In this document: piece after piece, positions 1-64,000 of the stretch
Layout: each line of letters begins with the position of its first letter
Position numbering within the stretch: the first letter of the stretch is position 1
Origin: Flavobacteriales bacterium UBA1494
GTDB lineage: Bacteria > Bacteroidota > Bacteroidia > Flavobacteriales_E > Vicingaceae
NCBI GenBank assembly: GCA_905182175.1
Contig: CAJJAT010000001.1
Coordinates: 62,001 to 126,000 of the forward strand
DNA length: 64,000 bases
Direction: 5' to 3'
Position numbers and translations under genes: made by a program
The notes under the pieces: model-generated
Told to the model about the DNA's origin: nothing
The model's database searches: none
Seen by the model: only the letters and a program-made list of their open reading frames with translations

Positions 1-59
1 ATTACTTTTATATAACTCATTACTTCCCTAAGCTGAAACGATACGCCATAAATAAAAAC

Positions 60-616
60 ATGAGAAGCTTCTTGAAATTATTCAACATACTTTCAGATGA
101 TGAAATTGATTTATTTGAAAGTGAATTAATTCGTAAAATGTTAAAGAAAGTCGATTATTTTATTAAAGAAGGCAGAACCTCTAAAGAAGTTGCATTTGTT
201 GTTTCCGGACTATTTAGGTCATTTTATTATTCATCGTCAGAAGAAGAGGTAACCTACTGTTTTACTTTTCTAATTCTTTTGTAAGTGCTTATTCTTCATT
301 TTTAACACAAACTAAAACGACAGAAAATATTCAAGCTTTGACAAGTATTGAATTACTAACTATTTCACGAAATGAATTTTTAAAACTAGAGAACTCGAGC
401 AAGAATCGGCTTCGATTTTTCAAATTCATGGCTGAGCAAGAATATATTAAAATGGAGAAAAGAATCTTTATTCTTCAAAAAGAAAGTGCTGAGAAACGAT
501 ATGAAGATTTACTCAACAACCAACCTCTATATCTACAATTAATACCGCTAAGTTATCTGTCTTCCTATTTAGGGATTACGCAACGACATTTAAGTCGAGT
601 CAGAAAGTTGATCTAG
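60..616 (+). pseudogene. Crp/Fnr-family transcriptional regulator, frameshifted
   Basis: The two reading frames join into one Crp/Fnr-like protein. The 5' part carries the start of the cyclic-nucleotide-binding fold (residues VVSGLFRSFYYSS). The 3' part carries the rest of the effector domain, a long helix (FMAEQEYIKMEKR) and the winged-helix recognition segment SYLGITQRHLSRVRK near the C-terminus. The frame changes in the short T run at 265-268, where restoring one T rejoins ...YCFTF to SNSFVSAYSSF. Loss of one base is the simplest explanation. The next gene downstream is a broken quinone reductase, a common neighbour of such regulators in Bacteroidota. Family assignment is from remembered family patterns. 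Sequencing error cannot be excluded, but several adjacent genes are also broken. Confidence 0.8.
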
Positions 617-683
617 AATTAGACAAATGTCCTTTCTAAGGAATTCCAACCTGCTATTCTTTGTAAAAAATAAAGAACAAATT

Positions 684-1262
684 ATGAAACAAGTTTTAAT
701 AGTTAATAGACATCCTGACAAGCAAAGTTATAACTATGCGTTATCGGAAGCTTATTTAAAAGGCGCAGGTAAGACTGATTCAATGTAGACTCAAATTAAT
801 ATTGCAAATTTGGATTTTAACCCTAATCTGGCGTTTGGATACAGAAAAAGAATTGAGCTAGAACCTGATTTACTTAAGGCCGTGAAAAAAATAAAAAAGG
901 CATACCATATTGTATGGGGATTTCCAATGCGGTGGTATGGTTATCCTGCATTAATGAAAGGGTTTATTGACCGTAGATTTTTACCAAGAATAACGTATGA
1001 AACGACTAAAGAAAAGGCAATACCAAAAAAATTGTTGAAAGGATAAACGGCAAGAATCATTCTAACAGCTGATACCCCTAAATGGTACGATTCCTTATTT
1101 ATGAAGAGCCCTGCTATCAATCAATTCAAAAAAGGAACCTTAGAGTTCTGTGGAGTTAGTCCCGTTAAGGTTACCTATATTTCACCTATCAAAAATTCAA
1201 ACATCAATTATAGAGAGAAATGGCTGGGAAAAATGGAGTTGTTAGGTGATAAACTAAAGTAA
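684..1262 (+). pseudogene. NAD(P)H:quinone oxidoreductase (flavodoxin-like fold), two nonsense codons
   Basis: A single frame from ATG 684 to TAA 1260-1262 (about 193 codons) is interrupted only by TAG at 786-788 and TAA at 1044-1046. The translation matches the NQO/MdaB-like flavodoxin fold: N-terminal VLIVNRHPDKQSYNYAL, then WGFPMRWYGYPALMKGFIDR (the flavin-site loop, usually WxFPMWWxxxPA), then a C-terminal segment ending in ELLGDKLK. The full length equals that of intact relatives, so no sequence has been lost and only stop codons have been gained. It lies about 70 bp after the Crp/Fnr pseudogene, which may once have controlled it. It presumably reduced quinones or similar electrophiles in the cytoplasm before inactivation. 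Confidence 0.8.
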
Positions 1263-1500
1263 CTACTGAGAACATCGTATAAAGTTAATTATTGGTTTTA
1301 GTTTACTTGCGAAAGCCCATGTTCCCTAAAGCTAACGGTATTCTATCTGTGATTTGTTTATTAAGGTTAGTAATTAAATCATGTAACTAATAGGACAAAT
1401 AAACGTTGACTGCAAGCTAAAAAAACAATGCAAATGATACGATTACATTATTACTTGTTTAAGATGTGCAGGATTAAACATACTCTATTTTGTTTTAAAA

Positions 1501-2160
1501 AACCCATCTTTTGATAATGAAATTGTTACTCTAATGGACTTTAAGCTAAATCAATAGATATGGTGCAATTTTCATTTATGTTTTACCAACATCAGCAAAG
1601 GAGTCACTTGTGGAGTAAGTATGCCTTATTTAGAGAAAAGGTACTAGACAAATAACAATATAAAGTAGCATTAGAAAACTTTATAAAAGACTATCTAAAG
1701 CTTGAGAAAGATGAAATTACACATAAAGAGATTGGGATTACACCAATCTCTTTTGCTAATTTTTCAAGAAGTATAAATTCTGAAAAAGGATAAGCAATAT
1801 ATGAACCGATGGCGGATATACGAAAGCAAGTAGTAGTTATACTTTTCAGTTTATTCAAAAAAACACAAAGAAAATTCTAAACAATCTATGAAAGAGAAGC
1901 CATCTGAACCCAGCGATTCCTTTTCGAGACAAATTGTTTAATGGTGCGACCGTATTTTGTTAGAGATAATTATTTCTAGAAGGATTACAGGAAAAAAAAG
2001 ATTCTCAATAATGTTCAAAAAACTCTCACCAGAGAAGGTATTAGCTTTTTTGAATAATGAAAGTAGTCTTAAAGACGATATTAAAATAATGAATAGTTTA
2101 CCGAAACAATCTTACCCGATTGCTGGGGTTGAACAGCTAAAATCAGTTAAAACCAAATAG
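1501..2160 (+). pseudogene. crtY: Lycopene beta-cyclase (CrtY/CrtL-type), heavily decayed
   Basis: Reading across frames recovers the second half of a lycopene cyclase. The pieces in order are FDNEIVTLMDF (1510-1542), FIYVLPTSAKESLVE (1571-1615), the YALFREKVLD piece, HKEIGITPISFANFSR, the FAD-enzyme signature GGYTKASSSYTFQFIQ (near 1809-1856), and the C-terminal tail FKKLSPEKVLAFLNNES plus DDIKIMNSLPKQ. Stops (1555-1557, 1616-1618, 1653-1655 and more) and at least four frame changes separate these pieces. The N-terminal Rossmann part is not recognisable upstream. Intact enzymes cyclise lycopene to beta-carotene. No crtB, crtI or crtZ is visible nearby. The identification rests on the conserved GGxTK/TFxFIQ and MxDF/YVLP blocks, recalled from the family. 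Confidence 0.72.
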
Positions 2161-2243
2161 CCCAGCAAATACCAAAGAACTCTTTTCTTTATTAGTATAG
2201 GACACTCGTATTTTGGGCTCATAGATTTACTTTCTTCTGCCCA

Positions 2244-2342
2244 TTTATTTGAGACTGTTATCAATACCATTTTCTTGCGCTTAATCTTATTCATGATTCG
2301 CTCATAACACTTTTTGAAAGCTTTATTATGACTTACTGGCAT
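2244..2342 (-). pseudogene. Possible IS110-family transposase C-terminal scrap
   Basis: About 33 codons starting at 2342 on the minus strand read NKAFKKCYERIMNKIKRKK and then MVLITVSNK. This resembles the C-terminal transposase_20 region of IS110/IS116 elements (pattern N-x-KxFYERLxxKGKxxKxALVxxMRK). The open frame runs on to 2112 but the later residues do not resemble anything I recognise. No terminal repeats or N-terminal DEDD domain are visible. It lies between decayed genes, consistent with an old insertion. This is a weak, pattern-level call. Confidence 0.4.
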
Positions 2343-2531
2343 TGAGCGATAACAGGAACAGCAGGTTGCTTAGCTTTCTAAGACATTTAAGTAGCATTAG
2401 TAAGGGATTTACTTTTTGGACATTTGTCCTATATCAATTGTTATTGGGGTTCTAATTTTGCTCATGTTAATTTAAAAAAAAGAAGGGAGAATCCCCCATC
2501 TTCATTTAATCACCATTGCAATTTCCCAACT

Positions 2532-3170
2532 ATGCGTTACTCTATAATTTTGCTGACTAGCTTTTTCTTCACGACGTCCGTTCTCAAAGCCCAAATCCCT
2601 ATCGAGGTTCTGGTTGGTGATGAGCAAGTTTCTCATGACTTCTTTTTCTTCAAAGACCTTGATGAAAAGAAGCATTACAGTGTCTTTACCCAAGGACGTT
2701 TTGCGGTAAACTACGAAAATGAGGCGCTGAACACGACCTATCTGGCAACCTACCTAACCCGAAATGTTACTAAAAAATGGGGAGTTTCTATAGGCGGGGC
2801 GAGTAATATTCAAGAATTTAATCCACTAGTCGCGATCTCCTATACCCACGTAAGTAAAGATCATCGATTGTTGGTAAACCTGTTTCCAAGCTTGATGCTA
2901 GGTGAAAAGACTTCCTATGAGTTCAGCGGTCTCCTGATATATATGCCCAAAATTTCTGAAAAATGGTCTTCCTTTAATCAGCTACTTTTTGCCACCAATC
3001 TAGCTACTAGTAATTTATATCACAGACATAGTGTCCAACAGCTACGGATAGGTCTTGATTACAAACAGTCCATCCAATTCGGATTGGGAATTAACCTTAA
3101 CTTTTTGGGCGAAGATGAAGGCTATTACTACTCCCGAAACATTGGCTTTTTTGTACGGTTAACACCGTAA
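2532..3170 (+). CDS. Secreted outer-membrane-type protein of unknown function
   Basis: A 212-residue protein. I start it at ATG 2532 rather than the upstream in-frame codon at 2424, because 2532 places a clear signal peptide (MRYSIILLTSFFFTTSVLKA, cleavage before QIP) at the N-terminus. The mature part alternates polar and aromatic residues in short strands and ends in GFFVRLTP with a terminal aromatic strand. That is typical of a small beta-barrel or porin-like protein (compare ...GLDYKQSIQFGLGINLNFLG). I do not recognise the family. It is the only intact-looking gene in a run of pseudogenes, so it may be recently acquired or itself under weak selection. Confidence 0.65.
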   Translation: MRYSIILLTSFFFTTSVLKAQIPIEVLVGDEQVSHDFFFFKDLDEKKHYSVFTQGRFAVNYENEALNTTYLATYLTRNVTKKWGVSIGGASNIQEFNPLVAISYTHVSKDHRLLVNLFPSLMLGEKTSYEFSGLLIYMPKISEKWSSFNQLLFATNLATSNLYHRHSVQQLRIGLDYKQSIQFGLGINLNFLGEDEGYYYSRNIGFFVRLTP

Positions 3171-3409
3171 GATTATTCGTTCACATATTTGCACTTGTGG
3201 TATCAATTCAATTTTACACACAAATCACAATGATTTGATTTCTTGTGAGTATGGGTCGGGGAAAACTTACTCTTTCTTATATTACAGTTTTTGAAATTAG
3301 AAATTCTATTTTTAAACTGCACTAATTTTGGGAAACTTACATCTATAGTAGCTCTGCCAATGCGGTTGAAAAGGAATATGAAAAATTAAAAAGTGAATAC
3401 GAAAAAAAC

Positions 3410-3748
3410 TTAGTCCTCTTTTCTAACGAGATAGTACATGCAGGTGGTTAAAAAATTTCTTAGGTAAGGGATTTTTCTTATGATACTATTCTGCTTTCTA
3501 GCCTTAAGTTCAAACTTGTATTTATAGATTGGATTAATAAAATAGAAGGTTCTTTTTTGAATGGAATAATTATTTCTTTTAATTAATCTTTGAAAACGTT
3601 CAATACTTATTCCCGTTTCCTTTATTTCAGCTAAATTTTCCACAAAAGTGGTTGTTTCTCCAAAGCTTTTTAAAATTCCTTTGAAAAGTGACATTGGCAA
3701 TAAATGATAATAGGGTAGCCGGCTTAAAATTCTATTTTTAGCTATTGG
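3410..3748 (-). pseudogene. SAM-dependent methyltransferase, C-terminal remnant
   Basis: The frame from 3748 down to the stop at 3410 reads KNRILSRLPYYHLLPMSLFKG, then ETGISIERFQRLIK, RTFYFINPIYKYKF and finally IPYLRNFLTTCMYYLV. I recognise this order as the C-terminal end of a class I methyltransferase common in Bacteroidota, which often has the preceding block FPPWxMPFGGHQ. An in-frame stop lies immediately upstream (3749-3751) and no SAM-binding Rossmann motif is found further upstream, so only about 110 residues of a 250-residue protein remain. The ATG at 3700 lies inside the conserved part and is unlikely to be a true start. An independent short gene is possible but less likely. Confidence 0.6.
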
Positions 3749-3820
3749 TTATTCCGATAATAGATCCTAAAATTTATTTGAATCAAGAAGAATAACAGAA
3801 ACACTATGGCTCGCCGAAAT

Positions 3821-5200
3821 CTAATCCTTTTTTAATGGCTTCAAATCTCGTCCTAATCCATACTTATCAATCAAGTAAATCATTGCAGCAAAGGAGGCTG
3901 CACCCAGTTCTAATTCTCGTTGATGAACATTTTCAAATACGTCTGTATCCGAGTGATGGTGGTCAAAATATCGTTGATCGTCCGGACGTAAGCCTATTAA
4001 TGGTACATTTTGACCCTTTAATGGCTTAATGTCTACTCCACCCCAACCTGCTTTGAAAATGTGAAGTTTGTAAGGTTCCAATAAAGATTCCCAAGATTGC
4101 ATTTTCTCCACCTGTTCTGGTGTGCCATCCATGGTAAAGCCACGAGGCACAAAACCGCCAGCATCAGATTCTAATGCTGCTATGTGAATTTCTCTTTTTT
4201 CTTTTGCTACAGCTGCATATGTTTTACCACCGTTGTTGCCATTCTCTTCGTTCATAAACAATACACAACGCAGGGTATACCTTGGTTTATATCCAGTTGC
4301 TTTTAGAATACGTAACGCTTCAATGGAGTGAACTACTCCTGCTCCATCATCATGCGCACCTTCTCCCACATCCCAAGAATCCAAATGCCCTCCAAACGTG
4401 ATTATTTTATCCGGTTCAACACTACCAGTAATTTCTGCTATCACATTGTAGGAATCCTTATCAGGGAAAGTTTGGCTGTTTACATTCAAGTATGCCAAGG
4501 CATTGGAATTCGTTTTTAAAAGTTCACTCAACATTTCGGCATCTTCAATGCTTAATGCTACCGAAGGAATTTTCTTTACTCCTTCTTCATAGCCCATTGA
4601 ACCAGTGTGCGCATGTTTGTCTTTGTTGTGGGTTAATGACCGTACAAAAACACCTACAGCCCCAAACTTGGAAGCTTGGCTTGCACCGTCCCAACGTTGG
4701 TTAACACAACCTCCATAAGCGTCACCGGTGCTAATTAACCTCCTGTCGAAAGCTCGGTTAAAGAAAACAATCTTTCCTTCTATAGCGCTCTTCCCTAATT
4801 TCTCCAATTCCTCAAAGTTCTGCACCTCGATCACCTCAGCTTCAATTTTTCCGTTAGAGCTAACAGAACCACCCAAGGTTTTAATGCTCATGGGTTTGCC
4901 ATTTACTCCTGCTTCTTCGATATCTCCTCTCACCCAATGCGGCACTTTTACTGGCATCAACCAAACGGTATCAAAATCATACGACTCTAACAATGCCTTG
5001 GCCCACTTTACCGCTTTTTCTGCCTCAGGCGAACCGCTTAAACGAGCACCAACATCTTTACATAACGAACGTAAATTATTGTACGCATGTCCTTCCACCA
5101 AAGCAGCATCAAACAGGTCTCTAATTTGCAAAGAATCGTCTTTTTGTGCAAAAGCTGCGACGTGCACGAATAGGGTAAAAAATAGAACAATTCTCTTCAT
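3821..5200 (-). CDS. M28-family zinc metallopeptidase (carboxypeptidase Q-like)
   Basis: A 459-residue secreted peptidase. I use ATG 5200 because it begins a signal peptide (MKRIVLFFTLFVHVAAFA); the earlier in-frame start at 5221 adds a charged MQPKLIS. A protease-associated (PA) type insertion lies around residues 120-240. The M28 zinc site follows with the usual ligands: His272 in GGHLDSWD, Asp284 in AHDDGAG, the catalytic Glu pair in MNEEN (about 318-319), Asp346 in ESDAGG and a His in YFDHHHSDTD (about 416). The layout matches the plasma glutamate carboxypeptidase/PGCP branch of M28. It likely trims peptides in the periplasm or outside the cell. It stands alone; the nearest intact gene is divergent greA/greB-like. 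Confidence 0.9.
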   Translation of the reverse strand: MKRIVLFFTLFVHVAAFAQKDDSLQIRDLFDAALVEGHAYNNLRSLCKDVGARLSGSPEAEKAVKWAKALLESYDFDTVWLMPVKVPHWVRGDIEEAGVNGKPMSIKTLGGSVSSNGKIEAEVIEVQNFEELEKLGKSAIEGKIVFFNRAFDRRLISTGDAYGGCVNQRWDGASQASKFGAVGVFVRSLTHNKDKHAHTGSMGYEEGVKKIPSVALSIEDAEMLSELLKTNSNALAYLNVNSQTFPDKDSYNVIAEITGSVEPDKIITFGGHLDSWDVGEGAHDDGAGVVHSIEALRILKATGYKPRYTLRCVLFMNEENGNNGGKTYAAVAKEKREIHIAALESDAGGFVPRGFTMDGTPEQVEKMQSWESLLEPYKLHIFKAGWGGVDIKPLKGQNVPLIGLRPDDQRYFDHHHSDTDVFENVHQRELELGAASFAAMIYLIDKYGLGRDLKPLKKD

Positions 5201-5328
5201 GGAAATTAATTTTGGTTGCAAATAACGTGAATTTGTTTCGAAGGAATAGTCAACTTTTTGTTGATATATTTTAGAATGGGCTAATTAATTCGTACACTTT
5301 GTATTAATCACACCATCAAAAAAACTAT

Positions 5329-5835
5329 ATGAGTAGAGGATTTGTAAAAGAAGATGATCAAGAAGAATTACCAATGGTTCCACCAAGACCATTCCTACCT
5401 GAAGGAGCGACGAATTATGTAACTCCTCAAGGAATGGAGTTCCTCTTGAAAGAAAAGGAAGAACTGCTGGAAGAGAAAAAAAACATTGAGTATACCAACG
5501 ACAACGAACGGCGTATCGCTAAAAATTTAGTGAATGCTAAGTTTAATTTACTTGTTGCACGTATTGATTCTGCAAAAGTGGTTGATCCAGATGCACAAAG
5601 ACAAGATAGTGTCCGGTTTGGAGCCAACTTAAAGCTAAAGATAGATAATTCTGCATCGCCAAAGAACTTTAAAATTGTTGGCGTGGATGAGGCGGACATT
5701 TCGCAGGGAAAAATTTCCTACTTATCGCCTGTAGCGAAGGTGTTGGTGGAGAAAAAAGTAGGCGAAAAAGCAACTTTACAACTAGACAGTGGCCAACGTG
5801 TTTTTGAAATCCTAGAAATTGATTACTCCAGTTAA
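5329..5835 (+). CDS. GreA/GreB-family transcription elongation factor
   Basis: A 168-residue protein. Residues 30-90 form the N-terminal coiled coil (TPQGMEFLLKEKEELLEEKKNIEY...ERRIAKNLVNAKFNLLVARID) and residues 95-168 the FKBP-like C-terminal domain (VRFGANLKLKI, then ISYLSPVAKVLVEKKVGEKATL). Gre factors enter the RNA polymerase secondary channel and rescue backtracked complexes. Here the acidic tip of the coiled coil would be around the YTNDNERR turn. The first 25 residues (FVKEDDQEELPMVPPRPFLP) are a proline- and acid-rich extension seen in the Bacteroidota GreB-like group rather than in E. coli GreA. It is transcribed alone, divergent from the M28 peptidase. Confidence 0.88.
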   Translation: MSRGFVKEDDQEELPMVPPRPFLPEGATNYVTPQGMEFLLKEKEELLEEKKNIEYTNDNERRIAKNLVNAKFNLLVARIDSAKVVDPDAQRQDSVRFGANLKLKIDNSASPKNFKIVGVDEADISQGKISYLSPVAKVLVEKKVGEKATLQLDSGQRVFEILEIDYSS

Positions 5836-5983
5836 TTCTTTCAAAAAGCCATAAAAAAGCCCTTTATACAAGGAGTGAACTTCAGAAATTAACAATCTGG
5901 TTTTAAGAATTACGAATCGTTGAATTACGAATTACGAGTGGAGTGAAACGAAGCGACTTAATTTAGTTGATTGGTAACTCAAT

Positions 5984-6037
5984 AACCAGATTGCTTCGTG
6001 CCTCCCGCCAAAGACAAACTGTCGGACAAGCGCAATG
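5984..6037. repeat. 54-bp dispersed repeat, copy A
   Basis: This stretch (beginning AACCAGATTGCTTCGTGCCT) is repeated at 7898-7951 with only two or three mismatches. Both copies lie in intergenic DNA either side of the BspA-like gene. Copy B forms the right side of the nested inverted-repeat element at 7705-7954. Copy A lacks the matching left arm CGTCATTGCGCC and looks like a partial element. The core CAGATTGCTTCG also recurs near 34868. Confidence 0.85.
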
Positions 6038-6083
6038 CCGAATAAAAGGTTATTCTACATTTCTCATTCGTAATTCTCTAACT

Positions 6084-7559
6084 CTACTGCACCACCACTC
6101 GCTTCGTTTCATTTCCTAACCTCAGTAGGTAAATGCCACTTTTAAATTGGCTCACATCTATTGCTTCTTTACTCTGGAGGATAGTTTTACTGTAAACAAG
6201 TTGCCCTTGCATGTTATAAATGAATACTTCTTGTAGTTGAGTTCTACTAGCGGGCGTTTCAATAAAGATCTTACTACTAGTCGGGTTTGGATATACATTG
6301 AAAGATGCTTGTTCCTGCTGTACTTCTTCATTTACTCCGACACCTAGACAGTTTAATTGATCACCCCTAATAATGGATGATTTATTCATTAATTCAGTTC
6401 GAACACTATCCGACAAACAATACGATAGCCCTTGAGCTCCAATTATACTGAAGTTGTTGCTTGGTGCAGCAACTCTAGCCTCCCATGCGATTAAGGTAGC
6501 ATCGTAATTTTGATTTGATATGTTCGAGTTGTCTAACATATTATTCATAAAAGTAAACTTCGATTCAATTTTCCAATTGCCCAAATTTTGATTGAAAGAA
6601 GTTGCTCCCGCTAACATGGAACGCATATCGAAAGCAGAATCTATATCCCAAACAGAAATATCTTGGTTGAAAGAAACCGCATCTTTTAACATGGAACTAA
6701 AATTTTCAACTGAATCTACTTGCCATGCAGTTATGTCTTGGTTAAAAGCAGAGTCTTGCTCAAACATACCTTCCATGGTGGTAACTCTAGATACATCCCA
6801 TGAACTAATATCTTGGTTGAAATCATAAGCCTGATAAAACATTAGTTTCATATTCATGACTTGCGAGACACTCCATGCGGCCATGTTCTGATTATACCTC
6901 CTCGCATTGATAAACATATATTCCATATTTATAACTGAATCAACAGCCCACCCTGACAAATCTTGATTAAATAAAAAGCAGTTTGAAAAAAGGTATTCCA
7001 TACTTTTCACTCTTGATACGTCCCAATTCGCAATGGCTCCATTAAATTTGCGACAAAAATTGAACATCCCACCTAAACGCGGTCCAAGGCTTAGGTTGGG
7101 AACATCCGTGGCGTTGTATATCATGTTGGCGTTTTCAGAAAAAGCATAATACAAGTCTTCCCAAGCTATGTAACCCCATTGATCAATGGAAATCAACTTA
7201 AGCCCATCCAACACCTTATTAATCGTAGGAGTGTTATTATAAAAAACAGTGGCCCCAAACACAATTCTAGGAAACTGCCCACGAATTCGGATGGTATAAG
7301 TTCCAGTATCAGAGTATTGATGAGTAACAGCCGTTGTTACACCCAAGTTGTCAAACACTCCATCGTTGTCCCAGTCTACATCCTAATTATATACTCTAGT
7401 TGTATCTATATTTATATGAACAGAACTGTCATTTGAATTTGAAATATTCGGATTAAAGACAGTTGTCCTCCAAGTGGTCACAAAGTCATTTGTGTCTCTT
7501 TGGGCCTGAGCTTTAGAAAATAATGAGAGAGTAATTAATAGAAGTAATAGATGTTTCAT
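6084..7559 (-). pseudogene. BspA-like (DUF285 repeat) surface protein with T9SS sorting domain, internal TAG
   Basis: From ATG 7559 the frame encodes a signal peptide (MKHLLLLLITLSLFSKAQA) and then about 38 residues before an in-frame TAG at 7383-7385. The same frame then continues for about 430 codons to 6084. The residues flanking the stop (VYN*DVDWDNDGVFDNLGV) fit the usual YNYDVDWxNDG block of this family, so a Tyr codon has probably become TAG. Downstream are about seven repeats of roughly 24 residues (FNQDISxWDVSxVxxMxxMF) typical of DUF285/BspA surface proteins. A T9SS type A sorting domain follows from FNVYPNPTSSKIF to the end. The intact product would be secreted by type IX secretion and anchored on the cell surface. 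The single change could also be readthrough or an assembly error. Confidence 0.85.
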
Positions 7560-7704
7560 AAAGTGGCAATTAGCTTGTAAAAATAATTATTAATCGTTTA
7601 GTTTTTAATTTTTAGTTGTTAATCCTGAAAAGCTGAATTGGGAATATGTAATAATTACTAATCTGTTAATGACTAATTACTAATGCAACAAGCATTAAAC
7701 AGTG

Positions 7705-7954
7705 CGTCATTGCGCCTATCAGAAACACTTGTCAGGCTGAGTGAAAAATTACCGCCCTTCGATACAATTTTAAAAGCACCCAGAGTGGGCAAAGCAAAGC
7801 TTTGGCTGTATCGAAGGGCGCTTTTAAAAATCACTCAGGGTGACAATTTTTTGTATCGAAGCCAAGACAAGTGTTTTTAAAAATAATAACCCATTTTAAC
7901 CAGATTGCTTCGTGCCTCCCGCCAAAGACAAACTGTCGGACGGGCGCAATGACG
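7705..7954. repeat. Nested inverted-repeat element (about 250 bp)
   Basis: Four pairs of inverted arms sit one inside another. The outer 12-bp arms CGTCATTGCGCC (7705-7716) and GGCGCAATGACG (7943-7954) are perfect. Inside them are AAACACTTGTC (7723-7733) against GACAAGTGTTT (7866-7876), then CTGAGTGA (7737-7744) against TCACTCAG (7831-7838), and GCCCTTCGATAC (7754-7765) against GTATCGAAGGGC (7808-7819). The element contains no credible gene; a 65-codon frame inside is built from the repeats. It resembles a MITE-like or REP-type element between two minus-strand genes. No target-site duplication is evident by eye. Confidence 0.8.
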
Positions 7955-7986
7955 TTCTAATTTTTACATTGCCTACAAGACATAAA

Positions 7987-8047
7987 AAAACCTTGAAGTA
8001 CATCGAGCTCCGATAGCTATCGGAGTCGAGATGTACTTCAAGGTTTT
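7987..8047 (-). terminator. Terminator-like hairpin after the dipeptidyl-peptidase III gene
   Basis: A long stem is formed by AACCTTGAAGTACATC and GATGTACTTCAAGGTT. Between the arms is a second perfect palindrome, CTCCGATAGCTATCGGAG (8008-8025). The A run at 7984-7990 would be transcribed as a U tract on the minus strand. It lies 21 bp after the stop of the minus-strand gene at 8068. This fits an intrinsic terminator, though the inner palindrome is longer than termination needs. Confidence 0.75.
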
Positions 8048-8067
8048 AAATTAAATTATACCGTTTT

Positions 8068-10149
8068 TTATTTCACCGGTAAGAAAGAATAATTCTCTCC
8101 GTAAAACATCATTTGCTCTTTGAAAGACTCTGGGTACTGAACCTCAATATCCGTTATTTTTCCATCCGTCATCACGGGAACCAATTTAGGATTGATAAAT
8201 CCACCATAGGCCGCAATTCCTAAGCTTTCGTATCGTTTCAATACTTCAGCATGTAATTCAGGGTCAACTTTTACAGCGTAATCTTCAACCAAAGACTTTC
8301 CCGCTTCATAGTCTCCTTCAGATTTAATTCTCTGTAATTCTCTCAACTGCATTCCAAAAATATCTTTTAATGCTTCATAATCATTAATCACAAAAAAGGT
8401 CTTACCATCTCTCATTTTCTTCACAATTATGCTACCTTTTGCACCCGCTTCAAACGCCCATTTTGCAATCATTTGTCGGTTTCTCATGTGTGCCTCTTCC
8501 ACTTGGTCACCCATGTCCAAACGCTTCAATTGCAACATCATCCCGTTCTTAATGTAGTCATCGTAAGCTGTTTTACCAGCATCTAGCGATTCAATTAAAC
8601 CCATGTCAACTAATTTTTGGTCATGCAAATAATACAGAGCAACTAAATCAGCTCTGCCCTCTTCTAAACAAGAAGCGTAACTTTTTAAAGTTTCAGAAGT
8701 AGTTCCAACACCTTCATTAATTCTCCCTGATGCATGACCTATTACTTCATGTAAATCAGTGTGCAACAAATCAGCAATTCCACCATACTTTTTAGAACGG
8801 TCAATTTCTGCTTGATCCCAAGCGAACTCAGACAATGAACTTTTCCCTTCTTTGGAAGACATTTCATAGGCATGAACAATATTTCCAAGGCTAACACTTT
8901 TAGATCCTACTTCACGAACCCAACCGTTATTTGGAAGATTAATTCCAATTGGTGTAGATGGCGAAGCATCCCCTGCCTCTACAACTACAGTAATTACTTT
9001 CCCAATAATACCTGTAACGTTTGGCTTTTTATGCTCTTCCATTAACGGAGAGTTATCTTCAAACCATTGCGCCTCTTTACTTACCGCTTCAATTCTCTTA
9101 GTTGCTTCCATGTCTTTAAAAGAAACGACAGACTCGAACGAACCTTTTTTACCCAAAGGATCGTTGTATACTTCAATAAACCCATTTACAACATCTGTTC
9201 TTGAATCTATATCTTTAATCCAATTTAGGTTGTACTTGTCCCAATCTACCACTTTTCCAGTTTTGTAATACGTGATTAAACTTTCAAACGTTTGCTTTTG
9301 CTGAGCATTTTCTGCCAATGGTACTGCTTTCTGTAACCAAAAAACAATTTTTTCAATTGCTTCTGTATAAAGACCACCTACCATCATCGTTTCAGCTACC
9401 ACTTTGCCGTCTTCCTTAACCAAACGAGTATTCAATCCATATTCTGGTTGATCTCCTTCTACTTTGTCAAGATTTGCATAATATGCCTCTACCTCAACTT
9501 GTGTTAAATCTGGGCTATAAAAATTAACTGCAGAAGTTGCTACTAAGTCTTCACCATCTGCTAGGTTTACTTTTTTAGCATCCAAAGCAGGATTAAAAAT
9601 AACTTCTCCTAAAGTTGCCATTAAATCCTCTTTTGTTTGACCTTCTTTCAATGGAAGGTTTTCAGACTCTATTTCTCCAATCGCCTTTTCAAAGTAAACT
9701 CTAGAAAAGTCAGGTTTAAACTTCTTGTTTGAATAGTGGTGATGAATCCCATTTGAGAACCATACTCTTTTGGTATAAACCATTAACTTTTCCAACTCTT
9801 CAGCATTGCCATTTATAGCCTCTTCATTTTTAATAATTGCTTCTAAAGTTTTTCTTATCTGAAGATTATGGCGGTAATTTTGGCTGTACATAATATCTCT
9901 ACCTACAATTGCAGCTTCATATAAATAGTACAACAATTCTTTCTTCTTCAAATCTAACTCCTCAAAACCTGGAATTTGGTAACGAATTAGCTTTAAATCC
10001 GCAAACTCATCTGCTGTGTAATTAAAATCATCTGAATCATGAGCAGCTGCATCTTGAATTTCAGCGGTAGCTTCTTTTTCTTTAGAGGTGCCACAAGAAG
10101 CGAAGACTACTGCTGCTAACACAGCTATAGATAATATTCTTTTGTTCAT
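8068..10149 (-). CDS. Dipeptidyl-peptidase III family zinc peptidase (M49), lipoprotein
   Basis: A 693-residue protein with a lipoprotein signal (MNKRILSIAVLAAVVFASC, lipobox FASC, Cys19). It carries the HEXXGH motif of M49 as HEVIGH at residues 467-472, and the second zinc and catalytic block as EEGRAD at 496-501. Family members remove dipeptides from the N-terminus of short peptides. The lipid anchor places this one in the envelope, probably at the periplasmic face of a membrane. Length is close to the usual 680-720 residues. It is transcribed alone and followed by the hairpin at 7987-8047. Note HEXXGH rather than HEXXH; this is the known family variant, not a defect. Confidence 0.93.
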   Translation of the reverse strand: MNKRILSIAVLAAVVFASCGTSKEKEATAEIQDAAAHDSDDFNYTADEFADLKLIRYQIPGFEELDLKKKELLYYLYEAAIVGRDIMYSQNYRHNLQIRKTLEAIIKNEEAINGNAEELEKLMVYTKRVWFSNGIHHHYSNKKFKPDFSRVYFEKAIGEIESENLPLKEGQTKEDLMATLGEVIFNPALDAKKVNLADGEDLVATSAVNFYSPDLTQVEVEAYYANLDKVEGDQPEYGLNTRLVKEDGKVVAETMMVGGLYTEAIEKIVFWLQKAVPLAENAQQKQTFESLITYYKTGKVVDWDKYNLNWIKDIDSRTDVVNGFIEVYNDPLGKKGSFESVVSFKDMEATKRIEAVSKEAQWFEDNSPLMEEHKKPNVTGIIGKVITVVVEAGDASPSTPIGINLPNNGWVREVGSKSVSLGNIVHAYEMSSKEGKSSLSEFAWDQAEIDRSKKYGGIADLLHTDLHEVIGHASGRINEGVGTTSETLKSYASCLEEGRADLVALYYLHDQKLVDMGLIESLDAGKTAYDDYIKNGMMLQLKRLDMGDQVEEAHMRNRQMIAKWAFEAGAKGSIIVKKMRDGKTFFVINDYEALKDIFGMQLRELQRIKSEGDYEAGKSLVEDYAVKVDPELHAEVLKRYESLGIAAYGGFINPKLVPVMTDGKITDIEVQYPESFKEQMMFYGENYSFLPVK

Positions 10150-10412
10150 AATAGGTTAATTTTTAAAAATTCTAAATTAACTTTTTTAATGCGAATTTGG
10201 AAATTTGTTGAAATATCGCTGCGCTGCTGGGAGATAGAACCTTAGGTTATTAATGAGGAAACATTCAATTGGTCGTTTTTCATTTTTACGCTAGGAAAAT
10301 TCTACATTCTTTTAAACAAAAAAGGCAAGAAGTTCGGAGAGATCATTTTACCGTTTTTCTCCTGTAGGTCTTCGTTGTAATTGAATACTCAATGACACAT
10401 CTGTTGCCACTC

Positions 10413-10649
10413 CTAATTCTTCACTCCCTCCAAAAACTTCATATAATCCTTCTCGCTAATTACATCCCAATAATCTGAATACTCCGCTAACATATCTGAT
10501 ATGTAAACTCTATCCGGTAATATGGTTGCTTCAAATTCAATTTTTTCCCATTTGCCTAACATATTCTTCCATTCAATAAAGCGCCCTTTGTCTAAAATTA
10601 TAAAGTAACTCTGGTCGTTCTTGTACTTCCTATACTGGGGAAATTCCAT
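10413..10649 (-). CDS. Small conserved-looking protein of unknown function
   Basis: A 78-residue ORF rich in charged and aromatic residues (QSYFIILDKGRFIEWKNMLG near the middle). It has no signal peptide or membrane segment. The pattern of beta-hairpins ending in EKDYMKFLEGV looks like a small folded domain rather than random translation. It starts 80 bp from the divergent histidine kinase gene. I do not recognise the family. The 263 bp between it and the dipeptidyl-peptidase gene hold nothing recognisable. Confidence 0.5.
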   Translation of the reverse strand: MEFPQYRKYKNDQSYFIILDKGRFIEWKNMLGKWEKIEFEATILPDRVYISDMLAEYSDYWDVISEKDYMKFLEGVKN

Positions 10650-10728
10650 GTTGTAAAGTTGATAAGTTATTTGTTAATTTACAGTTAATAATGCATAATT
10701 AGTGTAAAATGATTTTATCTTAGTTTCT

Positions 10729-12015
10729 ATGAATCAACGAACCATTCGTCTTATCATTTTCTTTGCAGCATTTACTGTTATTGGAGTTTTTTTATTTCAA
10801 TGGTTTTGGGTAAAAAAAGCGTTCAACTTACAAGAGAAGCAGTTTAATGAAAGAGTCCATGTCGCTCTCTCAAGTGTAGTTGGCGAAATCCAACAACTAA
10901 ACAGAGACTCTTCCGCCATTTATGAGCCGGTGAAACAAATTTCTTCCAATTACTTTCTTGCCTCTACAAATGATACGCTTCATCCTTATGTGTTACAGAA
11001 TTTATTGCTAACTGAATTTAAGAGTAGAAATTTAGATACAGATTTTGAATATGTATTATACGACTGCTTTAACGATTCAATTGTTTTTGGCGATTTTGTT
11101 AAAATAAAATCAGATGCCAAAGACTTAGTATATAAAATTTCAGAAGAAGACAAATGGAATCAAGCGTCACATTATTTTGGTGTTTATTTCCCTAGTAAAC
11201 AGTTGCGTTTAGTTGATCAGATGGGCATTTGGGTAGTGTCTACCATCTTCTTGTTACTCGTAGTTATCTTTTTCAGTTATACCATATGGGTAATTCTGAA
11301 ACAGAAAAAACTATCTGAAATTCGGACTGATTTTATAAACAACATGACTCATGAGTTAAAAACCCCTATTTCTACCATTTCATTATCAACTGAGGTCCTT
11401 ACCAATCCAAATATTACAAATAATCCCGAGCGGCTAAAAAACTACGCAAACATAATAAAGGAAGAAACCGAACGACTCAGGTCACAGGTAGACAAGGTTT
11501 TGCAAATGGCATCACTAGATAAAAACCGTCTCAGTCTAGAGGTAAAAGAAGTGAATATACACCGAGTAATCAAGAAAACAGTTGAAGGCTTTGAATTGAT
11601 TCTTGATTCCAATGAGGGTGAAATAAATTTGAGTTTAAAAGCTCGCAATCCTGTTATTTCAGGTGATGAACTTCACCTAACCAACATTTTCTTCAACCTA
11701 ATTGACAATGCTATAAAATATTCAGATAATAAACCTCGAATTGAAATTTCAACAGTAGACTATAAAAATGGATTTCAAATTCGGGTTCGAGACAATGGAA
11801 TTGGGATGGACAGAGAGCAGCAAAAGCACGTTTTTGAAAACTTTTATAGAGTTCCTACCAATGACAGGCATGACGTTAAAGGCTTTGGAATTGGCTTAAA
11901 TTACGTTATGAAAATGGTAAAAAAACACCATGGTAAAATTCAATTAAAGAGTGACTTAAAATCAGGTTCTACTTTTAGAATTTACTTCCCAATTAAGAAA
12001 AAAAAGAAAAGATAA
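10729..12015 (+). CDS. Sensor histidine kinase (two-component)
   Basis: A 428-residue membrane kinase. Residues 7-27 (LIIFFAAFTVIGVFLFQWFW) and about 166-190 (MGIWVVSTIFLLLVVIFFSY) are membrane segments that flank a periplasmic sensor domain of about 135 residues with no family I recognise. HisKA has its phospho-acceptor His208 in MTHELKTP. The HATPase domain shows the N box (FFNLIDNAIKYS), DNGIGM and GFGIGL. No HAMP domain is obvious. The response regulator starts 1 bp after its stop codon, so the two genes are co-transcribed and form a cognate pair. The signal is unknown. Confidence 0.93.
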   Translation: MNQRTIRLIIFFAAFTVIGVFLFQWFWVKKAFNLQEKQFNERVHVALSSVVGEIQQLNRDSSAIYEPVKQISSNYFLASTNDTLHPYVLQNLLLTEFKSRNLDTDFEYVLYDCFNDSIVFGDFVKIKSDAKDLVYKISEEDKWNQASHYFGVYFPSKQLRLVDQMGIWVVSTIFLLLVVIFFSYTIWVILKQKKLSEIRTDFINNMTHELKTPISTISLSTEVLTNPNITNNPERLKNYANIIKEETERLRSQVDKVLQMASLDKNRLSLEVKEVNIHRVIKKTVEGFELILDSNEGEINLSLKARNPVISGDELHLTNIFFNLIDNAIKYSDNKPRIEISTVDYKNGFQIRVRDNGIGMDREQQKHVFENFYRVPTNDRHDVKGFGIGLNYVMKMVKKHHGKIQLKSDLKSGSTFRIYFPIKKKKKR

Positions 12016-12016
12016 T

Positions 12017-12697
12017 ATGAACTTACTCTTTGTTGAAGATGATTTAAATCTTGGCTTTGTAATAAAAGACCAGTTGCAAGAGTCAGGGTACAAGGTAACT
12101 TGGGCACAAGACGGAGCAGAAGGATTAAGAATTGCTCTAGAACAGTCTTTTGACATAGCTATTTTGGATGTCATGCTACCACGATTGAGTGGTTTTGAAT
12201 TAGCTGAAGAGCTGATAGAACACAAGCCTGAACTTCCTTTTTTATTTTTAACTGCAAAAGCAATGTTAGAAGATAAAATTAAAGGGTTAACAGTTGGTAA
12301 AGATTACCTAACCAAGCCATTCGAGTTTAAAGAATTAGAACTCCGATTAGAGAATATTTTGTCAAGCATCGTTACACCGACTTTTACCACCGTAGAAGAG
12401 CAGCAGTTTAGCATAGGGGCTTATGAGTTTGACTATGTGAATCAGTTTTTGAGTTTAAATGGCGAAGATCAAAAACTCACTAAAAAGGAAGCAGATGTTT
12501 TGCGAATGCTGTGTTTGCATAAAAACGAAGTAATGAATCGAGAATTAGCCTTAAGAAGTATTTGGGGTAATGACGATTACTTCAATGGAAGAAGTATGGA
12601 TGTATTCATTTCAAGAATTCGAAAGTACTTGAAACAAGATGAAAATATTCAAATAATTAATATTCATGGTGTAGGTTTCAAATTGGCGATTCGTTAG
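12017..12697 (+). CDS. OmpR/PhoB-family response regulator
   Basis: A 226-residue protein with receiver domain (1-115) and winged-helix DNA-binding domain (about 128-226). The receiver has the acidic pair at residues 8-9, the phosphorylation site Asp51 in LDVMLP, a Thr in FLTAKA and Lys100 in LTKPF. The beta5 entry reads GKDYLTKPF, where most relatives have GADDYLTKPF, so one residue appears to be missing just before the conserved Lys. The effector domain ends in the typical hairpin INIHGVGFKLAI. It is translationally close to the upstream kinase and is its likely phosphorylation target. Confidence 0.93.
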   Translation: MNLLFVEDDLNLGFVIKDQLQESGYKVTWAQDGAEGLRIALEQSFDIAILDVMLPRLSGFELAEELIEHKPELPFLFLTAKAMLEDKIKGLTVGKDYLTKPFEFKELELRLENILSSIVTPTFTTVEEQQFSIGAYEFDYVNQFLSLNGEDQKLTKKEADVLRMLCLHKNEVMNRELALRSIWGNDDYFNGRSMDVFISRIRKYLKQDENIQIINIHGVGFKLAIR

Positions 12698-12721
12698 TCG
12701 GTTAAGCGCATTAATTGCCCT

Positions 12722-12729
12722 TATATTTG
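12722..12729 (+). promoter_or_regulatory. Bacteroidota -7 box (TATATTTG) for the acyltransferase
   Basis: An exact TAnnTTTG match ends 4 bp before the ATG at 12734. No TTG is found at the expected -33 spacing. If used, the transcript would have almost no 5' leader. Confidence 0.4.
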
Positions 12730-12733
12730 CTTT

Positions 12734-13276
12734 ATGAAATTTTTAGCGAGAATTGTATTTTGGATTACCGGTTGGAAAATTGTTGCTAACAATGCACATA
12801 AAGTAAGAAAAATGGTAACTATTGCTGCGCCACATACTTCTAATTGGGATTTACTTTATGCCAGGGCAGCATTTTATTTAATGGGTATTCCAGTTAGTTA
12901 TACTGTAAAAAAAGAGTTGTTTTTTTTCCCTTTAGGTTGGCTTTTAAAAGCGCTCGGAGGCATTCCCATTGACCGCAAAGCAAAAGGTAAAATGGTAGAT
13001 AAAATGGCTGCTCTTTACAACGATTACGAAACTTTTTCAATTATGATCACTCCTGAAGGAACAAGAAGCTACTCACCTGAATGGAAAAAAGGGTTTTACT
13101 ACATCGCACAAAAAGCTAATGTCCCAATTGCGTTAGGTTATTTAGATTATGCTAAAAAAGAGGCTGGTGTAGGACCCTTGGTTACGCCAACAGGAGACTA
13201 TGAAAAAGACCTTGAAACAATACAAGCTTTTTACAGAAACGTTACTCCCAAATATCCTGATCAAGGGATTCTGTAA
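12734..13276 (+). CDS. 1-acyl-sn-glycerol-3-phosphate acyltransferase-like (PlsC superfamily)
   Basis: A 180-residue acyltransferase with the HX4D catalytic motif at His34-Asp39 (PHTSNWD), the substrate-binding block GGIPIDR (about 76-82) and PEGTRS (about 100-105). A hydrophobic stretch (FFFPLGWLLKALGG) may dip into the membrane. It is shorter than typical PlsC (about 240 residues) and belongs to the compact Bacteroidota group whose acyl acceptor is not certain; it could acylate lysophosphatidate or another lipid. It follows the response regulator by 37 bp and may share its transcript or use the box at 12722. Confidence 0.85.
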   Translation: MKFLARIVFWITGWKIVANNAHKVRKMVTIAAPHTSNWDLLYARAAFYLMGIPVSYTVKKELFFFPLGWLLKALGGIPIDRKAKGKMVDKMAALYNDYETFSIMITPEGTRSYSPEWKKGFYYIAQKANVPIALGYLDYAKKEAGVGPLVTPTGDYEKDLETIQAFYRNVTPKYPDQGIL

Positions 13277-13514
13277 TTTAAAGTATTAATGTCGAATGTG
13301 GCGTATTGAATGTGTAATGCGCGTTAATAATGTTGATGTAACAAATTGCAAATATCCCTGTTCAACATGCAATACAATCTATGAAGTAAACATCACCTAA
13401 TTTCTTCTTGTTTATTTTCCTCAAACATTCTACGGTTATCACTTTACTTTCAAATACAACATTTAACAACTTCTTATTCCTAACTGTTAAAAAAATCTAA
13501 TTAATTTAGTGTCT

Positions 13515-14339
13515 ATGAAAAAAGGTGCTATTGCAGTATTACTTGGTCTTATTTCAGCTTCTTTTTTTGCTCAAAATAGCGGAGTTACAGGTTCCAGAGC
13601 TTATTCATTAGCCGGAGTAGCCACGTTACAATCTGACCTTTGGAGTGCGAATAACAACCCTGCAGGTTTAGGAAGTTTAAAAAAATGGCAGGGCGGCATT
13701 TCCTACGAAAATCAGTTTCTTCTATCAGAACTTTCAAATAAGACGGCAATTGTGACGGCTCCAGTTTCCAGAGGTTCCTTTGGCCTCAGCATAAATCAAT
13801 TTGGATACAGTTCTTTTAATGAGAATAGAATTGGAATTTCTTTTGGGCAAATGCTCAGTAAAAAAATATCAATTGGAATCCAGCTAAACTATCTTTCCAC
13901 CAGAATTGGTGACGGGTATGGTGAGACCAATGCGTTGAGTGGAAACATTGGTATGTTAGCCAAGATAAATGACGAGCTACTCCTTTCAGCAGTGGTTATT
14001 AACCCAAATCGAGCAAAGTTAGCAGAGTTTACAGATGAACGATTTCCAACTCTTATTAAGCTAGGATTAAGCTACGAATTCTCGAAAAAAGTAGTTGTAT
14101 TTACCGAGGTTGCAAAAGACATAGATTACGATGCGAATATTAGAATGGCTATAGAATATAAGGCACTTAAAATGCTTTATTTCAGAGCAGGTTATGCAAC
14201 AGCTCCTTCACTTACTAGCTTTGGTTTTGGCTTAAACGTGGATAAATTCAAGTTAGATTTTGCATCCGGCTTTGATGCAAATTTAGGTTTTAGTCCACAA
14301 GTTTCAATGTCTTACTCTCCTTCATTCTCTCAGCAGTGA
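13515..14339 (+). CDS. Outer-membrane beta-barrel protein, PorV/FadL-like
   Basis: A 274-residue protein. I start at ATG 13515, two codons after an in-frame GTG, because it begins a clean signal peptide (MKKGAIAVLLGLISASFFAQ). The mature N-terminus carries the GSRAYSLAGVATLQSDLWSANNNPAG block seen in PorV, PorQ and FadL-like barrels. The rest alternates strand-like segments and ends SYSPSFSQQ. PorV helps move T9SS cargo, but this protein is shorter and sits beside an HhH-barrel gene rather than T9SS genes, so a T9SS role is not shown. Its stop overlaps the start of the next gene (GTGA), implying coupled translation. Confidence 0.78.
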   Translation: MKKGAIAVLLGLISASFFAQNSGVTGSRAYSLAGVATLQSDLWSANNNPAGLGSLKKWQGGISYENQFLLSELSNKTAIVTAPVSRGSFGLSINQFGYSSFNENRIGISFGQMLSKKISIGIQLNYLSTRIGDGYGETNALSGNIGMLAKINDELLLSAVVINPNRAKLAEFTDERFPTLIKLGLSYEFSKKVVVFTEVAKDIDYDANIRMAIEYKALKMLYFRAGYATAPSLTSFGFGLNVDKFKLDFASGFDANLGFSPQVSMSYSPSFSQQ

Positions 14340-16423
14340 AGCAGGTAAAGTACATCCTTTTGCTGTGCCTTAGCCTTTCATCTATTCAACTAGTAGGGCA
14401 AAGCCTAGAAGAGGAAAAATCTACAATAATTGAACAAAGAGTTGACTTTTTACTAGACATCAATGAAGGAGGCGAAGCGGATTTTACGACTCTATTTGAG
14501 CAATTAGAACTATTTTACAATCGACCTCTTAATTTGAATATCGCTAAGAAAACAGATCTTGAGGATTTGGGATTACTAAACAGCATTCAAATCAACTCAT
14601 TATTAGCACACATTGAAAATAATGGGAAGCTTATAACAGTTGAAGAATTACAAACAATAAACGGGTTCGATTTAGAAACTATTCGCCTAATTCAACCATT
14701 TTCAAAAGTTAATGCAGACTTAGATCAAGCAAACCTTTCGTTAACAAACATAATAAACGAAGGTTCCTCGTCGCTTTTTATCCGCTATACACGGATTTTA
14801 GAAGAACAAGAAGGGTTTAGTAATATATCTGCTGAAGAATTAGAGAATAACGAAAATGCTCGTTACCTAGGAAGTGCCGATAAGCTATTTACTAGGTACA
14901 GGTTTAACTACGCAAATAACTTAAGTTTAGGATTTACCGCTGAAAAAGATGCAGGAGAAACGTTTTTAAGGGGAAATAACAAAAATGGCTTTGACTTCTA
15001 TTCAGGCCATGTGTTTTTACAAGGGTTTGGCGTAGTAAAACAACTAGCCATCGGTGATTTTCAAGCGCAATTTGGTCAGGGCTTAACTTTTTGGTCGGGT
15101 TTAGCTTTTGGCAGGACACCGAATATTTTCACATTGAAAAGAAACGCACCAAAACTTCGACCTTATACTTCCGTGCAGGAAGATTTATTTTTACGAGGAG
15201 GAGGATTAACTCTCCAACACAAAAACATACAATTAACAGTATTCTACTCAAGTAAAAAAGCTGATGCAAATGTTAGCGGTAGAGATACCTTAACCAACGA
15301 AGCCATCATTTCTTCATTATCCGAAGACGGATTTCACAGAACACCAAGTGAAATTGAAGACAAAAATGTGGTAAAACAAGAATTTTTGGGAGCTAATTTG
15401 AGTTATGAAAAACGAAATATATCCGTTGGGCTAACCGGAGTGTATAACGAAATAGATGGAGATTTTCAACCAAGAACTTCTACCTATAATCAATTTAGCC
15501 AGTTAGGAAGCGAAAATGCAAATTTTGGTGCAGATTTTAGCTATTTAGTTAAAAACATTAACCTTTTTGGAGAAGTTTCAAAAAGCATGAATGGCGGATA
15601 CGGCTATACAGCGGGGGCTCTTATTGTTTTAGACCAAGCCGTATCGCTAGGAATACAGAACAGAAGGTTTGAGAAGGAGTTTAAGCCAATACAAAGCAAT
15701 GCTATTGGAGAAAGCACGACAAATACAAACGAAAATGGCACCTTTATTGGAGTTGAATTAAAACCGAGTAAAGTGTTCACGTTATCTGCCTATGCCGATA
15801 GATTTAGTTTTGATTGGCTACGTTTTCAAACAGATGCACCTTCAAACGGTCACCGATTACTTGCACAACTTAATTACAAGCCATCAAAAAAATTGGAAAC
15901 CTATTTTAGATACAGAAAAAGAGATAGAGATAGAAACGAAAAAGCAGAAACGGAAGGCTTAAAGCAATTGGGGTTTGAAAATTTATCGAATTACCGGTTA
16001 CACTTTGCGTACAAGGTAACCAATGAGATACAACTAAAAAGTAGAGTTGAGTTTACTAGATACAATCTAGGTGAAGGCCAGTGTGAAAATGGACTCTTGA
16101 TTTACCAAGATATAAGTTATAAAAAGCTTAGTTTTCCCCTATCACTTTCTATTCGCTATGCAATTTTTGACACAGATGGCTTTAACAGTAGAATTTACGC
16201 CTATGAAAATGACGTTTTATACGCATTTTCGATTCCTGCTTTTAACGGAAGAGGCACTAGATTTTACATCACCAGTAAGTACCATATTTCAAGAGGGGTA
16301 GATTTGTGGCTGCGTTTTGCGCAATCTTATCATACAGATAGAACGACTATTGGCAGCGGAAGAGACGAAATTAATGGCAATACAAGAAGTGAAATTAAAG
16401 CTCAATTGAGATTGAAATTTTAA
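14336..16423 (+). CDS. Helix-hairpin-helix (ComEA-like) domain fused to a beta-barrel, secreted
   Basis: A 695-residue protein with GTG start at 14336, overlapping the previous stop by 4 bp. It has a signal peptide (about 1-22, LLLCLSLSSIQLVGQ). Residues about 60-125 resemble tandem HhH motifs of the ComEA type (LNLNIAKKTDLEDLGLL, then LITVEELQTINGFDLETI). The remaining 560 residues look like a large antiparallel beta-barrel, with repeated aromatic strand ends and a C-terminal strand IKAQLRLKF. Proteins with this layout are widespread in Bacteroidota with no established role. HhH motifs usually bind DNA non-specifically, but here the domain would face the periplasm. DNA uptake is a guess, not shown. 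Confidence 0.82.
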   Translation: MKQVKYILLLCLSLSSIQLVGQSLEEEKSTIIEQRVDFLLDINEGGEADFTTLFEQLELFYNRPLNLNIAKKTDLEDLGLLNSIQINSLLAHIENNGKLITVEELQTINGFDLETIRLIQPFSKVNADLDQANLSLTNIINEGSSSLFIRYTRILEEQEGFSNISAEELENNENARYLGSADKLFTRYRFNYANNLSLGFTAEKDAGETFLRGNNKNGFDFYSGHVFLQGFGVVKQLAIGDFQAQFGQGLTFWSGLAFGRTPNIFTLKRNAPKLRPYTSVQEDLFLRGGGLTLQHKNIQLTVFYSSKKADANVSGRDTLTNEAIISSLSEDGFHRTPSEIEDKNVVKQEFLGANLSYEKRNISVGLTGVYNEIDGDFQPRTSTYNQFSQLGSENANFGADFSYLVKNINLFGEVSKSMNGGYGYTAGALIVLDQAVSLGIQNRRFEKEFKPIQSNAIGESTTNTNENGTFIGVELKPSKVFTLSAYADRFSFDWLRFQTDAPSNGHRLLAQLNYKPSKKLETYFRYRKRDRDRNEKAETEGLKQLGFENLSNYRLHFAYKVTNEIQLKSRVEFTRYNLGEGQCENGLLIYQDISYKKLSFPLSLSIRYAIFDTDGFNSRIYAYENDVLYAFSIPAFNGRGTRFYITSKYHISRGVDLWLRFAQSYHTDRTTIGSGRDEINGNTRSEIKAQLRLKF

Positions 16424-16424
16424 A

Positions 16425-16796
16425 ATGATTAAAAGATACAAGACAAATAGAAACTCATACCTCACGAGCATGATTATGTTCGTAGGTTTTTCATTTGAAT
16501 TTTTTATTCGGAGTGATAATTTCTCGGGTGGAGTTTTAATCTTTAATGGAATCATCAACTTGTTAGCATTTCAACAAGTTCCTCGAAAAATTGCTCCAGT
16601 TACGGTGATTCTGAATCTATTTAATGCGCTAATAAGTATTACTATTTGCTACAATTATTCTGTAATTGACTATTCTATTTTATATCTATTATGGATGATT
16701 ACAGGTGCCGTTTACCTGATTGCAACTATTCGACAGGCTATAAATTTAATTAGAAGTGCCAGTTATAAACGAAAGATGAAACGACGAAACGATTAA
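16425..16796 (+). CDS. Small integral membrane protein of unknown function
   Basis: A 123-residue protein starting 1 bp after the HhH-barrel stop, so probably the third gene of that operon. Three or four membrane segments are visible: SYLTSMIMFVGFSFEFFI, ILIFNGIINLLAFQQV, TVILNLFNALISITICY and SILYLLWMITGAVYLIATI. A basic tail (YKRKMKRRND) would stay in the cytoplasm. I do not recognise the family. Its end overlaps the convergent aroA stop by 4 bp. Confidence 0.65.
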   Translation: MIKRYKTNRNSYLTSMIMFVGFSFEFFIRSDNFSGGVLIFNGIINLLAFQQVPRKIAPVTVILNLFNALISITICYNYSVIDYSILYLLWMITGAVYLIATIRQAINLIRSASYKRKMKRRND

Positions 16797-18016
16797 GTAA
16801 ATATTCCAACTTTCTTCATTTCAATCCAGTACGTGGGAAAACTCTTTACCACAACATCCAGAGAGTCAATCTCTATTTTATACCTAATAGCCAAAGGAGC
16901 TAATGACATTGCCATTCGATGATCATCATAGCTTAAAAATGATAGGCCCTTCTCATTTTCCATAGTTTTATCACTCCGCTGTATCTCAAAACAATTACCG
17001 TCTACTTCATTCAATTCTACGCCCAACTTTGCCAATTCCGTTTTTAAGGCTGCTACTCTATTGCATTCTTTTATGTAAAGTGTTTTTGTTCCTGATATGG
17101 ATATTTTAGAACAAAGTTGGGAAGCGACAACTGCAACGGGAGGAATTAGATCAGGCGTTTCTGTCATGTCTAACTTCAAAATTGATTGAATTTGATGGGC
17201 ATGCTGTGTGAGTAAAGCGCCTTCTTTTAGAAACTCTGTTTTTACCCCAAGCTCTTCGAATATTTTAAAACAGTTCATATCTCCTTGGCGCGAAGTTGGG
17301 CTAAGGTTATTGATAAAAAGACTCTTCCCGGAAAGAGCGACTATTTGATAAAAAAAAGCTGCAGAAGACCAATCAGCTTCCACAACCATCTGTAGATTTG
17401 AAGTGTGAGCTCCATTTTTTACAGAGATTAAACTTCCATCCCTATTTATGTCTATTCCTATTTGCTGCTGTAAATCAATTGTCAAATCAATGTATGGAAA
17501 AGAAACCACTTCCCCTTTTAGGCGTAGTTGCAATCCATTTTCTAAGTGTGGAGCGATTAGCAATAAAGCAGATATATATTGACTACTTACCGAAGCATCG
17601 ATTGATAGAGGACCTCCTTTTAACCGTTTTCCGACAATTTTTAATGGAGGGAAACCGTCATTTTTAAGATAAGTAATATCAGCACCTAACTTTTTTAGCT
17701 TTTCAACTAAAACACCAATTGGGCGTTTTAACATCCGTTCAGAACCAGTTAATATCCTAGTGACCTTAGAGATCGAATAGTAGGCGGTTAAAAACCGAAA
17801 CGCCGTTCCAGCCATTCCAACATTAACAGTCTCTTCATTTGAAGCAAGAGCTTTCTGCAACAAAACAGTGTCTTCTGCTTCTGAAAGGTTTTCTAAAACT
17901 ATTGTATTTCCGGACAAAGCTTGAGCAATTAGAAGTCGGTTAGAAATACTTTTAGAACTTGGTAAATCAATTTTTGGAACTGTAGCTATTGCTGAATATT
18001 TCAGTTTATTACTCAT
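16793..18016 (-). CDS. aroA: 3-phosphoshikimate 1-carboxyvinyltransferase (EPSP synthase)
   Basis: A 407-residue enzyme that joins shikimate-3-phosphate and phosphoenolpyruvate in the aromatic amino acid pathway. Signature blocks seen are LPSSKSISNR (substrate Lys/Ser/Arg), GMAGTAFRFL (the NAGTAxR PEP loop) and DDHRMAMSLAPLA near the C-terminus. I start at ATG 18016, which overlaps the aroB stop (TATGAGTAA); an in-frame TTG lies two codons upstream. It is somewhat shorter than the E. coli enzyme (427), as usual for this phylum. It forms an operon with aroB by overlap and converges on the membrane protein at 16425. Confidence 0.95.
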   Translation of the reverse strand: MSNKLKYSAIATVPKIDLPSSKSISNRLLIAQALSGNTIVLENLSEAEDTVLLQKALASNEETVNVGMAGTAFRFLTAYYSISKVTRILTGSERMLKRPIGVLVEKLKKLGADITYLKNDGFPPLKIVGKRLKGGPLSIDASVSSQYISALLLIAPHLENGLQLRLKGEVVSFPYIDLTIDLQQQIGIDINRDGSLISVKNGAHTSNLQMVVEADWSSAAFFYQIVALSGKSLFINNLSPTSRQGDMNCFKIFEELGVKTEFLKEGALLTQHAHQIQSILKLDMTETPDLIPPVAVVASQLCSKISISGTKTLYIKECNRVAALKTELAKLGVELNEVDGNCFEIQRSDKTMENEKGLSFLSYDDHRMAMSLAPLAIRYKIEIDSLDVVVKSFPTYWIEMKKVGIFT

Positions 18017-19064
18017 ACCCAAAAAAGTAATCCAATGCAGTTATTATTTGCTGCTCAGTTGCAGCCTGATTAACAGTTGCATTTCCTATAGAACTGAGCA
18101 ACGTAAAATTAATTTGGTCATTTTCATTTTTCTTATCCTGTTGCATGAAGTGCAACAATTCAGGGAACTCACTCTTTTTAACCGTTGGAAAATCAAAGAA
18201 CTGATTTAACGTTTCCTCTACATCGTCGTATTCTGGCAAGCTAATTAAATTTAGTTGAACTGATATATGGGCTTCACAAATCATTCCCGCTGCCACTGCA
18301 AATCCATGGGGGATAGGTTTCTCTTTTTCTAGAAAGTAACTTTCCATTGCATGACCAATGGTATGACCAAAATTTAATTTTTTACGACCTCCTCGCTCCT
18401 TTGGATCAGCCTCTACTATATGCTGCTTAATTCTTATTGATTTCTCTATTTGATCCATACTTATGCTCCTTCCGGACAAAGATTTCAATTGTGACCAATA
18501 ATCAGCATCAGCAATTAAGGCATGTTTAAATACCTCTCCCATACCACTCCAAAATTCTGTATCAGGCAAAGTCTTTAAAAATTCAGGAAAAATGAACGTT
18601 TTTTGCGCCTCTTGAAAAACTCCAATTTGATTTTTATAGTTTCCAAAATCAATGCCGCACTTGCCTCCGATAGCGGCATCTACCATGGCTAAAAGTGATG
18701 TTGGTACATTGTAAAAATCTATCCCTCTTTTATAGCAGGCGGCCACGAATGCTCCTAGGTCGGTTAGCATTCCTCCACCAAGGTTTACAATTAACGTTTT
18801 TCGATCAGCGTTGTCCTCGGACAAAGATTCCCAAAGCGAGGCGCAAGTGGATATATCTTTTGATTGCTCTCCTGCAGGAACTTCTAAATAGAAAAAGTAT
18901 ACCTCTTCATCCACCAATGCATCTTGAAGTAATGGCAAGCAATGAATGTTTGTATTTTCATCTACCAAAACGTATACTTGACTGTAGTTCGAAGCCGCTA
19001 TAGACTGTCCGACTACTCGCAAATCTTTTATAATTTGTACTTTTTCAGATTGAAGAGAATTCAT
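18009..19064 (-). CDS. aroB: 3-dehydroquinate synthase
   Basis: A 351-residue NAD- and zinc-dependent enzyme that cyclises DAHP to 3-dehydroquinate. The NAD site GGGMLTDLGAF, the Lys-rich CGIDFGNYKNQIG loop and zinc ligands in GEVFKHALI (Glu), HTIGHA and HGFAVAAGM are all present. The ATG at 19064 is preferred over a TTG at 19085, which would overlap the candidate -7 box. It heads the aroB-aroA operon. The third shikimate gene here, aroK, is at 56768-57274, so the pathway genes are dispersed. Confidence 0.95.
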   Translation of the reverse strand: MNSLQSEKVQIIKDLRVVGQSIAASNYSQVYVLVDENTNIHCLPLLQDALVDEEVYFFYLEVPAGEQSKDISTCASLWESLSEDNADRKTLIVNLGGGMLTDLGAFVAACYKRGIDFYNVPTSLLAMVDAAIGGKCGIDFGNYKNQIGVFQEAQKTFIFPEFLKTLPDTEFWSGMGEVFKHALIADADYWSQLKSLSGRSISMDQIEKSIRIKQHIVEADPKERGGRKKLNFGHTIGHAMESYFLEKEKPIPHGFAVAAGMICEAHISVQLNLISLPEYDDVEETLNQFFDFPTVKKSEFPELLHFMQQDKKNENDQINFTLLSSIGNATVNQAATEQQIITALDYFFGYE

Positions 19065-19082
19065 AGTAAAAATGCTTTGTGT

Positions 19083-19090
19083 CAAAGCTA
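19083..19090 (-). promoter_or_regulatory. Candidate -7 box (TAGCTTTG) for aroB
   Basis: An exact TAnnTTTG on the minus strand lies 18 bp upstream of the aroB ATG. No clear TTG is found at -33. It lies back to back with the box for the divergent phosphoesterase gene at 19121. Confidence 0.4.
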
Positions 19091-19120
19091 CAAAAGAATG
19101 GAAGATTAGTTTTTGAAAGC

Positions 19121-19128
19121 TAACTTTG
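19121..19128 (+). promoter_or_regulatory. Candidate -7 box (TAACTTTG) for the YfcE-like gene
   Basis: An exact TAnnTTTG match is separated from the ATG at 19133 by only 4 bp (GAGG). It predicts a leaderless or near-leaderless transcript. No matching -33 element is seen. Confidence 0.4.
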
Positions 19129-19132
19129 AGGC

Positions 19133-19630
19133 ATGAAAAAAATTGGGCTTATTTCAGACACACATTCGTATTTACACCCCAGGGTAAAGCACTATTTTAA
19201 GAATGTAGATGAAATTTGGCATGCTGGCGATATTGGCAGATTAAGCTTAGCTGACGAATTAGAAGAATTTAAGCCACTAAAGGCAGTTTACGGGAACATT
19301 GATGGCGCTGAAATTAGGGTAGCACACCCGGAAAACCAGCGATTTATTTGTGAAGGTGTTGACGTTTGGATTACACACATTGGTGGTTATCCGAACCGTT
19401 ACGACAAGAGAGTGTACGAAGAAATATATCGAAACCCACCAAAGCTTTTTATTTGCGGACACTCACATATATTGAAAGCTATGCCGGATAAAAAATTAGA
19501 TTTATTGCACTTGAATCCAGGAGCTGCAGGGAAACACGGATTTCATCATATTTTAACGCTCATGCGCTTTGATTGTAATAACGGTAAAATTGAAAACCTA
19601 GAAGTGATTGAACTGGAGAAAAGAGCTTAA
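19133..19630 (+). CDS. YfcE/MJ0936-type metallophosphoesterase
   Basis: A 165-residue single-domain calcineurin-like phosphoesterase. All metal-binding blocks are present: SDTHS (residues 8-12), HAGDIG, YGNIDG (the GNxD/H block), THIGG and CGHSH, with NPGAAG near the end. YfcE-family proteins hydrolyse phosphodiesters such as bis-p-nitrophenyl phosphate; the natural substrate is generally not known. The gene is divergent from aroB. Its stop overlaps the end of the convergent DUF4293 gene by 4 bp. Confidence 0.9.
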   Translation: MKKIGLISDTHSYLHPRVKHYFKNVDEIWHAGDIGRLSLADELEEFKPLKAVYGNIDGAEIRVAHPENQRFICEGVDVWITHIGGYPNRYDKRVYEEIYRNPPKLFICGHSHILKAMPDKKLDLLHLNPGAAGKHGFHHILTLMRFDCNNGKIENLEVIELEKRA

Positions 19631-20094
19631 CGAATCCTATCCGCAGCCCTTACCAAGTCCTCATCTTTTTTGATAGCTTTAATTGCCAAGAAGATAAAAA
19701 TCATTGGAAGCAATGCAAAATATGCTCCAATGTAATATTCTACCGTTGCTAAAGAAACAGAAGTTAAATTAGTGACAGCGCCATCTACAATAAAAAATAT
19801 AGCAACTAAAAAGCCAACTTGAACCAACAATAAAAGCTTCGCTAATTTAATTTGCAGTTGACGTTTTTTAAACATCCCTAGCGTTATTAAGCAAAGTGCA
19901 ATGCATAAGGAACAAAGAATAGCTAAAGCAATATTAGAATAAACGACCTCGCCAGAATCAACTACTTGTAACTTGTATAAGTTGAATGAATGCAATACTC
20001 CATCCAGTGAGATGTTGGCCAAATCAAGCCAAAAAATAGTTACGTTTAGTATCAAAGCAATGAAGAGAAAAATAGATTGAGTACGTTGCCACAT
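19627..20094 (-). CDS. DUF4293 family membrane protein
   Basis: A 155-residue protein. I choose ATG 20094 (MWQRTQSIFLFIALILN), since relatives start MIQRIQTxYL; an upstream in-frame start at 20124 would add MLSLRYKRNI. Four membrane helices are visible at about residues 7-25, 54-72, 83-103 and 122-142, in the usual arrangement for this Bacteroidota-specific family of unknown function. The C-terminus is charged (KKDEDLVRAADRIR). It is monocistronic and convergent with the phosphoesterase. Confidence 0.82.
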   Translation of the reverse strand: MWQRTQSIFLFIALILNVTIFWLDLANISLDGVLHSFNLYKLQVVDSGEVVYSNIALAILCSLCIALCLITLGMFKKRQLQIKLAKLLLLVQVGFLVAIFFIVDGAVTNLTSVSLATVEYYIGAYFALLPMIFIFLAIKAIKKDEDLVRAADRIR

Positions 20095-20160
20095 AATGTT
20101 TCGTTTATAACGCAAAGAAAGCAAAGAATTATTACTTTGGACGAAGAATAAATATAGAAT

Positions 20161-21093
20161 TTGAAGGCAAAACAGTTATTTCAAGAATTTTCAGAAAAGC
20201 ACGAGACACAACTTCCTTTTTCACTTCAATACAGATGGTGGAATGAGGTAGTGAAGTACAGCTGGGATGTTGCCATTTTACTAAATGGAGACATGGTCTA
20301 CGGTATCATGCCCTATTTTATTCGAAAAAAAGGACCTTGGGTGTTTATTGCAAATGCTCACTTTACACCGTATACAGGTCCTTTTTTAATTTATCCTGAA
20401 GGTCAAAAAACTGCTAGCCGCATAGCTTTTGAGCATAAGGCGCATCAAGATTTGGTAGCGCAACTTCCTCCTTTTTCTGAGTTTTCACAGAATTTTCATT
20501 TGGGCTTTCAAAATGCTCTCACCTTTCAGTGGAATGGTTTTACTGAGACAAATAGATATACTTATATACTTCCCCTAGAAAAGTCGGAAGATGATCTTTG
20601 GAAAGGCTTGCGAGAAAACACAAGAAGACAAATTAAAAAGGCTAAAAAAACAATTAATTACAGTACTTCGGAAGATCCTAAATTATTACAGAAGCTTTTG
20701 AGCGACTCTTTTGAAAATAAAATTGAGTCGAGCTATTTTGAACGTTTAGTAGTATTTATAGATAAATACAAGTGTGGTAAAATGTGGAAAGCTGATGAAG
20801 GTAAGGAAACACATTCAATTCTTTTTTGCATGTGGGACAGCACTAGCGCATATTACTTAATTGGAGGAAACGCTTCAGCCCATAAAAATTCAGGAGCTAT
20901 GAGTTTACTTACTTGGGAAGCGGTTAAGTATTGTAAAAGCATCCAATTACCTATTTTCAACTTTGAAGGCAGCAGTGTTGCCTCCATAGAAAAGTACTTT
21001 AGGGGGTTTGGCGGTGAGTTGGTATCATTCCGCAGAATTGAAAAGAAGAACTCCACGAGTTTACAGGTAGCTAAAAAGTTAAAAGGAGGTTGA
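20161..21093 (+). CDS. FemAB/GNAT-like acyltransferase family protein
   Basis: A 310-residue soluble protein with TTG start at 20161; no earlier ATG is in frame and the next ATG would remove conserved sequence. It resembles the BioF2-like/FemAB acetyltransferase group: an N-terminal half with RWWNEVVKYSW and TPYTGPFLIYP, the LRENTRRQIKKAKK helix (about 155-170), and a C-terminal GNAT fold with YYLIGGNASAHKNSGAMSLLTWEAV and FNFEGSSVASIEKYFRGFGG. FemAB-type enzymes transfer aminoacyl or acyl groups in cell-envelope assembly. The acceptor here is unknown. The following 177 bp hold no gene. Confidence 0.75.
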   Translation: MKAKQLFQEFSEKHETQLPFSLQYRWWNEVVKYSWDVAILLNGDMVYGIMPYFIRKKGPWVFIANAHFTPYTGPFLIYPEGQKTASRIAFEHKAHQDLVAQLPPFSEFSQNFHLGFQNALTFQWNGFTETNRYTYILPLEKSEDDLWKGLRENTRRQIKKAKKTINYSTSEDPKLLQKLLSDSFENKIESSYFERLVVFIDKYKCGKMWKADEGKETHSILFCMWDSTSAYYLIGGNASAHKNSGAMSLLTWEAVKYCKSIQLPIFNFEGSSVASIEKYFRGFGGELVSFRRIEKKNSTSLQVAKKLKGG

Positions 21094-21270
21094 TATAAAG
21101 GTCTTTATTCGGAACAACGCAATCGATTTAATTACTACCATTATGAAGAAGAATAGACAGTTGAAGAAGTAATTTAGCCATCGAAAACCACCTTAATCAA
21201 ATTCTATCAACCACTTGCCATACTTTTTATAGTCGTTCGCAATAAAATAGCAAGAACCAAGCAATCTGAT

Positions 21271-22494
21271 TTATTTAATCTTCACCCTTTTTCCCATTGC
21301 TCCAAAAGCAGTCATAAAAGAAAAAGCAATGAAGGCAGCAGCCAATACAAATGGTGCACCCGGAAAAAAGTATGCAAACCCGTCTTGCGTGAAATAAGCA
21401 AAAATGGTAGTCATGGCAATTGGACCAATTACAGCGGTTAAGGAAATAAGAGATGTTAAAGCCCCTTGCAGTTCTCCTTGCTCGGTATCTTTAAATTTAT
21501 TGGAAACAATACTCTGCAAAGTAGGCGTAGCGATTCCTCCAAAACAATACGGCAAAACTGAAGCGAACAACAACCAACTTTGGTTTACAAAAGCAAATAA
21601 TAATAGACCTACAAACCACGATAAATAACCAATAAATACAGTTTTCCTCTCTCCCCACCAACGTACACTGTGTTTGACAAATAACCCTTGTACAACAGCA
21701 ACAACTACTCCTACAATACCTAACGAATAGCCCACCATAGATTCTGTCCAACCAAATTTTAACATGCCATAAAATGGCCAGGTAGACTGCACAGCATAAC
21801 CAGCTAAATACAAAAGAAAAAATGCAACTGCTAATTTAGCCACCACATTACTTCTTGTTAATAAGTGAAAGGAACCTAAAGGGTTCGCCTTAGCAAGTTC
21901 AACTGTTTGTTTTCGTTTGCTCTTTTCTAACGACTCAGGAAGTACAAAAATACCATACAAGAAATTTAAGAGAGTTAAACCTCCTGCAATGAAAAACGGA
22001 TATTTCACATCATATTCTCCTGCTATTCCGCCTAAGATTGGCCCTACTATGAAACCCAATCCAAAAGCAGCTCCAATTAATCCAAAATTTTGAGCTTTAT
22101 TTTCAGGAGTGCTTATATCAGCAATATAGGCTGTTGCTACTGTAAAACTTGCTCCACATAGGCCTGCTAAAATTCTGCCTAAAAACAACCAAAACAAACT
22201 TGGAGCATAGGCATGCACAAAGTAATCTATTCCCAGACCAAAAAGTGCGATCAATAAAATCGGCTTTCGGCCAAATTTATCACTCAATACGCCCAGTACT
22301 GGAGCAAAAAAGAACTGCATAATAGCGTAAGAGAAAATCAACCACCCTCCTATTTTAGAAGCTTCGCTTAACCCAACACCGTTCAAGCTTTCAATAAGTT
22401 TTGGAATCACTGGAATTATGATTCCAATGCCGATTACGTCAATTAAAATGGTTGCAAAAATAAAACCCAAAGAGGCTTTGCTATTCTTTTTCAT
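21271..22494 (-). CDS. MFS transporter, TetA-like (DHA1) drug:proton antiporter family
   Basis: A 407-residue transporter with 12 predicted membrane helices. I use ATG 22494 (MKKNSKASLGFIFATILIDVIG). Motif A is GVLSDKFGRKPILL between helices 2 and 3, and the helix 1 motif is DVIGIGIIIPVIP. The layout matches the TCR/Tet group, usually annotated as tetracycline or multidrug resistance transporters. No tetracycline repressor lies nearby, so a housekeeping exporter is as likely as a resistance determinant. The gene is divergent from the phosphotransferase at 22592. Confidence 0.9.
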   Translation of the reverse strand: MKKNSKASLGFIFATILIDVIGIGIIIPVIPKLIESLNGVGLSEASKIGGWLIFSYAIMQFFFAPVLGVLSDKFGRKPILLIALFGLGIDYFVHAYAPSLFWLFLGRILAGLCGASFTVATAYIADISTPENKAQNFGLIGAAFGLGFIVGPILGGIAGEYDVKYPFFIAGGLTLLNFLYGIFVLPESLEKSKRKQTVELAKANPLGSFHLLTRSNVVAKLAVAFFLLYLAGYAVQSTWPFYGMLKFGWTESMVGYSLGIVGVVVAVVQGLFVKHSVRWWGERKTVFIGYLSWFVGLLLFAFVNQSWLLFASVLPYCFGGIATPTLQSIVSNKFKDTEQGELQGALTSLISLTAVIGPIAMTTIFAYFTQDGFAYFFPGAPFVLAAAFIAFSFMTAFGAMGKRVKIK

Positions 22495-22500
22495 GAGCGG

Positions 22501-22508
22501 CAAAAGTA
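22501..22508 (-). promoter_or_regulatory. Candidate extended -7 box (TACTTTTGCCG) for the MFS gene
   Basis: TACTTTTG reads on the minus strand 6 bp before the ATG at 22494 and is followed by CCG. The tRNA-Lys and tRNA-Ser boxes in this window have the same extension. No TTG is found at -33. Confidence 0.45.
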
Positions 22509-22591
22509 CATCGAACTATACTTTAAAACTCTATTACTTTCCGCACTTTTACCATTCTTTACCTTCTCAAGTCTTCTTACTTTTACGGCGA

Positions 22592-24457
22592 ATGAAATCA
22601 CTTGTTAAAACCTACCTCAAATTTGCCCTAAAGCTTGCTTTGGCATTTTGGATGTTTAGTTTATTCAGAGTCCTGTTTTACGTATTCAACTCCAGTTATT
22701 TTCCTGACCCTGAATTTATCAACTTTTTAGGTGGTATTCGTTTTGATTGGATGACCATCTCTATTTTATACTTGCCATTTTTTGTATCTCTGTGGTTCTA
22801 TCCAAGATCAAATACCATTCTACAAAAGGGTTTGTTTCTGTTTTCAACAGTATTGGCGATTTTAACTAACGTGCTTGACTTCGGATACTTTAACTTTACT
22901 CAAAAACGAACTACCGCTGACCTATTTACTACCAAAGGGTTAGGAGAAGATGTTATGACACTGCTTCCGCAATTTGCGAAAGACTATTGGCATTTACTCG
23001 TATTGGCAATTATCTGCTTTTTTATACTGAAGCTGATGTATCAAAAAATAGAGACCATTAAAACAGAAAGACTCAATTGGAAGCGCTATATTTTGTTCGT
23101 TTTTCCAATTACTGTGCTCGTATTTATAGGGTTCAGAGGAGGTGTTCAGTTGAAGCCTTTAAACGTAATCCAAGCGTCTCAATACGCAAGTTCTCAAAAC
23201 ATCCCATTGGTATTAAATACCAGTTTTACCCTCATCAAATCTTTCTCTAAAGAAACAATTGAGGTTCAACATTTTTTCCCCGATGAAAAATTGGCAGCCA
23301 TTTATACTCCAGTTCAAAAAATACAGGCCAAAAGTGTTCCAGAGAAGCTTAATGTCGTTTTGATTATTGCTGAAAGCTTTTCTCAGGAATACATTGGATT
23401 CTATAACGGTGGTGTAGGCTATACTCCATTTTTAGATAGCTTAATGAATGAAAGTGTAGTCTTTATAAACTCTTTTGCGAATGGAAAAAAGTCAATTGAA
23501 GCTTTGCCTGCAATATTGTCTAGCATACCAACCTTAAGTAACAGAGCTTATATTTCTAGCGAATATGCTGGCAATACCATAGAGAGTTTACCTAAAACAC
23601 TCAAAAAAGAAGGCTACTCCTCGGCTTTTTACCATGGGGGCGCTAACGGTACCATGGGTTTTAAAGCTTTCACCCAAGTAGCAGGAATAGAAAAGTATTA
23701 CGGCAAAGAGGATTACCCCAACACTAATGACTACGACGGTAATTGGGGAATTTTTGATGAACCTTATTTGCAATATTGTGTGAAAGAATTCTCCGATATG
23801 CAAGCTCCTTTTTTTGGCGGAATTTTCACCTTATCCTCTCATCACCCATATACTATTCCTAAGCAGCACGTAAATAAATTTCCAAAAGGAGAGTTACCAA
23901 TTCATGAAAGTATTGGCTACACAGACCATGCATTAAGACAGTTTTTTAAATCGGCAGAAAAGACAACTTGGTTTGAAAATACCTTGTTTATCATAACAGC
24001 GGACCATACTCAAGCCGTATCAAATCCTAACTACAACAACTGGATTGGACTGTATAAAGTTCCGATTGCATATTACTGCCCTAAAATACTTCCTGCTAAA
24101 GTAATTGAAACCGTAACGCAACAGACTGACATTTTTCCAACCACCTTGGATTTAATTGGCTTCGAAAGTAAAATTTTGAGCTTTGGTAATTCCGCATTTT
24201 CAGGTTCCAAAGAATTTTCTATCAGTTACATAAATGGAATTTATCAGTTAATTAAAAAAGACTATTGCCTTCACTTTGATGGCGAAAAAGTGACCGGCTT
24301 GTTTAAGTGGGAGAATGGCAATCCATTCAAAGAAAATCTAATGAATAGCCCAGACATCGCCGTTCAATCAACGGAAAAGGAATTATCGATCTTCTTAAAG
24401 GCATATCTACAGCAATACCAAAGCCGAATAGTTTCGAACAACTTAACATATGAGTAA
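22592..24457 (+). CDS. LTA synthase-like membrane sulfatase/phosphotransferase
   Basis: A 621-residue protein with five N-terminal membrane helices (residues about 12-35, 52-72, 80-100, 132-150, 165-182) and an extracytoplasmic alkaline-phosphatase-fold domain from about 250. The first metal Glu is in IIAESFSQE (Glu261). The nucleophile position reads NGKKSIEALP, giving Ser301 where LtaS has Thr. The late metal site is ITADHTQA. The family (LtaS, OpgB, EptA relatives) transfers phosphoglycerol or phosphoethanolamine from phospholipid to sugars. ATG 22592 is preferred to the in-frame 22418 start, which runs through the divergent gene. The next gene, a diacylglycerol kinase, overlaps by 8 bp. 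Confidence 0.88.
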   Translation: MKSLVKTYLKFALKLALAFWMFSLFRVLFYVFNSSYFPDPEFINFLGGIRFDWMTISILYLPFFVSLWFYPRSNTILQKGLFLFSTVLAILTNVLDFGYFNFTQKRTTADLFTTKGLGEDVMTLLPQFAKDYWHLLVLAIICFFILKLMYQKIETIKTERLNWKRYILFVFPITVLVFIGFRGGVQLKPLNVIQASQYASSQNIPLVLNTSFTLIKSFSKETIEVQHFFPDEKLAAIYTPVQKIQAKSVPEKLNVVLIIAESFSQEYIGFYNGGVGYTPFLDSLMNESVVFINSFANGKKSIEALPAILSSIPTLSNRAYISSEYAGNTIESLPKTLKKEGYSSAFYHGGANGTMGFKAFTQVAGIEKYYGKEDYPNTNDYDGNWGIFDEPYLQYCVKEFSDMQAPFFGGIFTLSSHHPYTIPKQHVNKFPKGELPIHESIGYTDHALRQFFKSAEKTTWFENTLFIITADHTQAVSNPNYNNWIGLYKVPIAYYCPKILPAKVIETVTQQTDIFPTTLDLIGFESKILSFGNSAFSGSKEFSISYINGIYQLIKKDYCLHFDGEKVTGLFKWENGNPFKENLMNSPDIAVQSTEKELSIFLKAYLQQYQSRIVSNNLTYE

Positions 24458-25313
24458 AAAAATACTTTTTGTTGTAAACCCAATTTCAGGTATAAGAGGA
24501 AAAAAGATTGCTTTAGCACTTCTACAAACGGAGTTAAAACCAAGTACCGAGTATCAAGTTATTGAAACTGAACGAGCACATCATGCAACTGAACTGGCAG
24601 AAAAAGCAATTAAAGAAGGGTTTGACGCTGTTATTGCAGTTGGTGGCGACGGCACAGTAAACGAGATAGGAAAAGCCTTAGTTGGCTCTAAGGTAGCATT
24701 GGGGATACTGCCATTTGGATCAGGAAATGGTTTTGCTAGGCACCGTAAAATTCCAATAAATGCAAGAGAGGCAATTAAACTAATTAATAGATTCACAACC
24801 AAGAAGATAGATACAGCCACCTTAAACGAAGACGTTTTTTTAACTACAGCAGGTTTAGGTTTTGATGCCCATGTAGGTTGGAAATTCTCAGAAAGTGGTA
24901 GTCGTGGATTTCTAACTTACTCTCAAATTGCTATTAATGAATTTATTAACTACAAAGAAAAAGAGTATCAGTTAATAATTGATGGAAAAGAGTTAAACAC
25001 AAAGGCTTTTGTGCTAAGCATTGCAAATGGAGGACAATACGGTAATAATGTATGGATTGCTCCTGACGCTTCCATGGAAGATGGAAAATTAAACGTTTGT
25101 ATTATCAAACCTTTTCCAGCTCACTTTACCCCAGATATAGTTTTAAAATTATTTAGCAAGAGGCTTCATGCTTCCAAATATTACGAATCAATAGAAGCAA
25201 AAGAAATTAAGGTAATTAAAGCAGGAAAGTTTCATTTAGACGGTGAGCCTAGAGAAACGAATGAGGATTTAATCATTCGCATTGTGCCGAAGTCTTTACA
25301 CGTGATTTGTTGA
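24450..25313 (+). CDS. Diacylglycerol kinase-family lipid kinase (YegS/DagK type)
   Basis: A 287-residue cytoplasmic lipid kinase. The nucleotide site is GGDGTVNEIGKAL (GGDGT at residues 65-69), followed by ILPFGSGNGFARH and the C-terminal beta-sandwich with FHLDGEPRE. It phosphorylates diacylglycerol or a related lipid. Its start lies inside the end of the upstream phosphotransferase gene (8-bp overlap), so the two are co-translated. LtaS-like enzymes release diacylglycerol when they use phosphatidylglycerol, which this kinase could recycle to phosphatidate. That link is inference from context. Confidence 0.9.
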   Translation: MSKKILFVVNPISGIRGKKIALALLQTELKPSTEYQVIETERAHHATELAEKAIKEGFDAVIAVGGDGTVNEIGKALVGSKVALGILPFGSGNGFARHRKIPINAREAIKLINRFTTKKIDTATLNEDVFLTTAGLGFDAHVGWKFSESGSRGFLTYSQIAINEFINYKEKEYQLIIDGKELNTKAFVLSIANGGQYGNNVWIAPDASMEDGKLNVCIIKPFPAHFTPDIVLKLFSKRLHASKYYESIEAKEIKVIKAGKFHLDGEPRETNEDLIIRIVPKSLHVIC

Positions 25314-25407
25314 AGTGCCTAAATCTGTTTATCAAATTGAAATCAGATGAAAAATTTATCAATTACCCCAAATACAGCGATTATTTTTTAGTTAAAAGAG
25401 AACTACG

Positions 25408-26958
25408 CTAATGAGGTGCTCGATCATCTTTGAACAAACTTTCCCTGTTGGTTGGCCTTAATTTACCTAGCCATTTAAACCCTTTGTAACGTAATTCAGT
25501 AACTGGATCAAGAGCTCCCATGGGGTGCATTGTTGCTTTTGGTTTTCTCAAAAATGTTATTGTTTCGATGCTTTTTTCACCCAATACAATTCTAATGTTG
25601 GCACTTTCTGCGACATTTACTCCAATAAACTTGTTTGCTTCATCTTGACCGTAATACGTAGTTTGGCCATTTCCTGTTACGTTAATCGTTTTTAATTTCC
25701 CTTCTTTAAAATAGCCAATCATATTTTTCCCTTTGATTTGATTGTACCGTAACTGATCGATTCGAGAAATGATAAAGGCATTCTTATCTAAATACAGACT
25801 GTGTATCTTATTATTCTTTGTCCGAATGCTAATACTATCAGCAGTCAACTGATTTTCTAAGGTCCACAAAACAGGGTTATAATATAACTTTATTGTGGAG
25901 TCTGATAAGGAATATGAAATAGAATCACAGGAACCTTGAAGGTCATTTTTGAAAATCTTGACACCATAATAAGCAAACAAGAACTGCGCACCTTCTTCTG
26001 TTCTGTACACTTTGAATGTATCCGCATGCATGAACAACGTATCCATATCAAAAACTTGCATCAACAAACTTTCATCTGTTACAATTGCGCTGTCTTTTTT
26101 CTCAAATAGTCTTGCGTGCCCGCCCGTTACCAAAAGGTTTTCGGCAGTATCTATAATCTGAACATTTCCATCAACTTTTCCAAAACCAGTATTTCTATCG
26201 TAATATAACGTATCTCCTTGAAGCCGTTTGCCATCAGTTAATATATAAGCGTTGCTATAATACCTTGACTGGTCAACCTTTGTATCGTACCATCCATTCT
26301 CGCAATAAATTAAGTTATCGTCTCCGGTTATGGTTGTTGGGCCTAAAAAAGTAACTACTTCGCTTAATGTGTTATAGTGGAGTGTATCGGATTTTACTAC
26401 ATATTCCGGATTGGTGAGAACAACGTTCTTCTTAAACAGAAACAAGGAACGGCCCATATTAAAATCACCGCGAACACTCTCTAATACTGTATTTTCTGTC
26501 GTACTGCGAATGACTGCGCCGGTGCTATAACTCGCAATGTCTTGAGCAATGCTGTACAACAAACGGTCGGTAATCAAATTAAAATCTTCCGTAACCAGAC
26601 GAACCTCTTTGCCGGTTACTGTGGCCAAATCGATATTTCCATCATAATGGAGAAAATCACCATACAAATTCAGCGATTGTTCTTTCTTAATTCTAACACT
26701 TCCAAAAGCATCTAAACTATTCGATTTACTGTAAAAGTCAGCGGAATCGCAGTACATAATAGTCCCTTTGTGTCTGAACTGAACATCTCCAACTAGCCGT
26801 TGAGCACTTTGTCCATTTTTTTCTATCCCATAAAGAACCCTTGCATTCAGTATTTCTATTTCACCCTTTTTCTGGCCCCAAGCAATTGCAGTGCAAAGAG
26901 AGAACAACAAGAGTAAGCCTTGAAATTTTACAAAAGAAGAGTTTAAGCGATCGCCCAT
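25408..26958 (-). CDS. OstA-like (LptA/LptD N-terminal family) envelope protein
   Basis: A 516-residue exported protein with signal peptide (FVKFQGLLLLFSLCTAIAWG). The mature part consists of repeated short beta segments (GDVQFRHKGTIMYCDSADFY, GSVRIKKEQ, LYGDFLHYDG, TYYGQDEANKFIG), typical of the OstA/LptA beta-taco fold that carries lipopolysaccharide across the periplasm. E. coli LptA is only about 185 residues, so this is the long Bacteroidota form. Its start overlaps the purA stop by 16 bp, giving translational coupling. The assignment to LPS transport is by family, not shown directly. Confidence 0.82.
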   Translation of the reverse strand: MGDRLNSSFVKFQGLLLLFSLCTAIAWGQKKGEIEILNARVLYGIEKNGQSAQRLVGDVQFRHKGTIMYCDSADFYSKSNSLDAFGSVRIKKEQSLNLYGDFLHYDGNIDLATVTGKEVRLVTEDFNLITDRLLYSIAQDIASYSTGAVIRSTTENTVLESVRGDFNMGRSLFLFKKNVVLTNPEYVVKSDTLHYNTLSEVVTFLGPTTITGDDNLIYCENGWYDTKVDQSRYYSNAYILTDGKRLQGDTLYYDRNTGFGKVDGNVQIIDTAENLLVTGGHARLFEKKDSAIVTDESLLMQVFDMDTLFMHADTFKVYRTEEGAQFLFAYYGVKIFKNDLQGSCDSISYSLSDSTIKLYYNPVLWTLENQLTADSISIRTKNNKIHSLYLDKNAFIISRIDQLRYNQIKGKNMIGYFKEGKLKTINVTGNGQTTYYGQDEANKFIGVNVAESANIRIVLGEKSIETITFLRKPKATMHPMGALDPVTELRYKGFKWLGKLRPTNRESLFKDDRAPH

Positions 26959-28229
26959 GTACTTTTTCTCAACAACGTTTGGCTTCTGTCAGGACCAACA
27001 GAAACAATTGTGATTGGTGTTTCCAATATCCGTTCCAGATAATCTATATACGTCTGAAGTGTTTCAGGAATTTCGTCAATAGAGCCTAAACCTGTTAAAT
27101 CTTCTTTCCAACCTTCTAGTTCATCATAAACAGGAACTAATTCTTCTCCAACTACATCAAACGGCATAAAATCAATCACTTCACCTTTGTATTTATATCC
27201 GGTACAGGCTTTAATGCTGTCGAATTCGCTCAATACATCCGCTTTTGTCATAATTAATTGAGTAACTCCATTAATCATACAGGCATATTTTAATGCTGGT
27301 AAATCTATCCAGCCGCATCTTCTTGGTCTTCCAGTAGTAGCGCCAAATTCATGGCCTGCTTTTCGCATTCTTTCCCCTACTTCATTTTCTAATTCTGTTG
27401 GGAAAGGCCCACTACCAACTCTTGTGCAGTACGCTTTAAAAATACCATACACTTCTCCAATTTGATTTGGTGCAATTCCTAAGCCTGTGCAAGCTCCGGC
27501 AGTTATTGTATTTGACGAAGTAACAAACGGATACGATCCAAAATCAATGTCTAATAGAGTTCCTTGTGCTCCTTCAGCCAATATTCTTTTGCCAGATTTT
27601 CTCTGGGCATTTACTAAATGCTCACTGTCAACCAATACAAAGTCTTTAAACTCCATGGCACACTTCATCCACTCCGCTTCCATCTCACTTAAATCATATT
27701 CAAAATCGAACTGACTTAATAATTGAATGTGCTTTTCCTTTAAATTGTTGTATCGGTCTTGAAAGTTGGCAGACTCAATATCGCCAACTCTAAGACCATT
27801 TCTACCGGTTTTATCCATGTAAGTTGGTCCAATTCCTTTCAACGTAGAACCAATCTTCTTTTTCCCTTTTGCTTGCTCACTTGCAGCGTCTAATAAACGG
27901 TGCGTTGGTAAAATTAAATGTGCTTTTCTGGAAATAACCATGCGGTCGTTAACATTCACATTCATTTTCTTTAAAGCGTTAACCTCTCTCATAAACAGAA
28001 CAGGGTCAATTACAACACCGTTGCCCACAACATTCATTTTATTGCTATGAAAGATACCTGATGGGATCGTATTCAATACATGTTTAATACCATCAAACTC
28101 TAACGTGTGTCCTGCATTTGGGCCACCCTGAAAACGTGCTATAACATCGTAATCTGGCGTTAATACATCAACAACTTTTCCCTTTCCTTCGTCTCCCCAT
28201 TGAAGACCTAATAAAACATCAACTTTCAT
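26943..28229 (-). CDS. purA: Adenylosuccinate synthetase
   Basis: A 428-residue enzyme that forms adenylosuccinate from IMP and aspartate using GTP, the first committed step to AMP. All signatures are present: GLQWGDEGKGK at the N-terminus (P-loop, Asp and Lys), GGPNAGHT, the KKKIGSTLKGIGPTY block, GAQGTLLDIDFGSYPFVTSSNT, TTGRPRRCGW and a C-terminal SVGPDRSQTL. Length is typical. It lies 10 bp downstream of the fur-family gene and overlaps the OstA-like gene, forming a fur-purA-ostA run. Confidence 0.97.
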   Translation of the reverse strand: MKVDVLLGLQWGDEGKGKVVDVLTPDYDVIARFQGGPNAGHTLEFDGIKHVLNTIPSGIFHSNKMNVVGNGVVIDPVLFMREVNALKKMNVNVNDRMVISRKAHLILPTHRLLDAASEQAKGKKKIGSTLKGIGPTYMDKTGRNGLRVGDIESANFQDRYNNLKEKHIQLLSQFDFEYDLSEMEAEWMKCAMEFKDFVLVDSEHLVNAQRKSGKRILAEGAQGTLLDIDFGSYPFVTSSNTITAGACTGLGIAPNQIGEVYGIFKAYCTRVGSGPFPTELENEVGERMRKAGHEFGATTGRPRRCGWIDLPALKYACMINGVTQLIMTKADVLSEFDSIKACTGYKYKGEVIDFMPFDVVGEELVPVYDELEGWKEDLTGLGSIDEIPETLQTYIDYLERILETPITIVSVGPDRSQTLLRKSTWAIA

Positions 28230-28239
28230 TTCGCTAGTT

Positions 28240-28704
28240 CTAATTTTTTGATTCTAAATTGACGCAAGAGCTGCATATTCCATATAAATTCAAGGAATGA
28301 TGCAAGATTTTAAAATCTAATAATTCTCCTACTGTAGATTTAATATTTTGTATTCGCGGGTCGCAAAATTCAATTACTTTGTTGCATTTAGTGCAGACTA
28401 AATGATCGTGCTGCTTGTATTCATAGGAGCGCTCAAATTGAGCAATGTTATTCCCAAACTGATGCTTTCTCACTAGGTTACAAGCCTGTAATAAATCAAT
28501 GGTATTGTATAAGGTAGCCCGGCTAACTCTATAGTTTTTATTCTTCATTGAAATATAGAGTGCCTCTATGTCGAAGTGACCTTCTTGACTGTATATTTCA
28601 ACAAGTATAGCAAAGCGTTCCGGTGTTTTTCGGTGACCATTTTTCTCTAGGTAAGTAGAGAAAATCTCGCTTACTTTTTCAATTGTTTCTGGAGTGGAAG
28701 ACAT
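28240..28704 (-). CDS. Fur-family metalloregulator
   Basis: A 154-residue Fur/Zur/PerR-type repressor. The winged helix covers residues about 15-90 ([40 protein letters not shown]). The metal domain has two CxxC pairs, CTKC and CSSC, which bind structural zinc, and a His cluster (YKQHDHLVC). I cannot tell from the sequence whether iron, zinc or peroxide is sensed. It is the first gene of the fur-purA-ostA run. A TACTTTTG box lies 17 bp upstream. Confidence 0.92.
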
Positions 28705-28721
28705 TCACAGTAATTAAGCAA

Positions 28722-28729
28722 CAAAAGTA
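28722..28729 (-). promoter_or_regulatory. Candidate -7 box (TACTTTTG) for the fur-family gene
   Basis: An exact TAnnTTTG on the minus strand lies 17 bp before the ATG at 28704. The nearest TTG is only 13 bp upstream of it, shorter than the usual 17-23 bp spacer. Confidence 0.4.
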
Positions 28730-28802
28730 GTCTAATTCATTACAATCTTGGTCCAATAAAGCCTTCTGAAATAATAAGTTTTTAACGATTGTTGATGAAT
28801 AA

Positions 28803-30992
28803 CTAATTTTCAATTCGAATTACGTTAGTCACACCCTCAATCTGCCCTAACTTTAACTGGAGTTCATTTAAGTGCCTCGTATCGTGAACGTATACCATAA
28901 TTGTGCCGTCAAATACTCCGTCATTAGAGTCAAAACTTATGCTCCGCATGTTAACATTTAATTCATTGGATATAACTCTCGTAACATTGTTTACTAACCC
29001 AACCTCATCAATTCCTATAATTTTAAGTCCTGCTAAAAATGCAATTTTTTGTTGACTTGTCCACCTTGCCTTCACAACGCGATACGCATAATTTGACATC
29101 AACTGCACCGCATTGGGACAATTGGTTTTGTGAATTTTTATTCCCTCTTTAATGGTAATGAAACCAAAGACTTCATCACCCGGAATAGGGCTACAACAAG
29201 GCGATATCTTATAATCAAAATGATCCATGCCTTCGCCAATAACAAGCATCTCCTCTTTTCCATTATTCTTTTTTAAGGCTTCTCCTATATCCTCTTTAGG
29301 TTTGTGCTCAGTTACTTTTCGGAGAATTTTCCCTCCTTCAATTTGAAGGTTTTTTATTCTGCTCAACTTAAGTTTTCCTATTTCAAATTGATAGTATAAT
29401 TCATACGGAGACGGAAGGCTGAAGAAGGACAATAATCGTTTTACATTTTCCTCAGTTTTTGCAATTTTATGTTTTTTCAACCATTTTTCGAAGCCCACTT
29501 TTCCCTCTCTCGATAAGCGCCGTTTATCTTCTCTTAAGGAGGATTTTATTTTCGTTCTAGCCTTTCCTGTTGTAACATAGTCCAACCAACTTTCATTTGG
29601 CTTCTGCTTTTTAGAGGTTATAATTTCTACCTGATCACCACTCGAAAGTTCAGTACTCAGAGGGACAAGTTTATGATTTACCTTAGCGCCCATGCAATGG
29701 TAACCCACCTCTGTATGAATTTCAAATGCAAAATCTAAAGCAGATGCTCCTTTCGGCAAACTCTTTATTTCTCCATTTGGAGTAAAAATAAATATCTCTT
29801 CTGAAAAGAGATTTAACTTAAAGTCATCAATAAAGTCAACGGCATTTAAGTCTTGGTTTTCTAATAGCTCTCGTATCTTATTAATCCAAGTATCAAAGTG
29901 GGATTCTTCAACACCTTCTTTGTATTTCCAATGCGCAGCAAATCCTTTTTCTGCGATATCATCCATTCGTTGAGAACGAATTTGTACTTCTACCCACTTC
30001 CCGCCGGGGCTCATTACCGTAGTATGTAAAGATTCATATCCGTTTCCTTTAGGAGTAGAAACCCAATCTCTCAATCGATCAGGATTTGGCTGATAGAAAT
30101 CTGTCACAATAGAATAAGTGTTCCAACAAACTGCCTTTTCGCGCTCTTGATCTGTTTCTAAGATAATACGAATTGCGAAAACATCGTAGATTTCCTCAAA
30201 AGTTACATGCTTGGTTTTTATCTTATTGTAAATTGAGTAAACTGACTTAGTTCTTGCCTTTACGCTAAAATTAAATCCTTGCCGCTCTAGCTCAATTTTT
30301 ATAGGTGAACTAAACTGATTTACAAATCGAGTTCTGACCGCCTTAGATTTTTGAAGTTTTGTAGTTATCTCGTTGTAAACTTCAGGATCTGTATACTTCA
30401 ATGATAAGTCTTCCAATTCTGTTTTTAACGCATACAAACCTAATCGATGTGCCAATGGTGCATACAAGAAAACCGTTTCTGAGGCAATTTTCAACTGCTT
30501 ATCTCTGCGCATCGCATCTAACGTTCGCATGTTGTGCAAACGATCAGCCAGCTTAATTAAAATCACTCTTACATCATCAGAAAGCGTTAAAAGTATTTTT
30601 CTAAAATTTTCTGCTTGCATAGAAACGGAATAGTCAACTACCCCAGAAATTTTGGTCAACCCATCAATAATTGTTCGCTCCTTTTTACCAAACATTCGCT
30701 CAACATCATCCAACGTAATATCTGTGTCCTCCACAGTATCATGCAGCAACGCACAAACAATTGAAGTCGTCCCTAATCCAATTTCCTCAGCTGCAATTCG
30801 CGCAACTTCAATAGGGTGATAAACGTATGGTTCGCCAGACTTTCTACGCATATCTTTATGCGCTTCTATCGCAACATCAAACGCTTTTCGAATCCTAGCC
30901 TTATCTTCTGCTTTGTCTACCGTTTTACTTACCCTCAACAGGGCTCTATATTTCCTCCCTAGTTCCTTATTCTCAGCTTCTACGTCTATCAA
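28803..30992 (-). CDS. RelA/SpoT-family (p)ppGpp synthetase/hydrolase
   Basis: A 729-residue stringent-response enzyme with TTG start at 30992 (MIDVEAENKELGRKYRALLR), matching the N-terminus of Bacteroidota homologues. The order is HD hydrolase domain (YHPIEVARIA, HDTVEDT at 84-90), synthetase domain (TPKGNGYESLHTTVM, EVQIRSQRMDDIAEKGFAAHW), TGS domain (FIFTPNGEIKSLPKGASALDFAF), a Cys-containing zinc-finger-like region (ISPCCSPIPGD) and a C-terminal ACT domain. An intact HD site suggests a bifunctional Rel enzyme. It is divergent from the methylmalonyl-CoA mutase genes. Confidence 0.95.
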   Translation of the reverse strand: MIDVEAENKELGRKYRALLRVSKTVDKAEDKARIRKAFDVAIEAHKDMRRKSGEPYVYHPIEVARIAAEEIGLGTTSIVCALLHDTVEDTDITLDDVERMFGKKERTIIDGLTKISGVVDYSVSMQAENFRKILLTLSDDVRVILIKLADRLHNMRTLDAMRRDKQLKIASETVFLYAPLAHRLGLYALKTELEDLSLKYTDPEVYNEITTKLQKSKAVRTRFVNQFSSPIKIELERQGFNFSVKARTKSVYSIYNKIKTKHVTFEEIYDVFAIRIILETDQEREKAVCWNTYSIVTDFYQPNPDRLRDWVSTPKGNGYESLHTTVMSPGGKWVEVQIRSQRMDDIAEKGFAAHWKYKEGVEESHFDTWINKIRELLENQDLNAVDFIDDFKLNLFSEEIFIFTPNGEIKSLPKGASALDFAFEIHTEVGYHCMGAKVNHKLVPLSTELSSGDQVEIITSKKQKPNESWLDYVTTGKARTKIKSSLREDKRRLSREGKVGFEKWLKKHKIAKTEENVKRLLSFFSLPSPYELYYQFEIGKLKLSRIKNLQIEGGKILRKVTEHKPKEDIGEALKKNNGKEEMLVIGEGMDHFDYKISPCCSPIPGDEVFGFITIKEGIKIHKTNCPNAVQLMSNYAYRVVKARWTSQQKIAFLAGLKIIGIDEVGLVNNVTRVISNELNVNMRSISFDSNDGVFDGTIMVYVHDTRHLNELQLKLGQIEGVTNVIRIEN

Positions 30993-31108
30993 AATATTTG
31001 AATTTAATCGTAGTAAATGTAGTTACTTTTCAGCATAAAAACGTTCACAATAGCCTACAAAATCTAATACTATTGAGTATTTTCGTAAAGCTAACAAAAG
31101 CAAAACCT

Positions 31109-32410
31109 ATGGAGCAACAATCGCTTTTCAAAGAATTTGAAACCAACTCACTAGATGAGTGGAAGAAAAAGATAGTCAAAGACTTAAAAGGGAAGGACTA
31201 CGAAGAGACCTTGGTTTGGAAAGATGAAAACGGAATCGAGCACCAACCTATTTACGCATCAGAAAACACTGCGAATAATGATTTAATTAAAGCCATTCAA
31301 GCTGCCCAGAAAAAATCAACTCATTGGGGAAACGTTCAACTTTACGACGGAAGTGCTGAAAATGCTGTTGAAAAAGTAACAGATGGTCTAAAGAATGGAA
31401 TCGACTTCGCTTTTGTAAAAAACACAACGAACTTCAAACCATTTATACACGCCAGACCAAAAGGAAAAAAGATTTACTTTTTTTTAAACGAAATTGATAT
31501 CAGTCATTTGCCGAAAAGGTTGTTAGTTGACCCTATTAAAGACCTATTAAAGCACAAACCGGGAGCTGAAAAGAATTTAGCGGCTCTAAAGTCTCTTTTC
31601 CAAGAGCGATTAAACGACTTGAAACCCGACCATTTTTTAATGGTCGATGGGAGTGTTTACAAGGAAGCAGGTGCAACAATAATTCAAGAATTAGCCTTTA
31701 CGTTGTCTCATGCTGTTGAGTATTTCGATAAGATGACGAATGAAGGCTTTACCGCCGATGCAGTTGCTAGAAGCTTTATTTTCAAAATGGGATATGGCAA
31801 TTCTTACTTTTCAGAAATTGCAAAAGGCAGAGCTTTTCACTACTTAGTGGATCAACTTTATCAGCAATATAAAACAAAACACAGAATAGTAATTTGGGGC
31901 GAGGCTTCAAATTACTACCAAGCACATAAGGATCCTCATACAAACCTATTACGCTTGAGCTCACAAACTATGTCTGCGGTGCTTGGCAATTGCAACTTGG
32001 TTAGTTTACCAGCTTTTGATGCCTTGGAGAAGGCTAGTTCGCTTGGAATGAGAATGTCGAGAAACATTCCTCTAATTTTAAAAGAAGAATCTTCATTTGA
32101 ACACGTAAGAGACGCTTCAAATGGTTCCTTTTACATTGAGAATCTTTCTGCAGAATTGGCTACAAAAGCTTGGGAATTATTTCGTAAAGTTGAAAAGAAA
32201 GGCGGACTACTCGCCTATTTTGAAAGTGGAAAATTGAAAGAAAAACTAGACAAGAGTCATTTCAATCGTTTGGAAAAATACAATTCAAAAGAACGCACTT
32301 TTTTAGGTGTAAATAAATTTGAGAACCCAAATGCTAAAGAGTTACTAGTAAATCAAAAACATGCAGGAGGTATCGCTGCTAGAGTTTTATCCAAAGAAAT
32401 GAACGCATGA
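31109..32410 (+). CDS. mutA: Methylmalonyl-CoA mutase, small subunit
   Basis: A 433-residue subunit. I start at ATG 31109 ([20 protein letters not shown]) instead of the in-frame codon at 30998, whose extra 37 residues look like untranslated leader. The sequence follows the mutase alpha/beta barrel but is degenerate and lacks the C-terminal B12-binding domain, as in other heterodimeric mutases where the small subunit is non-catalytic. The next gene overlaps by 4 bp (ATGA). The pair interconverts (R)-methylmalonyl-CoA and succinyl-CoA in propionate metabolism. Confidence 0.92.
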
Positions 32411-34521
32411 GACCAGAATTTAAAGCATTAAATACACACGCAACAATCGAGGAAATTCAGGTTGAACCATGGCACACCGCCGAGCAACTTGAACTAAAAT
32501 CGGCCTATTTTGAAAAGGACATTGTTTCTTTGAAACAAGTGAATTATATAGCAGGTATTGCTCCAAATTTGAGAGGACCATACTCTACCATGTATGTTAT
32601 GCGCCCGTGGACCATTCGCCAATATGCTGGTTTTTCAACCGCCCAAGAATCAAATGCGTTTTACAGGAGAAATTTAGCTGCAGGGCAAAAAGGCCTTTCG
32701 GTAGCCTTTGATTTGGCCACACACCGTGGGTATGATTCTGACCATCCACGGGTTGTTGGAGATGTTGGTAAAGCAGGCGTTGCAATTGACTCTGTGGAAG
32801 ACATGAAAATATTATTCGACCAAATTCCGTTGGATAAAATGTCTGTTTCCATGACTATGAATGGTGCAGTAATTCCAATTATGGCTTTTTATATTGTTGC
32901 TGCTCAAGAATCAGGAGTATCTGCAGATCAATTAAGTGGAACCATTCAGAATGATATTTTAAAGGAGTTTATGGTACGGAATACCTATATCTATCCCCCG
33001 TTACCATCCATGAGAATTATTGCAGATATTTTCCAGTACACCTCAGAAAAAATGCCAAAATTCAACTCGATTAGTATTTCGGGTTACCACATGCAAGAAG
33101 CAGGAGCTACAGCAGATATTGAGTTAGCCTATACGTTAGCAGATGGATTAGAGTATTTAAAAACAGGAATTTCGACTGGTTTAAAAATTGATGAATTCGC
33201 CCCTCGCCTATCTTTCTTTTGGGCAATAGGCATGAATCACTTTATGGAAATTGCAAAAATGCGCGCAGGCAGAATGCTGTGGGCAAAAATTGTAAAACGA
33301 TTCAATCCTACCAACCCAAAGTCGCTAGCATTGAGAACACATTGTCAAACTTCGGGCTACAGTTTAACAGAGCAAGATCCTTTTAACAATGTTACAAGAA
33401 CATGTATTGAAGCCATGGCGGCCGCTTTTGGAGGAACGCAAAGTTTACACACCAATGCATTGGACGAAGCAATTGCTTTACCAACAGATTTTTCTGCAAG
33501 AATTGCTCGTAACACTCAAATTTACTTGCAAGAAGAAACAGACATCACTAAAGTTGTTGACCCCTGGGGTGGTTCCTATTACGTAGAATCACTAACAAAT
33601 GAATTGGCAGAAAAAGCTTGGAAGCTAATTGAAGAAGTTGAAGCGTTAGGTGGAATGGCCAAAGCAATTGAAAAAGGAGTTCCAAAACTTAGAATTGAAG
33701 AAGCTGCAGCGAGAAAACAAGCGAGAATTGACAGCGATAAAGATGTAATTGTTGGTGTAAATAAATACATTACCGACGAAAAATCAAACATCGATATTTT
33801 AGATGTTGACAACGATAAGGTTCGGAAAGAGCAAATTGAACGAATTGAACACATTAGAAGTACAAGAGACGCAGATAAAGTAAAAACAGCTTTAGATGAC
33901 ATGACAAAAGCTGCAGCCTCTGACGAAGGTAATTTATTAGAGCTTGCCGTCATTGCAGCAAAAGAAAGAGCTACCTTAGGTGAAATATCTGATGCGATGG
34001 AAGCAGCTTTTGGTCGATACCAAGCCCAAATAAAATCAGTATCAGGAGTATATTCACAAGTAGCAATGGAAGATACAGACTTTATACAAGCTCGATTATT
34101 AACAGATCGTTTCGAAGGAAAAGAAGGGCGTAGACCGAGAATTATGGTTGCTAAAATGGGCCAAGATGGGCACGATAGGGGAGCAAAAGTAATTGCCACT
34201 TCTTTTGCAGACATTGGCTTTGACGTAGACATTGGTCCCCTGTTCCAAACCCCCGAAGAGGCAGCTAAGCAAGCAGTAGAAAATGACGTACACATTATTG
34301 GCATATCTTCGCTAGCTGCAGGACATAAAACGCTTATACCTCAAGTAATGGCTGCATTAAAAGGCTTTGGACGAGAAGATATCATGGTTATTGTAGGTGG
34401 TGTAATCCCCGAACAAGACTATGCTTTTTTATGGGAAACAGGAGTTGCTGGAATATTTGGACCGGGAACAAAGATTTCAAAAGCCGCTCAAGAGATTTTG
34501 AACATTATGCTGGAAGATTAG
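32407..34521 (+). CDS. scpA: Methylmalonyl-CoA mutase, large (catalytic) subunit
   Basis: A 704-residue coenzyme B12-dependent mutase. The N-terminal barrel has [19 protein letters not shown] and [21 protein letters not shown], the substrate-binding region. The C-terminal cobalamin domain carries DGHDRG with the cobalt-binding His589, then [11 protein letters not shown] and [11 protein letters not shown]. It begins 4 bp inside the small-subunit gene and the pair forms a typical operon. No metallochaperone (MeaB/ArgK) or epimerase gene is seen next to it. The long antisense frame at 33579-34304 is a shadow of this gene. Confidence 0.97.
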
Positions 34522-34688
34522 ACAATAGTCAAGTTGAAATTAGGGTTGGATCGAATAATTTAAAATGGTTTGTGTCTGGATAGTGAACAAAGAAGTAGTT
34601 CGAGATAAAATTGCAAACCTAAAAGTAAATCGTTTATTACGAAACTGTTATCATACCATCATTACAATAAATAATTTCGAATATTTTA

Positions 34689-34923
34689 ACTAAGCGTAGT
34701 CGAATTATCATTGTTTTGTCACGCTGAGCGAAGTCAATTATCACTGTCTTATTACACTGAACGTAGTAGAAGTATTATTATTTGGTCACGCTGAGCGCAG
34801 CCGAAGTGCGACATAACGTCATTGCGAGCGAAACGCGATGCAGCGAACTAATCTGCTTATCCATAAACAGATTGCTTCGTTCCTAGCAATGAAAATTTAT
34901 TTCGTCATTGCGAAGAAGTAATC
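34689..34923. repeat. Intergenic repeat array (two repeat families)
   Basis: This gene-free gap (34522-35046) holds four spaced copies of a module like GTCACGCTGAGCGNAGNCGAAGT. They start near 34689 (degenerate), 34718, 34751 (degenerate) and 34785. An imperfect inverted repeat follows from about 34819 to 34891, with arms around CATTGCGAGCG...AACTAATCTG and CAGATTGCTTCG...GCAATG, and a further partial copy, CGTCATTGCGAAGAAG, at 34903. The same two families make up the nested element at 7705-7954. No gene is visible here. Confidence 0.75.
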
Positions 34924-35046
34924 ACAACTAAGAATAACAATATATCTCACAAAAATTAAGAAAATCAAAAATGGATATTGAATGTTCTTTTTTCAATAAA
35001 TAGTATTCAATAAAAAAGTTTGAGGTTACACCAAAAAATTAGCAGA

Positions 35047-35649
35047 ATGGACTTATTTAACAACACCAATGAATCTAATATTTTACCTTTTGATGGTGAG
35101 ACAAATTATTACGGTTCCATATTAAACAGCGATGAAACAAAGCACTATTATGAAAACTTACTTCAAGAAATAAAGTGGGAAAACGACAAAGCTACCATCT
35201 TTGGGAAATTGATTATTACCAAACGAAAAGTAGCTTGGTACGGCGATAAACCATTTGAATATACCTACTCAAAAAACACAAAATGTGCCTTGCCCTGGAC
35301 CAACGAGCTTTTGCAGCTAAAAGAAATAATAGAAAATAAGTCAGGAGAAACATTTAACTCCTGCTTGCTTAACCTTTACCATAGCGGAGAGGAAGGCATG
35401 GCATGGCACAGTGATGGCGAAAAAGATTTGCAAAAAAACGGGGCTATAGCTTCATTAAGTTTAGGAGCTGAACGCAAGTTTGCTTTCAAGCATAAAACGA
35501 CAAAACGAACAGTCTCTATTCTACTAGAAAAAGGCAGCTTGTTGATTATGAAAGGAGATACTCAAACCAATTGGTTACACCGTTTACCGCCCACAAAAAA
35601 GGTAAAAACCCCTCGGATCAATTTAACCTTCAGAACAGTAAAGTTCTGA
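35047..35649 (+). CDS. AlkB-family 2-oxoglutarate/Fe(II) dioxygenase
   Basis: A 200-residue DNA/RNA dealkylation enzyme of the AlkB group (closest in look to the ALKBH2/3 type). The iron triad is His121 and Asp123 in WHSDGE plus His178 in WLHRLPP. The 2-oxoglutarate Arg190 and the second Arg196 are in PRINLTFR. It also keeps the KRKVAWYGDKPFEYTYS substrate loop and NLYHSGEEGMAWHSD. ATG 35047 is preferred over a TTG nine codons upstream. It oxidatively removes methyl lesions from nucleic acids. It stands alone after the repeat array. Confidence 0.93.
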   Translation: MDLFNNTNESNILPFDGETNYYGSILNSDETKHYYENLLQEIKWENDKATIFGKLIITKRKVAWYGDKPFEYTYSKNTKCALPWTNELLQLKEIIENKSGETFNSCLLNLYHSGEEGMAWHSDGEKDLQKNGAIASLSLGAERKFAFKHKTTKRTVSILLEKGSLLIMKGDTQTNWLHRLPPTKKVKTPRINLTFRTVKF

Positions 35650-35980
35650 TTTATAAGTGCTACATTAATGTTTTCTACTTTAAAAACTACCTTACACTTT
35701 CCAATAAATTCACTTTATAGAAATTTACCTACAGCATTTATTTGAAGAAGATTCGTTCTTTGCCTCTCCTAATACATTCCCGATTCACAAGAGAAGATAA
35801 ATTTAACTGAAGCTCATTTTTAAAACACAATTATATAGATAATCCCATCCTAAACAAGCCTCAAAAATTGCATCGGAATAAGGTACTCATCGTTATTTTT
35901 TCTGTCAAAATATATTCCTTAGAAAGTTGATTGTTGCTAAAAAAATCTTTTACTTTTAGGTTCAATAAGAGAACCCCAAA
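35650..35980 (+). promoter_or_regulatory. Leader of the arsenic genes; candidate promoter at 35931-35958
   Basis: No gene is visible in this 331-bp gap. Near its end TTG (35931-35933), a 17-bp spacer and TACTTTTA (35951-35958) match the Bacteroidota TTG/TAnnTTTG promoter with one mismatch, 22 bp before the ArsC-like start. No ArsR-type inverted repeat is obvious around it. Confidence 0.4.
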
Positions 35981-36610
35981 ATGACAATAGAATCAGACAT
36001 ATTTATAGAAATTGAGAATACGCTAAGTACCTTAGATATTACTACCATTCCCAATGAACGCAAAAAAACACTACAACCATTTGTTGATTATCTTCAATTC
36101 AAAGTTTCCAATCATCAAGAAATTCGTTTAAACTTCATTTGCACACACAATTCAAGGAGAAGTCATTTATCTCAAATTTGGGGTCAAACACTAGCCCTCT
36201 ATTTCAATGTTAAAAATGTATTCTGTTATTCTGGTGGTACAGAAGCAACAGCTCTATTTCCTGTTGTTGTAAAAACTTTAAAAGATCAAGGATATAAAAT
36301 ACAGATGATTTCAGAAAGTAATAACCCTGTTTATGCTATTAAATATGCGGTAAACGAACATCCTGTAATTGGTTTTTCAAAAAACTACGAAGATAATTTT
36401 AATCCACAAACAGGCTTTGCTGCAATAATGACTTGCTCGCAAGCAGATATCGGCTGTCCTGTTATTTTCGGTGCATCGGAGCGCTTTTCGATTCCTTTTG
36501 ACGATCCTAAGGTATTCGACAATACAGCTGAACAAGCTGAAAAATACCGTGAAAAAAGTTTACAAATTGCGACTAATCTCTATTACATTTTCTCTCAACT
36601 CAACTCTTAA
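35981..36610 (+). CDS. ArsC-like low-molecular-weight phosphatase (arsenate reductase family)
   Basis: A 209-residue protein with the CX5R loop CTHNSRR (Cys54-Arg60) and the late acid motif FDDPK (Asp174-Pro176) of LMW phosphatases. Extra cysteines at 152 and 159 (TCSQADIGC) could serve as the relay pair of thioredoxin-linked arsenate reductases. An N-terminal extension of about 45 residues precedes the fold. The acr3 gene follows after 3 bp, which makes reduction of arsenate to arsenite for export the likely role. I leave the symbol empty because the electron-donor class is uncertain. Confidence 0.87.
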   Translation: MTIESDIFIEIENTLSTLDITTIPNERKKTLQPFVDYLQFKVSNHQEIRLNFICTHNSRRSHLSQIWGQTLALYFNVKNVFCYSGGTEATALFPVVVKTLKDQGYKIQMISESNNPVYAIKYAVNEHPVIGFSKNYEDNFNPQTGFAAIMTCSQADIGCPVIFGASERFSIPFDDPKVFDNTAEQAEKYREKSLQIATNLYYIFSQLNS

Positions 36611-36613
36611 AAA

Positions 36614-37660
36614 ATGGCATCAAAAAAATTAGGCTTTCTCGACAGAAATCTAACTCTCTGGATTTTTACGGCTATGGTAATTGGCGTAGCGATGGGATAT
36701 TTTATTCCAACGTTTCCAGACATTATCAACTCATTCAATAGCGGAACAACAAACATTCCCATTGCTATTGGTTTAATTTTAATGATGTATCCGCCTTTGG
36801 CAAAGGTGAATTATTCGCTGTTGCCAAAAGTCTTTCGAAACACCAAGATACTTTCCATTTCATTGCTTCTGAATTGGGTAGTAGGTCCAATTTTAATGTT
36901 TGTTTTGGCAATCACATTTTTGCGGGATTATCCAGAATATATGGTTGGTTTGATTTTAATTGGACTAGCACGTTGCATCGCCATGGTTTTAGTGTGGAAC
37001 GACCTGGCTGAAGGCAACAGCGAATATGGTGCAGGATTGGTCGCGTTAAACAGTATTTTTCAAATTTTTGCATACAGTTTTTATGCTTGGATTTTTATAA
37101 CTGTTCTCCCTCCCTATTTTGGTTTTAACGGTGCAATAGTTGATATTTCTGTTGGAGCAATTGCGGAGAGCGTTGCTATTTATCTAGGAATTCCGTTCGC
37201 GTTGGGCATCATGAGTAGGCTTGTTTTAGTAAAGACTAAAGGCAAGGAGTGGTATGAAAACAAATTTATTCCGGCAATTTCGCCTATGACCCTAATTGCC
37301 TTGTTATTTACTATTGTAATTATGTTTTCGCTAAAAGGTGAGCTAATAGTTGAAATCCCTTTAGATGTATTAATTATAGCAATTCCTCTGCTTATCTACT
37401 TTACGCTAATGTTTATCATTGGATTTTTCTTTACCAAAGCGACAGGCGCGGCGTATGACAAGACTGCTTCGGTTGCATTTACAGCGGCAGGAAATAATTT
37501 TGAATTGGCCATTGCTGTTGCAATAGCTGTTTTTGGACTTAATTCAGGACAAGCATTTACCGGAGTTGTTGGACCACTAGTCGAAGTTCCTGCATTAATT
37601 TTATTGGTTCGAGTTTCATTTTGGCTAAAGAAGAAATATTATAGCAAAGCCAACGATTAA
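36614..37660 (+). CDS. arsB: ACR3-family arsenite efflux permease
   Basis: A 348-residue protein with 10 membrane helices. It has the ACR3 signature around the conserved transport Cys121 ([16 protein letters not shown]) and the helix-10 block [16 protein letters not shown] with its conserved Glu. ACR3 proteins export arsenite using the proton gradient. It starts 3 bp after the ArsC-like stop, forming a two-gene arsenic operon. No arsR regulator or arsenic methyltransferase is adjacent. The hairpin at 37738-37767 follows. Confidence 0.93.
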
Positions 37661-37737
37661 TACATATCAGTTATTTTAAATAGGTATAATACCCAAAAGC
37701 TGAATAAAATAAACCTCTTAAAACAGCATTACTAAAA

Positions 37738-37767
37738 AAAGCTGTGAGGAATGTCCCCACAGCTTTT
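37738..37767. terminator. Hairpin terminator between convergent genes
   Basis: Arms AAAGCTGTG and CACAGCTTT with a short GG/CC extension enclose a small loop. An A run lies on the left and a T run on the right, so it could serve both the acr3 gene and the convergent kelch gene. It ends 66 bp from the kelch gene stop. Confidence 0.75.
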
Positions 37768-37832
37768 ACTACTTATCTCTTTTATGGATTACTCTGTTAA
37801 ACCAGTAGAGTAAATCTAACGCTCATGCTAGC

Positions 37833-39029
37833 TTAACGTTGTATTAATACTTTAGATGTTTTAATAATTTTAGTTCTATCAAAAAATTGAACAAAATATA
37901 AGCCATCATTCAAGCCATTCACATCCATTCGTTGAACATTGGCGGCACTGGTAAATACCAATTGCCCAACTCCATTGTACACTCTTACGTCAGAAATACT
38001 CCTATCACTTTTCCAGAAGATGAAATCACTAGCAGGATTTGGATAAACAAATGTATTCTCTAAAATTTGATCTATTTCGTTTATACTACTGGTTGTATCC
38101 GTCAAGTCAAATTTCCAAGCTTCGTTTGGAAATAAATTTGTTGCACGATTCAAACCTCCAAAAAAGTATACTTCATCGTTAATTACAAAACTACCAGGAG
38201 CCCATCTACTTTGGTTAGGGTGTGAAAGCATTTGCATCCAAGAATCTCCATTCGGATCATACCGCCACATTTCCCCTGTTGACATAAAGCTATGGTTTGA
38301 GCCATCTCCACTTAAAACATAACCATAGCCATTTACCTCAAACTGCGTTCCTGCGACTCGTGCCTCTCCTGGAAAAGGGCTCATTGTTGTCCAACTGTTT
38401 GTAGCAGTATCTAACTTATACCAATCGTTGTGAATAATACCTCCGCCATGCCCCATTCCTGCAAATACTTCGCCACCTGCATTAAACATAAAAGGGTGGT
38501 GTCTTGGAATTCCGGGCAGGTCCGCAATCTGCGTCCAAGTGTTAGCAATAATGTCATACATCCACCAATCGTTAAGATCGCCAGAAGCATCATTTCCCAA
38601 ACCAACATAAATTTTGTTACCTGTTGATACCATTGCCGGATGCCTTCTAGCATTACAAACGCAACTAGCTAATTGCGTCCATGAACTATCAGTTGCATCA
38701 AAACTCCAAAAATCTTTAAGGTATTGAGTTCTTGTGACACCAAAACCCAAGTATGCCTTTCCATTTGACAACGTGCTAATTCCAAAACTTCTTGCAGGTC
38801 CCGGAAAACTTGGCATCGTTCCCCATGTATTTGTGATCGGGTTGTAGTCATAAAAGTCATTTGTAACTTGGCTATTAAGAGTCGAACCTGTTGCAGAATA
38901 CCCCATTCCATTCAATGAAAAAGTAATAGGGTGGTGCCTTGGACTAGGCATATTGGCTTGTTGTACCCAAGTTTGAGCAAAAATTGAGGTTGACATTAAT
39001 AAAAATGAAACGAGTAAAGCTTTATGCAC
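37833..39029 (-). CDS. Kelch-repeat secreted protein with T9SS sorting domain
   Basis: A 398-residue exported protein. Residues 1-19 are a signal peptide (MHKALLVSFLLMSTSIFAQ). Residues about 20-310 contain six kelch-like blades, each with a W/Y...M-P-G and GxGxG pattern (QQANMPSPRHHP, PSFPGPARSFGI, ADLPGIPRHHP, SPFPGEARVAG). They predict a six-bladed beta-propeller. A T9SS type A domain begins at VYPNPASDF and ends in KTSKVLIQR. The product is likely placed on the cell surface or released. Ligand or enzymatic role cannot be told; no catalytic residues are evident. It is a single gene on the minus strand. Confidence 0.9.
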   Translation of the reverse strand: MHKALLVSFLLMSTSIFAQTWVQQANMPSPRHHPITFSLNGMGYSATGSTLNSQVTNDFYDYNPITNTWGTMPSFPGPARSFGISTLSNGKAYLGFGVTRTQYLKDFWSFDATDSSWTQLASCVCNARRHPAMVSTGNKIYVGLGNDASGDLNDWWMYDIIANTWTQIADLPGIPRHHPFMFNAGGEVFAGMGHGGGIIHNDWYKLDTATNSWTTMSPFPGEARVAGTQFEVNGYGYVLSGDGSNHSFMSTGEMWRYDPNGDSWMQMLSHPNQSRWAPGSFVINDEVYFFGGLNRATNLFPNEAWKFDLTDTTSSINEIDQILENTFVYPNPASDFIFWKSDRSISDVRVYNGVGQLVFTSAANVQRMDVNGLNDGLYFVQFFDRTKIIKTSKVLIQR

Positions 39030-40206
39030 GATAGATTATTTTATATGTTAAGAAAGTAAAAATACTTGAATTAATTTGGAATTATCAGTGAAATCAATTT
39101 TATCAAGAAATAGGCACTGCCATGGCAATGGCTCAGTTTTCAACAAGTGAAACATGAACCAGCTATTTAAAGCATTGACCTAAATAATTTTAATAAAGAT
39201 ATGGCCGTCTCTCAAGTATAAACTTAATACCAACAATAACCCTTTTTATATAAAATAACTAAACGTCGTCTTCTGTTTCGCCTATTCTACATGGAATTAA
39301 AATGAATTTAGACTCACTAAAAAATGATCTAAATTCAACTTTTCAACAGTAATTATCCATAAAACAAACAGAAATACTGAACCACCTTTGAAGCCTCTAC
39401 TGCCCTTTTTAGTGTTTCATATACATTCTCAAAGCCAGCAAACTTTATGAAAAATATGTGAATGAAAACACCAATATTCCTAAAAATACAATTATCGTAC
39501 TTGTTCGAAAGCACGTAGCAAGGTATTTTAATACTGAAAGATATATATTCTCTCCAAACAACGAGAATTGACATAAGACAGGACATTCAACCTAACTACC
39601 ATGGCAGCAACATATAGAATACTCTACCCTTCCAAAGGAACAATAACATAATTGGAAACCCCAAAGCAATAGAAACTCAGTAGGAATATGAATTGAAAAT
39701 TAAATGTTTTGCAAAATAAAGTTTAGGCTTTCTGTAAAAAAGCTTGTGCATATTGAGAAAAATTGAGACAACATATTTTAGAATAGACTTATATATTGTT
39801 TCAACAATTTAATGTTTCAACGATTTCATGTACACATCTAAAAATATGACACTAGCCCCACCTTGCTCATTAAGGTTTGAGCTAATATTTAGACCTATTA
39901 CACATTTCATCGTAAGCTCCTATATACTCCGCAATGAGCGTTGAAAGAGAAGCCCAAACAAATATGAACCAAAATGGACGAGCGTAAGGAGCAGTAATTC
40001 CACTTAAAAAAATTAAAACTTCCTTGACGGGTTTCTTAATTAAAGCTCATGTGGTGCGAAGAAAACCTTTCTCTAAAAAAAGCAGATACCTATCCAATTG
40101 ACTCTTTTACTGTGAACCTTTTACTTCTATTTTTTTGACCATAAGTAACCCAGTATTTTCAGCTACAACTTGACCTAAACTTTTGCAAATTGTTTCAATA
40201 TTTAAT
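39030..40206. other. Gene-poor stretch with coding scraps
   Basis: About 1.2 kb contains no credible intact gene. A minus-strand frame of 77 codons at 39353-39586 has no family resemblance. On the plus strand near 39453-39560 the codons read NTNIPKNTIIVLVRKHVARY, a segment that looks like real protein but ends at a stop without a start. A second scrap is listed at 39882-40046. The stretch looks like decayed coding DNA. Confidence 0.5.
39882..40046 (-). pseudogene. C-terminal scrap of a membrane protein
   Basis: A 54-codon minus-strand frame closed by a stop upstream (40047-40049) and with no ATG, GTG or TTG at its head. It reads KKPVKEVLIFLSGITAPYARP and then a hydrophobic stretch WFIFVWASLSTLIAEYIGAY before EMCNRSKY. 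This looks like the last helix of a membrane protein. The family is not recognised. Confidence 0.35.
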
Positions 40207-40977
40207 TTAAGACAAGAATTGAATCACTTTTTGGTTAAAAACCGAAGGCTGCTCAATGTTTACCACATGACCGCAATCGGGAATCACTTCAAGAGTAGCT
40301 GATGCATGTTTTTCTACAATTTTACGAATAGAGGGCAAAAACATATAATCTTGCTCTCCCATAATATAAAGCGTTGGAGTTTTAATTTCATTTAATCTAA
40401 AAAACCGCAACAATGGATTAACTTCCGCAACTAAAGCAAACCACTTTTTAAATTCCTTCTGCTCTAATTTTTTAGCTTCATTTACAAAAATATCTCTCGA
40501 TTTTTTATGATTTTTTTTTGGCATAATAATAAATGCAAAAAACTTGTATAGAACCATGTAAGGAAGTACTGATTTGAATAGATTTCCAAAACGCATCAAA
40601 ACTTGACCTTTTACATTCATTTTCATGATCGCTCCTCCCAATATCATAGATTTTACTCTTTCAGGAAAACGTTCGGCCAATTCTCGTATAATTATAGTTC
40701 CCAATGAAATACCAACAAAATGAGTTGATTTAATTTTAAGGGAATCCAATACTTCTATTACGTCGTCACCTACCACCTTAAAATTATAGGACTTAATTTT
40801 ATTAAAAAACCCTTTTTTAGAGTTTCCATGCCCTCTTAAGTCAATTAAAAGCACATTATATTTGTCTTTAAAGCTTCGTAATTGTTTAAACCAAATAGCA
40901 CTGCTTCCTCCCGCACCGTGAATGAAGGTAACTATTTCTTTTGATGAAGGATGGTCGAAAAATTTATAATGTAGCAT
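40207..40977 (-). CDS. Alpha/beta-hydrolase
   Basis: A 256-residue alpha/beta-hydrolase fold protein. It shows the oxyanion motif FIHGAGGSS (about 18-26), the DLRGHGNS strand, the nucleophile elbow GISLGT (Ser at about 94), a late Asp in GEQDYMF and the catalytic His in DCGHVVNIEQP. A cap insertion lies at about 120-190. The overall pattern resembles esterases and MenH/BioH-like enzymes. The substrate is unknown. It is a single gene between the gene-poor stretch and a divergent PAS-SpoIIE gene. Confidence 0.9.
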   Translation of the reverse strand: MLHYKFFDHPSSKEIVTFIHGAGGSSAIWFKQLRSFKDKYNVLLIDLRGHGNSKKGFFNKIKSYNFKVVGDDVIEVLDSLKIKSTHFVGISLGTIIIRELAERFPERVKSMILGGAIMKMNVKGQVLMRFGNLFKSVLPYMVLYKFFAFIIMPKKNHKKSRDIFVNEAKKLEQKEFKKWFALVAEVNPLLRFFRLNEIKTPTLYIMGEQDYMFLPSIRKIVEKHASATLEVIPDCGHVVNIEQPSVFNQKVIQFLS

Positions 40978-41103
40978 GTTTGTTTAAAAACATAAAAGTA
41001 ATTTTTTGTTGGACAAATACAAGCCTTCGTCGATTTTAGAATGAACTCAACTGTGTATTTATCTATATTGCACACAGATAAATTTTTTATCTAACGTGCT
41101 ACT

Positions 41104-43539
41104 ATGAAATTAGAAAATAAAAACAACAGAATAACGGTCTTTACTATAAACAGTACTCTATTACTTTCTGTCGCTTTCATAGTTTCTAGCGTTTTCCTGA
41201 TTCAACAAATTAACTCAACGCAAAACGCAATTCAACAAAGCAACAACTGCCTTCATTATGCTGTTACTATCCAAAACAATGCATCAAGTGCAATTAAAAC
41301 ACTCAGTAAAGGAAAAGCTGTAGACGAACAACTTATTGAAGAAAGCTTGACTTTAAGTTCAAAATACGAGGAACTAAATCAACTCAACCAAATTTTTATA
41401 AGAATCAAAAGAGTATCTCAAAAAAAGATTTCATTTATCGAAACTACCCTTATGCAACAAGAATTATTTGCAGTAGAAGGCATTTGCAGTAAAATTATTG
41501 AGCAAAATAGGGAATCCTCTAAAAAAAACTCGAAAGAACTTAATAAATATTGGACGTATGCACATTTAATATTAGTCATTGCCTGCATTTTAATGATTGT
41601 TTTAGGGATTACCTCGCTTTATATTGGCAAAACTAAAAAGCAACTTTTAGAAGAAAAATCAAAAAATAAATTTATTCTCAATAATTCCATCAACGTTATC
41701 AGCAGTAGCGATATCCATGGAAACATCTTAGAGTTTAACCCCGCAGCACAAGAGAGTTTTGGATACACATTGGAGGAAGCACGAGCCTTGAATTACAAGA
41801 TGATATACCACTCAGAAAAAGACTTAAAAAAAGTTGCAAAAGCCCTGAAAGAAAATAGGATTTTTACAGGGGAGGTTACGAATAGAAGAAAAGATGGTAG
41901 TTTATTTATAAGCTACTTATCGGCAAACAGGATATATGATCAAAATGGTAAAGTTCTTGGAACCATGGGAATCTCTAGAGACATAACAAAAGAAAAAGCA
42001 AAAGAACAAGAATTTCAAAGCATTATAAACAATGCTCAAGATATTATTTACACTGTTACTACCGAAGGTGAGTTTAGCTTCGTAAATAGTTCAGGAAGTT
42101 CTGCTATGGGTTACGAAGACAATGAACTGACCGGAAAATTTTTTACAGATTTAGTTCACTCCGATGAAGTTGACCGAGTTCGAAAGTTCTATATTAATCA
42201 GTTTAAAAAACAAATAAAACGCTCTTACCTTGAATTTAAAGGAATAACAAAAGACAAAGAGGTAGTTTGGCTTGGCCAAAATATTACCTCACTTTTCTCA
42301 CCCACTAATTCTGAAGAAATTATTGGATTCCAGGGCGTTGTTAGGGATATTAACAAAAGGAAAGAAGCAGAGTTTAAATTACAAAAGAGTGAAGAGAGTT
42401 TTAGAGTCATTGTTAACACCATTAACGATTTATTTTATTTGTTTGACTTTAGAACAGACCAATTTGAATACATAAGCCCTAATACAGAAGAAGTTTTAGG
42501 CGTTCCTCAAGAGTTTTTTTATTCCGGTAAATCATTCTTTACAGATTATGTGCATAATGATGATGTAAAAGATGTTATAAAGGCAAAAGCCGGATTATTA
42601 CGTGGAGAATCTTATAACATAGAATATAGAGTTATAGCAAATGGAAAAACGAGGTGGATCCAAGACAGGGCATTCCCAATTAAAAACCGCCAAGGCAAAG
42701 TTGTTAGCTACTCTGGGGTTTCTCGTAACATTACAGAAGTAAAGTCTGCTAATCTCATTATTGAACAACAAAACGATGAGATAAACCAGAGCATTTCATA
42801 TGCTAAGAACATACAAGACAGCGTACTACTTACTACTGAAGAAATTTATTCCCATTATACTGATTGCTTTGTTTTCTTTAACCCTCGAGATGTTCTAAGT
42901 GGAGATTTTTACGTTGTTGACCGATTCAATACGAATCAATTTGGCGATATGACTACATTTGTTGTTGCAGACTGCACCGGACATGGAGTTCCCGGAGGCA
43001 TGCTTAGCTTCCTATGCAATAGTTTAATTAGGGAGGCGCTTGCAGATGAGAGTGTAAATAACACTGCAGAAGTATTAGAGTTTGCCCGAATTAAGCTAGC
43101 GGAACTTTTCCGTTCAAGCAACGAAAGTCACATTTACGATGGAATGGATATCTCCATTTGTGCCATGACGGACGACAAAAGCACTATTTACTTTTCGGGA
43201 GCAAACCTACCTATTACAATTATTAGAAATGGAGATGTATTTGAAATAAAGGGAGATCGCCAACATGTGGGATACAGCAGAAAAAGTGAAGAATTCACAA
43301 CTCAGATAATTGATATTCAGAAAGGAGATATGATCTTCATGCATTCTGACGGCTACCAAGATCAATTTGGTGGTAAAAGAGGTAAAAAGTTTATGAAAAG
43401 TAGACTTCGGGATTTGCTCATAAAAATTCACAAATTACCCCTCGAAGACCAGCATAATCTTATTAAACTTGAATTTCACCAGTGGAAAGGTGAGTACCAA
43501 CAAGTTGATGACATTTGTGTGATGGGAATTTTAGTTTAA
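41104..43539 (+). CDS. Membrane PAS-domain protein with SpoIIE-type PP2C phosphatase
   Basis: An 811-residue signalling protein. Two membrane helices (about 15-37 and 153-175) bracket a helical extracytoplasmic region. Three PAS domains follow (about 188-300, 302-418, 425-550; each with a PAS/PAC pattern such as GTMGISRDITKEK and GFQGVVRDINKRK). A short linker coil leads to a SpoIIE/RsbU phosphatase domain (about 570-811) with metal-site acids in SGDFYVVDRF, VADCTGHGVPGG and HSDGYQDQFGG. Such phosphatases act on anti-anti-sigma proteins, but no sigma-factor partners lie nearby. In Bacteroidota the target is usually unknown. Confidence 0.92.
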   Translation: MKLENKNNRITVFTINSTLLLSVAFIVSSVFLIQQINSTQNAIQQSNNCLHYAVTIQNNASSAIKTLSKGKAVDEQLIEESLTLSSKYEELNQLNQIFIRIKRVSQKKISFIETTLMQQELFAVEGICSKIIEQNRESSKKNSKELNKYWTYAHLILVIACILMIVLGITSLYIGKTKKQLLEEKSKNKFILNNSINVISSSDIHGNILEFNPAAQESFGYTLEEARALNYKMIYHSEKDLKKVAKALKENRIFTGEVTNRRKDGSLFISYLSANRIYDQNGKVLGTMGISRDITKEKAKEQEFQSIINNAQDIIYTVTTEGEFSFVNSSGSSAMGYEDNELTGKFFTDLVHSDEVDRVRKFYINQFKKQIKRSYLEFKGITKDKEVVWLGQNITSLFSPTNSEEIIGFQGVVRDINKRKEAEFKLQKSEESFRVIVNTINDLFYLFDFRTDQFEYISPNTEEVLGVPQEFFYSGKSFFTDYVHNDDVKDVIKAKAGLLRGESYNIEYRVIANGKTRWIQDRAFPIKNRQGKVVSYSGVSRNITEVKSANLIIEQQNDEINQSISYAKNIQDSVLLTTEEIYSHYTDCFVFFNPRDVLSGDFYVVDRFNTNQFGDMTTFVVADCTGHGVPGGMLSFLCNSLIREALADESVNNTAEVLEFARIKLAELFRSSNESHIYDGMDISICAMTDDKSTIYFSGANLPITIIRNGDVFEIKGDRQHVGYSRKSEEFTTQIIDIQKGDMIFMHSDGYQDQFGGKRGKKFMKSRLRDLLIKIHKLPLEDQHNLIKLEFHQWKGEYQQVDDICVMGILV

Positions 43540-43639
43540 TTAAAATTTGATTATTTCACACTCGTGGAGTAACCATAAATATCAAAAAACAGAAATTATT
43601 GATTTTAGTGCTTGTTACAATCAAATTCAATTATTAGAT

Positions 43640-44224
43640 ATGGAACCAGTTGCGAATTGGGAGGAGCAATATCAGCAAAACGACGACCGTTGGGATATTG
43701 GAAAGGTGAGTACTCCGCTCAAAGAATATTTTGACCAACTAATAAATAAAAACCTAAAAATATTAATTCCGGGGGGTGGGAATGGTCATGAGGCAACTTA
43801 CCTCCATCAACAGGGTTTTACCCAAGTTTATTTATTGGACGTTGCCCCTACTCCATTGAAACAATTTGCAGAACGAAACCCCAATTTTGACAAACAGCAT
43901 TTACATTTAGAAAACTTTTTTGATCACGACAGCTCCTATGATTTAGTTGTTGAGCAGACGTTTTTTTGCGCAATAAACCCCACTCACAGGAAAGCTTACG
44001 CACGAAAAGTAAGTAATTTACTCAACCCAAATGGGAAATTAGTAGGCCTGCTTTGGTCTGTTGACCTTAACACCGATCATCCTCCTTATGGTGGGAGTAA
44101 ATCCGAGTACAGAGCATATTTCGATGAGTATTTCAGCTATCTGTACTTTGACAATGCTCGCAATTCAATAAAACCTAGAGCGAATAGGGAATTGTTTTTA
44201 TTGGCTCAAAAGCAGGCTATTTAA
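43640..44224 (+). CDS. TPMT-family SAM-dependent methyltransferase
   Basis: A 194-residue methyltransferase. I start at ATG 43640 (MEPVANWEEQYQQNDDRWDI) because thiopurine-methyltransferase relatives begin at this block; the in-frame TTG at 43547 adds 31 unlike residues. The SAM site is ILIPGGGNGHEATYLHQQGF and the acidic strand is YLLDVAPTPL. VEQTFFCAINPTHRKAYARK follows as the substrate helix. The family methylates thiol, halide or metalloid substrates; the true substrate cannot be told here. The gene lies 100 bp after the PAS-SpoIIE stop. Confidence 0.85.
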   Translation: MEPVANWEEQYQQNDDRWDIGKVSTPLKEYFDQLINKNLKILIPGGGNGHEATYLHQQGFTQVYLLDVAPTPLKQFAERNPNFDKQHLHLENFFDHDSSYDLVVEQTFFCAINPTHRKAYARKVSNLLNPNGKLVGLLWSVDLNTDHPPYGGSKSEYRAYFDEYFSYLYFDNARNSIKPRANRELFLLAQKQAI

Positions 44225-44715
44225 ACGAAGAAATAGGCTGTAAAATATACTTTAGTTGTAGCTAAAATATAAAATATAATATGATTATAAATTTACTTAA
44301 CTAAAAAACAGAAGCTTTAAGTTCTCCATCATTGCTTTCGCGGTCTTATTGTTTGGGTCAGTTAAGTAAATCTGTATTACACTTTACATTTTAGAGTTTT
44401 TGGTTAGAGAAAGAACTCGGTGTAACTATTTACCGCACGGTAGATAAATTAATATTTGTTCAACATTTAGCATCTAAATTACATTATCATTTAACTTGCA
44501 ATCTTTCTGTACTGTGTCTCCGTAATACCCGAATTATCCTAGTGCGAACAAAAGATCTTAAATACTGTTTTAGAGAGTAGTAACTACATTCTATAGCTAT
44601 AAATTTATTCATAGTCAGACAGCAAAAAAAGCTTTTCTACAAGATGAAAAAAAGAGAAATTTATTATTCAATAAAGAAAACTGAAAGCATTATCTTTATC
44701 TTCTGAAACTGCACT
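44225..44715. other. Gene-free gap with two coding scraps
   Basis: Nothing intact is visible. On the minus strand around 44303-44370 the codons read LTDPNNKTAKAMMENLKLLFF, a protein-like tail I cannot place. A Fur-like fragment on the plus strand is listed at 44398-44514. The rest is AT-rich DNA. Confidence 0.45.
44398..44514 (+). pseudogene. Fragment of a Fur-family regulator
   Basis: The plus frame reads FWLEKELGVTIYRTVDKLIF, then VQHLASKLHYHLTCNLSVLC. This follows the Fur/Zur pattern of a recognition helix (GVxTIYRTxxKL) leading to the His-rich HxHLxC metal segment. Neither end continues into a recognisable domain, and a few residues between the two blocks are missing compared with intact members. 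An intact Fur-family gene exists at 28240-28704. Confidence 0.45.
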
Positions 44716-45219
44716 ATGCCGAATAGCACAATAATATTAGACCACAAGAAAATTGAACAAATTATTACTCGAATCGCATTTCAGATTTATGAGGATAATT
44801 GTAAAGAACAAAAGATAATTGTTGCCGGAATAGCGAACAAGGGTTTGGTATTTGCAAGGTTACTAGTGGGTAAACTTAAATCAATTTCAAAAATAGAAGT
44901 AGTTCTGGTGGAACTGCAAATAGATAAGAAAAATCCAATCGATAGTGAAATAAATTTTTCAATCAGTACGAGTGAATTTCAAAATCAAGTTATCATTTTG
45001 GTTGACGATGTATTAAATTCAGGCAAAACAATGATGTACGGATTGCAACACTTTTTAAAATCTCCAGTCAAAAAACTTTCTACAGCAGTATTAGTGAATA
45101 GGAGCTACAAACGATTTCCAGTTCACGCCAATTATTTAGGCATGAACTTATCGACTACCATAAAAGAACACATAGAAGTTAGTTTTGAGAAAGGGAACTA
45201 CTCAGCATACTTAATGTAG
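44716..45219 (+). CDS. PyrR-like phosphoribosyltransferase family protein
   Basis: A 167-residue type I phosphoribosyltransferase fold. The PRPP-binding loop is VIILVDDVLNSGKTMMYG (about 92-109), and the N-terminal half has IIVAGIANKGLVFARLL, matching PyrR/ComFC-type small PRTases. It could act as a uracil PRTase or as a regulator; the two cannot be separated from sequence. It is transcribed alone. Confidence 0.83.
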   Translation: MPNSTIILDHKKIEQIITRIAFQIYEDNCKEQKIIVAGIANKGLVFARLLVGKLKSISKIEVVLVELQIDKKNPIDSEINFSISTSEFQNQVIILVDDVLNSGKTMMYGLQHFLKSPVKKLSTAVLVNRSYKRFPVHANYLGMNLSTTIKEHIEVSFEKGNYSAYLM

Positions 45220-45557
45220 ACTGTAAAACACTAATCTCAATTCCATTTAACAAAATTAAATCGCTGTTATAATTCAATATTTAACACCAACAATTTTTCT
45301 GCAGCTTAAATTCCATATCTGAAGAAATCTCATTTTTTTAACTCATATTGCGGCTGTCAATGCAGAGCTTTACCCAAGTTTTACTGTCACTTCGGGAAAG
45401 TTTAAAGAGAAATATTCTGAAGTACATGTTTTCTTTGTAAAATGCAAAGCAATTTTGAGAACGGTCGGAACGAAATTGAAGGTCCTATTTTTCAATCGTT
45501 AGGGTACATTTTACTTCATGCGTAGTAATAAAGGTTCGATTATTGTAGTTTTACCTT
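45220..45557. other. Gene-free gap before the NtrY-like kinase
   Basis: Nothing I can support is present in these 338 bp: no tRNA, no repeat of the families seen elsewhere, and only short open frames. The last 30 bp (ATTGTAGTTTTACC before the ATG) contain TAGTTTTA, one mismatch from a -7 box. Confidence 0.5.
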
Positions 45558-48500
45558 ATGCAACATTTTAGAGCGCTGTATTTGTTGATCATAGGACTTG
45601 TTTTTTTTTCAAGTTGCTATTTCTTTCCATCTTGGTTCCAACTTTCGGAGTTCAAAACTGCTCAAAAAATACAGAAAGTTGTTTTTGATTTTGAACGGCA
45701 AGCAGAAGCGGAGCTAGAGCGTTTACACCAAACCTTCAACCGTGGAGCGAAATTCAATCCCGATTTCGACTTCAATAAAAAAGAGAAATCTTTTTTAATT
45801 TTTGAAGATGACAGTCTCGTTTTTTGGACAGATGACCAATCAAGCTTTAGCTTCGAGAAATTAAAATCCGACAAGTATGGATTGCAAGCATCGAATGCGA
45901 TTTACTTTAAAACTAAAATCACTAGAGGAAGTAAAAGTTACTATTGCCTTAACTTACTACAATATAAATACCCAATTAGCAATCAATTTTTAATAAATAG
46001 ATTTTCTAAAATACTAGAAATAGGGTCATTAAGTGAAATATCACTCTCTTCAGGAGATATTCCAATTGTAACTCAATCAAAGGATGTAGCGTTTTACATC
46101 AACTACAAAGAAAACTCAACTTCAACTACTGTCCGTATCTTTTTCTATTTCCTGCTACTTGTTAGTTTTTATTTCATCTTGTATTTGTTTCCTACATTAT
46201 TTCAAAAACACAAAACTTCTTTATCCATAAGCCTGGCGATACTTCTAAGAGTATGGCTCTTCTTCTTCTTGGCCCCGGTTTTTCGTGAGACTCCCCTATT
46301 TCAATCGCAGTGGTTTGCAATTAATGCATTTCTTCCCTCCTTAGGAGACCTGCTTCTGCATGTATTATTACTTCTTTATGTTACTTATCAATTCACAAGT
46401 ATCTTAAGGTCAAATAAAATTGTTGCGCTAACCTTTGTCTTCTCTGTTTTCAATAGCGTGCTCGCAATTTCTATTATTTGGTTAATCAACGAAAGCATTC
46501 AATCGTCTATCATCAATTTTAATTTCAACAATTTATTTGACCTAAACTACCTAAGTTTTATTGCTTTCTCAATATTCTCCTTACTACTTATCTGCAACTT
46601 TATTTTGTATGATTTAACCTTTTTACTGGCTCAAAGAACCTTTAAGAAAAGAGCATACACTCTATTTACTTTCTTCTATCTATCTGCATATGCAATAACC
46701 TGTATTTTATCGGAAAGTAATGCCTTAGAATATTACTGGGGTATTCCATTTATTGTTTTCTTTTCTCAAAACGGAACAAATACAAAAAAGCCTAATATTT
46801 TAGCGGTCATATTTTTAATTATTTACAGCAGCGCAGTAATTGCTTTTACTTTAAATAATTCAATAGAAGAACGAAAACAGTCACAACAAATACACATTGC
46901 CGAGCGCCTTGCAGAAGAGCGAGATCCGGTTGCTGAGTACCTTTTCAATGATGTCTTAAATAACTTACTGAAAGACGAATACATTAAAAATACAAGTTCA
47001 AGTTATTGGGAAAATAAAGAAGAAGTTGATGCCTATTTATTGAAAGAGTACTTTAACGGGTATTGGGATAAGTACCAAATCAACTTTGTTTTATGTGACG
47101 CTGATGATAACCTAGCTGTTAATGGGCAAGAGACAGATTGTTGGTCATATTTTGACCGTAAAATTCGATTAGAAGGAAGCAGAATTAGCTCTTCAAACCT
47201 TTTTCAATTAAACAACTACGCCGGGAGGATTGACTACCTCGGAGAAATTCCAATACTCCGAGACAGTATTTCTAAGAGACTAATTATTGAATTTAGCTCT
47301 ATTTACCTGAATGAAAATGAAGGGTATCCAGAACTGCTGTTGGATGAAAAAACCAAATCTAGTTCATTGTCTTTAGACAACTACTCGTTTGCCGTCTACA
47401 ATCAAAAGAAGATCGTATTCAAAACAGGCACTTACAATTACTCTTCCCTTTTAAAAATAAGCGAATTAGGCGACCAAAGTTTTTATCAATACAGAACAGC
47501 TGATGATCAACATCTAGCGTACAAAAAAGACGAAAATGTGACTTTATTACTCAGTAGAAATCTATATGGAGTATATGACTTTTTAACATCGCTCGCTTAC
47601 TTATTAGTCATTGTTAGCTGCTACTTGTCTGTTGCATCACTTTTATTAAAATGGTTCCCATTTGCCACAAAGCTTAGTATTTACGATTTCTCTACTAAAA
47701 TTCAACTCTTTTTAGTTGGATCCTTACTTTCTTCATTGATTTTATTAGCATGGGGAACAACCTACTACATCAAACAACAATACAAATCGAAAAACGAAAC
47801 CACACTTCAAGAAAAAATTCGGTCAGTAAACATAGAGTTGGAGTCTAAAGTAGGTTCCGAGGAATTTTTAGCACCTGAACTAATAGACTATATTCAAAGA
47901 TATTTAATCAAATTTTCGAATGTATTCTATTCTGATATTAATCTTTATACCTTGGAAGGTCGGCTTTATACAACTTCAAGACCAGAGTTATTTGAAAAGG
48001 GTATTAAAAGTCAACGAATGAACCCTCAGGCGCTTTTTGCTTTAGAAGAAGACCACATGACACAATGGGTTCAAGAGGAAATAATTGGAGAGCTAAGCTA
48101 CCTTTCAGCATACATCCCCTTTAAAAACTTCGACAACGAAGTAATTGGTTATTTAAATCTGCCTTACTTCGCCAAACAAGGCGCTTTAGAAAAAGAAATA
48201 TCAAACTTTTTGGTGTCTACATTAAATATTTACGTCGGAATTTTTGTGCTTGCCCTATTAATTTCAGTTTTGTTAATCAACCAATTATCGAAGCCTTTAT
48301 TATTAATTCGTCAACAAATAGCGAAATTAAAATTGGGGTCAAATATTGAATTAATAGAGTGGAATAGTAAAGACGAAATTGGGGCCTTAGTTCAAGAGTA
48401 TAACAGAATTGCAATTGAATTAAACGAGAGTGCTGAAGAATTGGCAAAAACAGAACGGGAAGTTGCATGGCGAGAAATGGCAAAACAAGTTGCTCATGAA

Positions 48501-49121
48501 ATAAAGAACCCACTAACTCCAATGAAATTAAGCATTCAACATTTACAACAATCGGCGGCAGTAAATAGCGAAAATTTAGAAGAACGAATTAAACGAACAG
48601 CGGATATACTCATCGAGCAAATTGAAACCTTAAGTAACATTGCAACTGCATTTTCATCGTTTGCTAAATTGCCAAGTAAAAAGCTACAAAAACTAGACTT
48701 ACTTGCTATTTTGCGCAATGCCGTAGATTTGTACTCACACTCCCTTTCAGTAAAACTTAAGATTTCAAGTAATTTAGAAAAAGCCGAGGTAATAGGTGAT
48801 AAAGATCAACTTTTACGAGTGTTTAACAACGTTATAAAAAACGCAGTTCAAGCAACGGAAGACATTGAGAAGTCAAAAATTGAAGTATCTATTGAAACGT
48901 CAAGCCTTGTGTTCTTAATTGATATTTATGACAACGGCATTGGAATTGACAAAGAGCAAGCTGATCGAATTTTCGAACCCAACTTTACTACTAAATCTTC
49001 AGGCACAGGTTTAGGTCTTGCTATGACTAAAAGCATCATAGATCATATGAATGGAACAATCTCATTCACTTCTGTAGATAAAGAAGGGACAACTTTCCAC
49101 ATTGAACTACCAAAAGCCTAA
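45558..49121 (+). CDS. Large multi-membrane-span NtrY-like sensor histidine kinase
   Basis: A 1187-residue kinase. An N-terminal helix (5-24) precedes a first extracytoplasmic domain (25-190). A block of about seven helices (195-440), a second extracytoplasmic region (445-680), two more helices (about 675-735), a third Cache-like domain (745-880) and a last helix (895-915) lead into HAMP (about 915-965). HisKA has its phospho-acceptor His980 in VAHEIKNPLTP. The HATPase has NVIKNAVQATED, DNGIGID and SSGTGLGLAM. The HEIKNPLTP box is typical of NtrY. No response regulator is adjacent. The number of sensor regions is unusually high. Confidence 0.88.
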   Translation: MQHFRALYLLIIGLVFFSSCYFFPSWFQLSEFKTAQKIQKVVFDFERQAEAELERLHQTFNRGAKFNPDFDFNKKEKSFLIFEDDSLVFWTDDQSSFSFEKLKSDKYGLQASNAIYFKTKITRGSKSYYCLNLLQYKYPISNQFLINRFSKILEIGSLSEISLSSGDIPIVTQSKDVAFYINYKENSTSTTVRIFFYFLLLVSFYFILYLFPTLFQKHKTSLSISLAILLRVWLFFFLAPVFRETPLFQSQWFAINAFLPSLGDLLLHVLLLLYVTYQFTSILRSNKIVALTFVFSVFNSVLAISIIWLINESIQSSIINFNFNNLFDLNYLSFIAFSIFSLLLICNFILYDLTFLLAQRTFKKRAYTLFTFFYLSAYAITCILSESNALEYYWGIPFIVFFSQNGTNTKKPNILAVIFLIIYSSAVIAFTLNNSIEERKQSQQIHIAERLAEERDPVAEYLFNDVLNNLLKDEYIKNTSSSYWENKEEVDAYLLKEYFNGYWDKYQINFVLCDADDNLAVNGQETDCWSYFDRKIRLEGSRISSSNLFQLNNYAGRIDYLGEIPILRDSISKRLIIEFSSIYLNENEGYPELLLDEKTKSSSLSLDNYSFAVYNQKKIVFKTGTYNYSSLLKISELGDQSFYQYRTADDQHLAYKKDENVTLLLSRNLYGVYDFLTSLAYLLVIVSCYLSVASLLLKWFPFATKLSIYDFSTKIQLFLVGSLLSSLILLAWGTTYYIKQQYKSKNETTLQEKIRSVNIELESKVGSEEFLAPELIDYIQRYLIKFSNVFYSDINLYTLEGRLYTTSRPELFEKGIKSQRMNPQALFALEEDHMTQWVQEEIIGELSYLSAYIPFKNFDNEVIGYLNLPYFAKQGALEKEISNFLVSTLNIYVGIFVLALLISVLLINQLSKPLLLIRQQIAKLKLGSNIELIEWNSKDEIGALVQEYNRIAIELNESAEELAKTEREVAWREMAKQVAHEIKNPLTPMKLSIQHLQQSAAVNSENLEERIKRTADILIEQIETLSNIATAFSSFAKLPSKKLQKLDLLAILRNAVDLYSHSLSVKLKISSNLEKAEVIGDKDQLLRVFNNVIKNAVQATEDIEKSKIEVSIETSSLVFLIDIYDNGIGIDKEQADRIFEPNFTTKSSGTGLGLAMTKSIIDHMNGTISFTSVDKEGTTFHIELPKA

Positions 49122-49130
49122 GATTTCGTT

Positions 49131-49138
49131 TATTTTTG
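49131..49138 (+). promoter_or_regulatory. Candidate -7 box (TATTTTTG) for the enoyl-CoA hydratase
   Basis: An exact TAnnTTTG lies 19 bp before the ATG at 49158. A TTG at 49102-49104 is 26 bp upstream, slightly longer than the usual spacer. Confidence 0.4.
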
Positions 49139-49157
49139 TTTTAAACTATAAAGAATT

Positions 49158-49934
49158 ATGTCCAACTTACTCATAGAAAATAAAGGAAATACACAAGTAA
49201 TTACCATAAACAGACCTTCAAAGCTAAATGCCTTAAACAAGGCTACTATCCAAGAATTGAGTGCGGCAGTTACCGCAGCTGACAAAGACTTGACAATAAA
49301 AGCTATTATTCTTACCGGTTCTGGTGAAAAGGCCTTTGTTGCAGGAGCTGATATTTCTGAGTTTAATACTTTTGAAGTTGAACAAGCCAAGGAGTTAGCT
49401 AAAATGGGACAAGATATTTTGTTTGACTTAATTGAAAAATGCGAGACACCAGTTATTGCTGCGATAAATGGATTTGCACTTGGCGGTGGGCTAGAATTAG
49501 CCATGAGTTGTCACATGAGGGTGGCTTCAAGTAACGCTAGAATGGGTTTACCTGAAGTTAGTTTAGGAGTTATTCCAGGTTACGGAGGCACTCAGCGCTT
49601 AGCGCAATTAGCCGGGAAAGGAAAAGCTTTTGAATTAATGTTTACAGCAGGCATGATTAAAGCTGAAGAGGCTTTGAGTTGCGGATTAGTAAACCATGTA
49701 GTAGAACAAGATCAATTGATAGAAAAGTGCTTGGAGATTTGTGAAAAAATGTCAAAAAACTCATCGGTTGCCATTGCTGCGGCAATAAGAGCTGTCAATG
49801 GAGGTTATAAGGACGGAGAGAATGGTTTTGAAACTGAAATTAACGAATTTGCAAAATGCTTTGCAACAGGAGATTTTAAAGAAGGGACAACAGCTTTCTT
49901 AGAAAAAAGAAAAGCCATTTTCCCAAATAACTAA
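49158..49934 (+). CDS. Enoyl-CoA hydratase/crotonase family
   Basis: A 258-residue crotonase that hydrates trans-2-enoyl-CoA in fatty acid or branched-chain degradation. The CoA-binding and oxyanion segments are AFVAGADISEF and NGFALGGGLELAM. Both catalytic glutamates are kept: the Glu in GGGLELA and the Glu in GLPEVSLGVIPGYGGTQRL. Retention of both favours a true hydratase over other crotonase reactions. The flippase gene follows after 34 bp and may share its transcript. Confidence 0.93.
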   Translation: MSNLLIENKGNTQVITINRPSKLNALNKATIQELSAAVTAADKDLTIKAIILTGSGEKAFVAGADISEFNTFEVEQAKELAKMGQDILFDLIEKCETPVIAAINGFALGGGLELAMSCHMRVASSNARMGLPEVSLGVIPGYGGTQRLAQLAGKGKAFELMFTAGMIKAEEALSCGLVNHVVEQDQLIEKCLEICEKMSKNSSVAIAAAIRAVNGGYKDGENGFETEINEFAKCFATGDFKEGTTAFLEKRKAIFPNN

Positions 49935-49968
49935 ATACCCCTTTGAACTACCTTAAACTATTTTTCAT

Positions 49969-51456
49969 TTGAAGGCGCTGCAAAAACTAGCAGGGCAAAC
50001 AGCAATCTATGGTCTGCCTAGTATTATCGGCAGACTGCTGAATTACTTGCTCGTTCCGTTACACACCGGAAAGTTTACCACTAGTGAATATGGTGAGATT
50101 GTAGAAATGTACTCTTACGTTGCATTTCTTGTTGTTCTGTTAACATACGGCATGGAAACTGCATATTTTAGATTTCAATCTAAAAGAGAAAGTGATCACA
50201 AAACAATTTTTAGCACTATTTTATTATCGCTTTTTAGTACCACGATACTATTTATTTCGCTGGCGACACTTTTTTCGAACGAAATTGCCTCTTTCTTAGA
50301 ATATCCCGATAACTCAGAATACGTTGTTTGGTTTGCCTATATAGTGGGTTTAGATGCTATTTCATCTATTCCTATGGCGAGATTACGAATTGAGAACAAA
50401 GCTTTTCGTTTTGCAGCCGTAAACATGGCCAACATTCTCATTAATATTGGGTTAAATGTATTTTGGATTGGCTATTGTCTTCCTGCCTACAACGCAGGGG
50501 AATCAAACTTTATTTTAAATACTTTTTACTCCCCAAACATTGGAATAGGCTACGTTTTTATATCAAACCTTTTTGCAACGGTTGTAAAATTTTTATTGCT
50601 TTCGCCTTCTCTTTTAAAAGTCAATTTTTCATTCAGCAAATCCATTTTAAAAGATATGCTTGTATACGGAGGTCCTCTGTTAATAGCTTCAATTGCAATT
50701 ATTATAAACGAGACTTCCGATAAAATATTATTAAAATGGATGCTGTTAGATGATTATGGGCTTTACAATGCAAAGGCACAAGTCGGTATTTATGGCGGCG
50801 TTTACAAACTTTCTATCATCATTTCCTTGTTCATTCAAGCATTTCGCTATGCAGCTGAACCTTTCTTCTTTTCACAAGAGAAAGAAAAAGATTCGAGGGA
50901 TACCTACGCACTTATCATGAAGTATTTTGTAATTGTGTGTTCCATTATTTTTTTAGGAGTAATGCTTTACTTGGATCAACTCAAACATTTTGTAAACAAC
51001 GAGGCCTATTGGGAGGGGTTACATATCGTTCCAATATTATTGTTTGCCAATATATTTTTAGGAATATTTTACAACCTTTCCATTTGGTATAAATTAAACG
51101 GTAAAACCAAGTACGGCGCATACATCGCACTAATTGGCGCTGCTATTACAATTGTCTTGAATTTAATTCTAATTCCAAAAATAGGTTACACCGGTTCTGC
51201 CTGGGCTACTTTGGCGTGTTACAGCAGCATGGCAATCATTTCTTACCTACTTGGCCAAAGGCATTTTAAAATAAACTATTCATTAAAATCAATCTTCTTT
51301 TATTTGGGCTTGGCATTTGTTTTTTATTGGGCTTCCACTCTTTTAAATCTACAAGAAGAATCTATTTTCAAGTTTAGCATTAATAGCTTCATATTCATCA
51401 CTTTCCTTTTCATAATTTTCGTTTTAGAAAAACCTAAAAAAGGCCTAATTTCGTAG
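49969..51456 (+). CDS. Polysaccharide flippase (MATE/MVF superfamily, Wzx-like)
   Basis: A 495-residue integral membrane protein with about 14 helices; TTG start at 49969. The N-terminus ([25 protein letters not shown]) and the block [17 protein letters not shown] are typical of oligosaccharide flippases that move lipid-linked sugars across the inner membrane. It heads a tight run: dut starts 22 bp after its stop, then a nucleotidyltransferase and envelope lipoproteins. This run is conserved in many Bacteroidota as far as I recall, which suggests an envelope role. Confidence 0.88.
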
Positions 51457-51478
51457 ATTGCAATACAATTTTATCTAC

Positions 51479-51913
51479 ATGAAAATTAGAATTATAACCC
51501 AATCACAGCACGAGCTTCCAACTTACGGAAGCAAAGCTTCTGCAGGTGTTGACTTACGAGCTAATATTGAAAAATCTATTCGTGTTGGTTCACTGGAGAA
51601 AGTAGTTGTTCCAACCGGTCTTTTTATTGAAATTCCAATTGGTTATGAGGCGCAAGTTAGACCAAGAAGCGGCCTTGCCTTTAAACACGGAATCACAGTA
51701 TTAAATTCCCCAGGTACAATTGATGCAGATTATCGTGGCGAAATTAAAGTGATTTTGGTGAACCTGTCAAAGGACACTTTTGTAATTGAAAATGGAGAAC
51801 GAATAGCTCAGATGGTTATTGCAGCTCATGAGCAAGCCGAATGGATTGAAGTTGAACGCTTAGACGAAACAGAGCGAGGAGCAGGTGGATTTGGCTCTAC
51901 CGGAGTGAAATAA
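51479..51913 (+). CDS. dut: Deoxyuridine 5'-triphosphate nucleotidohydrolase (dUTPase)
   Basis: A 144-residue trimeric dUTPase that hydrolyses dUTP to dUMP and pyrophosphate. All five motifs are present: [42 protein letters not shown] and the C-terminal [10 protein letters not shown] that closes the active site. ATG 51479 is chosen because relatives begin MKIRIITQS; an earlier in-frame codon at 51458 adds seven residues. Confidence 0.96.
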
Positions 51914-51991
51914 TTCTATACTTGATTTAAAGTTAAGGTCAGTCTTACCGTTTAGTAAGATTGATGAATAAAAATATTGATACATTAAAAG

Positions 51992-52990
51992 ATGAAAATT
52001 ATAGTACCAATGGCCGGCCGAGGTAGCCGATTACGACCACATACATTAACAGTTCCAAAACCATTAATTCCTGTAGCAGGAAAACCAATTGTACAGCGAT
52101 TGGTGGAAGATATTGCCGGTGTTTGCGACGAACCAATTGAAGAAATAGGATTCATTGTTGGTGACTTTGGTCCTGAAGTAGAGAAACATTTAATTGAAGT
52201 TGCCGAAAGTTTAGGTGCAAAAGGAAACATTTACCACCAAGAAGAAGCATTGGGAACAGCACATGCAATTCTTTGTGCCAAAGAAATGATGGGTGGCAAA
52301 ACCATCGTTGCGTTTGCAGATACTTTGTTTAGGGCTGACTTTAAATTAGATGAATCTAAGGATGGAATAATTTGGGTACAACAAGTTGCTGACCCAAATG
52401 CTTTTGGAGTAGTTAAATTAGACAAAGACAACAACATAACTGATTTCATTGAAAAGCCAAAAGTGTTTGTTTCTGACTTAGCAATTATTGGTATTTACTA
52501 CTTTAAAGATGGCGAATACCTCCGTGACAATCTACAATACCTGATCGATAATAAGATTATGGACAAAGGCGAATATCAGATTACAGATGCTTTAGAGAGA
52601 ATGAAAGCTGAAGGAACGAAGTTTGCTCCTGGACAAGTTATTGAATGGCTGGACTGCGGTAATAAAAATGCAACCGTTAATACCAACCAAAGAGTGTTAG
52701 AATTCATTAAAGATCAAAAAATTGTAGCTGATTCAGTGAAACAAGAGAATGCAATTATTTTGGCACCTTGTTTTATTGGTGAGAATGTGACACTAAAAAA
52801 TTGCATAGTAGGGCCTCACGTTTCTGTTGGAGCAAATACAAGTATTGAAAATGCTGTTATTTCTAATTCTATCATTCAAAGTGACACTGAAATAAAGGGC
52901 TTAAATTTCACCAACTCTATGGTGGGAAATAAGGTAAAAATCAACAAGTCTGCCAAAGAAATAAGCATTGGCGACTACAACGAGCTTTAA
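51992..52990 (+). CDS. Sugar-phosphate nucleotidyltransferase (RmlA/GalU-like)
   Basis: A 332-residue enzyme that transfers a nucleotidyl group to a sugar-1-phosphate. The N-terminal signature is MAGRGSRLRPHTLTVPKPLIPVAGKP; catalytic-site blocks include ALGTAHAILC, VAFADTLF and FIEKP. Residues about 250-330 form a left-handed beta-helix tail (NCIVGPHVSVGANTSIENAV). This layout suits glucose-1-phosphate thymidylyl- or uridylyltransferase-like proteins, with exact sugar and base not decidable. It precedes the TPR lipoprotein, whose ATG lies 4 bp after its stop. Confidence 0.9.
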   Translation: MKIIVPMAGRGSRLRPHTLTVPKPLIPVAGKPIVQRLVEDIAGVCDEPIEEIGFIVGDFGPEVEKHLIEVAESLGAKGNIYHQEEALGTAHAILCAKEMMGGKTIVAFADTLFRADFKLDESKDGIIWVQQVADPNAFGVVKLDKDNNITDFIEKPKVFVSDLAIIGIYYFKDGEYLRDNLQYLIDNKIMDKGEYQITDALERMKAEGTKFAPGQVIEWLDCGNKNATVNTNQRVLEFIKDQKIVADSVKQENAIILAPCFIGENVTLKNCIVGPHVSVGANTSIENAVISNSIIQSDTEIKGLNFTNSMVGNKVKINKSAKEISIGDYNEL

Positions 52991-52994
52991 TTTG

Positions 52995-54725
52995 ATGCGA
53001 AAAACAATTCTTCCTCTTCTTATTTCTTTTGTAATCTGGAGTTGTTCTGGATCAAAAAACGCTACCCAATTACCAGATGATCAAGTCTCAGGAAAAGGAG
53101 AAAAGGCCACAGTAGCTTTTGGTAGAGTTTATGCAGATGGGGCGAAGGAAAAAATCCTTGGTAATTATGATGCTGCTCTGACGGAGTTTGAAAAGGCACT
53201 CGATTTAGACCCCAAAAGTGCTGCAGCAAATTATGAAATTGGCAACATATACTCTATACAAGAAAAAAATAATGAAGCACTAGAGCAATACAGAATTGCA
53301 GTGAAAATTGAACCAGATAATTATTGGTTTCAACTTTCTTTAGCAGCAATGTTAAAAGATCTAGGCCGGTCCAAAGAAGCCATTGAAAGGTTTCAAACCT
53401 TAGTTGACCAAGTGCCGAAACGAATAGAGCTAAAATACGAGTTAGCTCAGTTGATGTTGAATAACGACAGAAAATCTGACGGAATTGCTGTGATGAATCA
53501 AGTAGAAGAAGAACTGGGCGTTACAGAAGAAGTCTCATTCCTAAAAAAGAGAGTGTATTTATCGAATAATGATGTAGATAATGCTGCAAAGGAAATACAA
53601 AACTTAATAGATCAATACCCTGACGAATTAGCGTATTACGGAGTATTAGCCGATGTGTACTCGAGCAACGGTAGAAAGTCAGACGCAATGAGAATCTATA
53701 AGGAGATGCTTTTGTTAGATTCTAATAATTACAGATTGCAATACTCCTTAGCCGAATTTTATCGTCAAGAAGGAAATAAAACATTCTATAAAAAATATTT
53801 AGACAAGGCCTTTGCAAATTCGGAGATGAGTATTGACGATAAGATAAAGTACGTTTTAACATATTATCAAGTTGATAGCAGAAGTAAGATAGAGAAAAAA
53901 GAGGGAATTAGCTTTTGTAAAAAAATTACAACTGCTCACCCGGACAACGCCAAGGGATACGCCCTACTGGCTGACTTTCTATATTTTGACAATCAAACAA
54001 ATGAAGCAAAAAAATCTTACATCAGGACGTTAGAGCTAGACAGCAGTCGATTTCCCGTTTGGAATCAATTAATTTATATTTTCGCAGAAAAAAGTGATAC
54101 TGCTGAATTGGTAAATTACAGCAAAAGGGCTATCGATTTATTTCCGAACCAACCAACTGTCTACTTAACCTACGGGATTGGTTTAAGTCAACAAGGGAAT
54201 AACGAAGAAGCCATTGAATATTTAAAGTTGGGGAAAGGTTTGGTAATTGACAATCAATCTTTGAAAAGTCAATTTTACAGTTCATTAGGAGATTGCTACC
54301 ACAGCATTAAAGACAATGCAAATTCAGATAAAAACTACAACCAAGCACTTGAGTTGGATCCAAACAATGTGATAGTATTGAATAACTACAGTTACTATTT
54401 ATCTGTTCGGAATGAAAATTTAGCCATCGCCAAAACGATGTCTGCCAAATCAAATAACCTTGCCCCTAATCAGGCTTCTTTTCAAGATACATATGCTTGG
54501 ATTTTGTTTCAATTAAAGGAATACGATAATGCTTTAATTTGGATCGAAAAGGCAATTGAAAACTCCACTACCCCTAGCGGAGAAATACTAGAGCACAAAG
54601 GAGATATTTTATTCAAAAAAAATGATTTGACTGAAGCTGTCAAGTATTGGGAAAAAGCAAAGTTAAAGGGTGGAGCATCTTTAAAAATTGATAAAAAAAT
54701 AAATGACAAGACATATTATGAATAG
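52995..54725 (+). CDS. TPR-repeat lipoprotein
   Basis: A 576-residue lipoprotein starting at ATG 52995 (MRKTILPLLISFVIWSC, lipobox Cys17); an in-frame codon at 52968 overlaps the previous gene. Eight to ten tetratricopeptide repeats run from about residue 45 to the end (GNYDAALTEFEKALDLDPKSAAANYEIGNIY is the clearest, in two pieces; others include ALELDPNNVIVLNNYSYYL). They form a solenoid for protein binding, probably in the periplasm. Its last codons overlap the start of the DUF4292 gene. Confidence 0.9.
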   Translation: MRKTILPLLISFVIWSCSGSKNATQLPDDQVSGKGEKATVAFGRVYADGAKEKILGNYDAALTEFEKALDLDPKSAAANYEIGNIYSIQEKNNEALEQYRIAVKIEPDNYWFQLSLAAMLKDLGRSKEAIERFQTLVDQVPKRIELKYELAQLMLNNDRKSDGIAVMNQVEEELGVTEEVSFLKKRVYLSNNDVDNAAKEIQNLIDQYPDELAYYGVLADVYSSNGRKSDAMRIYKEMLLLDSNNYRLQYSLAEFYRQEGNKTFYKKYLDKAFANSEMSIDDKIKYVLTYYQVDSRSKIEKKEGISFCKKITTAHPDNAKGYALLADFLYFDNQTNEAKKSYIRTLELDSSRFPVWNQLIYIFAEKSDTAELVNYSKRAIDLFPNQPTVYLTYGIGLSQQGNNEEAIEYLKLGKGLVIDNQSLKSQFYSSLGDCYHSIKDNANSDKNYNQALELDPNNVIVLNNYSYYLSVRNENLAIAKTMSAKSNNLAPNQASFQDTYAWILFQLKEYDNALIWIEKAIENSTTPSGEILEHKGDILFKKNDLTEAVKYWEKAKLKGGASLKIDKKINDKTYYE

Positions 54726-55539
54726 TCGTTTAAAGCTAATACTGCCCATTATTGTTGTATTGTTTACTTCGGCCTGCAAGCTGCAGCACAAGGCAAAGAA
54801 GAAGGATTTACGGGTAAATAGAACGGAATACCTATTTGAGCAATTGGCTCAAAATGAGTTTAAGTTCCAACATTTAAGTTTGAAGGCAGCAGTTCAATTG
54901 TACCAAAAAGGGAGAAAAACCCCCTTTAAAGCAAACATTAGAATTAGGAAAGACAGCATAATTTGGGTGTCCATAACACCTGTATTGGGCATCGAAGTTG
55001 CTCGAATAATGATAACTACAGACTCTATAAAAGTGATTAATCGCCTTGAACGGAATTACTTTATTGGAGGTTATGACTATATAAATAAACGATTCAATAT
55101 CGATTTAGAATTTGCAACCATACAGTCTATATTGGTAGGTAACGCAATTGCTTTCGAGCAAAACGATAAATTGCAATTGTCTATAGATAAAGAAAAGTAC
55201 TACTTAGGTAATTTGAAAAAGAGAAAAGTAAAAAGGGCTGATGAGAAACCAGAACGTATAGAAAAACAAAAAGAGGAAGTGGTTAGTCTTTGGGTAGATC
55301 AAAACACGTTTAAAATTGCAAACTTCATCTTCTCTGATTTAACTGCAAATCGTTTTTTAACAGGAAGGTACGATGAATTTCTTGCAGTTGACGACCAATT
55401 TTTACCAAATGATTTAAAATTCGATTTTCAATCAGAAAAGCCAGCTAAAGTGAACTTGCAATATTCAAAGGTTTCATTGGAAGGTCCATTAAAATTCTCA
55501 TTCAATATTTCTTCAAAATATGAACAAGTCGTTTATTAA
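54718..55539 (+). CDS. DUF4292 lipoprotein
   Basis: A 273-residue lipoprotein, start ATG 54718 (MNSRLKLILPIIVVLFTSAC), overlapping the TPR gene stop by 8 bp. The mature part looks like a LolA/LolB-type beta-sheet (FQHLSLKAAVQLYQKG, IWVSITPVLGIEVARIMIT, DSIKVINRLERNYFIGG), as in the DUF4292 family. A charged insert (LKKRKVKRADEKPERIEKQKEE) sits in the middle. The family function is unknown; a lipid- or lipoprotein-carrier role is only suggested by the fold. The next gene begins 20 bp before its end. Confidence 0.82.
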   Translation: MNSRLKLILPIIVVLFTSACKLQHKAKKKDLRVNRTEYLFEQLAQNEFKFQHLSLKAAVQLYQKGRKTPFKANIRIRKDSIIWVSITPVLGIEVARIMITTDSIKVINRLERNYFIGGYDYINKRFNIDLEFATIQSILVGNAIAFEQNDKLQLSIDKEKYYLGNLKKRKVKRADEKPERIEKQKEEVVSLWVDQNTFKIANFIFSDLTANRFLTGRYDEFLAVDDQFLPNDLKFDFQSEKPAKVNLQYSKVSLEGPLKFSFNISSKYEQVVY

Positions 55540-56761
55540 GCAATTATTTTTTTTGCTACTCCTTTTTTTAGGAGTAGCTCTGAACAGCTCTGCTCAGTCC
55601 AAAAAATCATTGCAGTACAAGAAGAACAAACTTCAAAAAGAAATTCAGTACACCAATAAGTTGTTGAAAGAAACAGAGAAGACAAAGGTTACCTCTCTCA
55701 ACCAATTGAGACAATTAAACAAGAAGATTTCTACTCGTCAAAAATTAATTCAAACGATTGAAGAAGAGATTCAATTACTTAGCGATAGTATTGAAATACA
55801 GATATTTACTGTGGATAGCTTGGAGACAAACCTAACCGAACTAAAAACAGAATATGCTGAGATGATTCAAAAGGCATATAAAAATAGAAGTGAATATAAC
55901 AAACTAATGTTTTTATTTTCCGCAGATAATTTTAATCAGGCTTACAAGCGCCTAAAATATTTTCAGCAATATGCTAAATTCAGGCAAGAGCAAGCTGAGA
56001 AAATTAAGTTCGAACAAATCGAAATTGACAAACAAATAAAGCTTTTAGAAGCCATTCGAAAGAGTAGCGAAGGTCTATTAAAAGCAGAATTGAACGAGAA
56101 GAATGTTTTAGCATCTGAAAAGTCCCAGAAGCAAAGTGCGGTTAATTCCCTAAAAGGAAGAGAAAAAGAATTAAAATCTCAACTGGATAAGAAAAGAAAA
56201 GATCAGGCGAAAGTAAACCAAGCAATTGAAAGGATTATTGCCGAGGAAATTAGAAAGGCGAGAGAGGCCGCGGCTAAGAAAGGTAAATCCAAGAAAGGGT
56301 TTCCAATGACACCGGAAGCAAGAGAATTAAGCAATTCTTTCACCACAAATAAAGGAAAATTACCATGGCCAGTAACCGAAGGAATAATTATTTCCCAATT
56401 TGGTGACAACGCTCACCCTACTCTGCCAAACGTTACGGTTAAAAATAACGGTATCGACATCTCAACGAAGAAAGAAAACCTCGGCAGAACAGCATTTAAT
56501 GGAACTGTTTCCAAAGTAATTATAATCCCTGGTCAAGGAAAAGTTGTGTTGGTAAACCACGGGGAATATTTTACATTGTACTCCTACTTTAAAGAAGTTT
56601 TTGTGGGGTCGGGAGATAAGGTTACTACAAAGCAAGAATTGGGTGTTTTAATTAACGAAAATGGTGAAAATACATCCACTATGCATTTTGAAATATGGAA
56701 GGCTCAGGGAGAAGGCAAACCAATTAAGTTAAACCCAAACAGCTGGATTTATAAGAATTAG
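55520..56761 (+). CDS. EnvC/NlpD-like protein with degenerate M23 domain
   Basis: A 413-residue exported protein with a signal peptide (FIKQLFFLLLLFLGVALNSSA). A long coiled coil covers about 27-255 (KKNKLQKEIQYTNKLLKETE onward). The M23 (LytM) fold follows at about 283-410. The zinc residues are poor: the first His of HxGxD is Asn (NNGIDIS), and the HxH motif reads TMHFE with only its second His. In E. coli, EnvC-type proteins with such changes activate cell-wall amidases rather than cutting peptidoglycan. It ends the envelope block and converges on aroK. Confidence 0.9.
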   Translation: MNKSFIKQLFFLLLLFLGVALNSSAQSKKSLQYKKNKLQKEIQYTNKLLKETEKTKVTSLNQLRQLNKKISTRQKLIQTIEEEIQLLSDSIEIQIFTVDSLETNLTELKTEYAEMIQKAYKNRSEYNKLMFLFSADNFNQAYKRLKYFQQYAKFRQEQAEKIKFEQIEIDKQIKLLEAIRKSSEGLLKAELNEKNVLASEKSQKQSAVNSLKGREKELKSQLDKKRKDQAKVNQAIERIIAEEIRKAREAAAKKGKSKKGFPMTPEARELSNSFTTNKGKLPWPVTEGIIISQFGDNAHPTLPNVTVKNNGIDISTKKENLGRTAFNGTVSKVIIIPGQGKVVLVNHGEYFTLYSYFKEVFVGSGDKVTTKQELGVLINENGENTSTMHFEIWKAQGEGKPIKLNPNSWIYKN

Positions 56762-56767
56762 CCCGTT

Positions 56768-57274
56768 CTAATTTGTTAAAACCGCAATCAACTTATTTAT
56801 TTTTTGTTCGTCTGCGTCAAATATAAACTCTGCTTGCTCATAAAAAGAGTTGCGGTTAGCTAACCCTTGTTCAATAAAATCTTTCAGTTCCTGATCGTTC
56901 AATTTTGCCACCAAAGGTCTTTTATCTTTATTCTGTCTCAAACGACCCAATATTCTTTGTTTCGATCGTTTTAAAAAAACTGAAGTTCCTAAATAATTCA
57001 TGTACTGAATGTTATCATAAAAGCATGGAGCTCCTCCACCCACTGCAATAACAGCCTTTAGATCCTTAGGAAATTGTCGGAGTATTTTGGCCTCTAATTT
57101 CCGAAAGTAACTTTCTCCTTTAGTTTCAAAAATATCGGTTATGGTCTGTTTTTCTTGCTCTTCAATAACTCGATCTAAGTCAATGAATGGTATTTCCATT
57201 TTACGAGCGATCTTTTTACCTTTTGAGGTTTTACCAGAAGCCATAAAGCCAATCAAAAAAATGGGATAATTCAT
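56768..57274 (-). CDS. aroK: Shikimate kinase
   Basis: A 168-residue kinase that phosphorylates shikimate. It has the P-loop GFMASGKT (residues 9-16), the shikimate-site block DLDRVIEEQ and GGGAPCFYDNIQYM, and a LID region with RPLVAKL. The P-loop has Ala in place of the usual second Gly. Its start overlaps the end of the SDR gene by 4 bp, so it is co-translated with that gene, far from aroA and aroB. Confidence 0.93.
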   Translation of the reverse strand: MNYPIFLIGFMASGKTSKGKKIARKMEIPFIDLDRVIEEQEKQTITDIFETKGESYFRKLEAKILRQFPKDLKAVIAVGGGAPCFYDNIQYMNYLGTSVFLKRSKQRILGRLRQNKDKRPLVAKLNDQELKDFIEQGLANRNSFYEQAEFIFDADEQKINKLIAVLTN

Positions 57275-58077
57275 TTTAAAGGAGAATCTGGTTCTTTCTT
57301 CATTTCTTTAAAGATCATTCGTTGCAGAAACTTAGGAGCCCACTTTGATAAAAATACAGCGAGCTTACCTTCCTTCGTTAAAACTAAGTTCTGCTCTTTA
57401 TTCCGAATGCTGTAATAAATATCCTGGGCAACCTCTTCAGGTTGCATCATTTTTGCTTCTGAGCGAGGAGATTCTCCTTGGGCAGTGCCATCAGCAGTTA
57501 ATGCGGAGTTTCGAATATTTGAAGCAGTGAACCCCGGACAAGCAACAAGCACATGCAAGTCCTTTTCAAGATTTTCAGTCCGCAGAGCATCTAAAAATCC
57601 GTGCATGGCGTATTTTGAGGCAGAATAACCTGTCCTTGCAGGTAAACCGACATATCCTCCTATCGAAGATACACCTACCACGCTTCCATTATTTTTTAAA
57701 ATATGGGGTAAAGCGAATTTGGTACAGTAAACAGTCCCAAAAAAATTAATGTCCATTACGTCTCTTATGACCTGCAAGTCTGTTTCATTAAAAATAGCCC
57801 GCATTGAAATGCCAGCATTGTTAATTAAAACATCAATTTTTTGGAAGTTTTCTATTGTTTTTTGGATCAAATTTTCGCAATCCTTCGCTTTTGAAACATC
57901 ACATTCAACAACCAATGAGTTACCCCCAAAGGCTTCAATTTCAGACTCAACGTTCTTCAATTTATTAACAGAACGAGCTGCCAACACAACGTTGGAACCT
58001 TGTTTAGCAAAATACAGGGCGGTCGCTCTTCCTATTCCGGAAGATGCACCAGTAACTATGACAACCTTGTTCTTCAT
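57271..58077 (-). CDS. Short-chain dehydrogenase/reductase
   Basis: A 268-residue SDR of the classical type. The NAD(P) site is TGASSGIG near residue 9, the NNAG motif (NNAGIS) follows, and the catalytic Ser-Tyr-Lys are in GVSSIGG and YSASKYA. An Arg after the second beta strand (AARSVNKL) favours NADP. Substrate unknown. The C-terminus has a hydrophobic/basic helix (AVFLSKWAPKFLQRMIFKEM) that may touch the membrane. It is followed by aroK with a 4-bp overlap. Confidence 0.9.
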   Translation of the reverse strand: MKNKVVIVTGASSGIGRATALYFAKQGSNVVLAARSVNKLKNVESEIEAFGGNSLVVECDVSKAKDCENLIQKTIENFQKIDVLINNAGISMRAIFNETDLQVIRDVMDINFFGTVYCTKFALPHILKNNGSVVGVSSIGGYVGLPARTGYSASKYAMHGFLDALRTENLEKDLHVLVACPGFTASNIRNSALTADGTAQGESPRSEAKMMQPEEVAQDIYYSIRNKEQNLVLTKEGKLAVFLSKWAPKFLQRMIFKEMKKEPDSPLK

Positions 58078-58136
58078 TCTTCTCTGCTAAACTAAGCTTT
58101 CTTAGTTTTGTTTCGCAACTCAAATTTAAAATAAGA

Positions 58137-59297
58137 ATGACAATCTTAACGGTTAATAACGCTACAACTGAAAAAGAATTTCACCAGTTACCTTTTTCCA
58201 TTTACAAGGAGGATAAAAGCTGGGTGCCGCACTTGAAGCAAGATATTGAAAAAGTATTTGATAACAAACAGAATAAGTTTTTTCGACATGGAGAAGCAGT
58301 ACGTTGGATTGCGCAAAAGGATGGAAAAACAATAGGCAGAATTGCTGCATTTATTAATGAAAAAGCCAATAAAAAGTCAAGCACTAAGATTGGAGGAATT
58401 GGTTTTTTCGAATGCATGAATGACGAAAAAGCTGCTTTCCAACTTTTTGAGATTGCAAAACAATGGATTAAAGATAGAGGAATGGACACCATTGAGGGAC
58501 CTATTAACTTTGGAGAAAAAGACAAGTACTGGGGACTAATTATTGAAAATTTCGAATACCCCCCCTACTACAATCAGAATTATAACCCTCCTTATTATGT
58601 TCCATTTTTTGAAAATTTTGGTTTTAAAAAATACTACGAGCAATACATTTTTCACCGAAATGTTTCTGACGAATTGATTCCACTTTTAAGAGAAAAATCG
58701 GCACGAATTAAGAAGGACCCTAAATTTACATTTGATACAATTAAGAAAGACAACCTAGAAAAATACGCTGAGGATTTTAGAACAATTTACAATAGAGCTT
58801 GGGTAAAACATGAAGGCTTTGCAGGAATGGAAAAACGTCAAGCGATGACGATCATGAAAACGATCAAACCTATTTTAGACGAAGATTTAATTCACTTTGC
58901 CTACTACGATACCCAACCGGTTGGTTTTTTTATTGCGTTACCTGAAATAAATCAAATTTTTAAATACGTTCATGGAAATTTAAATTGGTTCGGCAAATTG
59001 AAGTTTTTATACCACAAGATAAAAGGTACCTGCACCTCTTTTTTCGGGTTAGCTTTTGGTATCGATCCAGATTTTCAAGGAAAAGGGCTGGAAGGTGCAA
59101 TATTTGATGAATGTAGGAGGGTCGTTTCAATTAAAGGCAACTACGAAGATGTTGTAATTACTTGGATTGGCGATTTTAATCCAAAAATGATCCATGTAAT
59201 TCAAAACTTAGGAGCCACAAAACTTCGAACTCTTGCAACTTATCGCTATTTAATGGACCGGGAGGCTAAATTCACAAGGGCAAAGGTTATCCATTAA
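58137..59297 (+). CDS. GNAT-like N-acetyltransferase family protein (YghO type)
   Basis: A 386-residue protein. The start MTILTVNNATTEKEFHQLPF matches relatives of the YghO-like group. An N-terminal domain (about 1-180) with WVPHLKQDIEKVFD and EGPINFGEKDKYWGL is followed by a second GNAT-type fold (about 190-386) with DPDFQGKGLEGAIFDECRR at the acetyl-CoA loop position. The group is annotated as acetyltransferases, but I know of no demonstrated reaction. It is divergent from the SDR gene and followed by tRNA-Lys. Confidence 0.78.
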   Translation: MTILTVNNATTEKEFHQLPFSIYKEDKSWVPHLKQDIEKVFDNKQNKFFRHGEAVRWIAQKDGKTIGRIAAFINEKANKKSSTKIGGIGFFECMNDEKAAFQLFEIAKQWIKDRGMDTIEGPINFGEKDKYWGLIIENFEYPPYYNQNYNPPYYVPFFENFGFKKYYEQYIFHRNVSDELIPLLREKSARIKKDPKFTFDTIKKDNLEKYAEDFRTIYNRAWVKHEGFAGMEKRQAMTIMKTIKPILDEDLIHFAYYDTQPVGFFIALPEINQIFKYVHGNLNWFGKLKFLYHKIKGTCTSFFGLAFGIDPDFQGKGLEGAIFDECRRVVSIKGNYEDVVITWIGDFNPKMIHVIQNLGATKLRTLATYRYLMDREAKFTRAKVIH

Positions 59298-59357
59298 ATT
59301 GATTTTCAGTACATCAAAAAAAAATACTTTTTTTTTAAAAAAAAGTTAACTTTTATT

Positions 59358-59387
59358 TTGTCAGTTTAAACATGACTGGTATCTTTG
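59358..59387 (+). promoter_or_regulatory. Promoter of tRNA-Lys (TTG, 19-bp spacer, TATCTTTG)
   Basis: TTG at 59358-59360, a 19-bp spacer and TATCTTTG at 59380-59387 match the Bacteroidota sigma-A promoter (TTG...TAnnTTTG) exactly. The tRNA begins 17 bp downstream. Confidence 0.78.
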
Positions 59388-59403
59388 CCGTCCGAAAAAA
59401 AAC

Positions 59404-59476
59404 GACTCGTTAGCTCAGCTGGTAGAGCACGTCCCTTTTAAGGATGGGGTCCTGGGTTCGAACCCCAGACGAGTCA
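59404..59476 (+). tRNA. tRNA-Lys (anticodon TTT)
   Basis: A 73-nt cloverleaf. Acceptor GACTCGT pairs with ACGAGTC plus discriminator A. The D stem is GCTC/GAGC, the anticodon stem CGTCC/GGATG has loop CTTTTAA (anticodon TTT), and the T stem is CTGGG/CCCAG with TTCGAAC. CCA is not encoded. A terminator follows at 59486. Confidence 0.97.
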
Positions 59477-59485
59477 CAAGGTCGG

Positions 59486-59516
59486 AAAAGCTACACTGCA
59501 AAGTGTGGCTTTTTTT
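59486..59516 (+). terminator. Intrinsic terminator of tRNA-Lys
   Basis: Stem AAAAGCTACACT / AGTGTGGCTTTT with loop GCAA and a following T tract, 10 bp after the tRNA. It contains one G-T pair. Confidence 0.85.
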
Positions 59517-59583
59517 GTTTTAAATATACTGTGCAGGGTGAGAAGTATATACTGAGCTCTTTTCTGAAAGAAACTTCTTATTT

Positions 59584-59888
59584 AGGAAGTACAAACATCC
59601 TTATCTGCTTAAAAACTTGCAGATCGAACGACCTAACCAAGTCTGTGAAATAGACATCACTTATGTTCCTATGAAGGATGGCTTTATGTATTTAACTGCT
59701 ATAATAGATGTATTTAGCAGAAAAATTGTTTTTTTGGTTTATCTAATTCGTTAGATGCAGAATCTAGCTTAAGAGTGGTTAGATCTGGTATTGAGACAAG
59801 CGGGAAACCTGAAATACTTAACTCTGAACTAGGCTCTCAATTTACTTGTTTAGAATACATTAATCTATTAAAAAGAGAAAAAATACAG
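59584..59888 (+). pseudogene. IS3-family transposase OrfB remnant
   Basis: Two frames join into part of an IS3-family rve integrase core. The first reads RKYKHPYLLKNLQIERPNQV, then CEIDITYVPMKDGFMYLTAI, which contains the first catalytic Asp. After a frame change near 59741 the second reads SNSLDAESSLRVVRSGIE and ILNSELGSQFTCLEYINLL. The second catalytic Asp, normally in NSDQGSQF, is Glu here. OrfA, the third catalytic Glu and both ends are missing, so the element cannot move. It lies directly after tRNA-Lys and is joined at 59885 to an unrelated nuclease fragment. Confidence 0.85.
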
Positions 59889-60298
59889 ATTTACATAATC
59901 TTCATGCGGAAGATGTTTCAACTAATTCAGCTAGGAACAAAAGAAACTTTGATACAGCAACAACTCAACACATAGATAGCAGTTGGAATTATAATGGCCC
60001 AACACTTTCTTACACTGCGTCAAGTCAATGGGTTTGGGAGCCACATGACGAAATGAAGGGAAATGTTGCGAGGGTTATTTTCATCATGACAGTAAGGTAT
60101 GAAGGCGAGAAAGCAGAGTTAAATATTGAGTTAACAGACAGCCTATTACTTAGCTCTAGTCAGTTGCCACTGCATGGAAATGCTCGAACGCTTTACAATT
60201 GGCATTTGAACGATACTGTAAGTATTGCAGAGCAGTCAAGAAACGACACTATTTATAAGTATCAGAATAATAGAAACCCTTTTATTGACCATATTGAA
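59885..60298 (+). pseudogene. Endonuclease I-family nuclease, internal fragment
   Basis: The frame TDLHNLHAEDVSTNSARNKRN followed by HIDSSWNYNGPTLSYTAS and WVWEPHDEMKGNVARVIFIMTVRYEGE, then GNARTLYNWHLNDTVS and NNRNPFIDH, reproduces the middle of secreted endonuclease I enzymes of Bacteroidota. The signal peptide, the HxxEHxWPxS active-site region just upstream of DLHNL, and the C-terminal end are absent. Coding identity begins abruptly where the IS3 remnant ends, and is lost after FIDHIE. It is a dead fragment of a DNA/RNA-degrading exoenzyme. Confidence 0.8.
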
Positions 60299-60306
60299 TG
60301 TTACAG

Positions 60307-60357
60307 AATTAGCTTTCTGTTTCTTTTTAACTTACCAACAAGCATCATAGCATTTCA
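60307..60357. repeat. 51-bp direct repeat, copy 1
   Basis: The run from AATTAGCTTTCTG to CATAGCATTTCA recurs at 60456-60506 with a single mismatch (A/G at the fifth base). It lies immediately after the nuclease fragment. Both copies are followed by TTAACTTAC-like sequence and a short CGATTGCATCG or CGATACAATCG palindrome. Confidence 0.85.
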
Positions 60358-60455
60358 AATTAACTTACTTACGCTACCGCACGATTGCATCGTTTGGTCT
60401 GACTGACTTGCAGTCCAATAAAATTAACTCTATTTAAAAAGTCAACTCATCTCTC

Positions 60456-60506
60456 AATTGGCTTTCTGTTTCTTTTTAACTTACCAACAAGCATCATAGC
60501 ATTTCA
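60456..60506. repeat. 51-bp direct repeat, copy 2
   Basis: Second copy of the repeat at 60307-60357, offset by 149 bp in the same orientation. The DNA between this copy and the tRNA-Ser terminator (60507-60752) shows no gene. Confidence 0.85.
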
Positions 60507-60752
60507 TTAACTTACACACACGATACAATCGTGCAGCAGCGGAGGGAATCTAATTACCGGAATTATCAACAAAGAATTTAAATACCTCGACTTACCCTTC
60601 GAACTTAGTTTGCGTACTAAACATTCCGACAAAACAACCCTTGCATCAGGTTAGGTTAAATAACGAACATTATGTCTTCAAAGCTGAGTTGAATAAGATA
60701 ATTTAACTGCAATCTGTTGCCAAAAATGGCAACCACACAACGCAGGTAAAAG

Positions 60753-60790
60753 AAAAAAGCCTTGTAAGTTCAGAACTTACAAGGCTTTTG
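60753..60790 (-). terminator. Terminator of tRNA-Ser
   Basis: Perfect stem AAAGCCTTGTAAGTTC / GAACTTACAAGGCTTT sharing a tiny loop, with an A run to the left that becomes a U tract on the minus strand. It ends directly at the encoded CCA end of tRNA-Ser. Confidence 0.88.
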
Positions 60791-60878
60791 TGGCGGAGAA
60801 AGAGGGATTCGAACCCCCGGTACCTTGCGGTACGCTAGTTTTCAAGACTAGTGCATTCAACCGCTCTGCCATTTCTCC
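60791..60878 (-). tRNA. tRNA-Ser (anticodon TGA)
   Basis: An 88-nt class II tRNA including an encoded CCA (60791-60793). Acceptor GGAGAAA pairs with TTTCTCC plus discriminator G. The anticodon stem CTAGT/ACTAG holds loop CTTGAAA (anticodon TGA, reads UCA). The long variable arm is CGTACCGCAAGGTACC and the T arm GGGGG-TTCGAAT-CCCTC. Its CCA is encoded, unlike tRNA-Lys in the same window. Confidence 0.97.
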
Positions 60879-60882
60879 GCGG

Positions 60883-60890
60883 CAAAAGTA
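60883..60890 (-). promoter_or_regulatory. Candidate extended -7 box (TACTTTTGCCG) of tRNA-Ser
   Basis: TACTTTTG on the minus strand lies only 4 bp from the mature 5' end of tRNA-Ser. The nearest TTG upstream is about 31 bp away, too far for a standard -33. If real, the transcript starts at or next to the mature 5' nucleotide. Confidence 0.45.
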
Positions 60891-60967
60891 CCAAAGGTTT
60901 TTATTTTAAAAAATAATTTTGCAACATATTTCAAATTAAATGTGTCTTCTATTCGTAATTTAGAACT

Positions 60968-62452
60968 ATGAAAAATATTTTAGCTTTATTATCAGGTATT
61001 TTGCTATTTTCAGGAGCTTTTGCTTCTGTTAAATTCTCGATAGATTATGCCATATTCCAAGCCAACAATGAACCTTATCTTGAATTTTACCTCACTGTCA
61101 CCGGAAATTCGATCGGATATGGTCAAATAGAAAAGGACGGAGAGCAAGAGTTATTTAAAGGGCAGGTAGAAATGACTTACCTCATTGAAGATGGCGATAA
61201 AGTTATTGCTTTCGAAAAATTCCAGTTAAATAGTCCGGCGTACAACGAAAACGAAATAGCAAACCAAACAGTAGACTTAATCGACTTAAAAAGGTTAAAG
61301 TTTCCAATTGGAATATACTCCTATACTATCATTGCAAAAGACTTGGTAAACGGAAGCACTGCCGAAGCAAGTGGAACACTGCGAAATTATTCTAGCGCAA
61401 CAAACAATCTACAATTTTCTGAAATTCAACTCGGCAACAGCATTTCACCAACAAAAAAGAAAAATCAATTTTCGAAAGTAGGATTTGATATTGTGCCTAA
61501 TGTAGACCACAACTACATTCGTAATAACAACAAATTAAGTGCCTACTTTGAAATATACAATGCCAGTGCACAACTAGGAGATAGCACAGCGTATTTATTA
61601 GACATAAAGGTAATTGATGCTATTAGTGGTAAACCTACAGCGAATTTAAGAGCTACTAAAAGACTCAAATCAAATAAAGCAACATCGCACATACAGCCTT
61701 TTAACATAGATAAATTACCAACAGGCAGGTACGAGGTGCTAACTGAAGCGCGCAATAGAAACAATGAAGTGATCGCCACTCAAAGGGTTGGATTTTTTAG
61801 ACTAAACCCTGAATTACAAAACCTAGATAACTTGGGCATTGAAGGGACATTTGTAGATTCCATGAGAAACCCTGAACTGCTGGCGGAGTACATTAGGTCT
61901 ATTCGAGTAATTTCAAAAGAGCGAGAAAAAATATGGGGTAACAACCAACTTAAATATGCTGAATTAGAATTTATGCAACGGTACTTTCTCAACTTTTGGA
62001 GAAATAGAGACGAACTTAACCCTGAGTTAGCTTGGGAGAATTATAAAGAAAAACTAATTTTAGTTGATGAAGAATTTGGTTACGGTGGAGTTAGTGGCTA
62101 TAGAACCGACCGAGGTAGAGTTTACTTGCAGTATGGAAAACCGCAGCAATTGCAAGATGTACCGTACGATAGCGATAACCACCCCTATACCATTTGGCAG
62201 TATTACAAGCTAACTGATTGTTATAGAAACGAATTAAATGGATTAACGGATAGAAAGTTTATTTTTTACAGCAATACCAACGAAATGTTAGGATACGAAG
62301 TATTGCATTCTAACGTGCCTGGAGAAGTTCAAAATGAGCAGTGGGAATTTACACTTAACAAAAAACAAGTTGGAAAAAGACCAGGAACTAGGGAAAACAC
62401 TACTTTAGAGGGACAGGATAGAGCGCGCGATTTATTCAACAATCCTAGGTAG
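60968..62452 (+). CDS. GWxTD domain-containing exported protein
   Basis: A 494-residue protein with a signal peptide (MKNILALLSGILLFSGAFA). The first 300 residues are beta-rich (bacterial Ig-like), with LRNYSSATNNLQFSEIQLG and RYEVLTEARNRNNEV. The C-terminal domain (about 330-490) has YFLNFWRNRDELNPELAW and the namesake motif as GVSGYRTDRGRVYLQYGKP, so GWxTD is GYRTD here. Family function is unknown; the domain is common in Bacteroidota and acidobacterial envelope proteins. It is followed 34 bp later by a glycosyltransferase gene, possibly one operon. Confidence 0.85.
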   Translation: MKNILALLSGILLFSGAFASVKFSIDYAIFQANNEPYLEFYLTVTGNSIGYGQIEKDGEQELFKGQVEMTYLIEDGDKVIAFEKFQLNSPAYNENEIANQTVDLIDLKRLKFPIGIYSYTIIAKDLVNGSTAEASGTLRNYSSATNNLQFSEIQLGNSISPTKKKNQFSKVGFDIVPNVDHNYIRNNNKLSAYFEIYNASAQLGDSTAYLLDIKVIDAISGKPTANLRATKRLKSNKATSHIQPFNIDKLPTGRYEVLTEARNRNNEVIATQRVGFFRLNPELQNLDNLGIEGTFVDSMRNPELLAEYIRSIRVISKEREKIWGNNQLKYAELEFMQRYFLNFWRNRDELNPELAWENYKEKLILVDEEFGYGGVSGYRTDRGRVYLQYGKPQQLQDVPYDSDNHPYTIWQYYKLTDCYRNELNGLTDRKFIFYSNTNEMLGYEVLHSNVPGEVQNEQWEFTLNKKQVGKRPGTRENTTLEGQDRARDLFNNPR

Positions 62453-62485
62453 TACTTGCTTATTTTTACATTCTAATTTTTTGAG

Positions 62486-63478
62486 ATGAGCCCGAGTGTT
62501 GCTGTAGTTATATTAAATTGGAATGGTTCAAAACATCTAGAAACTTACCTCCCTTCGGTTGTTAAGTATTCTGAAAATGCAACCGTTTATATGGCTGACA
62601 ATGCATCTATTGATGGCTCCATCTTATTCACAGAAAAGAATTTTCCGACTGTTAAAATTATTAGAAATAATTCTAACGGAGGATTTGCAAAAGGCTATAA
62701 CGAGGCTCTAAAGCAACTAAAAGAGGACTACTTTGTTCTTCTTAACTCGGATGTAGAAGTCACACCCAATTGGATTAAACCAGTTATTGACAAGCTACAG
62801 CATACGGAAAATGTTTGTATTGCCCAACCTAAAATTAAAGCATACCTGAACAAAGAAGAATTTGAATATGCAGGGGCTGCAGGTGGCTTCATCGATTTTT
62901 TAGGATATCCATTCTGCCAAGGTAGAATATTTGATACGCTGGAAAAAGATACAGCCCAATACGATGAAAGTAGAGAGATTTTTTGGGCTACAGGAGCCTG
63001 CATGTTCGTAAAATCATCTATCTTCAATCAATTAGGAGGATTCGACGAACGTTACTTTGCACACATGGAGGAAATTGATCTTTGCTGGAGGGCAAAAAAT
63101 TTAGGTTATTCTGTGTATTATGTTGCTGAAAGCACCGTATTTCACCTCGGGGGTGGGACCATGAAAAATACAAACCCTAGAAAGACCTTTTTAAATTTCC
63201 GAAATAGCCTACTTACCCTTTATAAAAACGATAACACCCCTTATCGTAAACTAAAACTATTACTCAGGCTTTTTTTAGACGGCATGGCATTTGTTAAATT
63301 GTTCATTAGTTCAGGTCCAAGACATGCATTTGCTATTGTACAAGCTCACTTTTCATTTTACAAAATGACGAAGATAAGATCTGCTGTGGAAAACCCAAAT
63401 ACCTCCGGAATTTTAAAGTCGAGTATCGTCTGGTCGTATTACGGAAAAGGAGTTAAATATTTCTCTCAACTAAAATAA
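62486..63478 (+). CDS. Family 2 glycosyltransferase
   Basis: A 330-residue GT-A enzyme of the rhamnosyl-transferase-like branch. It has VVILNWNGSKHLETYLPSV, the donor-site DNASIDGS, the NGGFAKGYNEAL loop, the metal-binding acid motif LLNSDVEVTPNW and the acceptor region GGFDERYFAHMEEIDLCWRA. The C-terminal helix carries KTFLNFRNSLLTLYKN. It transfers a sugar to a cell-surface glycan or lipid; donor and acceptor are unknown. Its end overlaps the convergent thioesterase by 13 bp. Confidence 0.92.
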   Translation: MSPSVAVVILNWNGSKHLETYLPSVVKYSENATVYMADNASIDGSILFTEKNFPTVKIIRNNSNGGFAKGYNEALKQLKEDYFVLLNSDVEVTPNWIKPVIDKLQHTENVCIAQPKIKAYLNKEEFEYAGAAGGFIDFLGYPFCQGRIFDTLEKDTAQYDESREIFWATGACMFVKSSIFNQLGGFDERYFAHMEEIDLCWRAKNLGYSVYYVAESTVFHLGGGTMKNTNPRKTFLNFRNSLLTLYKNDNTPYRKLKLLLRLFLDGMAFVKLFISSGPRHAFAIVQAHFSFYKMTKIRSAVENPNTSGILKSSIVWSYYGKGVKYFSQLK

Positions 63479-63867
63479 AGCTCCATCTTTTCAACAAAGT
63501 ATTTTGGAGGCCTACAAGCCCTTTTGTTAACATCTATGAAAAAAAGGGTAGTTTGCGCTGTAACGATGAGTGCATCTTTTCGACGAATTTCATAATCGAA
63601 AACAATCTTGTTCGAAGGCATTTGTTTTACCCTTGTGATTACCTCTAATTCGTCATCGTATAAAGCGGCATTGTGATAATTGATTTTCAATTCCTTAACA
63701 GGCAATGCGTACCCTTCCTTTTCCATGCTTCTGTAGGACAAACCAACTGTCTTAAGCGCATCCACCCTACCAACTTCTAAATATTGAGCATAATTCCCAT
63801 AGTAAACGAACCCCATTTGATCTGTTTCAGAATACCTTACTATAAGTTTACTTCTTGATTCTATCAT
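63466..63867 (-). CDS. YbgC/4-hydroxybenzoyl-CoA-type acyl-CoA thioesterase
   Basis: A 133-residue hotdog-fold thioesterase. The active-site helix block is RYSETDQMGFVYYGNYAQYLEVGRVDAL, with the catalytic Asp in TDQMG, followed by YALPVKELKINYHNAALYDDELEV. YbgC proteins hydrolyse short or medium acyl-CoA and act with the Tol-Pal system in proteobacteria; no tol genes are seen here. Length is typical. The remaining 133 bp to the window end hold no gene. Confidence 0.93.
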   Translation of the reverse strand: MIESRSKLIVRYSETDQMGFVYYGNYAQYLEVGRVDALKTVGLSYRSMEKEGYALPVKELKINYHNAALYDDELEVITRVKQMPSNKIVFDYEIRRKDALIVTAQTTLFFIDVNKRACRPPKYFVEKMELYFS

Positions 63868-64000
63868 GTTCGTTTTGTTGATTCAATTTTTTAGTCGAAA
63901 TTAAATAATTACATAGCATAAAATAGTTATAAATCAATAGCACTTTTATTTTTTATTTCACTTTTTTCTGCAAATATTTGTCATGCGGTTAAAAACTACA

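Follow-up and report, generated by a model that had tools for sequence, protein, structure and literature searches.

In Staphylococcus aureus, DgkB recycles the diacylglycerol (DAG) that LtaS releases, and dgkB is indispensable only as long as lipoteichoic acid is produced; in Escherichia coli, DgkA does this for the DAG of the glucan pathway (PMC10865820). EptA/MCR enzymes have been linked with dgkA in the same recycling sense, for example in mcr-3-dgkA (PMC7559476). In Porphyromonas gingivalis, the O-glycans carry near-stoichiometric glycerol phosphate, the late addition of which is due to an unknown enzyme (PMC8729774), and no stage of addition has been assigned to the rare modifications of Bacteroidota O-glycans (PMC12871550). 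Here we analyzed a 64,000-nucleotide stretch of DNA from Flavobacteriales bacterium UBA1494 (hereafter, the window), in which the gene for a predicted LtaS/OpgB-type phospholipid head-group transferase overlaps that for a YegS/DgkB-type lipid kinase. We consider it probable that the pair is a conserved operon in which a phosphotransferase that decorates the envelope comes with its own lipid recycling; its donor would more likely be phosphatidylethanolamine (PE) than phosphatidylglycerol.

OpgB (MdoB), the phosphoglycerol transferase I of E. coli, resembles the transferase of the pair in its periplasmic domain of the alkaline-phosphatase fold, with GFDxxYG and WGxxD motifs, and its DAG by-product is recycled by a DAG kinase, as may also be the case for the pair. 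OpgB differs in its Thr nucleophile, its phosphatidylglycerol donor, and its periplasmic glucan acceptor; moreover, opgB of strain K-12 has no adjoining kinase gene, and E. coli relies on the small membrane kinase DgkA. The LtaS/DgkB system of Firmicutes shares with the pair the five membrane helices, the domain fold, the metal ligands, and the substrate His, together with a soluble DgkB-type kinase that would likewise serve DAG recycling, whereas the pair has Ser instead of Thr, lacks the equivalents of Asp349, Trp354, and Arg356, and belongs to a diderm host without a recognizable PgsA. The EptA/MCR enzymes with dgkA are similar in that a head-group transferase gene is coupled to a DAG kinase gene (PMC7559476) and in the probable donor, PE, but their transferase belongs to another subfamily (profile probability 20%) and their kinase to an unrelated family. 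The closest solved structure by both sequence and fold is VP1736 of Vibrio parahaemolyticus (PDB ID: 3lxq; about 23% identity), a protein of unknown function that has Ser at the aligned nucleophile position and the W-G-x-x-D-E motif in common with the transferase.

A literature search, which had most subscription journals outside its reach, found no paper on the pair in Bacteroidota. The preliminary description of the locus had called the decoration undescribed. This held for the gene pair in the literature searched, but the principle of pairing has precedents in LtaS/DgkB, OpgB/DgkA, and EptA/MCR-DgkA, and O-glycans of P. gingivalis are known to bear phosphoglycerol (PMC8729774).

Gene layout and domain assignment

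The transferase gene occupied positions 22592–24457 (+ strand, 621 aa) and the kinase gene positions 24450–25313 (+ strand, 287 aa), both identified from open reading frames (ORFs) and domain searches. The stop codon of the transferase (TAA, 24455–24457) lay inside the kinase gene, the ATG of which was at 24450, and the ORF coordinates thus gave the 8-bp overlap of the two frames (24450–24457, + strand) that had been read originally. This overlap suggested that the two genes are translationally coupled. The transferase start at 22592 was chosen over the mechanical ORF start at 22418 because alignments of orthologues began at Met1. An LptA/OstA-type gene adjoined the pair at 25408–26958, which supported a diderm envelope. 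Elsewhere in the window, there were genes for a FemAB/GNAT-like protein (20161–21093, + strand) and for an MFS exporter near Tet(A)/(B)/(C)-type efflux proteins (21271–22503, – strand; 340.7 bits against a family cut-off of 475).

The transferase contained a single domain, PF00884 (Sulfatase; residues 254–523, E = 1.5e-40), and was the sole LtaS-like gene product of the genome, in which one further weak sulfatase-domain ORF was present elsewhere. In NCBIfam, LtaS scored highest (100 bits), followed by phosphoglycerol transferase I (46 bits); neither came near the equivalog cut-offs, which were 970 bits for LtaS proper and 572 and 574 bits for the phosphoglycerol transferase I equivalogs of OpgB proper (matched at 45.9 and 41.8 bits). 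In profile comparisons, E. coli OpgB was the closest match tested, with a probability of 98.8% and the GFDxxYG and DWGfyDd motifs in common, and E. coli EptA reached 20.3%. The EptA model was absent from the Pfam and NCBIfam matches, and an EptA-type transferase was ruled out on sequence by its low profile probability. Among solved structures, the closest relatives by sequence were VP1736 (1.4e-36) and then the LtaS proteins of Bacillus, Listeria, and Staphylococcus.

The kinase showed all the features of the YegS/DgkB-type class, namely a DAGK_cat domain (PF00781, 6.8e-29), a YegS_C domain (PF19279, 1.7e-19), a GGDGT nucleotide loop, and a DGE catalytic motif; TIGR00147 was over its cut-off, and Gly65–Gly68 and Asp264–Gly265 were invariant. 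It was the product of the sole DAGK_cat gene of the genome. DgkA was also encoded there, and recycling therefore need not depend on the paired kinase alone. In eight family genomes with the pair PF01219 was absent, which made the paired kinase the main recognizable DAG kinase in these genomes. On the kinase tree, several of the second DAGK_cat copies present in paired genomes grouped apart, in their own clade.

When the modeled fold of the kinase was compared with known structures, sphingosine kinase and DgkB were tied (Z 29.6 and 28.9); the fold thus failed to separate DAG kinases from sphingosine kinase and left the lipid substrate unproven. The tie would suit a pathway in which phosphoethanolamine or another head group is moved to ceramide, giving a phosphosphingolipid, while the kinase either recycles DAG or phosphorylates a sphingoid lipid, and Bacteroides do make ethanolamine phosphoceramide (PMC8791184; PMC10191378). 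However, by sequence the DgkB-type kinases scored far above sphingosine kinase, and the gene neighborhoods gave no pointer to ceramides, so we regard such a pathway as very unlikely.

Fold and active site of the transferase

The AlphaFold2 model of the transferase (pLDDT 92.1) combined five helices at the N-terminus with an alkaline-phosphatase domain. The predicted membrane helices comprised residues 2–32, 42–69, 76–103, 117–154, and 163–181, and the predicted periplasmic domain residues from about 231 to 616, which is the architecture of the LtaS/OpgB-type class (COG1368-like). In a fold search with VIA-align 2, the top match was 3lxq (Z 46.6, 379 residues, 2.5 Å), followed by LtaS and LtaP (Z about 39, with 39.6 for LtaS; 361–368 residues, 2.8–3.0 Å), and YejM and the sulfatases ranked below LtaS with Z scores of 31.6 or less. 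The formylglycine motif of sulfatases, Cys/Ser-x-Pro-x-Arg, was absent at the nucleophile, where the transferase reads S301-I-E-A-L. Clustering with plain sulfatases, which the preliminary description had named as evidence against its own interpretation, was thus not what we found, and a plain sulfatase was ruled out by the missing motif and by the ranking of LtaS folds over sulfatases.

All the metal ligands and the Ser/Thr nucleophile of the LtaS/OpgB-type class were present. Glu261 (codon at 23372–23374, + strand), at the position of the metal ligand E255 of LtaS, was conserved in 53 of 53 orthologues, as were Asp471 and His472 (24002–24007, + strand), which correspond to the ligands D475 and H476. 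The substrate-side His417 (23840–23842, + strand; LtaS H416) was invariant, as were Trp385 and Asp389. At the nucleophile position, Ser301 (23492–23494, + strand), within a GKKS sequence, was aligned to the Thr of OpgB and to T300 of LtaS. This substitution had been pointed out in the preliminary description; the alignment bore it out, but 52 of the 53 orthologues had Ser and only one had Thr, and hence Ser is an uninformative family trait and a peculiarity of this protein was ruled out.

This conservation also bore on the question of whether the protein might lack activity and serve as a regulator like YejM/PbgA instead of as a transferase. The layout of five helices and a sulfatase fold is the same, and YejM/PbgA aligned in the fold search, but since all the metal and nucleophile positions were invariant or nearly so, and YejM scored a Z of 31.6 against 39.6 for LtaS, we find such a role scarcely credible.

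Glycerol phosphate is bound in LtaS by H347, D349, W354, R356, and H416 (PMC4973235). From the alignment with LtaS, the corresponding pocket loop of the transferase was HGGANGTMGF (residues 348–357; 23633–23662, + strand). The two histidines, H347 and H416, were retained, and D349, W354, and R356 were replaced by Gly350, Met355, and Phe357, respectively; the full residue set of LtaS proper was therefore not present. In the comparison with LtaS, OpgB, and EptA that had been proposed for the active site, the metal ligands were thus shared with LtaS, its glycerol-phosphate residues were partly lost, and the profile was closer to OpgB than to EptA.

Distribution of the pair and its gene neighborhoods

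The interpretation of the locus had been made dependent on co-occurrence of the two genes in other Bacteroidota. In the family loci first fetched by tblastn, the kinase gene lay directly 3' of the transferase gene in 29 of 29 cases, with transferase identity down to 44%, and the pair was also present in six more family genomes, making 35 besides that of UBA1494. It was further found in 11 other families (f54, f55, f57, f59, f60, f65, f68, f69, f70, f72, and f78), in a Bacteroidales metagenome-assembled genome (L061), and in five more families (f5, in genome G396, f85, f86, f89, and f91). In total, 17 coded families had the pair, that is, its own family (f1) and 16 others of the class, a recurrence that makes chance adjacency untenable. 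Among 31 measured pairs, 20 overlapped and the remainder were 0–81 bp apart, gene starts being mechanical. When the pairing label was placed on the transferase tree, it required 7 changes against 18.8 in shuffles, and on the kinase tree 8 against 16.7; pairing is clustered on both trees, the deep forks of which were poorly resolved.

There were about 31 unpaired orthologues in 19 coded families, including most genomes of f5, a flavobacterial-type family, and genomes of other classes. In loci L064 and L070, an SUI1 gene followed the transferase gene directly, at 29 and 5 bp, respectively; no DAGK_cat was found in the L064 genome, and in the L070 genome it was located elsewhere. The simplest reading is that the kinase gene has probably been lost from between the transferase and SUI1 genes in these two loci. 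An SUI1/eIF1-type small-protein gene was located 3' of the pair in about 17 loci (L061–L117, gene +2), and on the 5' side a similar number had a divergent gene whose sequence, judged by eye, was that of a dehydrogenase E1. Neither adjoined the pair in the genome of UBA1494, and the flanks beyond the pair varied between families and within its own genus.

In genus g32, of the flavobacterial type, the transferase gene was accompanied by a different kinase gene. In all six of its transferase-bearing genomes (L156–L161), dgkA (PF01219) was beside the transferase gene, which began about 55 bp 3' of it, in the order peroxiredoxin, dgkA, transferase, and an ftsK-like gene (ftsK read by eye), and DAGK_cat was missing from five of the six. 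DgkA is a small membrane kinase of a family unrelated to DAGK_cat. We counted this arrangement as one independent event, and the exchange of DAGK_cat for dgkA supported the view that the kinase recycles DAG.

These data also allowed us to weigh whether the two genes are merely co-inherited, one for a housekeeping enzyme of the envelope and the other for a lipid kinase of general function, without any substrate-product link. The wider synteny with the SUI1-type and dehydrogenase E1 genes would explain part of the conservation, and many orthologues are unpaired; however, the flanks outside the pair differ between families and in its own genus, the paired genes mostly overlap or nearly do so, and dgkA was placed independently beside the transferase in g32. 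On balance, mere co-inheritance appears improbable.

Several loci deviated from the common arrangement. In some family genomes, a second transferase copy was found just upstream of the pair (L111:3767-5707:+ and L116:1370-3307:+). Copies of this type grouped on the tree with unpaired orthologues of other families, which suggests that they were acquired separately or stem from an old duplication. Two unpaired genomes (L088 and L078) had tandem or near-tandem distant transferase paralogues with 25–26% identity. In L077, the transferase frame was open for 1457 aa; Pfam showed no second domain, and an apparent fusion was rejected as a probable chance open frame.

Donor lipid and proposed recycling

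In the proposed mechanism, the membrane-anchored transferase would act in the periplasm, where Ser301 would accept the phosphorylated head group of a glycerophospholipid and Glu261, Asp471, and His472 would hold the metal ion for the transfer. The head group would then be handed to an envelope acceptor and DAG released, and on the cytoplasmic side the soluble kinase would convert DAG to phosphatidic acid, which would return to phospholipid synthesis. The release of DAG is predicted here from the pairing of the genes and from the related enzymes. Recycling of DAG by the paired kinase, as predicted from genome comparison, is well supported, and the coupling to it that had been proposed at the outset fits both the conserved pair and the DgkA exchange in g32. 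An exception to the recycling rule was G172, a phylum-level relative with a transferase but neither a DAGK_cat nor a DgkA match, in which PgsA was over its cut-off. Candidate acceptors include the general O-glycan of Bacteroidota, LPS, and ceramide; because of the glycerol-phosphate O-glycan of P. gingivalis and the rare O-glycan modifications without an assigned stage, the O-glycan would be a fair first candidate.

As for the donor, the genome had two matches to CDP-alcohol transferases, PssA over its cut-off and one that fitted no specific model. PgsA was over its cut-off in none of the 52 class genomes, including that of UBA1494, and in four of the five genomes of other classes. No cardiolipin synthase was seen in the genome, the sole PLDc_2 ORF of which (702 aa) had the size of a polyphosphate kinase; these absences come from an assembly that is 96% complete. 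In B. thetaiotaomicron, the glycerophospholipids are reported as PE and phosphatidylinositol (PMC8791184). Most families with the pair thus seem, from their gene content, to be without phosphatidylglycerol, the donor lipid of the best-known relatives, and phosphatidylglycerol, the lipid that LtaS consumes according to the preliminary description, is an unlikely donor here, since neither PgsA nor cardiolipin synthase was recognizable in the genome. For the same reason PE is the likeliest donor, and we favor the movement of phosphoethanolamine over that of phosphoglycerol. Of the two head groups originally considered, phosphoethanolamine has become the better bet, and phosphoglycerol from phosphatidylglycerol has lost support.

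Two points stand against PE: OpgB and LtaS, the nearest characterized relatives, use phosphatidylglycerol, and the second CDP-alcohol transferase (L129:1120-1917:-) could make this lipid. We therefore also considered a phosphoglycerol transferase that uses phosphatidylglycerol from the L129 enzyme to decorate a periplasmic or surface glycan, with the DAG recycled by the kinase. The closeness to OpgB in profile, the second rank of LtaS and LtaP in fold, the near-stoichiometric glycerol phosphate of P. gingivalis O-glycans (PMC8729774), and the existence of the L129 gene in the genome would all agree with it, but PgsA was over its cut-off in 0 of 52 class genomes, there was no cardiolipin synthase-like ORF, and the replacement of W354 and R356 of LtaS counted against a phosphatidylglycerol donor, which together render it rather doubtful.

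The pair, found in at least 17 Bacteroidota families, predicts a common, overlooked envelope decoration derived from phospholipid. It may bear on the enzyme that adds glycerol phosphate to P. gingivalis O-glycans, and it offers a small handle, with only two genes, a single by-product to expect, and the clear question of which phospholipid pays. More tentatively, an enzyme of the LtaS/OpgB lineage could have switched its donor from phosphatidylglycerol to PE, or to the lipid made by the L129 enzyme, for a new decoration on O-glycan, LPS, or ceramide in Bacteroidia without recognizable phosphatidylglycerol synthesis.

The L129 enzyme (contig C12), a CDP-alcohol phosphatidyltransferase of 265 aa outside the specific models, had the archaeal AF2299 enzyme as its nearest solved structure. 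Matches of similar size were present in many class genomes, and the product of the L129 enzyme could be the donor lipid. In genome G012 (L098), an unpaired transferase orthologue had a CDP-alcohol transferase match as its close neighbor on the opposite strand.
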